A stretch of DNA of 33,849 bases. Source: Deltaproteobacteria bacterium. Its GTDB lineage: Bacteria > Desulfobacterota > DSM-4660 > Desulfatiglandales > HGW-15. The notes below the pieces were generated by a model that did no database searches, was not told the origin of the DNA, and was given only the letters and a program-made list of their open reading frames with translations. Below, one piece after another: positions 1 to 33,849 of this stretch (the first letter of the stretch is position 1; each line of letters starts with the position of its first letter). Position numbers and translations under genes: made by a program. The stretch lies in NCBI GenBank assembly GCA_019310525.1, contig JAFDEE010000027.1, forward strand, positions 1 through 33,849, read 5' to 3'.

Positions 1-1
1 G

Positions 2-112
2 ATCCTTGCAAAGGATCCCCAAAGGAGACTTCAAAGGGCCGGTGAACTGGAAAAATACCTGCTGGCCCTCCTCCAACGCATAGATCGACTGCGGCCCCGC
101 CCCAAGGCTTAA
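2..112 (+). CDS. C-terminal end of a Ser/Thr protein kinase (partial)
   Basis: The reading frame is open from the left edge to a TAA stop and gives 36 residues containing ILAKDPQRRLQRAGELEKYL. This matches the end of the Hanks-type kinase catalytic domain (subdomain XI), where a conserved Arg follows 'KDP' and a helix with 'a.EL...L' comes next. No transmembrane or sensor domain follows, so the protein ends almost directly after the kinase fold or carries other domains upstream of the window. The substrate cannot be inferred. The match is short, so the family call is probable rather than certain. Confidence 0.6.
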   Translation: MLAKDPQRRLQRAGELEKYLLALLQRIDRLRPRPKA

Positions 113-123
113 GGGTAAAGCAA

Positions 124-153
124 AGGGCCCGAGCACCATGGCGCCCGGGCCCT
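124..153 (+). terminator. Stem-loop downstream of the kinase fragment
   Basis: AGGGCCCG (124-131) pairs perfectly with CGGGCCCT (146-153) across a 14-nt loop, 11 nt after the kinase stop codon. No U-run follows, so intrinsic termination is only possible; the hairpin could instead protect the 3' end. Confidence 0.4.
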
Positions 154-178
154 GTTCATCGAAACCCGCAAGGTCTGT

Positions 179-321
179 GAGACCTTTGAAAAACGCCCCC
201 TTTTGCCCAATCTCGGCGTCAGGCCCAAATTTTAATCCTCGAAATACTTCAATGTATTCCTGTGGTTAAAATTTTCGCCTTCCTTGACCTTGAACAAAAT
301 TGAACGTTTTTCAAGGGTCTC
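179..321. mobile_element. MITE-like element, copy A (complete, 143 bp, with TSD)
   Basis: The left end GAGACCTTTGAAAAACG (179-195) is repeated inverted at the right end (305-321) with one mismatch. A perfect 6-bp direct repeat GTCTGT flanks it at 173-178 and 322-327, as expected for a target-site duplication. Inside, AAATTTTAA (227-235) pairs with TTAAAATTT (266-274), so the element is a nested palindrome. There is no convincing ORF, so it must be mobilised in trans if it still moves. It lies between the kinase tail and the 3' end of folD (stop at 335-337). Related copies are at 4155-4586, 8853-8891, 18826-18915 and 33720-33849. Confidence 0.85.
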
Positions 322-334
322 GTCTGTTCTGTTA

Positions 335-1243
335 TCAGGCGATCCCCAACTTAAATTTGAGGGAACGGAGGGTGTTCTTCATCAACATTGTGATGGTCAT
401 GGGACCAACGCCTCCAGGCACCGGCGTGATCCATCCAGCGATTTCCTTGGCAGCGTCAAAGTCCACATCCCCCTTGAGGATGGGCACCTTTTTCCCCGTT
501 TTTTCACTGATTTTTTCGCCCACCCGGTTGACACCTACATCGATTACGCAGGCCCCCGGCTTGATCCACTCGGGTTTGACCAGTCCTGGCACACCCGCTG
601 CCACGATGAGGATATCGGCCCGCTTGCAGTGGAAGGCCAGATCCCTGGTTCCCGTATGGACGACGGTCACCGTTGAGTTGGCGCCCGGACCCTTCTGCAG
701 CATCATATTGGCGATCGGTTTCCCGACTATGTTGGAGCGTCCCACCACGACGACCTCAGCGCCGCTGGTCTCCACTCCCGCCCTCACGATCATTTCCTGG
801 ATGCCCGCCGGGGTGCAAGGGGGAAATTTCACCTCCGAACCGCCGATCATCAATCGGCCCACATTGACCGGGTGAAATCCATCCACGTCCTTGTCGGGAT
901 CAATGGCGTTGAGCACCTTCTTTTCATTGATGTGTTTCGGAAGTGGAAGCTGAACGAGAATTCCGTTGATGGTATCATCCTTGTTATACTTGTCGATCAG
1001 GGCAAGAAGTTCTTCTTCTGAGATATCCTCCGGTTGGTTGTCCTGGATCTCCTTGAATCCAAGCCGGTTGGCCGTCTTGATCTTCAGGGTCACGTAAGAG
1101 ACCGAGGCGGGATTTTCTCCGACGAGAATCGTGACCAATCCGGGAACCACACCGTGTTCTTCCTTGATCTTTTTTACTTCCTCTTCGATTTCTTGAAGGA
1201 TTTCTTCACGAATTTCCGTGCCTTTGATAAGTTTTGCCGTCAT
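335..1243 (-). CDS. folD: FolD: methylene-THF dehydrogenase / methenyl-THF cyclohydrolase
   Basis: Cytosolic bifunctional enzyme that interconverts 5,10-methylene-THF and 10-formyl-THF in one-carbon metabolism using NADP(H). In the 302-aa form starting MTAKLIKG, the catalytic motif Y50-VTLK54 is present, with Q98 in QLPLP (98-102) and D121 in the DKDVDGFHP signature (117-125). The nucleotide-binding motif VVGRSNIVGKP and the C-terminal PGGVGPMT block are also present, and the length is typical. I chose the ATG at 1241-1243 because AAGGAG lies at normal spacing before it; an in-frame TTG at 1261 falls inside that ribosome-binding region. The gene stands alone on the minus strand. In acetogenic or sulfate-reducing relatives FolD can also serve the Wood-Ljungdahl pathway, but nothing here proves that role. 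Confidence 0.95.
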   Translation of the reverse strand: MTAKLIKGTEIREEILQEIEEEVKKIKEEHGVVPGLVTILVGENPASVSYVTLKIKTANRLGFKEIQDNQPEDISEEELLALIDKYNKDDTINGILVQLPLPKHINEKKVLNAIDPDKDVDGFHPVNVGRLMIGGSEVKFPPCTPAGIQEMIVRAGVETSGAEVVVVGRSNIVGKPIANMMLQKGPGANSTVTVVHTGTRDLAFHCKRADILIVAAGVPGLVKPEWIKPGACVIDVGVNRVGEKISEKTGKKVPILKGDVDFDAAKEIAGWITPVPGGVGPMTITMLMKNTLRSLKFKLGIA

Positions 1244-1501
1244 CTCCTCACTCCTTTCCAAGCTTCATGGTGTTGGCAAATTAAGGGCCCCGGCCGAAAA
1301 TCCACCGGAAGGAAAACCGCTGCACACCCGGTTTCCCATGAAAGTCCTATTATCATCAAGATTGTCTGGATAGCACATGTGGACGGCAAGATCAATCATT
1401 TTAGTCCGACTCTCCTGATCCCCATGCGCCTCCTTCCCGGCCGGTTTGCGCCGCCCGTCACCTGCTTGACTTGGGGAGGGGTTTCCATTACTCTCCCGAT
1501 C

Positions 1502-2233
1502 ATGGCGGACGAACTGGAGATCCTCAGGCAGAAACTGGCGTCAGCCGAAAGGGTGGCGGTCCTCACGGGCGCCGGTGTTTCTGCAGAAAGCGGGGTGCCC
1601 ACTTTCAGGGGAGAGAACGGCCTCTGGCGTAACCAGGACGTGATGGATTTGGTCACCCCCTCCGGTTTTGCCCGGGATCCCAGGCGGGTATGGGAGTTTT
1701 ACAACTGGCGCCGGAGTCTCATCAACCGCGTTACATTCAATCCCGCCCACGAGGCCCTGGCCGAACTGGAAAGAAGAATCCCCCATTTCACTTTGATCAC
1801 CCAGAACGTCGACGGCCTTCACGTAAGGGCCGGGAGCCGGAATATCCTGGAGATTCACGGGAATCTCTGGAAGGTTCGCTGTACCCGATGCAACAGGGTG
1901 TCTCTTGACGATTCTTCCGATCTGGGGCCCTTGCCGAAATGCCGGGATTGTGGCGGTCTGTTGAGACCCCACGTGGTCTGGTTCGGCGAGTCCCTGGACG
2001 AGGCGCTCCTGCGCCGTGCTATACAAGCCTCAAGAGAGTGCCAGGTAATGCTCGTTGTCGGGACTTCGGCGGTTGTGCAACCGGCCGCTTCCCTCTCCAT
2101 GGAGGCGAAGGCAGGGGGGGCAGTCTTGGCGGAAATCAACATTGAGAAAACACCCCAGTCCGAATTCATGGATTTCGTGTTCACCGGAAAGGCTGGGGAA
2201 CTCCTACCGAAGCTCATCGAGAACTGGCCGTGA
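1502..2233 (+). CDS. cobB: Sirtuin (NAD-dependent protein deacylase, CobB/Sir2 type)
   Basis: Removes acyl groups from lysines using NAD+, giving nicotinamide and O-acyl-ADP-ribose. All hallmark motifs are visible in 243 residues: GAGVSAESGVPTFRG (NAD-binding Rossmann and cofactor loop), TQNVDGLH, EIHGN with the catalytic His, a zinc module CTRC...CRDCGG, RPHVVWFGE and VVGTSAVVQPA. The reading frame is open well upstream, but homology begins near MADELEIL, so I placed the start at the ATG 1502. No clear Shine-Dalgarno precedes it, so the start is less sure than the identity. Its stop overlaps the GTG start of the SAM hydrolase, implying translational coupling. Confidence 0.92.
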   Translation: MADELEILRQKLASAERVAVLTGAGVSAESGVPTFRGENGLWRNQDVMDLVTPSGFARDPRRVWEFYNWRRSLINRVTFNPAHEALAELERRIPHFTLITQNVDGLHVRAGSRNILEIHGNLWKVRCTRCNRVSLDDSSDLGPLPKCRDCGGLLRPHVVWFGESLDEALLRRAIQASRECQVMLVVGTSAVVQPAASLSMEAKAGGAVLAEINIEKTPQSEFMDFVFTGKAGELLPKLIENWP

Positions 2234-3036
2234 AACCCTCTGGAATCATCACCCTCACCACTGATTTCGGCCTGAGCGACCCTTACGTGGCCATGATGAA
2301 GGGAGTGATCCTGTCGGTCAATCCAAGGGCCACGGTCTGCGACATTACCCACCTGGTAAGGCCGGGCTCCATCTTCCAGGCGGCCTCTGTCATTCATGAG
2401 AGTTATCCCTTTTTCCCGGAGGGCACGGTCCACGTTGCCGTCGTGGATCCGGGCGTGGGCGGCGAAAGGCGCCCCTTGGTGATCCAGGCCGCCGGGCAAT
2501 TTTTTGTGGGGCCTGACAACGGCCTTTTCACATCCATCATCCAGGATTGCCCCGACCTGAAGGCCTATCACCTGAAGGAATCACGCTTCTTCCTGCCCCG
2601 CGTCACCAGTACCTTCCACGGGCGCGACATCTTCGCCCCTGTTGCGGCCCATCTCTCCCTCGGGGTTCAACCTGACAGACTGGGCAGCCCCCTCCAGCAA
2701 CCGGTCACCATCCCCCTGCCGCGACCGCGGGAAAGGGATGGGGTATTGTACGGCGAGATCGTCCACGTGGACGGATTCGGCAACTGTATCACCAACATTT
2801 CGGGGGAGGTCCTGGAGGGTTTTCTCGGATCTGCCACTCCACTCATCGAGGTCGGGCACCTGGTCATCGACCGGCTTTCACGGACCTATTCCGAGGCGGA
2901 AGAAGGACAACCACTCGCGCTCGTCAACAGCTCGGACAGGCTCGAAATCGCGGTCAACCTGGGCCGGGCCTCGGAATACCTGGGGGTGGCCCGGGACGAG
3001 ATCATCGGGAGCGTCGTGCAGGTAAAGAGACGCTAG
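2230..3036 (+). CDS. SAM hydrolase (adenosine-forming), DUF62 family
   Basis: Members of this family hydrolyse S-adenosylmethionine to adenosine and methionine; halogenases such as fluorinase share the fold. The 268-aa protein has TTDFGLSDPYV near the N-terminus, DPGVGGERRPLVI, FVGPDNGLFT, STFHGRDIFAPVAAHL and the C-domain signature HVDGFGNCITNI followed by ALVNSSDRLEIAVN. The start is GTG at 2230, overlapping the sirtuin stop by 4 nt (GTGA), so the two are very likely one operon. The TAG stop shares the palindrome CTAG with the stop of the convergent HNH gene. The hydrolase assignment is family knowledge; a halogenase would need the distinctive extra loop of fluorinase, which I do not see. 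Confidence 0.9.
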   Translation: MKPSGIITLTTDFGLSDPYVAMMKGVILSVNPRATVCDITHLVRPGSIFQAASVIHESYPFFPEGTVHVAVVDPGVGGERRPLVIQAAGQFFVGPDNGLFTSIIQDCPDLKAYHLKESRFFLPRVTSTFHGRDIFAPVAAHLSLGVQPDRLGSPLQQPVTIPLPRPRERDGVLYGEIVHVDGFGNCITNISGEVLEGFLGSATPLIEVGHLVIDRLSRTYSEAEEGQPLALVNSSDRLEIAVNLGRASEYLGVARDEIIGSVVQVKRR

Positions 3037-3356
3037 TCCCCTTTCCCGGAACCCTTTTCCCCGGAAAGGGAGGCCATGTATTCCTCCCATTCGAGGGGGA
3101 GGAGGTATTTTTTCTTGTTATTGCATTCCTTGCAGGCGGGAACGATATTGCCCTTTCGGCTCTTCCCTCCTCGGCTCAGCGGCAGGATGTGATCCATGGT
3201 GAGGTTTTCCCTGCCGACGCGGCGCCTGCAATAATAACAGATCCCTTCCTGGGTCCTTCGCATCCACCAGGCCGATCGGCGCAGCCGTCGGGCCTTTTCC
3301 TTTTCCCTCCGGATATCTTCCTCTCCCACCCCAGGGTCATCAAATGGCATGGACAC
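3033..3356 (-). CDS. Small HNH endonuclease-domain protein
   Basis: A 107-aa protein with a basic N-terminal helix and a compact HNH/beta-beta-alpha-metal fold. A structural zinc site is formed by CYYC (40-43) and CKEC (75-78). The catalytic DH is at 55-56 in MDHILPLSRGG, and the HNH asparagines are at 70 and 79. The GTG start has AAGGAGG 10 nt upstream. Free-standing proteins of this size are widespread and usually uncharacterised, and may be nicking nucleases. It converges on the SAM hydrolase with a 4-bp stop-codon overlap (3033-3036) and diverges from tadA. No partner restriction or toxin genes are adjacent. Confidence 0.85.
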   Translation of the reverse strand: MSMPFDDPGVGEEDIRREKEKARRLRRSAWWMRRTQEGICYYCRRRVGRENLTMDHILPLSRGGKSRKGNIVPACKECNNKKKYLLPLEWEEYMASLSGEKGSGKGD

Positions 3357-3573
3357 GTGGATTGATCCTCCTTGCTCTCATGGCTTTTCTCGGTTCGCAG
3401 GGGGCCCCCCTGGCGGACACCCTGGGAACCCGCTTGCTTCCCAACCTACCACGATTTGCTTTGAAATTCATGTCCCTTGGTTTTCCCCTCCTGGCGCCGA
3501 TCTTCCCCAGGGCCTCTGGAGAAGCGAAATCCATTGACGGTAGCGCCCTGTTCATGCTAGTCATTATCGTGAT

Positions 3574-4065
3574 ATGGAAGCCGATTACCCTCGACTCATG
3601 GGGTTGGCCCTCGAAGAGGCACGGCAGGGATTCGAGAAAGGGGAAGTGCCGGTTGGGGCACTGATTGTCAGTCCTGAGGGACGGATCCTGTCAAGGGCAC
3701 ATAACCAGCCCATTTCCCTGTGTGACCCTTCGGCCCATGCCGAGATTCTGGCCCTTCGGGAGGCGGGTGCCAGGGTCGGGAATTATCGCTTGACGGGGTT
3801 CACCCTTGTCGTCACCATTGAGCCCTGCCTCATGTGTATGGGGGCGGCCCTCCATGCAAGGTTGGCTAAGGTTGTTTACGGGGCCGGGGATCCGAAGGGG
3901 GGCGCGGCGGGCTCCCTCTATGACGTTTCCCGGGATGAGCGCCTGAACCACCAGATCGAGGTGATTTCGGGGATCCGGGGTGAGGAGTGTGCCCGGCTGA
4001 TCCAGCGTTTTTTTTCTTTCCGCAGGCAAGGAAAGAAGAGCGGAGAGGTACCGAAGTGGTCGTAA
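3574..4065 (+). CDS. tadA: TadA: tRNA-specific adenosine deaminase
   Basis: Converts A34 to inosine in the anticodon of tRNA-Arg(ACG). The 163-aa sequence has the zinc-deaminase signature: HAE at 55-57 (His ligand and catalytic Glu) and PCLMC at 84-88 (two Cys ligands), with the GDPKGGAAGSLYDV region that follows in TadA proteins. The length is typical. The final eight codons, encoding a Lys-rich tail, and the TAA stop lie inside the following tRNA-Ser(CGA) gene (4042-4137), so mature tRNA processing would cut the 3' end of a tadA readthrough mRNA. tadA close to tRNA-Ser and dnaX-ybaB-recR resembles the arrangement in Bacillus. Confidence 0.95.
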   Translation: MEADYPRLMGLALEEARQGFEKGEVPVGALIVSPEGRILSRAHNQPISLCDPSAHAEILALREAGARVGNYRLTGFTLVVTIEPCLMCMGAALHARLAKVVYGAGDPKGGAAGSLYDVSRDERLNHQIEVISGIRGEECARLIQRFFSFRRQGKKSGEVPKWS

Positions 4066-4137
4066 CGGGGTCGACTCGAAATCGACTTGTCCCGTGAAGA
4101 GCGGGGCACGTGGGTTCGAATCCCACCCTCTCCGCCA
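4042..4137 (+). tRNA. tRNA-Ser (anticodon CGA)
   Basis: The acceptor stem GGAGAGG pairs with CCTCTCC (4127-4133), followed by discriminator G and an encoded CCA. The anticodon arm is GTCGA-CTCGAAA-TCGAC, giving anticodon CGA (reads UCG). A long variable arm and the T-loop GGTTCGAATCC are typical of tRNA-Ser. The first 24 nt are also the last 24 nt of tadA. Confidence 0.95.
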
Positions 4138-4154
4138 TTTAGCCTCATTTTGCC
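4138..4154 (+). other. Short spacer carrying the left target-site copy
   Basis: The 17 nt between tRNA-Ser(CGA) and element B end in TTTGCC (4149-4154), which is repeated right after the element at 4587-4592. Confidence 0.7.
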
Positions 4155-4586
4155 GAGACCTTTGAAAAACGCCCCCTTTTGCCCAATTGCGGCGCCTGCC
4201 TGTGCCGGGCCTATCTGCCGTTCCAACGGGACAGGCAGGCACGGCAGACAGGTCAGGCTCAGATTTTAATGTCCCGGTCTGTAAATGGGAGAACCTTGGG
4301 CTTTCCAGGCGAAGACTTTAGTTGGATCGTTTTCTTAGTAGGGTTCAAGGATTCAAGGGGCCCAGGGTTCGAGTGAGAAACCGGGATTTAAAGAAAGATG
4401 TTTTTCGCTTGACCCCTTGAACCCTCGGCCCCTTGGCCCCTGAGCTTTCGGCTTCAGCCGACAGTGGTTTAATCCTCGAAATACTTCAATGTATGGATGC
4501 TTGTCCCGCTTGGGATACAAAGCGGGGCGGTTGAAATTTTCGCCTTCCTTGAACTTGACCAAAATTGAGCATTTTTCAAAGGTCTC
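4155..4586. mobile_element. MITE-like element, copy B (complete, 432 bp, with TSD)
   Basis: Same terminal repeats as copy A: GAGACCTTTGAAAAACG at the left end and its inverse ending GGTCTC at 4586. The flanking 6-bp duplication TTTGCC (4149-4154, 4587-4592) is perfect. It is three times the length of copy A because of additional palindromic modules. GCCTGCCTGT (4194-4203) pairs with ACAGGCAGGC (4231-4240). AGGGTTCAAGG (4340-4350) pairs with CCTTGAACCCT (4415-4425), and CAAGGGGCCCAGGGTTC (4354-4370) pairs with 4419-4435 with one mismatch, so these two pairings are mutually exclusive. There is no plausible coding sequence. The insertion lies between the two tRNA-Ser genes. Confidence 0.85.
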
Positions 4587-4682
4587 TTTGCCGTGTCTCA
4601 GTTACGCTCGCTACGTTTTCAACAGCCTGTTCATGCATCCTGTTCGATTCACTCGATGAAGCCAAAGGTGTCTCAAAGCCTG

Positions 4683-4711
4683 TTGATAAGGTGGATGGGG
4701 TGTGTTAATAT
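4683..4711 (+). promoter_or_regulatory. Predicted sigma-70 promoter for tRNA-Ser(GGA)-dnaX-ybaB-recR
   Basis: TTGATA (4683-4688) and TAATAT (4706-4711) are separated by 17 nt, about 40 nt upstream of the tRNA. This would re-supply transcription of the dnaX operon downstream of element B. Confidence 0.45.
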
Positions 4712-4735
4712 AAATGGTCCAACAAAAGAGGATTT

Positions 4736-4751
4736 CGGTTTTTCGAAACCG
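4736..4751 (+). other. UUCG-tetraloop hairpin in the tRNA leader
   Basis: CGGTTT-TTCG-AAACCG forms a 6-bp stem closed by an exceptionally stable C(UUCG)G-type loop, ending 1 nt before the tRNA 5' end at 4753. It may help folding or RNase P processing of the precursor. Confidence 0.5.
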
Positions 4752-4752
4752 C

Positions 4753-4846
4753 GGAGAGATGTCCGAGCTGGCTGAAGGAGCGCGACTGGAAATCGCGTGT
4801 ACCGCCAAAAGTGGTACCGAGGGTTCGAATCCCTCTCTCTCCGCCA
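4753..4846 (+). tRNA. tRNA-Ser (anticodon GGA)
   Basis: The acceptor stem GGAGAGA pairs with TCTCTCC, with discriminator G and an encoded CCA. The anticodon arm CGCGA-CTGGAAA-TCGCG gives anticodon GGA (reads UCC/UCU). The long variable arm and GGTTCGAATCC T-loop fit tRNA-Ser. It ends 21 nt before the dnaX ATG, so it is probably transcribed with dnaX and cut from that mRNA. Confidence 0.95.
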
Positions 4847-4867
4847 TTTTTTTCTCAAGAGAACCAC

Positions 4868-6517
4868 ATGGCCTATGAAGTCCTAGCCAGAAAATGGCGC
4901 CCCCAGGTATTTCAGGATGTCATCGGCCAGGAACATGTTACCCTCACCCTGGTCAATGCCATCCGGACGGACCGGCTTGCCCATGCCTACCTCTTCAGCG
5001 GGGCCAGGGGGGTCGGCAAGACGTCCGTTGCTCGTATCCTCGCCAAGGCCATCAATTGCAAGGAGGGAGAACCGGGCGTCCCCTGTAATCGGTGCCCTTC
5101 CTGCACCGAGATCACCAGCGGATCCTCGGTGGACGTGCAGGAGATCGACGGGGCTTCCAACCGGGGAATTGATGAGATCAGGGATCTGCGTGAGAATATC
5201 AAGTACATGCCGACATCCAGCAGATTCCGGGTCTACATCATCGATGAAGTCCATATGCTTACCCTGCCGGCATTCAATGCCCTCCTCAAGACCCTTGAGG
5301 AACCACCGCCCCATGTTAAGTTCATTTTCGCCACGACCGAGCCCCACAAGGTGCCCATAACCATCCTCTCCAGATGCCAAAGGTTTGATTTCAAGAGGAT
5401 TCCCGTTGCCAAGATCGTCCAACACCTGGGCAAGATCACGGCTGAGGAGGGAATCGAAATCAACCCATCCGGACTCGCCCTCATCGCCAAGGAGGCGGAG
5501 GGCAGCATGAGGGATGCCCAAAGCCTGCTGGATCAGGTCATCGCCTACACGGGTTCCAAGGTCAAGGACCGGGACATCGCGGACATCCTCGGCCTCGTGG
5601 ACCGGGCGTTGCTTCTTGAAACGACCGGGGCCGTGATCGAGGGAAAGGTGGAGCAGTGCTTCCGGATTGTAGACAAAGTTTACAATTACGGTTATGATCT
5701 GAAAGAGTTCTACCGAAGCTTGATGGATCAGTTCAGGAACCTCCTGGTGAGCCTCGTGGCCCCGGGAGAGGACCTCCTGGACGTGACTGAGAGCGACCTG
5801 GAAGTGATCCGCAAACAGGCCCGAATGGCCGGGGAGGAGAGGCTGCAGCAGACCCTCAACCTGCTTATCTCCAGGGAAGAGGATTTGAGGTATTCATCCC
5901 ATCCGCGGTTGGTCCTGGAAGTCCTCCTGGTCAAACTGTGCAGCCTCGGGTCGCGCCTTTCCTTTGATGCCCTGCTGAAAAAGATCGAAGAGCTTGAAAG
6001 GAGATTGAGCGATCCTCTTTCCTCAACGCCGGAACCCTTAAGGAAGCTTTCCGATCCCGGCATCCAGTGGAAGGAAAAGACACCCGAAGAAAGGCCGGTC
6101 TCCCTGGATTGGGACGGATTCCTGATTTTCCTTTCTTCCAAGAGCGGTCCGATAGCCAACGTGTTGAAGGAATTCAGCCTCCTGGAATCTTCCGGGGATA
6201 CCGTGGTGCTTTCCAAGGGAGGGAATCCCTTTTCTGCGGATTACTTCGAGGATGCCGAACGAATGGACAGGTTGTTGAGGTACTGCAGGCAGTATTTCAA
6301 CCGAGAAGTGAAAATCAAGATTGTGGGGGAAAGGAGGAAGGAAAACGGAAACCTGGGGCCCCCCAAAAAAGAGGGCTCGATCTCCAGGCCCGAAATGAAA
6401 GTCAACCTTCCCCCCTCGGTCCAGGAAGTCCTGGACATGTTTCAGGGAGAACTCAAGGGGGAAGTCCCCTCGGGGAATTCAGACCCTTTACAACCCGACG
6501 ATACCAAGAAACCATAG
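4868..6517 (+). CDS. dnaX: DnaX: DNA polymerase III subunit tau (gamma/tau)
   Basis: Clamp-loader ATPase and organiser of the replicative polymerase. The 549-aa protein has Walker A GARGVGKT (45-52), the zinc module with Cys 64, 73, 76 and 79, a Walker B region YIIDEVHML, the sensor-1 area FATTEPHK and the SRC arginine-finger motif ILSRCQRFDF. A tau-like C-terminal extension rich in Lys, Glu and Pro follows. The ATG at 4868 begins the family-conserved MAYEVLARKWRP; the reading frame extends upstream into the tRNA but that part is not homologous. ybaB and recR follow in the order conserved in many bacteria. Confidence 0.96.
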   Translation: MAYEVLARKWRPQVFQDVIGQEHVTLTLVNAIRTDRLAHAYLFSGARGVGKTSVARILAKAINCKEGEPGVPCNRCPSCTEITSGSSVDVQEIDGASNRGIDEIRDLRENIKYMPTSSRFRVYIIDEVHMLTLPAFNALLKTLEEPPPHVKFIFATTEPHKVPITILSRCQRFDFKRIPVAKIVQHLGKITAEEGIEINPSGLALIAKEAEGSMRDAQSLLDQVIAYTGSKVKDRDIADILGLVDRALLLETTGAVIEGKVEQCFRIVDKVYNYGYDLKEFYRSLMDQFRNLLVSLVAPGEDLLDVTESDLEVIRKQARMAGEERLQQTLNLLISREEDLRYSSHPRLVLEVLLVKLCSLGSRLSFDALLKKIEELERRLSDPLSSTPEPLRKLSDPGIQWKEKTPEERPVSLDWDGFLIFLSSKSGPIANVLKEFSLLESSGDTVVLSKGGNPFSADYFEDAERMDRLLRYCRQYFNREVKIKIVGERRKENGNLGPPKKEGSISRPEMKVNLPPSVQEVLDMFQGELKGEVPSGNSDPLQPDDTKKP

Positions 6518-6530
6518 GGAGGCATGAACA

Positions 6531-6863
6531 GTGAAAGGCATACCCAACATGGGAAACATCATGAAACAGGCCCAGAAGTTTCAGGCAAAGATCGCCAAAC
6601 TCCAGGAAGAACTGGGTGATAAAACCGTGGAGGCCTCAGCGGGGGGCGGCATGGTGATAGCCGTTGCCAATGGGCGGCAGGAAATTCTTTCCATCCGAAT
6701 AGATCCCGAAGTCATTGATCCAGAGGACCCGGAGATGCTCCAAGATCTGGTCCTGGCCGCGGTAAACGACGCCTTGACACGGGCAAAGGACATGGTGAGT
6801 GAAGAGATGGGAAAATTGACGCAGGGGATGAACATCCCCAATATCCCCGGGCTGACCTCCTGA
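6531..6863 (+). CDS. ybaB: YbaB/EbfC family nucleoid-associated protein
   Basis: A small dimeric DNA-binding protein (110 aa), usually encoded between dnaX and recR, implicated in nucleoid organisation and recombination. The conserved pattern is present: N-terminal MKQAQKFQAKIAKLQEEL, the AGGGMV turn, IDPEVIDPEDPEMLQDLVLAAVNDA and the C-terminal NIPGL. The start is GTG at 6531 with GGAGG at good spacing. It is 13 nt after dnaX and 10 nt before recR, so certainly the same operon. Confidence 0.93.
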   Translation: MKGIPNMGNIMKQAQKFQAKIAKLQEELGDKTVEASAGGGMVIAVANGRQEILSIRIDPEVIDPEDPEMLQDLVLAAVNDALTRAKDMVSEEMGKLTQGMNIPNIPGLTS

Positions 6864-6873
6864 GTATCGAGTC

Positions 6874-7479
6874 ATGTCCATCTATCCCCCGCCACTGGAA
6901 GAGCTTATTTCGCAACTTTCAAGGCTCCCCGGCATCGGGCGAAAATCCGCCACGCGGGTCGCCCTCTTCATTCTCAGACAGGATGAGGGGTTGGCCCGGG
7001 ATCTGGCCCGGAGCATCCTTCACGTTAAGGAGAGCATACGGCTCTGCTCGGTCTGCTTCAACCTTACCGACAGCGATCCCTGCAGGATTTGCCGTGACGA
7101 GAGCAGGGACGCCGAAGTGCTCTGCGTAGTGGAAGGCCCTGATGACCAGATGGCCATAGAGGAATCCGGCGCCTTCAGGGGACGATATCATGTGCTTCAC
7201 GGAACCCTTTCCCCCCTTGATGGCATTGGACCTGAGGACTTGAAAATCGGTGAGCTCCTCAAGCGCCTGGACAGGGAAGAAGTAAAAGAAGTGATCTTGG
7301 CCACCAACCCAACCACGGAAGGGGAGGCGACATCTTCTTACTTGGCCGGGCTCCTGGTCTCCAGAAACGTGAAGGTTACCCGGATCGCCCTCGGGATCCC
7401 CATGGGCGGGAACCTGAGATTCATGGACTCCTTGACCCTGCAACACTCCTTGAAGAGTAGAAGTCCCGTGCGGCCGTGA
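6874..7479 (+). CDS. recR: RecR recombination mediator
   Basis: Works with RecF/RecO to load RecA on gapped DNA. The 201-aa protein shows the helix-hairpin-helix RLPGIGRKSATR (17-28), a C4 zinc finger with Cys 58, 61, 70 and 73, a Toprim domain starting at VVEGPDD (about 85-91) and the C-terminal Walker-like segment ALGIPMGGNLRFMDSLTLQHSL. The length is standard. Its TGA overlaps the start of the FAD oxidase gene. Confidence 0.96.
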   Translation: MSIYPPPLEELISQLSRLPGIGRKSATRVALFILRQDEGLARDLARSILHVKESIRLCSVCFNLTDSDPCRICRDESRDAEVLCVVEGPDDQMAIEESGAFRGRYHVLHGTLSPLDGIGPEDLKIGELLKRLDREEVKEVILATNPTTEGEATSSYLAGLLVSRNVKVTRIALGIPMGGNLRFMDSLTLQHSLKSRSPVRP

Positions 7480-8852
7480 TGGACGGATACACCCTCCAGG
7501 CCCTCTACCAAATTCTCGGCCCGAAGCATCTTCTCACCCGGCCGGATGAAACAGAGAAATTCGCCTCAGATGCCACTGATCTTAAGTTCGTGCCGGAAGC
7601 CGTGGCTTTCCCGGGCAATGCGGAAGAGGTGTCGCGTATTCTTCTTCTGGCCAACGAAGTGGGATTCCCGGTAATCCCGAGGGGAGCGGGAAGCGGAAAG
7701 ACGGGGGGTGCTCTGCCCGTGGAGGGGGGGCTCGTCTTGGCCATGGACCGTTTCAACCGGATCCTTCGTATCGACCGGGACAATCTCATCGCCGAAGTGG
7801 AGCCGGGAGTCGTGACGGCCCGTTTTCAGGAAGAGGTGGAAAAGGTAGGCCTCTTTTATCCTCCCGACCCGGCCAGTTTCCGCGTCTCCACGATCGGGGG
7901 AAATGTGGCAACCTGTGCCGGCGGGCTGCGGGCCGTCAAGTATGGTGTGACACGTGATTACGTGATCGGGTTGTCCATGGTCCTGCCCACCGGGGAGATG
8001 CTGCGTACCGGCGTTGAAACTCCGAAAGGGGTGGTGGGCTACGATTTGACCCGACTCGTCGTGGGCTCCGAGGGTACCCTGGCCGTGATCACCTCCATCA
8101 CCCTGCGGCTTCTCCCCAAGCCGGAGATGAAAAAATCCATGCTCGCCTTCTTTGATCGGGCCTCAACTGCCGTGCGGACCGTATCGGAAATGATTCGCTC
8201 CGGAATCCTTCCCGCCACCCTGGAGTTCATGGACAGGCTGTGTCTCGATTGTATGCGGAATCAAACGCGGCATTTCATCCCCCCTGGTGCCGAGGCCCTG
8301 CTCCTAATCGAGGTGGATGGTGATCGGAGTTCCGTGGAAATGGAGGCTGAGAGGATCCGGCGGGCCTGCCAAGGAGGCGGATGCCTCGATTTTCGTGCGG
8401 CAACACGTGGGGAGGAAGCGGAGGAGTTCTGGGAGATTCGCAGGGAGATATCAGAAACCCTTTTCGTTTACGGGCCCCACAAGATCAGCGAGGACGTCGT
8501 GGTGCCGAGGAGCCGTATTGCCGAGTTCATCGATATCCTTCGGGGACTTGAAACCCGATACCGGCTCTCCATGCCCACATTCGGGCATGCCGGCGATGGA
8601 AACCTGCACGTCAACATCATGTATGACAAGGATAAGGAAGGCGAAAGCGAGAGGGCCGAACTCGCGGTGAAGGATCTATTCAGGCACACCCTGAAAATGG
8701 GAGGGACGATTTCAGGGGAACATGGTATCGGACTCACCAAGGCCCCCTATCTGGGCATGGAACTATCCAAAACCGCGATTGACCTGATGCTCCGGGTAAA
8801 GAAGGCCTTCGATCCAAAGGGGATCCTGAATCCAGGAAAGATTTTCACCTAG
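7479..8852 (+). CDS. glcD: FAD-linked (D)-2-hydroxyacid dehydrogenase, GlcD/D-lactate dehydrogenase type
   Basis: Oxidises glycolate, D-lactate or a related 2-hydroxyacid; the electron acceptor is not evident. The 457-aa protein has an N-terminal PCMH FAD-binding domain with PRGAGSGKTGGALP (67-80) and STIGGNVATCAGG (137-149). The FAD-oxidase C-terminal domain has H370AGDGNLH and EHGIG (414-418). The ATG at 7479 overlaps the recR stop (TGATG); an in-frame GTG three bases earlier is an alternative. The usual Fe-S partner (GlcF/CCG-domain subunit) is not next to it, so its redox partner is encoded elsewhere. D-lactate is as likely a substrate as glycolate. Confidence 0.88.
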   Translation: MDGYTLQALYQILGPKHLLTRPDETEKFASDATDLKFVPEAVAFPGNAEEVSRILLLANEVGFPVIPRGAGSGKTGGALPVEGGLVLAMDRFNRILRIDRDNLIAEVEPGVVTARFQEEVEKVGLFYPPDPASFRVSTIGGNVATCAGGLRAVKYGVTRDYVIGLSMVLPTGEMLRTGVETPKGVVGYDLTRLVVGSEGTLAVITSITLRLLPKPEMKKSMLAFFDRASTAVRTVSEMIRSGILPATLEFMDRLCLDCMRNQTRHFIPPGAEALLLIEVDGDRSSVEMEAERIRRACQGGGCLDFRAATRGEEAEEFWEIRREISETLFVYGPHKISEDVVVPRSRIAEFIDILRGLETRYRLSMPTFGHAGDGNLHVNIMYDKDKEGESERAELAVKDLFRHTLKMGGTISGEHGIGLTKAPYLGMELSKTAIDLMLRVKKAFDPKGILNPGKIFT

Positions 8853-8891
8853 GCGCCGATTCGGGAAAACGGCGCGTTTTTCAAAGGTCTC
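8853..8891 (-). mobile_element. MITE-like element, copy C (single-end remnant) forming a terminator-like hairpin
   Basis: Read on the minus strand from 8891, it matches the first ~40 nt of copies A/B (GAGACCTTTGAAAAACG, then a CCGTTTTCCC-like segment and GGCGCC) and stops exactly at the glcD stop codon. On the plus strand GCGCCG (8853-8858) pairs with CGGCGC (8870-8875), followed by TTTTT (8877-8881). The remnant can therefore work as a rho-independent terminator between convergent glcD and the phosphofructokinase gene. Confidence 0.65.
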
Positions 8892-8898
8892 GAAGCCT

Positions 8899-10002
8899 TT
8901 AGAGGATCCGATCCAGGGTCCTGTAATTCTTGGTGCTGTAAAATTTCTCTACGTCAACCAGATTTAACTTTTCGAGGGCCTTTTTGAAGGGGACCGTGGT
9001 AATTTCTCCTTGTTTCAGGCTCACCATGCGTCCGAAGTCCTCATTTACAATCATATCGATGGCCGCCACGCCGAACTTTCGTCCCATCCGACGGTCATAG
9101 GCTGTGGGGGCCCCGCCCCTTTGGAGGTGCCGGAGGGCCACGTACCTCACTTCCAGGTTCGAATGCTTTTCAATTTCCTCGGCGATGAACCCGCCGATCC
9201 CCCCGAGGTAGTAATTGCCGAAGCCGTCCCGGCCCCGCTTCTCGTGGACTTCCTCCAGCCCCCTGGGCTTGGCTCCTTCGGAGACCAGTACGATGCTGTA
9301 CCGCTTCCCGGACTTTTTCCTCATCTTCAACAGTTCGATGACACGTTCCATTACAAAATCGTGTTCCGGGATCAGGATGATAGCGGCGCCTGATGCCTCT
9401 CCTCCTTCCAAGGCCAGCCATCCTGCTCGTCTCCCCATGGATTCGACCACGAAAACGCGGCTATGGGATCCGGCGGTGATCCTCAGCCGGTCGATATCGT
9501 GGGTAATGATATTTACGGCCGAGTCGAATCCCAAGGTATAGTCGGTCTCGGATAGATCTTTGTCGATGGTCTTAGGGATCCCCACGATCGGGACCCCTTC
9601 ACGGAACAGCTTGTAGGCGACTCCGAGGTTGTCGAATCCACCGATGACCACCAGGGCGTCCAACCCCAGTTTCTTGATATTCTCCAGGAGCAGTTCCGAT
9701 CTGTCTTTTTTAGGATCAAAAGGATTCAGGACACTTGTCCCCAACCTCGTGCCTCCATAGCGGTCCCAGGTCCGGACGAGGTTCTCATCCAGTTTCATGG
9801 TCCATCGCTTCCGGCTCTCCTTTTTGTCTGGTTTGACCTGGATGAGCCCTTTCCATCCGTCTATGATCCCGATGATCTCGAACATCATGCCTCGGATGGG
9901 CACGAGATCCTTATCCAATGCGGAGTAGACAAGCCAATGGATCGCACTGTTGATCCCCGGGCAATCCCTGCCTGCGGAAAGCACACCGATCCTTGTCTTC
10001 AT
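8899..10002 (-). CDS. Phosphofructokinase family protein (atypical, PPi-type features)
   Basis: A 367-aa member of the PfkA superfamily, which phosphorylates fructose-6-phosphate using ATP or pyrophosphate. The N-terminus MKTRIGVLSAGRDCPGIN aligns with the usual GGD.PG.N loop but has Arg for the second Gly. The nucleotide/Mg motif reads GGFDN (121-125) instead of GGDGS or GGDDS. PKTIDKD (143-149) keeps both catalytic aspartates and has the Lys typical of PPi-dependent enzymes. MGRRAGW and LQRGGAPTAYDR are intact. The ATG at 10002 is chosen by homology and by a GGAG just upstream. It stands alone behind a strong predicted promoter, next to lptD. Confidence 0.85.
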   Translation of the reverse strand: MKTRIGVLSAGRDCPGINSAIHWLVYSALDKDLVPIRGMMFEIIGIIDGWKGLIQVKPDKKESRKRWTMKLDENLVRTWDRYGGTRLGTSVLNPFDPKKDRSELLLENIKKLGLDALVVIGGFDNLGVAYKLFREGVPIVGIPKTIDKDLSETDYTLGFDSAVNIITHDIDRLRITAGSHSRVFVVESMGRRAGWLALEGGEASGAAIILIPEHDFVMERVIELLKMRKKSGKRYSIVLVSEGAKPRGLEEVHEKRGRDGFGNYYLGGIGGFIAEEIEKHSNLEVRYVALRHLQRGGAPTAYDRRMGRKFGVAAIDMIVNEDFGRMVSLKQGEITTVPFKKALEKLNLVDVEKFYSTKNYRTLDRIL

Positions 10003-10048
10003 TTCTCCCCCCAAAAACTTTTTCAAGAGCGTTGAAGCATTGTTTGGA

Positions 10049-10077
10049 ACTATAAAGAAAGGGTTGAGTGGTGTCAA
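10049..10077 (-). promoter_or_regulatory. Strong predicted sigma-70 promoter for the phosphofructokinase gene
   Basis: On the minus strand there is a perfect -35 TTGACA (10077-10072), a 17-nt spacer and -10 TATAGT (10054-10049). The predicted start site lies about 40 nt before the ATG. Confidence 0.7.
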
Positions 10078-10235
10078 GGAAGGCAGGAGAAGCCAATCCC
10101 CACCCCCCGGCGTAACTGCCCGGAGCCCTGCCGGCCCATACGGGGTTCGCCCCGGTATCTCGAATTCGGGCTCCCGGCTCGTCTCCCCCCTCTCTTGCCC
10201 CCCGGTCTAGATTGAGTCAGGAGGACGATTGCTCC

Positions 10236-12491
10236 CTATTTCTCCGGGAGGTTCCCCAGCCCAAGGAGCCGGAAGGTGACCATGAAGCTGCTCGAATCAT
10301 CCTCCTCTTTCACAGTGAACCGTACGGCCCAGCACTGGGCGGTGTAATCCAGGTAGTAGCTGTTCTCTAATGCGTCCCCCCGATCGAAATCCCTCCTGAC
10401 GGAGGTGCCCATGGAAAATCCCTCGGTGAGATTGAGATCAAGGTGGTAGCTCAGGCTGTTGGTGCCACCTTTTTCATAGAGGTAATCCACGGAAAAGGAG
10501 TCCTTTCTTCCCCCGGAGCGGGGAACCCTGAATTCGAAGGACAGGTCGGCCAGGGTCACTTGATCCTCGTAATGATCCCACTGGAATTCCGACTTCAGGT
10601 CAAGGTCAGGAGATGGAGTAAGGGTCAAGACGGCGGTGAGGGGTTCGAAGGGTTGTTTGCCCCTCCAGGGTTCTTCGTCTCTCCTGGCCTCGTGGAGATC
10701 GTAAGCCTGGCTGAGGCTGAAGGTCCCCCATTGGGCATAGGATCTTTCCCCCTTTTCGTTTTCCATGCGGGCATCGAGCAGATTTTCAAGTGTGAGGGTA
10801 AGGGTGTTGATCTTTCCCTTTTCGTCGATGGGTTCAAACCAGGGCCGATATCGATCTTCATCGTTATACCCACGGTAGGTATATGTGAGGGAAGGAACAA
10901 ATTTGTGTTTTACTCTCCTGGCATCGCCCCAATGGATATCAAAGGTTTTTTCCAGGATCGTGGAAATCCGCGTTTTCGATTCATAGGCGGCCCTGCTTTG
11001 CCGGTCGTTCCCCCCCGTGTTCCCGTCCATCCATTGGACGTCCGAGTCAAAGGCAAGGGATTGTTCGAGTTCCAGATACCGTCCGAGGCGGAAGGGATAG
11101 GTGAGCTCAGGAGAAAAGGCTATGCTGTGCCCCTTGATCCCCTTCTCCCGCCATACGTAATCATGGGAGGCCCCCACTTCGTAAAAGAGGGGGAGATCCT
11201 CGATAGGAGACGGGAGCCCGGCGAAGGCGAGGCCGAGGAGCGGTTGGGGTGTCTCGTCATCAGGCGGGTTTTCCGGCCGCTGGTAGTAAGAGGTCTGACC
11301 CTGAAGGCTGTAATTCTCTCCATCCCGGCTCAATCTAAGGGTGGAACGCCTGAGGGGCGAGTATGTGTCATCCATCGGCCTCCCGGAAAAGTCCACCAGG
11401 TCCGGCCTTGCCTGGTAGCCGTACATTTTTCCCATGAATTCTTTCAGGTAGTCTTGGTCGCTCACGAAATCGGCGTCCAACCTCGCATTGACCCCGAGCG
11501 GGAATTCCTGGTCGGCCCTCCCCCTGAGCCAGTACCGGGTCTTGTTGGTCCTGGGATCGGGACTGAGATCCGCTTCTTTCGGATCCGAGAGATCCTTCCG
11601 TTCCACCTTGTCCCGAAGGATATCCAGCAGAAACGTTCCTTTGGAGCCGTCACGGGCGAGATACCGGTACTCCAGGCCCTGCATAAATCCCCTTCGGGTC
11701 ATGTATCGTTCATAGAAGGTGGCGTCGGTATTCTCGGAAATCGCCCAGAAGATGGGAATCTCGATTTCTCCTCCGTTCCTGTCCGAGTACCCCACCCGAG
11801 GAGGGAGGACCCCTGACTGGCGCTTGGTTTTGACGGGGAATACGGCGTATGGGAGGTAAAAGACCGGGAAATTTTTGATGCGGAAGGCGGCGTTTTTGAC
11901 GTAGCCGTATCCCTCCAAGGTGATTTTGACCTCTGATCCGGTGATGCTCCAGGCCGGTCTGTCTCCATCGCAAGTGGTCACGCGGCACCCCCTGACCACA
12001 TAGGTCTCCGGCCCGATCCGCATCATGGAGGAGCCCCGGATATGTACATTGTTTTCCCTTAAAAAAATATGGCCCCGCGTCAACTGTCCGTAATGGCTCT
12101 TGAGGTCGAAAATCCCCGTCTCGCCCGTTATCAGGTCACCGTGGCTTTCCAGGCGCACATCGCCCGTTACCTGGACGATGCCCGTTTTCTCGTTGTACAT
12201 GGCCCTTTCGGCGAAAAGGAAATTGTCCCCCTTGGAGATCGTGACATCCCCCTTGGCCGTGTACAGATTTTCCTTTGCATTGTAACTCAAGTGTCTGGCC
12301 GTGATTTGCCAGCGCGCGTTCCTGTCCTCCAAGAGTCGCTCCCCTCCCCACTTGCTCTTGGAAAAACACGGGGGTGGGGCATGCAGGCCTGCCAGCATGA
12401 GGACGGCCGGGATGACGGCCAGGCATCGTAACCATCCTCTGAGGAAACCTTGATTGCGTCTCACTTGTTTCATGGGGAGAATCCGGTTCAT
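10236..12491 (-). CDS. lptD: LptD: LPS-assembly outer-membrane protein
   Basis: Outer-membrane beta-barrel that inserts lipopolysaccharide into the outer leaflet. The 751-aa precursor has an N-terminal hydrophobic signal segment (about 20-43), an OstA/LptA-like jellyroll (about 58-165) and CRVTTC (C169, C174). The barrel-entry signature follows (KTKRQSGVLPPRVGYSD; FYERYMTRRGFMQGLEYRY), then a long aromatic, Asp/Arg-rich barrel ending in an aromatic strand. A Cys near the C-terminus (AQCW) could complete the interdomain disulfide known from E. coli LptD. Two Met starts (12491, 12473) are possible; neither has a good ribosome site. It follows folC on the same strand with a 40-nt gap. Confidence 0.93.
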   Translation of the reverse strand: MNRILPMKQVRRNQGFLRGWLRCLAVIPAVLMLAGLHAPPPCFSKSKWGGERLLEDRNARWQITARHLSYNAKENLYTAKGDVTISKGDNFLFAERAMYNEKTGIVQVTGDVRLESHGDLITGETGIFDLKSHYGQLTRGHIFLRENNVHIRGSSMMRIGPETYVVRGCRVTTCDGDRPAWSITGSEVKITLEGYGYVKNAAFRIKNFPVFYLPYAVFPVKTKRQSGVLPPRVGYSDRNGGEIEIPIFWAISENTDATFYERYMTRRGFMQGLEYRYLARDGSKGTFLLDILRDKVERKDLSDPKEADLSPDPRTNKTRYWLRGRADQEFPLGVNARLDADFVSDQDYLKEFMGKMYGYQARPDLVDFSGRPMDDTYSPLRRSTLRLSRDGENYSLQGQTSYYQRPENPPDDETPQPLLGLAFAGLPSPIEDLPLFYEVGASHDYVWREKGIKGHSIAFSPELTYPFRLGRYLELEQSLAFDSDVQWMDGNTGGNDRQSRAAYESKTRISTILEKTFDIHWGDARRVKHKFVPSLTYTYRGYNDEDRYRPWFEPIDEKGKINTLTLTLENLLDARMENEKGERSYAQWGTFSLSQAYDLHEARRDEEPWRGKQPFEPLTAVLTLTPSPDLDLKSEFQWDHYEDQVTLADLSFEFRVPRSGGRKDSFSVDYLYEKGGTNSLSYHLDLNLTEGFSMGTSVRRDFDRGDALENSYYLDYTAQCWAVRFTVKEEDDSSSFMVTFRLLGLGNLPEK

Positions 12492-12531
12492 GCTGGGGTC
12501 TCAACGGACGTTTTGTTCCCCCGCATTCCTT

Positions 12532-13830
12532 TCAAACATCCTCCAGGGGATACCGACCGGGATCGAAATAGGAAAGGGCTTCCCCGGCGGTGAAGAGGGA
12601 CCCGCATACGAGCACCATGTCTCCAGCATCGGCTATCTTGCGTGCCTTGTCAAGGGCTTGGCGAAGGCCGGGAAGAACTTCTCCCTCCCTCATGATCTTT
12701 TTCGCCGCCTTCATGATTTCCCCCGGTTCAGCCGATCGCGAATAGATCGGTCGGGTGGCGATCAAGTAGTCCGACAGGGGGACGATCCCTTCCACGATTC
12801 CCCGGATATCCTTGTCCGCCATTACGCCGAGTACGAGGATGAGCCGTCTGTATCGGAAGCACTCACGAACAGACTCCGCCAACTTCTTGACGGCGGCCGG
12901 GTTGTGTGCTCCGTCCAGAACGGTCAGCGGGCGGAGCGATACGACTTGCAATCTGCCCGGCCACTTGGCGCCTTTAAGGCCCTTCAGGATAGCGTCATGG
13001 CTGAAGCGGTACCCCTTTCGTTCCAGGATTTCCAGGGCACCAAGGGCCGTCGCGGCGTTTCGGTGTTGAAACGTGCCCACAAGGCCCAGTTTCACTTTGT
13101 TCAGGCGTCTGCCAAGGCCATAATAATGAAACCCTCCATTGCAAGACCGGTACCGGAAATCTTTCCCCACCCGCCAGAAGGGGGCCTCCCTGGCCTTGCA
13201 CGCCAGGTCGAGGTGCCGGATGACATGAGGCTGGGTGGCCCCGGTCACCAGGTCCACCCCCTGCTTGATGATCCCGGCCTTCTCGCTTGCTATCTGCAGG
13301 AGGCTGTGGCCGAGGAAGGCCTGATGCTCGAGGGAGATATTTGTGATCACTGAAACAAGGGGGGTGATCACATTGGTGGCGTCAAGACGTCCTCCCATGC
13401 CCACTTCCATGATAGCGATATCGGTTTTTTCCTCTGCAAAATAGATCAGGGCCATGGCTGTCGCCACCTCGAAGAAGGTCGGGAAATGCCCGGGGTCGAT
13501 CACTTCCATCAATTTTCCGGTAAGCTCAGCGACCCTCTTCGGATCGATGTTCTTCCCGTTCACGCGGTAGCGTTCCGTGAAACTTACCAGGTGGGGTGAG
13601 GAGTAAAATCCCACCCTCATGCCGGATTCCAGGAGGATTGATTCCAGCATGGCGGCCACGGACCCTTTTCCGTTGGTTCCCGCGATATGAATATAGCGTT
13701 GCCCTTGATGCGGATTTCCAAAGGCTTCCAGGAGATTGGAGGTCTTGGAAAGACCGAACTTGATGCCGTATTTTTGAAGCCCGTAGAGATAACGCAGGGC
13801 ATCCTTGTAAGAAAGAGTTCCTTTTTTCAT
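12532..13830 (-). CDS. folC: FolC: folylpolyglutamate / dihydrofolate synthase
   Basis: Adds glutamate to dihydropteroate and/or extends the folate polyglutamate tail. The 432-aa Mur-ligase-type protein has the P-loop GTNGKGS (51-57), SSPHLVSFTERYRVNG, VGMGGRLDATNVI, TNISLEHQAFLG with the carbamylated-Lys region SEKAGIIK, and DGAHNP at the start of the C-terminal domain. The ATG at 13830 begins a typical N-terminus. It lies between the helicase and lptD on the same strand; the 148-nt gap from the helicase leaves room for its own promoter. Confidence 0.94.
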   Translation of the reverse strand: MKKGTLSYKDALRYLYGLQKYGIKFGLSKTSNLLEAFGNPHQGQRYIHIAGTNGKGSVAAMLESILLESGMRVGFYSSPHLVSFTERYRVNGKNIDPKRVAELTGKLMEVIDPGHFPTFFEVATAMALIYFAEEKTDIAIMEVGMGGRLDATNVITPLVSVITNISLEHQAFLGHSLLQIASEKAGIIKQGVDLVTGATQPHVIRHLDLACKAREAPFWRVGKDFRYRSCNGGFHYYGLGRRLNKVKLGLVGTFQHRNAATALGALEILERKGYRFSHDAILKGLKGAKWPGRLQVVSLRPLTVLDGAHNPAAVKKLAESVRECFRYRRLILVLGVMADKDIRGIVEGIVPLSDYLIATRPIYSRSAEPGEIMKAAKKIMREGEVLPGLRQALDKARKIADAGDMVLVCGSLFTAGEALSYFDPGRYPLEDV

Positions 13831-13978
13831 GGGTTCATACTCCGAAACTTTCGTTCCCGGCGAATCATGCGATCATCAGTTCCCCGGGTCTCCGCCTGCC
13901 GGTCACCCGGCCTACAGACACTCCTCATGCCCACTTGAACAATGTATTTCCCTGTATCGCGATTTCTGCCGCCGCCCG

Positions 13979-16150
13979 CTAAATCTTTTCAAGGGTGGTA
14001 TAGGACAGGTGAAGCAGCTTTTTTCCAACCTTGCCGAACAGTACTTCGATCTTCTCCCCACCCTGAACCTTGGAGACTACTCCCTTGCCGAATGCCGGGT
14101 GACGGACACGGTCACCCGGACGCAACCTGGATCCCCCCCTCATCTCTCGGCCCTGTTTGGAAGGGCTTTCACTAAATGGGGTAGGTTCGGAAACATGAAA
14201 CTGGAATCCTGCCTTTTCCCGGCGGGTGACGCCTTCAGGCAGTCCCTGGAGAAAGCAGGAAAGACGGTCCCTGTATGGCATCCCCGAGTTCATACCGAAA
14301 AAGGGAGACTGGAATCCGGACACTTCCCCTGCCGGATAACACAGGATCAACTGGTCCCTGGCCCTGGTCGCCGCCACGTACATGAGGCGGCGTTCCTCCT
14401 CTAGGGCCTCCACTTTGGAACGGGCCCTGGCGGCGGGGAAATAGCCGTCCAGTACCCAGATTACGAAGACCACGCGCCATTCAAGGCCCTTGGCCGAGTG
14501 CACGGTGGAGAGGGTGAGGACATCGCCCGGTTTCTCCCGGCTGAGGTCCGCCGGACTCGTTGGAGGTTCCAGTGCAATATCGTCCAGGAAGGATCGGATC
14601 GAGCGGTATCGTTCGGCCATGATCGCGAGTTGCTCCAGTTCCCTCTGGCGGCGGGGGTAATCGTCAAAGAGGTCCTTGAGAATAGGATCGTAGTATTGGA
14701 TGGCCCTATCTACAGCCTCCTCGGGCCTCAGCTTCTCTTTCGATAGGGACCTGAATAATTCGGCCAGGGCCTTCAATCCCTCCTCCCGTTTCCCAGCTTT
14801 CGGCCAATCGGCCACCTGAGAGGGGTGGGCGTCGGTTTCCTTCATCCAGCTCACGATGGCCCGGCTCTTTCCCGGGCCGATGTTCTTGACCATTTTTAAA
14901 ACGCGTTGCCAGCTGACCACGTCCTGCTTGTTCACCAGGACCCTGAGAAAGGCCAGGAGATCCTTGATGTGGGCCGATTCCATGAACTTGAAACCACCGT
15001 ACTTGACGAAAGGGATTCCCTGGCGGGCCAGTTCCATCTCGAGTGTGAAGGAATGATAGGCGGCCCTGAAGAGGACGGCGAAGTCCCTCAAGGAGCGCCC
15101 CCGGGCCAACTCTTCTTTGATGGTCCTGCAGATGTAGCGGGCTTGGTCCGGGTCGGTCCCGGTGTTCACCAGCCTGGGCAAGTCGCCGCCCTTCCTGCGG
15201 GTGAAAAGGCACTTGGTGTATCTTTCTTCCGCCTTTTCCATCAGGGCGTTAGTAAAGTTCAATATAGGCTGGGTGGATCTGAAGTTTTCTTCCAGCTTGA
15301 TGGTCTTGGCCTCGGGGAAGAGTTCAGCAAAGGAGAACATGTTCTTGAAATCCGCCCCCCTAAAGGAATATATGGATTGGCTGTCATCTCCCACCACCAT
15401 GACGTTTCGGTGTTCATGTCCCAGCCAGTGTATGATTTCCGCCTGGGTGGCGTTGGTGTCCTGGTATTCATCCACCATGATGTAACGGTATTGCCCGGCA
15501 AGGAGACGACGGACTTCCTCCTTCTCGGCGAGCAGCCTCCTCAACAGGAGAAGGAGGTCGTCATAGTCCATGAGTTGGTGTTCCCGCTTATACTCTCCGT
15601 ATAGCTTTCCGATCTTCTCCAATTGTGGAAGCACACCGAGAAACTGGGCGTATTCCTCCATTACCAGATCGGGCAGGGAGCACTTAAGGTTCGCCGCCTT
15701 GCTCAGGATGTTCGCTATGGTGGCCTTTTTGGGAAATCTTTCCACCTCCCTGTCCACCCGGATTTCCCGCACCAGAGACTGAATCACCATTTCCATGTCG
15801 GAACGGTCCAGTATCGTGAAGGTCCTTTCAAAGCCCAGGAGATGGGCATGGCTCCGGAGAACCCGGTGTGCCAGGGAATGAAAGGTGCCGCCCGAGACTC
15901 GCCTGCAGTTTTCGTCAACGAGACCTGCAGCCCGCTCGAGCATCTCCCCCGCGGCTTTCCTGGTGAAAGTGAGAAGGAGGATGCCCTCGGGAGGAACGCC
16001 CGTTTCAACCAGCCTCGCCACCCGGTATACTAAGGTCCTGGTCTTCCCACTCCCGGCTCCGGCAACTACGAGGAGGGGACCCTCCAGGTTCATCACGGCT
16101 TCCAGTTGGGGAGGGTTCAGCACCTTTTCATAATCGATAGACCGTGACAA
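13979..16150 (-). CDS. pcrA: UvrD/PcrA-family superfamily I DNA helicase
   Basis: A 3'-5' ATP-dependent helicase for nucleotide-excision or mismatch repair and for clearing RecA or stalled polymerases. Visible in 723 residues are a Q-motif region LNPPQLEAV, Walker A AGAGSGKT (30-37), motif Ia LLLTFTRKAAGEM, GTFHSLAHRVLR, the DEYQDTN motif II, GDDSQSIYSFRGA, motif IV ENFRST, VSTVHSAKGLEW-like motif V (here STVHSAKGLEW) and LMYVAATRARDQL motif VI. A C-terminal Tudor-like RNAP-binding segment, LRPGDRVRHPAFGKGVV, is typical of PcrA/UvrD. The TTG at 16150 has AAAGGA 7 nt upstream; an in-frame TTG at 16171 is the alternative. Confidence 0.92.
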   Translation of the reverse strand: MSRSIDYEKVLNPPQLEAVMNLEGPLLVVAGAGSGKTRTLVYRVARLVETGVPPEGILLLTFTRKAAGEMLERAAGLVDENCRRVSGGTFHSLAHRVLRSHAHLLGFERTFTILDRSDMEMVIQSLVREIRVDREVERFPKKATIANILSKAANLKCSLPDLVMEEYAQFLGVLPQLEKIGKLYGEYKREHQLMDYDDLLLLLRRLLAEKEEVRRLLAGQYRYIMVDEYQDTNATQAEIIHWLGHEHRNVMVVGDDSQSIYSFRGADFKNMFSFAELFPEAKTIKLEENFRSTQPILNFTNALMEKAEERYTKCLFTRRKGGDLPRLVNTGTDPDQARYICRTIKEELARGRSLRDFAVLFRAAYHSFTLEMELARQGIPFVKYGGFKFMESAHIKDLLAFLRVLVNKQDVVSWQRVLKMVKNIGPGKSRAIVSWMKETDAHPSQVADWPKAGKREEGLKALAELFRSLSKEKLRPEEAVDRAIQYYDPILKDLFDDYPRRQRELEQLAIMAERYRSIRSFLDDIALEPPTSPADLSREKPGDVLTLSTVHSAKGLEWRVVFVIWVLDGYFPAARARSKVEALEEERRLMYVAATRARDQLILCYPAGEVSGFQSPFFGMNSGMPYRDRLSCFLQGLPEGVTRREKAGFQFHVSEPTPFSESPSKQGREMRGGSRLRPGDRVRHPAFGKGVVSKVQGGEKIEVLFGKVGKKLLHLSYTTLEKI

Positions 16151-16164
16151 GTCTGATTCCTTTC

Positions 16165-16178
16165 TTGACAAGTGTCAA
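16165..16178. promoter_or_regulatory. 14-bp palindrome upstream of the helicase gene
   Basis: TTGACA and TGTCAA arms flank a 2-bp centre, 15 nt before the preferred helicase start. The minus-strand TTGACA could also be a -35 element. It is a possible repressor site; the binding protein is unknown. Confidence 0.3.
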
Positions 16179-16320
16179 AAAATCACCTGCCGCTCCGGCC
16201 GGGAGAAGGGACTCAACATCTCCCTGCATTCCCCCTCTCGCCCTTGGTGGGAATCGCCGTTTCTCGTTCCAGGGGGGCAGAAGGGTTTGTTGTTCCGGTA
16301 CACGGGCGTTCCGGAGAAAA

Positions 16321-17103
16321 TCAGTTCGAGAGGAGCAGGGGCGCTGCAATGGCCAATATTCCTAACGCGACAGCCGCCGGTGGAATCAGAAAGGCAAGGA
16401 TGACGCGAGGATAGGTTGTCCTGTGAATTTTTTTGAGACCGACGATGCGGACGGCAAGCCGCCAGATTCCGCCCACAGCACCCCCGAAAAAGGGGATGAC
16501 CTGGCAGATCCCGGCGGCCTGGGACAGCGAGATCACCCGGAAAGTGCCTTCGAACCCCTTGCTTCCGCCCCCCACTATCCATAGGCATGCGTGAAGAACA
16601 CCACTTGCCAAAAACATACCGATGGTGACCCAGAGCGGCACGGTGATCAGGGCTCCGACGAACAGGAGACCCAGGATTTCCTGTCCCGGGAGATCTTCCG
16701 TGTAAGGGAGGATTTTCCCCCAGATTACGAGAAACTGCCAAAAGATACCGAACATCGCCCCCACGCTGCCGAAAAGAAGCCCGAAACCCAACGAGTCCTT
16801 GAGGCTCCCCCTGGCCGACATCTCTTGGAAGAGGAGACCGGGGGAAAATAACACCCCTCTTGAAAGGTCGTAGAGCCCCTTCCAGTAACCCAGGTCATCT
16901 CCTTTTTCTTCCCTCGGCCCCTTTCCCGGCAAGGTGCCCGTTGTCTTTACCGGGCCCTGGGCCAAAGGTTCGGATCCGGGCCGCTCCAATTTGAAGCGGT
17001 GCCTGCACCTGGGACAGGTGGCCCAGCATACCCCGGGGGGAAGCTTTTCTTGTGGGACCGTCTTCGAGTAACGGCAATTGGGGCAGGTGATTTTTACCGG
17101 CAT
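16321..17103 (-). CDS. Zinc-ribbon and Yip1-type membrane protein
   Basis: A 260-aa protein with an N-terminal MJ0042-like zinc ribbon (Cys 7, 10, 30 and 33; VPQEKLPPG between the knuckles), a ~40-residue polar linker, and a C-terminal membrane domain with about five hydrophobic helices. The YWKGLYDLSRGVLFSP.LLF pattern leads into the first helix, as in Yip1/YIPF-like bacterial proteins. The family has no settled role in bacteria. The ATG at 17103 begins the zinc ribbon. It overlaps the stop of the upstream 90-aa gene by 10 nt, so the two are translationally coupled. Confidence 0.75.
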   Translation of the reverse strand: MPVKITCPNCRYSKTVPQEKLPPGVCWATCPRCRHRFKLERPGSEPLAQGPVKTTGTLPGKGPREEKGDDLGYWKGLYDLSRGVLFSPGLLFQEMSARGSLKDSLGFGLLFGSVGAMFGIFWQFLVIWGKILPYTEDLPGQEILGLLFVGALITVPLWVTIGMFLASGVLHACLWIVGGGSKGFEGTFRVISLSQAAGICQVIPFFGGAVGGIWRLAVRIVGLKKIHRTTYPRVILAFLIPPAAVALGILAIAAPLLLSN

Positions 17104-17366
17104 TTGCCCTTTTTTTTCTCCTGGGCGATTTTTCGATGGAGGGCCTTTCTTTCGGACCACCGCCGGAGCATTCCGATCCAACCGTCTCCGGAGGCCCGAT
17201 CCAGGATCCCGGACCTCATTTCCAGTCCCTCCCGGGTTTTCAGCGCAGCCCTCAGGCAGGAGACCCGATCCGGACACCGGGTACACTCGGGAGGAACCTC
17301 ACGGAGTCCTCCCTTTCCGTGAGGAAAAACCCGATCCAGGATGCCAAAGCAATCCTTCTTTTCCAT
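17094..17366 (-). CDS. Conserved small Cys-containing protein of unknown function
   Basis: A 90-aa soluble basic protein. Its N-terminal half reads DCFGILDRVFPHGKGGLREVP and then has a compact Cys cluster, C28-x2-C31-x5-C37, plus Cys6. This would suit a small zinc or iron-sulfur site, although family function is unknown to me. A strong GGGAGG lies before the ATG at 17366. The C-terminal half is Arg/Lys-rich and overlaps the start of the zinc-ribbon Yip1 gene by 10 nt. It is the first gene of that two-gene unit and diverges from the histidine phosphatase. Confidence 0.75.
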   Translation of the reverse strand: MEKKDCFGILDRVFPHGKGGLREVPPECTRCPDRVSCLRAALKTREGLEMRSGILDRASGDGWIGMLRRWSERKALHRKIAQEKKKGKCR

Positions 17367-17505
17367 GGCCTTTTCCTCCCCCCCAAGCGAAATTCCCTTA
17401 CCGAACGGGCCTGGAGGTTTTGCAAGCCCTCACCACCCGTCTGATCCCAGGGCGATTCCAGCCCGCTTATACACCATACGGATCCTTTAATAAAGCCCAA
17501 TGTCG

Positions 17506-17534
17506 TTGACATCTCCGACTCCCGGTCATATCAT
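17506..17534 (+). promoter_or_regulatory. Strong predicted sigma-70 promoter for the phosphatase-Crp unit
   Basis: A perfect TTGACA (17506-17511), 17-nt spacer and TATCAT (17529-17534). The expected start site (about 17541) is within 2 nt of the ATG at 17543, so the mRNA may be leaderless. Confidence 0.7.
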
Positions 17535-17542
17535 TCTTATTT

Positions 17543-18145
17543 ATGAATAAGCATAGCAGACTCTATCTGGTTCGCCACGGGCAGGTTGAGGGGTACGATC
17601 GAAATCCGGTTTACGGTCATACAGACGTTGGAATCACCCAGGTAGGGAAGCTCCAGATGGAGTCCCTTTCCGAGAGATTGCGGTTGGCCGATATCGGGGT
17701 CATCTATTCCAGCGATCTCAAGCGCTCCGTAATTGGGGCCCAAATCATCGCCCGTTACCACGATGTTCCCCACCATATTGTCCCTGAGCTTCGCGAGATG
17801 TATTTTGGAACCTGGGAAGGAATGACCCTGGAGGAGATCCACGAGCGTTTCACCCATGAATTGAGAAAACGCAAGAAAAACATCGTGGACTTCAAGCCGC
17901 CCGGGGGAGGGGAGAGTTTCAGTGAGCTTTCAGGGCGGGTGTCCCCTTGCTTCCGGGAAATCCTCGAAAAACACCAGGGTGAAAACATTCTTCTCGTGGG
18001 GCACGGCGGGGTCAACCGGATCATCCTTTGCGAGGCGATGGGGCTGGATCTTTCCCGCCTCTTCAGCCTTCGGCAGGACTATGGATGTTTGAACGTGATT
18101 GATTTTTTCCCCGACACCACCGTTGTCCGCCTTATGAACGGTTAA
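17543..18145 (+). CDS. Histidine phosphatase family protein (phosphoglycerate mutase / CobC-like)
   Basis: A 200-aa member of the branch using a phospho-His intermediate: RHG at 11-13, the conserved arginine in SSDLKRSVIGAQ, the acidic catalytic residue in ELREMYFGTWEGMT (around 85) and the second catalytic H154 in LVGHGGVNR. FGTWEGMT and PGGGESF resemble alpha-ribazole phosphatase (CobC), but no cobalamin genes are near, so the substrate is open. No Shine-Dalgarno precedes the ATG. The downstream Crp/Fnr gene begins 3 nt after the stop and is co-transcribed. Confidence 0.88.
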   Translation: MNKHSRLYLVRHGQVEGYDRNPVYGHTDVGITQVGKLQMESLSERLRLADIGVIYSSDLKRSVIGAQIIARYHDVPHHIVPELREMYFGTWEGMTLEEIHERFTHELRKRKKNIVDFKPPGGGESFSELSGRVSPCFREILEKHQGENILLVGHGGVNRIILCEAMGLDLSRLFSLRQDYGCLNVIDFFPDTTVVRLMNG

Positions 18146-18148
18146 CCC

Positions 18149-18826
18149 ATGATCCATCACCTGGCCAACGTTCCTCTCTTCAGGGGCCTTCCCTTCGATC
18201 AACTCCGGGACCTGGCCGACATCGCCGAGGAAAGGAGGGTTGAGCGAGGGGCCATGATTTTCCATGACGGTGATGAGGGCAATGGGTTCTATGTGGTTAT
18301 TGCCGGCAGGGTGAAGATTTACAAACTGTCCTTTGACGGAAAGGAGCAGATTCTTCACCTCTTCGGTCCGGGTGAACCTTTCGGGGAGGTCCCCGTGTTC
18401 GCAGGCCAGCGTTTTCCGGCCAACGCCCAGAGCATGGAGCCCGGCCTCCTCCTCTTTTTTCCGCGGGAGGCCTTCGTGGAGCTGATAACCGGCAATCCCT
18501 TTCTTGCCCTTAACATGCTGGCTGTTTTGTCCGTGCGCCTGCGACGTTTCGCCCACCTGATCGATGATCTCTCCCTCAAGGAGGTTCCGGGAAGACTGGC
18601 CGCCTACCTCCTTTACCTGAGCGAGAGAAAGATGGGTTCCCTGGATTTTGAACTGGGTATCACCAAGGGACAACTCGCCGCTCTTCTCGGCACGATCCCC
18701 GAAACCCTTTCCCGTATTCTCAGCCGGATGAAATCCCGGGGCCTGATCGAGACCGAGGGCCGACGCATCAGAATCCTGGACCTGGAAGGGTTGGAAACAT
18801 TGAGGGAAACCGGCGGCAGACTTTAG
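18149..18826 (+). CDS. Crp/Fnr-family transcriptional regulator
   Basis: A 225-aa regulator with an N-terminal cyclic-nucleotide-binding-like beta-roll (about 8-125; GNGFYVVIAGRVKIYKLS, LFGPGEPFGEVPVF), a dimerisation helix and a C-terminal winged helix (LGITKGQLAALLGTIPETLSRILSRMKSRGLI, in pieces from about 167). No cysteines are present, so it does not carry the FNR iron-sulfur cluster. Its ligand is unknown. It is coupled to the phosphatase gene. Its TAG stop shares its last base with the left end of element D. Confidence 0.92.
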   Translation: MIHHLANVPLFRGLPFDQLRDLADIAEERRVERGAMIFHDGDEGNGFYVVIAGRVKIYKLSFDGKEQILHLFGPGEPFGEVPVFAGQRFPANAQSMEPGLLLFFPREAFVELITGNPFLALNMLAVLSVRLRRFAHLIDDLSLKEVPGRLAAYLLYLSERKMGSLDFELGITKGQLAALLGTIPETLSRILSRMKSRGLIETEGRRIRILDLEGLETLRETGGRL

Positions 18827-18915
18827 AGGCCTTTGAAAAATCTCCCCTTTTGCCCAATCACAGCGCTTGCCCGGGCCGTGCACGGCAGACAGGTCAGCAG
18901 ACTCAAACCTTAGGA
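18826..18915 (+). mobile_element. MITE-like element, copy D (degenerate left end)
   Basis: It starts GAGGCCTTTGAAAAA at the last base of the Crp-family stop codon, continues with CCCCTTTTGCCCAAT as in copies A/B, and shares GCACGGCAGACAGGTCAG with copy B. No right terminal repeat is found. The boundary on the right is approximate. It fills the gap to the convergent arsC. Confidence 0.7.
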
Positions 18916-18937
18916 CCCGCCTTCCTTCCCCTCCCCT

Positions 18938-19369
18938 TCAAGACAAAATTTCTGGAAGCCTTTTCACGAATGCCCTTATCTCGTCCCTGACCCTGCGATA
19001 AGGTTCCATGGCCTCCTCTTCGCTGGCCGCCCTTTTTGCAATGGCGGGGGGATCATCGAAGCCTTGGTGGAGAAGCCTGGTCTTGGCGGGAAAGAGAGGG
19101 CAGACTTCCCGGGCATGGTCACAGAGGGTCACCACATATTCGAATTCCATGTCAGCCAGGGATTCCAGGTCTTTGGATCCTTGTTTGGAGATATCAATTC
19201 CCACTTCCGCCATGACCCTGACGGCCCGGGGGTCTACTCCCTTTGGTAGAACACCGGCAGAGTAAGGCTCATACATGTCACCCCTGAGATGCCGGGTCCA
19301 GGCCTCAGCCATTTGGCTCCGGCAGGAGTTCCCCGTACATAGAAACAGCACCTTTTTCTTGTTGTACAT
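18938..19369 (-). CDS. arsC: Arsenate reductase ArsC, thioredoxin-coupled (LMW-phosphatase fold)
   Basis: Reduces arsenate to arsenite for export by ACR3. The 143-aa protein has the phosphatase-type P-loop C11-TGNSC16-RS and the relay pair C83 and C90 in TLCDHAREVC. This is the three-Cys arrangement of the thioredoxin-dependent Staphylococcus/Bacillus class. GFDDP supplies the general acid. The ATG at 19369 is chosen because homology begins there; an in-frame TTG upstream (19402) adds an unrelated stretch. It is the last gene of the minus-strand arsenic/redox cluster. Confidence 0.93.
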   Translation of the reverse strand: MYNKKKVLFLCTGNSCRSQMAEAWTRHLRGDMYEPYSAGVLPKGVDPRAVRVMAEVGIDISKQGSKDLESLADMEFEYVVTLCDHAREVCPLFPAKTRLLHQGFDDPPAIAKRAASEEEAMEPYRRVRDEIRAFVKRLPEILS

Positions 19370-19415
19370 TCGCTCGGTACCTACGGCTCGATGGATATCC
19401 AAAAAGGAGGAAGCT

Positions 19416-19922
19416 TCAGCGATTCAAGGCACACCCGTCACAAAGAAAAGACGCCGGTTCGGAGGATTGCTGATTACAGGGCGGCGGCATACCATCCCCC
19501 GGCCTGATAACCCGTTGGATGAAAGGCCGGTTTTTTGCCGCGTTCTTCCTGAAGATCATGATACCGGGAACCAGGCCCAAAAGTAGTCCTGTAATGGCGG
19601 CCAAGAAGCCGAAATTGGTCCCAAAAGAAAAGAGTACGGCCATGACTACCCCGAAAAGGGCTCCTAGACACGGCAATCCGATCAGCGCTGCTGCATTTTT
19701 CAGTAAAATGCCCGGGTCTCGGTATAGGGCTACCCAGTCCCCGGGCCTGGCTCCGGCCTTGTTGAGTGCTTCGATGACGAGAGTGGCGCTGTCCGTCGCG
19801 CAATGGCAGACACGGCGGCTGACTTCAGGCGCTCCAGGGATCCCGGACTCTCCGGGCCGGATGATGACTTCTGCCATTCCTCTTTCCTTGAGCGCGGAAA
19901 CAAGGCCTTCATACTTGGGCAT
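19416..19922 (-). CDS. RseC/MucC-like membrane protein (SoxR-reducing system family)
   Basis: A 168-aa protein: an N-terminal soluble part with VCHC (a CxC pair), then the family-like GARPGDWVALY, two hydrophobic helices (about 96-115 and 120-140) and a polar tail with four more cysteines, including CDGC. RseC-family proteins pair a Cys-rich face and a GD.V.l motif with two membrane helices, and work with Rnf-type complexes or envelope-stress control. AAGGAG sits 6 nt before the ATG at 19922. Its place next to ArsC, a thioredoxin-like protein and a MauE/DoxX protein supports a thiol-redox role, but the family call is moderate. Confidence 0.6.
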   Translation of the reverse strand: MPKYEGLVSALKERGMAEVIIRPGESGIPGAPEVSRRVCHCATDSATLVIEALNKAGARPGDWVALYRDPGILLKNAAALIGLPCLGALFGVVMAVLFSFGTNFGFLAAITGLLLGLVPGIMIFRKNAAKNRPFIQRVIRPGDGMPPPCNQQSSEPASFLCDGCALNR

Positions 19923-20042
19923 GACAAACTCCTTTTCCTCTTTGGGGCGTAAGGCCCTGCCAGGGGAGTGACACGGAAAAGATTTCAAGATGGGGGTTGG
20001 GGGTCCCATCCCGCTTGAAAGGATGGACGTGCTTGCCGCCCA

Positions 20043-20384
20043 TTATACTCTCATGAGTTCCTCCTGGACCATCCGCAGGAAAAGTTCGGGAGAGCCCCGT
20101 TCTTCCCGGAACTTTCGTGCATCGAAAAACAATCGTCCAGCCCTCTTCTTGACAAAGGTGCTGCACCGTTTCCCGTTCAGATAGGCCAAAGCTAGGCCCT
20201 TTTCACTGACATACTCGCTGAAATCAACGAGGGAGGAGGGGACGTCTATTGGGTGAAGATACCCTGGGATCAAGAACTCGGCGCTTTCGTATGAGATCCG
20301 GGCCATTTCTTGAAGAAGTTTTTCAGGATCCAATCCGCCCGGGAAGATTTCAATGGTTTCATCATCGATTTTCACAAATTCCAT
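20043..20384 (-). CDS. Hypothetical protein (113 aa)
   Basis: Not recognised. It has a clear ribosome site (AAAGGA, 2 nt before the ATG), good codon use and a soluble, mixed-charge sequence: an acidic N-terminus (IDDETIEIFPGG), a helix with PEKLLQEMARIS and a C-terminal Arg/Glu-rich helix ending EELMRV. A single Cys occurs in GKRCSTF. There are no membrane segments. It lies between the MauE/DoxX gene and the RseC-like gene on the same strand, so it may belong to the arsenic/redox cluster. Confidence 0.65.
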   Translation of the reverse strand: MEFVKIDDETIEIFPGGLDPEKLLQEMARISYESAEFLIPGYLHPIDVPSSLVDFSEYVSEKGLALAYLNGKRCSTFVKKRAGRLFFDARKFREERGSPELFLRMVQEELMRV

Positions 20385-20464
20385 GGTCCTTTTACCTCGG
20401 TTGTATCAAGCAAGGAGCCATGAATCCTGGAAAGACCAGGGGGTCTGAATCAGTGATCCTGTCA

Positions 20465-20950
20465 TTATCGGGTCTCCTCCCATTTTCCGCTGGAATGGTG
20501 TTTTTTCGCAACCGCCCCGTACCTGTAAAGGAGGAAGATGGCAAGGGCCAGAAACACACCGTCTCGAAAGATGTACCATACCATGGGTGCCCCCGTTCCA
20601 GGTTCCCTCGAGGTGGTGAAACACCCGCACTGGATATCCAGCCCCCGGGCCAGGTTGAAAAGGAGGGCACTGAAAAAGATCAAGAGCAACACCGTTCCCA
20701 GGAGCGTAGCCCCGGGCAGCCAAAACCCCAGGATCAAGAGGAGTCCCAGAAACAATTCCAGCCAGGGCAGGACAATGGCCGCAAGGTTGACCCAGGTATC
20801 GGGGAGGATTTGATAATTGGCTATCACTTCGGCAAAGGCCGCAGGCTGCTGGATCTTGTCGATGCTCGCGTAAAGAAAAACGAGCCCGAGGAAGATCCGG
20901 CCGCATACGGCCAAGATGCCTTTTATCCTATAGTGAGTCTTAGTTGCCAT
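20465..20950 (-). CDS. MauE/DoxX-family redox-associated membrane protein
   Basis: A 161-aa inner-membrane protein with four predicted helices. The first, RIFLGLVFLYASIDKIQQP, carries the DoxX/MauE pattern (G..F...a..K...p..fa..i..Y..lP). A CGCF motif (LDIQCGCFTT) follows the third helix, as in MauE-like proteins thought to help disulfide or thiol chemistry at the membrane. The ATG at 20950 has only a weak ribosome site. A sigma-70-like promoter lies ~50 nt upstream. The genes around it are arsenic or redox related. Confidence 0.82.
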   Translation of the reverse strand: MATKTHYRIKGILAVCGRIFLGLVFLYASIDKIQQPAAFAEVIANYQILPDTWVNLAAIVLPWLELFLGLLLILGFWLPGATLLGTVLLLIFFSALLFNLARGLDIQCGCFTTSREPGTGAPMVWYIFRDGVFLALAIFLLYRYGAVAKKHHSSGKWEETR

Positions 20951-20999
20951 GGATGTTTTTCCATGAGATAGGGCTTAAGGCCGTGAAGGTTTCCTGATA

Positions 21000-21028
21000 A
21001 CTATATTTCTAGCCAAATTATGCGTGAA
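21000..21028 (-). promoter_or_regulatory. Predicted promoter for the MauE/DoxX gene
   Basis: On the minus strand: TTCACG (21028-21023), a 17-nt spacer, TATAGT (21005-21000). It would separate this gene and those after it from the ACR3 transcript. Confidence 0.45.
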
Positions 21029-21061
21029 CGCTTGCCCGCCTCGGGCGCGGCCTGTCCAAGA

Positions 21062-21211
21062 AAGGGTAAAAGGATTTTCCCGGAGCGGCCTATTTTGGCT
21101 CTGGAGCAGCCTGCCTGCCGCAGGCAGGGAGAGCGGAAGAGCCAAAATAGGCAGTGAGCGGAGCCATGGACGGCGTAGCGAACGTAGCGGAGGAAATATC
21201 CTTTTACCCTT
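21062..21211. repeat. 150-bp nested palindrome between ACR3 and the MauE/DoxX gene
   Basis: The region 20951-21358 has no gene. Within it, three sets of arms nest around one centre. The outer pair is AAGGGTAAAAGGAT, matched by ATCCTTTTACCCTT. The middle pair is GCCTATTTTGGCTCT with AGAGCCAAAATAGGC, 15 bp perfect. The inner pair is CCTGCCTG-CCG-CAGGCAGG. It could be a decayed non-autonomous element or an extragenic palindrome acting as a bidirectional terminator; I found no clear target duplication. It does not share ends with the GAGACC family. Confidence 0.75.
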
Positions 21212-21358
21212 CATCTATCGGGTGCTGCCAGGATGCTTTAACATATTGTAATAAAGATAAATTTCAGCATTAATGCATAATTTGGGTTCTATATTCCCCG
21301 CAATCTTTATCTAACCGTAAGGGTTCATTTAGGTCAAGATTCCGGTGGTCTCTTTCAA

Positions 21359-22453
21359 TCATGGTTCGCAGGTCAAGTGGCACACACCGGTTGGGGTTTC
21401 CACAGCGAATGGGAAGTATTTCTTTTTAAACCAAAGGGCCACGTTGACAAGGCTGATGAGGACGGGCACCTCGACAAGAGGCCCGATGACCGCGGCAAAT
21501 GCCTGGCCGGAATCGATCCCGAATACGGCCACTGCGACGGCGATGGCCAGTTCGAAGTTGTTGGACGCCGCAGTGAAACTCAGTGTTGTGGATTGTTCAT
21601 AGGTGGCGCCCGCCTTCATGGAGAGAAAAAAGGAGGCGAAAAACATCACCACGAAGTAGATGCCTAAGGGGACGGCGACCCGTATGACGTCCAAGGGGAG
21701 CTGCACGATATATTCTCCCTTGAAAGAGAACATCACCAGGATGGTGAAGAGCAGGGCGATCAGGGTGATGGGACTTATCTTGGGGATGAATTTTTTTTCG
21801 TACCATTCTCTTCCCTTCGTGTTGAGGCCGATGATTCTGGTAAGCACTCCCCCAAGGAAAGGGATTCCGAGGTAGATGAACACGCTTTTGGCGATTTGAC
21901 CGATGGAGATGTTTACCACGGTTCCCTTGAGGCCGATCCACTGGGGAAGAATCGTGATAAAAATATAGGCATAGAGTGAAAAGAAGAGGACCTGAAATAT
22001 CGAATTGAAGGCCACAAGCCCTGCGCAATACTCCCGGTCTCCTGCCGCCAGGTCGTTCCAGACGATGACCATAGCGATGCATCGGGCCAGGCCGATCATG
22101 ATCAGGCCCACCATGTATTCGTGATGCCCGGAGAGAAAGGCGACTGCAAGGGAGAACATGAGGATGGGACCGATAACCCAATTTTGGACCAGGGAGAGCA
22201 AGAGAACCTTGACATTCCGGAACACTTGGCCCAGTTGCTCGTACTTCACTTTGGCGAGAGGTGGGTACATCATGAGGATCAGGCCGATGGCTATGGGAAT
22301 GTTGGTGGTCCCTATCTGAAAGAAGTTGATTACACTTCGGATGCCTGGGAAAAAGTATCCCCACATGACCCCCGCAAACATGGCCGAAAAGATCCAGAGG
22401 GTCAAAAATCTGTCTAAAAAGGATAGTTTCCTGGAAATTTTTTTCGATGGCAT
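21359..22453 (-). CDS. acr3: ACR3-family arsenite exporter
   Basis: Inner-membrane carrier that expels arsenite (and sometimes antimonite) using the proton gradient. At 364 aa with about ten hydrophobic helices it has the usual family size. The conserved segment [19 protein letters not shown] contains the helix-4 cysteine needed for transport in this family. [20 protein letters not shown] and [10 protein letters not shown] near the C-terminus are further ACR3 signatures. It follows the permease and thioredoxin-like genes on the same strand with a gap of 42 nt. No ArsR gene lies nearby, so the regulator is elsewhere. Confidence 0.95.
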
Positions 22454-22495
22454 GCTCCCCCTCCCGATAGGACGGACCGCAAGTGATCCGTCCTG

Positions 22496-22729
22496 TCAAC
22501 CCTTTAACCAACTTATGATTTCATCCTTGCCGGGAATCTTTCCCACGCTTTTTACCTCTCCGTCCACCACCACGGCCGGGGTGCCAAAGACCCCGTAGGT
22601 GGCGATTTCCAGGACGTCGGTGACCTTCTCTACATTGGCCTCGACACCTGCTTCCTTGACCGCCTCCCTGACGTTTTTTTCGGTCGCCTGGCACTTAGGG
22701 CAACCGGGTCCCAATACCTTGATTTCCAT
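22496..22729 (-). CDS. Thioredoxin-like redox-active disulfide protein (CPKC)
   Basis: A 77-aa minimal thioredoxin fold: MEIKVLGPGC10-PKC13 active site, helix QATEKNVREAVKEAG, the cis-Pro strand FGTPAVVVDGEV and a C-terminal helix. It belongs to the 'redox-active disulfide protein 2' group often found beside ArsP-like permeases and arsenic genes. It may reduce ArsC or serve the neighbouring permease. The gap to the permease stop is 18 nt, with AGGAGG just upstream of the ATG. Confidence 0.9.
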   Translation of the reverse strand: MEIKVLGPGCPKCQATEKNVREAVKEAGVEANVEKVTDVLEIATYGVFGTPAVVVDGEVKSVGKIPGKDEIISWLKG

Positions 22730-22747
22730 ACAGATCCTCCTTTCATT

Positions 22748-23242
22748 TCAGCCGGCCATCCATCCGTAAAGCATGCCGGCGATAGTGGAAAGCATGATAA
22801 TGATGATACAGAAGGTCGCCGTCTTTTTTACACCCAGCACCCCCCCGATCACCAGCATGTTAGGGAGAGAGAGGGCGGGGCCCGCCAGGAGGAGGGCAAG
22901 CGCGGGCCCCTTCCCCATGCCGGCCCCCAGGAGTCCCTGCAAAATGGGGACTTCCGTGAGGGTGGCGAAGTACATGAGGGCCCCTGCAACCGAAGCTAAG
23001 AGATTGGCCCAAAGCGAATTCCCCCCAACGAGTGACTGGATATAATGTTCAGGGATCAGGGCGGGGTGTCCCGGCCGACCCAGCATGAATCCGGCCACCA
23101 GCACACCCGCTCCAAGGAGGGGAAAGATTTGCTTCATGAATCCCCAGGTGACCTGGACCCAGCCAACGCGTTCGTCTTTCCTGAACCAGCCCTTGAGCAT
23201 GAAGGCCAGGATGATCACCACCAGCTTGGTTTTTTCCTTCAT
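22748..23242 (-). CDS. Half-size permease (ArsP/DUF318-like C-terminal half)
   Basis: A 164-aa membrane protein with about four to five helices. Motifs GAGVLVAGFMLG, YFATLTEVPILQGLLGAGMGKGPALALLLAGPALSLPN and GGVLGVKKT match the second half of predicted permeases of the DUF318/ArsP group, which are normally about 300 aa or more. The ATG at 23242 has AGGAGG at slightly long spacing. No remnant of an N-terminal half is visible upstream, so a natural half-size protein that dimerises is more likely than a truncation. It heads the arsenic operon, suggesting export of an arsenic species, which is an inference. Confidence 0.75.
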   Translation of the reverse strand: MKEKTKLVVIILAFMLKGWFRKDERVGWVQVTWGFMKQIFPLLGAGVLVAGFMLGRPGHPALIPEHYIQSLVGGNSLWANLLASVAGALMYFATLTEVPILQGLLGAGMGKGPALALLLAGPALSLPNMLVIGGVLGVKKTATFCIIIIMLSTIAGMLYGWMAG

Positions 23243-23309
23243 TTGGATTGATCTCCTCCTGTGAATCAACCGCTGCCAGGGTTAGGGTAACGTTTGCCAG
23301 GTATCACTG

Positions 23310-23329
23310 CATACCGATATATTGATATG
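23310..23329. promoter_or_regulatory. Candidate operator of the arsenic operon
   Basis: A 20-bp imperfect palindrome, CATACCGATATATTGATATG, with 8 of 10 base pairs symmetric, lies about 70 nt upstream of the permease start. AT-rich dyads of this type are bound by ArsR-family repressors. The remaining gene-free stretch 23243-23672 is AT-rich and also holds an inverted pair around 23437-23469; I see no gene in it. Confidence 0.4.
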
Positions 23330-23672
23330 ATACCCCTTGGAACAGACGGCGTCCTCAATCGAGAATCAGGCAGTATCCATTGCAAAATATATCGAGTAGG
23401 TCTCTCAAATTGGAGAGGTTGGGATAGAAAAATATGAAATTATATTCTTATTTGGCAATATAATATTGTCCCGTAGGGTGTCAAGGGGTTTTTTGGATGG
23501 AGGGGCATGGGGGAGGGATAATGAGCAGGAAGGTTTGGGTCAGCCCGAGCCCGGGTTAAAGACATCCCTCGAATCGGATTGACATCGAGAACCTGGAAAA
23601 GGATGATGGGGGGGCCTCAAAGAGCCCCTGACCATTGCAGAGTTCCATTCTATTCCGGGAGGAAAGCCCCAG

Positions 23673-24050
23673 ATGGACCTTTTAAAATGCTACGAGACCC
23701 TTGGATTGAAAGAGAAGGCGACCCTTGCGGATGTAAAAGATGCCTACAGAGACCTTGTCAGTGTATGGCACCCGGATCGCTTTTCAGACAATCCCCGCCT
23801 TCGTCGCAAGGCCGAAGAAAAACTTAAGGAAATCAATTCGGCCTATGAAAGGCTCGTTTCCCACCTGGAAGGAAAGTGTAAAAGCTCCTTCCTGAAAGAA
23901 GGGGGTAATGCCGGGAACAGGAGCACAACGGAGGCTGTTTTCGAGGTCGGTACGTACCTTGTATTGTCCGCCTTCTCAAACATCTCCGAGGCTGCCCGCC
24001 GTTTCTGGCACGAGGCAAGACGACCTCCGGAAAAGAAGAGGCCGCGGTAA
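23673..24050 (+). CDS. Small J-domain (DnaJ-like) protein
   Basis: A 125-aa protein whose first ~65 residues are a J-domain: CYETLGLKEKATLADVKDAYR, H33-P34-D35 in VWHPDRF, then KAEEKLKEINSAYERL. It should stimulate the ATPase of a DnaK-type chaperone. The rest is not recognised; a moderately hydrophobic stretch (VGTYLVLSAFSNIS) might touch the membrane, and the tail is basic. There is no zinc finger or substrate domain. GGGAGG is 10 nt before the ATG. It converges on the anion transporter gene with a 17-nt gap. Confidence 0.88.
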   Translation: MDLLKCYETLGLKEKATLADVKDAYRDLVSVWHPDRFSDNPRLRRKAEEKLKEINSAYERLVSHLEGKCKSSFLKEGGNAGNRSTTEAVFEVGTYLVLSAFSNISEAARRFWHEARRPPEKKRPR

Positions 24051-24067
24051 AATATCCCACACCTCTC

Positions 24068-25540
24068 TCATCCCCCTATCGTCACGGGCATGCCCATCAA
24101 GGGCCAGAGGAACATGACGGCCAGCCCCACGACTATTAAGAGCATGATGCTGGCCGGTATGCCGTAAAGGAAAAACTCGCCCGTTGTAAACTGCTTGGAT
24201 TCGTATGCGATGGCATTCGGGGCCGCTCCCACGAGAAGAAGGAAAGGCATCCCGGCCGCCACTAGAGAGGCGAAAAGTATTACTTCCCCTGCAACCCCGA
24301 GATAGGGTGCGATGACCAAGGCCACGGGAAGTGAAATGGCGATGGCCGCGACGTTCATGATGAAGTTTGTCATCATCATGACGAAAAAGGTGATGCTCAT
24401 GACGAAGATGAACCAGTTGGATTCCTTGAAAATGGTCAGCCAGTTGACGGCCAGCCATTTGGCGGCCCCTGTTTCCCACAGGCAGAAGCCGATACTCATG
24501 GCCCCGGCGAAAAGAAGGATGATGTTCCATGGAATGTCTTCGAGATCATCGATGTCCAGGATTCCCGTAACGAAAAAGAGGATCGTGGAGATCAGTATGA
24601 GGGCTGTTTTATCCACAGGTTTCAGGGCCGGGATAAAGGAGCGCAGGGACATGGTGATGATGCATCCGAAGACGATGATCGCGGCGATCAGTTCCTGCCT
24701 TGTGATGGGGCCCAGGTCCTTGTTCAATTGCCTCGCCCGATTTCTGAGTCCGGGAATGGTCTTTTTTTCGGGCCTCAAGAAGATCATGAAGAAGGCCCAG
24801 AGGGCGAAGGTCATGATCCACCCTATGGGAAACATGTAATACGTGAGCTGGAAAAATGTGATTTCCTTGCCCATGATGTCCTTGAAAAAGCCGAGGGCCA
24901 CGGCCCCGCGGGCGGCACCGAGCAGGGTTACGATGCTCCCGGCCCCCGCCACGTAAGCCATTCCCATGAAGAGCCCCTTGCCGAACTTCGTCCGTTTGTT
25001 CCCTTCCCCGTAAAGAGCATAGATGGAGACCAAGAGGGGGTAGATGGTGGCCGCGACGGCGGTGTGGGCCATGATGTGGGCAAGGGCGGCAGTGACCAGG
25101 AAACAGCCTAGATAGATCATACTGGTCCTCTCACCCACCACCATCAACATCTTGTAAGCAAGCCGGCGGGTCAGCCCTGTTTTTGTGAAGACAAGGCCGA
25201 TCACCATGGAGGCGAAGATGAACATGACGGAAGGGTCCATGAAGTCCTTGAAGGCCGTCTTGGCGGGGCGGATGAGGAACAGGGCCTGCAGAACGCCGAT
25301 GGCGAGGCTTGTAACCCCTATGGGGACCACCTCGAAAACCCACCAGGTTCCGGCCAACAAAAAGACAGCCAGAGCCCCTTTGGCCTCCTTGCTCAAAGGA
25401 AAATGCTTCCCCATTGGATCCACGGCATCAGGCCAGGGCGGGGCCCAGTAAACCACGGCGAACAAAGTTATGCCGATAAATAGAAAGAGAATTTTCCTCC
25501 AGTTCACTCCGGAATTTATCTTGATGTTCTCACTGCTCAT
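24068..25540 (-). CDS. SLC13/DASS-family sodium:anion symporter
   Basis: A 490-aa inner-membrane transporter with about 12 helices. Family traits include the AGTWWVFEVVPIGVTSLAIGVL region, FIFASMVIGLVFTKTGLTRRLA, the TAVAATIYPLL helix, WNIILLFAGAMSIGFCLWETGAAKWLA, TNFIMNVAAIAISLPVAL and a C-terminal GAAPNAIAYESKQFTTGEFFLYG with the SNT-like substrate loop. Members carry dicarboxylates, citrate or sulfate; the substrate cannot be told here. GGAG lies 7 nt before the ATG. It follows the degenerate receiver gene by 116 nt and may be read from the sigma-54 promoter in front of that gene. Confidence 0.9.
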   Translation of the reverse strand: MSSENIKINSGVNWRKILFLFIGITLFAVVYWAPPWPDAVDPMGKHFPLSKEAKGALAVFLLAGTWWVFEVVPIGVTSLAIGVLQALFLIRPAKTAFKDFMDPSVMFIFASMVIGLVFTKTGLTRRLAYKMLMVVGERTSMIYLGCFLVTAALAHIMAHTAVAATIYPLLVSIYALYGEGNKRTKFGKGLFMGMAYVAGAGSIVTLLGAARGAVALGFFKDIMGKEITFFQLTYYMFPIGWIMTFALWAFFMIFLRPEKKTIPGLRNRARQLNKDLGPITRQELIAAIIVFGCIITMSLRSFIPALKPVDKTALILISTILFFVTGILDIDDLEDIPWNIILLFAGAMSIGFCLWETGAAKWLAVNWLTIFKESNWFIFVMSITFFVMMMTNFIMNVAAIAISLPVALVIAPYLGVAGEVILFASLVAAGMPFLLLVGAAPNAIAYESKQFTTGEFFLYGIPASIMLLIVVGLAVMFLWPLMGMPVTIGG

Positions 25541-25656
25541 AGAATTTCTCCAAAGTTCAAGAAGAATGTTTTCAGATGAGAAAAGTGTTTCAAATCAATG
25601 ACTCCGGTGTCTTTCGGTTTTTATAACGGAGGGAGCGGAATTCCTTGCAACACCCC

Positions 25657-26043
25657 TTATCCGGCCCTCTCTCTGCATGCCCTCCGGACGCTGGCGATCA
25701 ACGCATCCAGTTCGAAGGGAATCAGGAAATCGTCATAAACCCCCAGCCTCATGGCTTCTATGGAAAGATTCATTTTTTGGGGGCTGTTCAGGGTGATGAT
25801 GCGGGTGGTCGGGCTGATCCCCTGGATGATTCTGATAAGGGTCAGGCCTTCCTGCCCAAGTCCCTGAAGCCACAGGATGACCACGTCAAAGTCGCTGTTC
25901 GCAAGCAATTTCATGGCCCCCGATTCCCACTCCGCCTCCACGACCCGGAAGGCCGCCTTGCGTAAGTGCGGCCCGATATGGCACTTGGATTCGATGTTCG
26001 AATTGATGATGAGTACCTTTGGAGTCATGGATGGTCCGATCAT
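25657..26043 (-). CDS. Degenerate response-regulator receiver domain protein
   Basis: A single CheY-like domain of 123 aa from MTPKVLI (ATG 26028), or 128 aa from the upstream ATG at 26043; neither has a good ribosome site. The fold pattern is clear (VLIINSN, FDVVILWLQGLGQEGL, RIITLNSP, MRLGVYDDFLIPFELDALIASVRRA), but the key residues are gone. The acidic pair after strand 1 is NS/NI, the phospho-accepting Asp is Trp53 and the conserved Lys is Ile103. It therefore cannot be phosphorylated in the usual way and probably works as a protein-interaction module. A sigma-54 promoter precedes it. Confidence 0.8.
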   Translation of the reverse strand: MIGPSMTPKVLIINSNIESKCHIGPHLRKAAFRVVEAEWESGAMKLLANSDFDVVILWLQGLGQEGLTLIRIIQGISPTTRIITLNSPQKMNLSIEAMRLGVYDDFLIPFELDALIASVRRACRERAG

Positions 26044-26099
26044 CGGGGAATCTTTAGGGTATCCCGGGCTGTGCCCTCCCTTGACCCCCTTGTATTAAC

Positions 26100-26114
26100 G
26101 CAAAAACCGGACCA
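26100..26114 (-). promoter_or_regulatory. Predicted sigma-54 (-24/-12) promoter
   Basis: The minus-strand TGGTCCGGTTTTTGC matches the consensus with invariant GG and GC exactly 10 nt apart (two deviations, at the CA of TGGCAC). It points at the degenerate receiver gene, with the expected start about 26088. The sigma-54 activator gene lies just upstream. Confidence 0.6.
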
Positions 26115-26123
26115 AATTTCAAA

Positions 26124-26139
26124 TCCTGTTAAAACAGGA
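26124..26139. promoter_or_regulatory. Palindrome TCCTGTT-AA-AACAGGA upstream of the sigma-54 promoter
   Basis: Perfect 7-bp arms lie ~10 nt upstream of the -24 box. It could be a regulator site or the end of the preceding transcript. Confidence 0.4.
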
Positions 26140-26171
26140 GGTTGTGGGCAAAATATCAGAAGCGACGGGAA

Positions 26172-26194
26172 ATTTGTTTCTAAATGAAACAAAT
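26172..26194. promoter_or_regulatory. Palindrome ATTTGTTTC-N5-GAAACAAAT, candidate enhancer site
   Basis: Perfect 9-bp arms are centred about 95 nt upstream of the predicted sigma-54 start, the distance at which enhancer-binding proteins usually sit. Confidence 0.5.
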
Positions 26195-26256
26195 CGAAAC
26201 ACAAGGGTTGCAGGGTGAAACACCTTGCTCTGCTGCGGATTCCGGGGAAGATAGCC

Positions 26257-26601
26257 CTAGCCGGGAGGATGCAGGATGTCGCCGCTTTTCAGCCTGCCGC
26301 GGCAGTAACGTTTCAGAACCTCCCGGCTGGGGCCGATCACGTTGTCCAGGACCTGGACCTTTTTCCAGATCAGATAATCGTAATATTCTTCCTCAATGCC
26401 GCCGCAGATCACGGTGTCCACACCCTCGGTCATGATCAGGTGACAGAGTTCTTCCGAAGAAGGATGGGGCAGGATCAATATCCTTTCTTCCGGATTCCTT
26501 GTCCCCTTTCCCCGTTTGACTACGAGAACTTCGGTCGCCAGGTCGAAGCGGGGGGCCACATCATTTTCGTGAAGGGGTATGAGGATTTTCTTCGGCATCA
26601 T
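26257..26601 (-). CDS. NifX/NifB-like (dinitrogenase cofactor biosynthesis) domain protein
   Basis: A 114-aa single-domain protein of the NifX/NafY/NifB-C family: KKILIPLHENDVAPRFDLATEVLVV at the N-terminus (in the family pattern 'iA.p...g.v..hFg.a'), a turn with SSEELCHLIMTEGVDTVICGGI, and a long amphipathic end. Orthologues outside nif clusters bind iron-sulfur clusters or act as small regulators; no nif genes are here. The start ATG overlaps the stop of the sigma-54 activator (ATGA), so they are coupled. A role as a partner or sensor for that activator is an inference from position. Confidence 0.75.
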   Translation of the reverse strand: MMPKKILIPLHENDVAPRFDLATEVLVVKRGKGTRNPEERILILPHPSSEELCHLIMTEGVDTVICGGIEEEYYDYLIWKKVQVLDNVIGPSREVLKRYCRGRLKSGDILHPPG

Positions 26602-28049
26602 CCGTCCAATCCATGGGCCTTGATTTTTCTCCAAAGGGTGCTTCGGCCCCAACCCAGCATGCGTGCCGCACGGGTCCGATTTCCCTGGGCCTTCAAGAGG
26701 GCGTCGGCGATCAACCTTCTCTCCATGTCCCGCCATGTCCCGACAGGTGCAGTGGGGATTTCTTCCCCGGGTTTTGTGTCTTCAAAAGTCTTTTTCTCCT
26801 CAGTATCAGTAGGAGAGAAGGATTGGGGTTCGGTGAGATAGGCTGGTAGATGTCTTGGGTAGATCAAGCCCTCCCGACAGATATTGACGGCATATTCCAC
26901 GATGTTTTTGAGTTCCCTTACGTTCCCGGGATAGGGGTACCGGGTCAGGAGGTTGAGGGATCGGGCCGAAAACCCCCGAATGCGGCTGTTGAACTTGGTG
27001 GTAAAGGTGTCAAGAAAATGCTCCAGGAGCAGGCGGATGTCGCCCTGGCGTTCACGAAGGGGAGGAATCCGGAGGCGAAGAACGTTCAGCCGGAAAAAGA
27101 GATCCTCCCGGAAAAGGCCCTTTTGTACCATGTCCTTGAGATCCCGGTGGGTTGCCGCGATGATTCTGACATCGGCCACAAAGGCCTTTGTACTTCCCAG
27201 GGGAAAAACGGTCCGGTCATCCAGAAAGGTGAGGAGCTTTACCTGGAGGGGCAGGGGCAGGTCGCCGATCTCCGTGAGATAGAGTGTCCCATGGTGGGCC
27301 AAGTGGAACCGCCCGATTTTGTCCTTTACGGCTCCGGTAAAGGCCCCTTTCTTGTGCCCGAAGAGTTCGGATTCGAGGAGGGTTTCAGGCAGGGCCCCAC
27401 AGTTGACCTTGACGAAGGGTCCTTTGGCCCGGCTGGAGGCCTGGTGGATGGCCTCCGCCAGCAAGTCTTTCCCCGTACCGGTTTCCCCTGTAAGGAGTAC
27501 GGAAGAATCGCTCTGGGCGATGACCGGGAGGATCTGGAAGAGTTTTTCCATCTGAGGGCTCTTCCCGATAATATTTTTGAATTGATACGCACTGCTGAGT
27601 GTTTCGTCGAGCTCCTTCAGGGGTCGGAGATCTTCCACGGTTTCGATATAACAAGACGGTGTTTTCCTGTTATTATAAACCGGGCCAAGCGTGATTCGGA
27701 CGGGGACGCGTTTGCGGTCTCTGTTGAGGAGGTCGCTTTCCATGCACAGGGATTCGGTGTTTGTCCTCAGCCCTGAGATAGGACAAGCTTCAAAACAGAT
27801 TCTGCTTCGAATCACCTGGTGGCAAGGCAGTTCCCTGGCCTCATCAAGGCTCAACCCGACGATGCCTTCCATGATATGGTTCATGAACATCAGACGACCC
27901 TGAGAATCGATCAGTGCGATTCCCAGAGGGATCTCGTTCAGAAGCCTGAAAAGATCGATAGTGAGTGGGGGGAAATCCTTTTGGACACGGGATCTCCTGC
28001 GAGGCGCTTTTCCCTTTTGGGCAGGTTGGATGGCCTTGTTTTTTGGCAA
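26598..28049 (-). CDS. Sigma-54-dependent transcriptional activator (PAS-AAA-HTH)
   Basis: A 483-aa enhancer-binding protein. The PAS domain (about 33-145) has a Cys trio C76, C85, C89 (CHQVIRSRICFEACP), a pattern seen in redox- or Fe-S-linked PAS sensors. The AAA+ domain (about 155-390) has Walker A GETGTGKD (188-195), intact GAFTGA sigma-54 loop (235-240) and arginine finger FREDLFFRLNVLRLRIPPLRER. The Walker B is unusual, GTLYLTEIGD, with Thr259 where Asp is expected. A Fis-type HTH ends the protein (AQGNRTRAARMLGWGRSTLWRKI). The start is TTG at 28049 with GGAG 7 nt upstream. Confidence 0.92.
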   Translation of the reverse strand: MPKNKAIQPAQKGKAPRRRSRVQKDFPPLTIDLFRLLNEIPLGIALIDSQGRLMFMNHIMEGIVGLSLDEARELPCHQVIRSRICFEACPISGLRTNTESLCMESDLLNRDRKRVPVRITLGPVYNNRKTPSCYIETVEDLRPLKELDETLSSAYQFKNIIGKSPQMEKLFQILPVIAQSDSSVLLTGETGTGKDLLAEAIHQASSRAKGPFVKVNCGALPETLLESELFGHKKGAFTGAVKDKIGRFHLAHHGTLYLTEIGDLPLPLQVKLLTFLDDRTVFPLGSTKAFVADVRIIAATHRDLKDMVQKGLFREDLFFRLNVLRLRIPPLRERQGDIRLLLEHFLDTFTTKFNSRIRGFSARSLNLLTRYPYPGNVRELKNIVEYAVNICREGLIYPRHLPAYLTEPQSFSPTDTEEKKTFEDTKPGEEIPTAPVGTWRDMERRLIADALLKAQGNRTRAARMLGWGRSTLWRKIKAHGLDG

Positions 28050-28197
28050 AGCGGATCTCCGTTTCCCATGCCGGCCATGAACCCCTCACCGTTCCATCCT
28101 GGCGTTGAGATGGAGAGCCGGGGCCGGGAAATTCATTCCTTCCCCGAGGATAAACGGAAATGAACCGCGCAGAGCGGCTTAAGCATTGACCGGATGA

Positions 28198-28227
28198 ATA
28201 GTATGGAGAATCTCCCTTGCGAGTCAA
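28198..28227 (-). promoter_or_regulatory. Predicted sigma-70 promoter for the sigma-54 activator gene
   Basis: Minus strand: TTGACT (28227-28222), an 18-nt spacer, TACTAT (28203-28198). The leader would be about 140 nt. Confidence 0.4.
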
Positions 28228-28271
28228 GGGAAAAGGAGGCTTTGGGAAAATGAGCCGATGGGGATCCGTAA

Positions 28272-28288
28272 GGGATGATAATCATCCC
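28272..28288 (-). terminator. Stem-loop after the HD-GYP gene
   Basis: GGGATGA and TCATCCC pair across a 3-nt loop, 3 nt past the stop codon in the minus direction. There is no U-run, so it is a weak or rho-assisted terminator at best. Confidence 0.4.
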
Positions 28289-28290
28289 CG

Positions 28291-29673
28291 TTATTGACCC
28301 GACCCGAGGGCCTTTTCCAGGGGAATCTCGGAAAATATTTCCAGAAATACGTCGGCGCATTCGGGGCAAAGCTGGGTGCCCCGGACATCGCGGATGATTT
28401 CCAGGGCCTTTTCGTGCTCCATTCCCTTCCGGTAAGGGCGGTCACTCGTCAAGGCGTGGTAGGTGTCCGCAACGGCCGTCATTCGCGCCCAAAGGGGGAT
28501 TTTTTCGCCCTTGAGCCCATGGGGATATCCTTTGCCGTCGAATCTCTCGTGATGGTGAAGGATGACGGGAATAAGAGGGCGGATACTTGGAATGGGACCC
28601 AGGATATTGGCTCCTACCACGGGGTGTTCCCGGATGACCGCGAATTCTTCCCTGGTGAGGGGCCCGGGCTTAAGTAATATGCCGTCGGGGACACCGATTT
28701 TTCCCAGGTCGTGAAGCCTACCCCCAATGACCAGTGACTCCTTGTCCTCGGAAGAGAGTTGCATCCGGGAGGCCATCTCCGCGACGATCATGGAGACGGC
28801 CTCGGAATGGCCGCGGGTATACTGGTCCCTGGCCTCCAGGGCGGCGATGAGGCTGGTGATGCTCGCGATCATGAGCCTGCGCTCGGTGTCGAGCCTTTCC
28901 TTTTCCTTGAGGAGAAGGCGGAAGTGGTCCGACAAGAGCTTTTCAACGGTGATGACGAGCTGATCCAGATTGAAGGGTTTGACCAGGTAAGCGCTGGCTC
29001 CCCACTGGAGCATCCGCCGCATGATGGCCCTTTCAGCATTGGCGCTCATGATCACGAAGGGTATCCCAGCCAAAGCGGGGTCGGCATGGAGGGCCTTGCA
29101 CAGCTCGACACCGTTCATGCGAGGCATGTCGATATCACTGAGGATCAGGTCCGGCGGGGTGATTTTCACGATCTCAAGGGCCTGAAGACCGTCTTCAGCG
29201 GTCTGGACCATAAATCCGGCATTTTCAAGCCCTTTTTTTACAAGGGAGCGAATGGTGCCTGAATCGTCGACGACCAGAATTCTCCGATCATGATGGAAGC
29301 TGGCCTTCTCAAGAACCCTGCGGATGGTCTCATGGAGTTGTTCCTTGGCCTCCGATTTGGATACATAGGCCGAGGCCCCCGCCCTGAATCCCCTCTCGAT
29401 ATCCCGGTCGCTGTCAAGGGAACTCAACAGGATGACCGGGAGCCCTCTCGTAGCAGAGTTGCTTTTAAGGGATTCGCAAAGCGCAAATCCATCCATGTGT
29501 GGCATCTCGACATCGGATATAACGAGATCGAAGGGCTGGGAAAGGGCGGCCTCGAGTCCCTGGCGGCCGTCTTCGGCCTGGGTCACCTGCGCGCCGAACT
29601 CTTCCAGTTGTTTCGTCAGAATACGGCGGATGATGGAACTGTCGTCTACGATGAGAACCTTTGGAGAATTCAT
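28291..29673 (-). CDS. Tandem-receiver HD-GYP response regulator (c-di-GMP phosphodiesterase)
   Basis: A 460-aa cytosolic regulator. Receiver 1 (about 5-122) has D54 and K106; receiver 2 (about 131-250) has D180 and K232, so both look able to accept phosphate. A short coiled linker (LLLKEKERLDTERRLMIASI) leads to the HD-GYP domain with HD at 321-322, HDLGKIGVPDGIL, and HHHERFDGKGYP (373-384), all needed for c-di-GMP hydrolysis. The ATG at 29673 starts the receiver fold; an in-frame TTG 21 nt upstream is less likely. No histidine kinase is nearby, so its partner is elsewhere. Confidence 0.94.
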   Translation of the reverse strand: MNSPKVLIVDDSSIIRRILTKQLEEFGAQVTQAEDGRQGLEAALSQPFDLVISDVEMPHMDGFALCESLKSNSATRGLPVILLSSLDSDRDIERGFRAGASAYVSKSEAKEQLHETIRRVLEKASFHHDRRILVVDDSGTIRSLVKKGLENAGFMVQTAEDGLQALEIVKITPPDLILSDIDMPRMNGVELCKALHADPALAGIPFVIMSANAERAIMRRMLQWGASAYLVKPFNLDQLVITVEKLLSDHFRLLLKEKERLDTERRLMIASITSLIAALEARDQYTRGHSEAVSMIVAEMASRMQLSSEDKESLVIGGRLHDLGKIGVPDGILLKPGPLTREEFAVIREHPVVGANILGPIPSIRPLIPVILHHHERFDGKGYPHGLKGEKIPLWARMTAVADTYHALTSDRPYRKGMEHEKALEIIRDVRGTQLCPECADVFLEIFSEIPLEKALGSGQ

Positions 29674-30116
29674 CCCGCAACCCCCGGGACCCAAGGGTGT
29701 ATCGAATTTAAAAGAGCCCCCGGGCCATTAGGTCCCGGGAGAAAAGATCGGATCCTGCTCCAGGCGGAGATGTCCCCTGTTCGCCAAAACCGGGAAAAGC
29801 GCGTAAAAGGTGCAGACGGGTCTTTCATGGCGATGCAGGAAACAAGGCTCTTCCCCGCCCTTTGTTTTCATCGACCGGGACGGGGTATTTCTTTAGTGAT
29901 CATCCATAAATGGCCTTTTCCCCCAATCTTTGGGCCCGGCTGGACGTCCTATGCAGACAAGTCCGGCTCAAACCGGGGTTGTTTTTTGGGGCGCCATTCA
30001 CTATTTTATGCCCACGGTTTCCGGGGGGATCTGAAAATTTTTTGGAATATGAAAGGACGGAAGCCAAAGGACAAAAAAGAGGAGGAGATCTTGAGGGAGG
30101 CAAGGAGTGCACGGAG
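29674..30116. other. 443-bp divergent intergenic region between the HD-GYP gene and ftsY
   Basis: I see no gene here; the frames open across it lack ribosome sites and family features. It holds a GC palindrome (CCCGGG-CC-ATTA-GG-CCCGGG type, 29723-29743) and, near 29979-30006, a weak TTGTTT/TATTTT pair that could start ftsY transcription. Confidence 0.4.
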
Positions 30117-31079
30117 ATGATCAGATTGTTTAAAGGGAAGAAGGAAAAGGAAGCCCGGGGAAATGGAGGGTTTTTTCAGCGGCTCAGGCAGGGACTATCA
30201 AAGACTCGGTCCGGGCTCGCGGGGAGTCTGGACGCCCTGTTTTTCGGTAAAAAGGAAATCAATGATGAACTTCTGGAACAACTCGAGGAGGTCCTTTTCA
30301 CTTCGGATCTGGGGGTGGCGACGACACAGGAATTGATCGACATGGTTCAGGACCGGGTAAGCCGGAAGGAACTGGACAAGCCGGAAAAGATTCGATCCCT
30401 CCTGAAGGAGCAGATCCGTGCCTTTCTGGAGGTGGAGGATGTCCAACACAGGACGCCTGCACTCGGAGAGCCCCTGGTAATCATGGTGGTGGGGGTGAAC
30501 GGTGTTGGTAAGACCACGACTATCGGGAAGATCGGCAACCTTTTCAGAGAAGAGGGGAAACGCGTGATTCTGGCAGCTGGTGACACCTTCCGGGCGGCCG
30601 CTGTTGAGCAGTTGGAGATCTGGGGAGAGCGCATCGGGGCCGAAGTCGTGAAGCAAAAGGAGGGTGCTGATCCATCGGCGGTGGCCTTTGACGCCGTAGC
30701 CGCCGCCCTGGCAAGGAAGGCCGACGTAGTCCTGATCGACACGGCTGGCCGACTCCATACCAAGAGCAATCTCATGGATGAGCTTGAAAAAATCCAGCGG
30801 GTCACCGGCAAGAAATTGCCCGGTGCTCCCCATGAGGTTTGGCTCGTACTGGATGCGACCACCGGCCAGAACGCCATCGCCCAGGCACGGATATTCAACG
30901 AGACCCTGGGGGTCACAGGGATCATTTTGACCAAGCTGGACGGAACGGCAAAAGGGGGTATCGTGGTGGGTATCTCCCACGAGCTCCAGATTCCCATAAA
31001 GTTCATCGGAATCGGCGAGAAGATGGATGACCTGCGGCCCTTTAACGCAGGGGATTTCGTTGAGGCCATCTTTGATTGA
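30117..31079 (+). CDS. ftsY: FtsY: signal recognition particle receptor GTPase
   Basis: Docks SRP-ribosome complexes at the membrane. The 320-aa protein has a very short basic N-terminal region (IRLFKGKKEKEARGNG) in place of the long acidic A domain, then the NG core: helical N domain (about 40-110) and GTPase G1 GVNGVGKT (126-133), DTFRAAAVEQL, DTAGRLH, TKLDGTAKGG and the closing GEKMDDLRPF. AAGGAG lies 9 nt before the ATG at 30117; the frame continues upstream, but that stretch has no homology. It is monocistronic and converges on the GT9 gene. Confidence 0.96.
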   Translation: MIRLFKGKKEKEARGNGGFFQRLRQGLSKTRSGLAGSLDALFFGKKEINDELLEQLEEVLFTSDLGVATTQELIDMVQDRVSRKELDKPEKIRSLLKEQIRAFLEVEDVQHRTPALGEPLVIMVVGVNGVGKTTTIGKIGNLFREEGKRVILAAGDTFRAAAVEQLEIWGERIGAEVVKQKEGADPSAVAFDAVAAALARKADVVLIDTAGRLHTKSNLMDELEKIQRVTGKKLPGAPHEVWLVLDATTGQNAIAQARIFNETLGVTGIILTKLDGTAKGGIVVGISHELQIPIKFIGIGEKMDDLRPFNAGDFVEAIFD

Positions 31080-31099
31080 AAACTTGTCTGAGGATTGCG

Positions 31100-32083
31100 T
31101 CAATGACAAGTGAGAGTCAACAAGGCGGGATCTGGGGGACATCCCAGCAGATCCGAGGCCGCCTGGAGGATTCGCCGGGTAAGGGCTGGCCCGTGCTCCC
31201 TCCCTCTTATGACCCTGACTCGGGGTCCCAGGGGTTTCCATTGAAGGGGAGAAGTCTCTTTGAAAAGTGCGATGGTGGGCGTTCCCAGGAGGGCGGCCAG
31301 ATGGGTGACCCCGCTGTCGTGGCCGATATAGAGGAAGGCCCTTTCAAGCAGGGAGATGAGATCTGGAAGTGGCGGGGAAAAAATCAACCTTCCTTCAAAT
31401 CCGTTTTGCCGGAAGAAGGGCATAAGCGCGCTTTCCGCCTCCCCGAGGAGGCATTGGATTTCGTGGTCTGGCCCAAAAAGGGAGGCGAGTTTTTGGGTGA
31501 GATCCAGCCAGTATCGGGGCGGATGATTTTTTGAGAGGGACCCCGAGCCGGGATGAAATAGCACAGTTTCCGTCCTGCCGCCCTTCTCTTCTCTTTTGAG
31601 GAGGGCCCTGCGGGAGGCCTCCTCCAGGGCGGCTTGAGGATGGAGGGGGGCGCCAGCATGCTGGAGGCATTGCGCCAGGTAAAGGGCCGTATGAACGGAT
31701 TCCTCTTTGGGCGGGAAGGGTGGATAGAGATGGATTTTCGTCCGGGGAAGGAGGATTGAAAGACTTTCGCGTGCCCGGCCTTCTGGATCGCTCAGAAAGG
31801 CGACGGCAAGCTCTATTTCCTTAACAGATAGGAGTGGGAGATCTTCCGGGTCATTGTTGAAGAGGGTATGCCATCCTTGACCCTCGTAGTCCAGGCAAAA
31901 CCGGACTCCGGGAAGGGTTTTGAATACCCCGATCCCGGGCGATCTGCCGACCAGGACGAGATCCGCCGACCCTCCCATGGTTGCAATTGAAGGGGCAAGC
32001 ATCAGGGTATCCCCCAGAGCCCCCGGACGGATGATCAGGATTCTTTTTCGTGCATCCTCTTGTTTGAAGTGATTCTCCTGCAT
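31100..32083 (-). CDS. Glycosyltransferase family 9 (heptosyltransferase-type)
   Basis: A 327-aa GT-B enzyme of the ADP-heptose:LPS heptosyltransferase family, acting at the cytoplasmic face in LPS core synthesis. It has ILIIRPGALGDTLMLAPS at the N-terminus, the donor-side HPGSGSLSKNHPP segment and the C-terminal GHDSGVTHLAALLGTPTIALFKET with the catalytic-type Asp and SPLQWKPLGP. The N-terminal acceptor domain is divergent, so the acceptor sugar is unknown. No ribosome site stands out before the ATG at 32083. It is alone behind its own promoter and diverges from htpX. Confidence 0.88.
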   Translation of the reverse strand: MQENHFKQEDARKRILIIRPGALGDTLMLAPSIATMGGSADLVLVGRSPGIGVFKTLPGVRFCLDYEGQGWHTLFNNDPEDLPLLSVKEIELAVAFLSDPEGRARESLSILLPRTKIHLYPPFPPKEESVHTALYLAQCLQHAGAPLHPQAALEEASRRALLKREEKGGRTETVLFHPGSGSLSKNHPPRYWLDLTQKLASLFGPDHEIQCLLGEAESALMPFFRQNGFEGRLIFSPPLPDLISLLERAFLYIGHDSGVTHLAALLGTPTIALFKETSPLQWKPLGPRVRVIRGREHGPALTRRILQAASDLLGCPPDPALLTLTCH

Positions 32084-32115
32084 ACGGGACCTTCACCCTT
32101 TTGGGATTCTGGACA

Positions 32116-32144
32116 AAAATATCGACAAATTAGTTGTTTATCAA
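32116..32144 (-). promoter_or_regulatory. Predicted promoter for the GT9 gene
   Basis: Minus strand: TTGATA (32144-32139), a 17-nt spacer, TATTTT (32121-32116), about 30 nt before the ATG. Confidence 0.45.
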
Positions 32145-32221
32145 GGAAATCAACGGCCTTGACAGAGACTCTTCCATGGTTACCTTGAACGGCGTTGAGG
32201 TGATTTGAGGGAGGAAAAGAG

Positions 32222-33148
32222 ATGAACAGCATGAAAACAGCATTTCTGCTGGGACTGATGACCGCCCTGATCGTATGGCTCGGCGACCTTTTCGGGGGAA
32301 GGCAGGGAATGGTGCTGGCCTTTATCCTGGCCATGGGGATGAATTTTTTCAGCTACTGGTATTCAGATAAGATGGTGCTCGCAATGTATCGAGCCAGGCA
32401 GGTTTCACCCGGTGAGTATCCCGAGCTCCATGAAATTGTCCGGACCCTGGCCCAAAGGGCCGGTCTTCCTATGCCCAAGGTGTATGTGATTCCTGAAGAG
32501 TCCCCCAACGCCTTTGCTACGGGCAGGAATCCGGATCACGCAGCCGTGGCGGTCACGAGCGGTCTTTTAAAACTCATGGACCGAGAAGAACTGGCAGGCG
32601 TCTTGGCCCACGAGATGGCCCATGTGCGTAACCGGGATATCTTGATAGGTTCCATCGCCGCCACCCTGGCGGGGGCCATCATGATACTGGCCAATATGGC
32701 ACGATGGACCGCCTTTCTCGGAGGAGGATATGGAAGCGGCGACGATGAGGAAGGAGGGTTGGGGATCGTAGGGCTGCTGGTGATGTCCCTTCTGGCTCCT
32801 TTGGCTGCCATGCTGATCCAAATGGCCATTTCCAGGTCCAGGGAGTTTCAGGCCGACGCTACGGGAGCATCCTTTGTGGGGAGGCCTGAGGGGCTTGCGA
32901 GGGCATTGGAAAAGCTGGGGGCCTATTCGAGAAGAGTCCCCTTGCGGGCCAATCCGCAGACAGCCCATATGTTTATCGTTAATCCCCTTGCCGCCGGAAA
33001 ACTGGCCCACCTTTTTTCCACCCACCCCCCTTTGGAAGAGAGGGTCGCCCGTTTGCGGGGATACCGACCGCCTTCCATAGCCGGAAGATCGGCGGAAGAT
33101 CAGGGGAGAAGGCAGGCCGAGGAGGTGTGGCGGAATCTCACCGGATGA
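32222..33148 (+). CDS. htpX: HtpX-family membrane zinc metalloprotease
   Basis: M48 protease of the inner membrane that degrades misfolded membrane proteins. The 308-aa protein has two N-terminal hydrophobic helices (6-22 and 28-46), the zinc site H130-EMAH134 with third ligand E208 in [11 protein letters not shown], and two further hydrophobic segments (about 142-165 and 181-203). [14 protein letters not shown] near the end is an M48 signature. GGGAGG lies 8 nt before the ATG. It is followed by an excellent terminator. Confidence 0.95.
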
Positions 33149-33183
33149 ATCCATCCGGAAGGGAGAACTCGGAACTTTCATCG

Positions 33184-33220
33184 AAAAGAGGGATGGAGAA
33201 GTGCCCATCCCTCTTTTTTT
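33184..33220 (+). terminator. Rho-independent terminator of htpX
   Basis: GAGGGATGG (33188-33196) pairs with CCATCCCTC (33205-33213), extended by A/T pairs, and a run of seven T follows. Confidence 0.92.
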
Positions 33221-33719
33221 CTTCCGTAAGGATAGTAAGTTGGTAAGGAGTTCAATGTATGATATGTTTTCAGTAGAAGTTCCGGTTTACGGTTTTAAGG
33301 GGTAAAGGGCCAGGAAGGGAGAGGCCGGGAACCATTTTTATTTGTGTGCAAGAGGATTTAAGTCAATGGGGAGAAATTCGAATATTGTATAATTTTTTGA
33401 AAATATTTTAAGAAATACACAGCCAAACAAAATAATATTGACAAATTATTCAACATCGTCTAATGGATGACGGATATCCATGAAATCCAGCTCCGACTTT
33501 AGGAAAGGCTTTCATAGGCAAGTCCCTGATAAGGATCAGGAATGCATATCTTCGGTATTTATGTTGTGATCGAGGGAGATATGCTGAGTCAGGGATCCCA
33601 ATTTTCTATTCTGGAATCTTCTTGTTTTTATCCACCAGGCCCAAATCTTGAGGCGTCGTTAGTGGGCAAGGGGAGTTGCGGGTTAAGTAAGTATTGCCTC
33701 CCCCCAGTGGCAAGTGAGC
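33221..33719. other. Gene-free, AT-rich ~500-bp region
   Basis: I found no convincing gene. The base composition falls well below the neighbours around 33340-33460. A TTGACA box (33438-33443) has only a poor -10 at the right spacing. A small hairpin CTGAT-AAGG-ATCAG occurs near 33526. The stretch ends at the left end of element E. Confidence 0.5.
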
Positions 33720-33849
33720 GAGACCTTTGAAAAACGTTCAATTTTGTTCAAGGTCAAGGAAGGCGAAAATTTTAACCATCCCGCTCAGAATACTAAGCGG
33801 GACAGGCATCCATACATTGAAGTATTTCGAGGATTAAAATTTGTCCGCG
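33720..33849 (-). mobile_element. MITE-like element, copy E (cut by window edge)
   Basis: Begins with GAGACCTTTGAAAAACG and continues as the reverse complement of the right half of copies A and B, with the same AAATTTTAA/TTAAAATTT internal arms and the CCCGCT...AGCGGG hairpin that copy B has in variant form and copy A lacks. The other terminal repeat would lie beyond the window. Confidence 0.8.

Follow-up and report, generated by a model that had tools for sequence, protein, structure and literature searches.

A predicted sigma-54-dependent regulatory region, conserved in type across the phylum, ahead of pseudo-receiver and transporter genes in a deltaproteobacterial genome

The question raised by this locus is what controls a pseudo-receiver gene and a transporter gene located behind a short intergenic gap, downstream of a gene for a transcriptional activator. 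In the window, as the whole 33,849-nt stretch of DNA analysed is called here, this AT-rich gap covers 213 nt (26044-26256) and separates the gene of a small NifX-like protein (26257-26598, probable start near 26598) from the pseudo-receiver gene (25657-26043), which is followed by a DASS/SLC13 transporter gene (24068-25540). The activator gene (26598-28049, start codon approximate) and the NifX-like gene conserved beside it are located upstream of the gap, on the same, minus strand. The pseudo-receiver and transporter reading frames are both open, and no terminator-like site was listed on the minus strand of the interval between them. With good confidence, the gap can be regarded as the putative regulatory region of a sigma-54-dependent unit consisting of the pseudo-receiver and transporter genes. 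Outside this unit, a gene encoding two receivers and an HD_5 domain (PF13487) was found upstream of the activator (28291-29694, minus strand), while for an ORF at 22748-23269 (minus strand), possibly a fragment, the match to the ArsP_1 permease profile is confined to the C-terminal half of the profile.

The predicted activator combines a PAS domain, an AAA+ sigma-54 interaction domain with a GAFTGA motif and a Fis-type HTH, as is characteristic of bacterial enhancer-binding proteins. By our count, 28 of 36 activators have the full PAS motif C-x8-C-x3-C, whose three conserved cysteines could perhaps belong to a metal- or redox-responsive sensor. The HTH helix LGWGRSTLWRK, or a near variant, is almost invariant in the 35 of 36 activators alignable there, which is consistent with a site common to the relatives. 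The neighbouring small protein scored 24.8 bits against Nitro_FeMo-Co, just below the Pfam cut-off of 26.3, and is therefore named NifX-like only.

The gene directly behind the gap had been annotated initially as receiver-like. This stands as far as the domain is concerned, since the protein matches PF00072 with 35.3 bits (cut-off 30.2), but the catalytic positions D, D, D, T and K are occupied by N, S, W, N and I. As the phosphorylated Asp (here W) and the Lys (here I) are both missing, an ordinary phospho-receiver could be ruled out and the protein was assigned as a pseudo-receiver. Scoring of 68 receivers showed Asp and Lys to be retained together in 54 and not in the other 14, namely the window protein and 13 proteins of relatives; among these 13, the Asp is kept in three (L116, L128 and L131) and the Lys in none. 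Such pseudo-receivers recur at this locus position in relatives. Matches in the family outside the window's locus were weak, with listed identities of 21-36%, and included no clear orthologues.

The transporter was assigned to the DASS/SLC13 family based on its scores against Na_sulph_symp (152.5 bits) and VcINDY (E=3.4e-22), the latter match covering residues 58-479 and thus most of its length. Two SNT substrate motifs are characteristic of DASS/SLC13 transporters; both of those in VcINDY are replaced in the window protein, where the aligned residues are AHT and MNV. Its nearest counterparts seen are 75% (L160) and 74% (L161) identical, and the identities of 64-77% recorded for L104-L121 were obtained partly against a second DASS query. 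The host genome (3.78 Mb, 158 contigs) encodes sigma-54 (rpoN) and a DsrA above the curated cut-off, so that the host probably reduces sulfate or sulfite. In a Dsr-bearing genome, sulfate is a natural guess for the substrate.

A -24/-12 box, TGGTCCGGTTTTTGCG, is located in the gap at 26114-26099 on the minus strand. Its GG (26113-26112) and GC (26101-26100) are separated by ten nucleotides, which confirms the box of correct spacing that had been proposed between the activator unit and the receiver gene. Transcription is predicted to start at about 26088, which leaves 45 nt to the ATG at 26043. Box-grade matches (TGGCAC-N5-TTGCW, 3 mismatches) are not enriched over the whole window, with 109 found and 115.5 expected, and the box alone is therefore not significant at that scale; a box this good in the operon direction within the 213-nt gap has P=0.009 (2000 dinucleotide shuffles). 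Its score of 14.3, in a scheme of our own based on consensus weights, is lower than that of the relatives' boxes. The sequence reads TGGTCC where the consensus has TGGCAC, with TC at positions 4-5 where all 17 non-redundant relative boxes carry CA, a contrast that is partly built in because the relative boxes were picked by score and the CA column is thereby inflated. No Rfam family reached its gathering score in the gap, and a structured RNA was rejected there; the window carries only two tRNA genes elsewhere, at 4042-4134 and 4753-4843 on the plus strand.

Two perfect palindromes about 43 and 95 nt upstream of the expected start had also been reported, and both proved exact. The first, TCCTGTT-AA-AACAGGA on the plus strand (26124-26139), has 7-bp arms and is centred at -43.5; the second, ATTTGTTTC-N5-GAAACAAAT (26172-26194), has 9-bp arms and is centred at -95.0. 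In 2000 dinucleotide shuffles of the gap, arms of at least 9 bp occurred with P=0.015, arms of at least 7 bp with P=0.18 and two palindromes with arms of at least 7 bp with P=0.021. A direct repeat missed in the initial annotation, GTTTCGATTTGTTTC (26200-26186, 10-bp spacing), is rarer, as GTTTC-N5-GTTTC in the gap has P=0.001 in the same number of shuffles. Altogether GTTTC is found at 26221-26217, 26200-26196 and 26190-26186 and in inverted form (GAAAC) at 26180-26176, successive elements being 21, 10 and 10 bp apart. The last two of them make up the palindrome at 26172-26194, which is best read as one part of a putative direct-repeat activator site of GTTTC (26176-26221, minus strand). The palindrome at 26124-26139 is not conserved in relatives and is within chance, so it was dismissed as a conserved operator; it overlaps the position of an IHF-like element in some relatives.

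For comparison, matches to the activator were sought in the order (85 genomes; the class comprises the same 85) and in the phylum (395 genomes), where 32 genomes gave matches with E up to 1e-125. Family and order searches returned no genome of the same genus, and the comparison thus covers more distant relatives. A contig scan with the activator yielded L041 as the only close relative, and together with 34 other stretches it forms the comparison set (n=35). The common plan of these loci consists of the activator, the NifX-like protein, a Cache-type histidine kinase, a receiver and a small kinase-like protein, then the gap, and behind it a pseudo-receiver, a receiver, a CBS-pair protein and a DASS transporter; individual loci deviate from it. 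By our count, 23 of the 35 have a kinase gene immediately behind the NifX-like gene. Past the gap, a DASS gene was located in 12 of the 35, a number that rises to 14 after extension of L110 and L109 (L160 and L161). The window represents a reduced locus that lacks genes for the histidine kinase and the CBS protein. A search of the interval between receiver and transporter genes for a remnant of the CBS gene gave no credible match. Four further loci (L111, L113, L114 and L117) also lack the kinase after the NifX-like gene, yet have strong boxes. In L130, the activator orthologue carries an in-frame stop and GAFAGA, and the kinase match is a fragment.

It is this comparison, rather than the box alone, that makes the box convincing. 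Over the 209.7 kb analysed behind the 35 activators, the operon strand carries a box scoring at least 15.3 at 20 sites, which belong to 19 loci, and the opposite strand at one. Fifteen of the 35 relatives have a pseudo-receiver (13 scored by residues, L160 and L161 assigned by similarity and place), and in 13 of these 15 a box of at least 14.5 is located within 750 nt upstream of it, compared with 5.4% of 683 control stretches and none of 16 antisense stretches. The two exceptions are L108, which has no box, and L131, with a weak one (13.2). A box of at least 14.5 is also present in each of the 14 relatives in which a DASS gene was detected behind the gap. The promoter would have been called into question had relatives with this gene content lost the GG/GC pair, and this is not the pattern observed.

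The motif counts were made on 20 of the 35 relative promoters, and the column profile on 17 after removal of three near-duplicates; the strand contrast and the control stretches given above serve as checks on the selection of boxes by score. L127 was left out because its box is located away from the expected gap, and the other 14 because their stretch contained no strong box or the contig or stretch ended before the gap (the box of L109 was found later). Upstream of the 20 boxes, 50 GTNTCA half-sites were counted versus a mean of 5.75 in shuffles, distributed over 19 promoters. Directly oriented pairs 10 bp apart numbered 22 versus 0.04, and with an alternative spelling of the pattern on a single strand, pairs were present in 15 of the 20. 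Half-sites are few or missing in the stretch tested of some relatives (none in L104, one in L111). An IHF-like pattern occurs in six of the 20 promoters versus 0.69 in shuffles, and was not seen in the window. At the level of sequence, the predicted box, the GTTTC repeats, the adjoining activator and the gene types thus form a set that is conserved across the phylum.

In the host genome itself, GTNTC-N5-GTNTC-N50..80-GG-N10-GC gave 26 matches versus 10 in a reversed control, the context being studied for the window match only. The best own-genome match to the kinase is 45% identical and is located on contig C59, where a separate receiver, activator and transporters accompany it; the set on C34 is similar. 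Both clusters (L158, C59:8000-20000; L159, C34:1-11000) encode kinase, receivers, activator and DASS-type transporters and look like paralogs of the window system. Good -24/-12 boxes, CGGCATGGTCCTTGCT and CGGCACACCCCTTGCT, are present in them.

The initial annotation had suggested that the adjacent PAS activator drives the receiver-like gene and perhaps the SLC13 transporter, and the conservation of box, half-sites and HTH supports this. The activator, sensing through its PAS domain, would assemble 66-107 nt upstream of the box, at the GTTTC repeats; the DNA would bend, possibly through IHF, and the AAA+ ring would open the sigma-54 polymerase complex for a start near 26088. The transcript would yield the pseudo-receiver and, by read-through, the transporter. 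Because the pseudo-receiver lacks the phosphorylation residues, the signal is probably its amount, as set by the promoter. More tentatively, and with the odds rather against it, a phylum-wide module can be pictured in which a sensor activator sets, via sigma-54, the dose of a phosphorylation-dead receiver acting by binding, with the activator, the NifX-like protein and the transporter as conceivable partners; in reduced loci such as the window, dose control would then have taken the place of the two-component relay.

Three other explanations can be set against control by the adjacent activator. A chance coincidence of a GG-N10-GC match with palindromes in an AT-rich gap would agree with the shuffle-level frequency of boxes across the window and with the unremarkable 7-bp palindrome, but position and motif are conserved in relatives, and the difference between the pseudo-receiver loci and the control stretches strongly disfavours this reading, which is very improbable. 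The box could also be real and be used by another activator of the host, which has about 30 activator-like genes: the activator has 32 matches in its own genome, 30 of them covering the AAA+ part, and the C59 and C34 clusters, whose kinase, receiver and DASS genes are similar, look like sigma-54 paralogs of the system. Against this, activator, half-sites and box co-occur across the phylum, and use by another activator is considered unlikely.

About equally unlikely is that the promoter is a decaying relic, weak or dead, and that the genes are read from elsewhere. On this view, the window would have shed the ancestral kinase, receiver and CBS genes; its box contains the non-consensus bases mentioned above, and in L108, from the same order, the box and the greater part of the kinase are gone. 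The window, however, retains the GG, the TTTGC and the GTTTC direct repeats as well as both open frames, and the four other kinase-less loci with strong boxes indicate that reduction does not imply decay. L108 itself (1666-3019 relative to the activator match) shows a truncated kinase and a short pseudo-receiver, and is possibly a decaying locus.

The same logic as applied here, in which sigma-54 regulons are reconstructed from activator and promoter neighbourhoods, is described for Desulfovibrio vulgaris in PMC4641369. There, DVU0569/DVU0571 and DVU2956/DVU2957-DVU2964 resemble the window in having a one-component activator beside the conserved -24/-12 promoter of its target, and for DVU0569 the promoter is likewise downstream of the regulator gene. 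That study covers Desulfovibrionales, and DVU2956, unlike the window activator, has no N-terminal sensor domain; DVU2960, in the neighbouring operon, has GAFPGA, and the same text reports that no binding was seen for it. CmrT of CmrRST is comparable to the window protein as a receiver-like protein without catalytic residues encoded with signalling genes (PMC12632262). It differs in being an OmpR-family regulator (PMC12548384), while the window's pseudo-receiver consists of a receiver-like domain on its own, encoded at the head of a transporter unit. The pseudo-receiver models given in PMC12632262, where pseudo-receiver control is called a mystery, are partner binding and expression level; the latter fits here, since the pseudo-receiver gene is headed by its own putative regulated promoter.

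Searches of an open-literature collection brought up nothing that describes this combination of genes or this kind of site, and regulator terms gave no match within PMC5840216. The locus would add a further sigma-54 promoter case with an uncommon cargo. For an activator family of sulfate reducers and their relatives that is so far uncharacterised, the analysis provides a predicted target, a candidate motif for binding and the surrounding gene context, as well as a link to a DASS transporter. The conserved stand-alone pseudo-receivers, in reduced and full-length versions of the locus, provide material for asking how pseudo-receivers are controlled.

Two of the relative stretches carry additional features. 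In the genome of L109, a second pseudo-receiver-like gene is located with a receiver at 9497-10826 of L161 (reversed), where a separate box, TGGAACACTCTTTGCT, and three half-sites accompany it. In L163 (reversed), inspection by eye suggested that from about 3516 the unit continues into apparent membrane cytochrome and multihaem genes in place of the transporter, so that the cargo of these promoters may vary.
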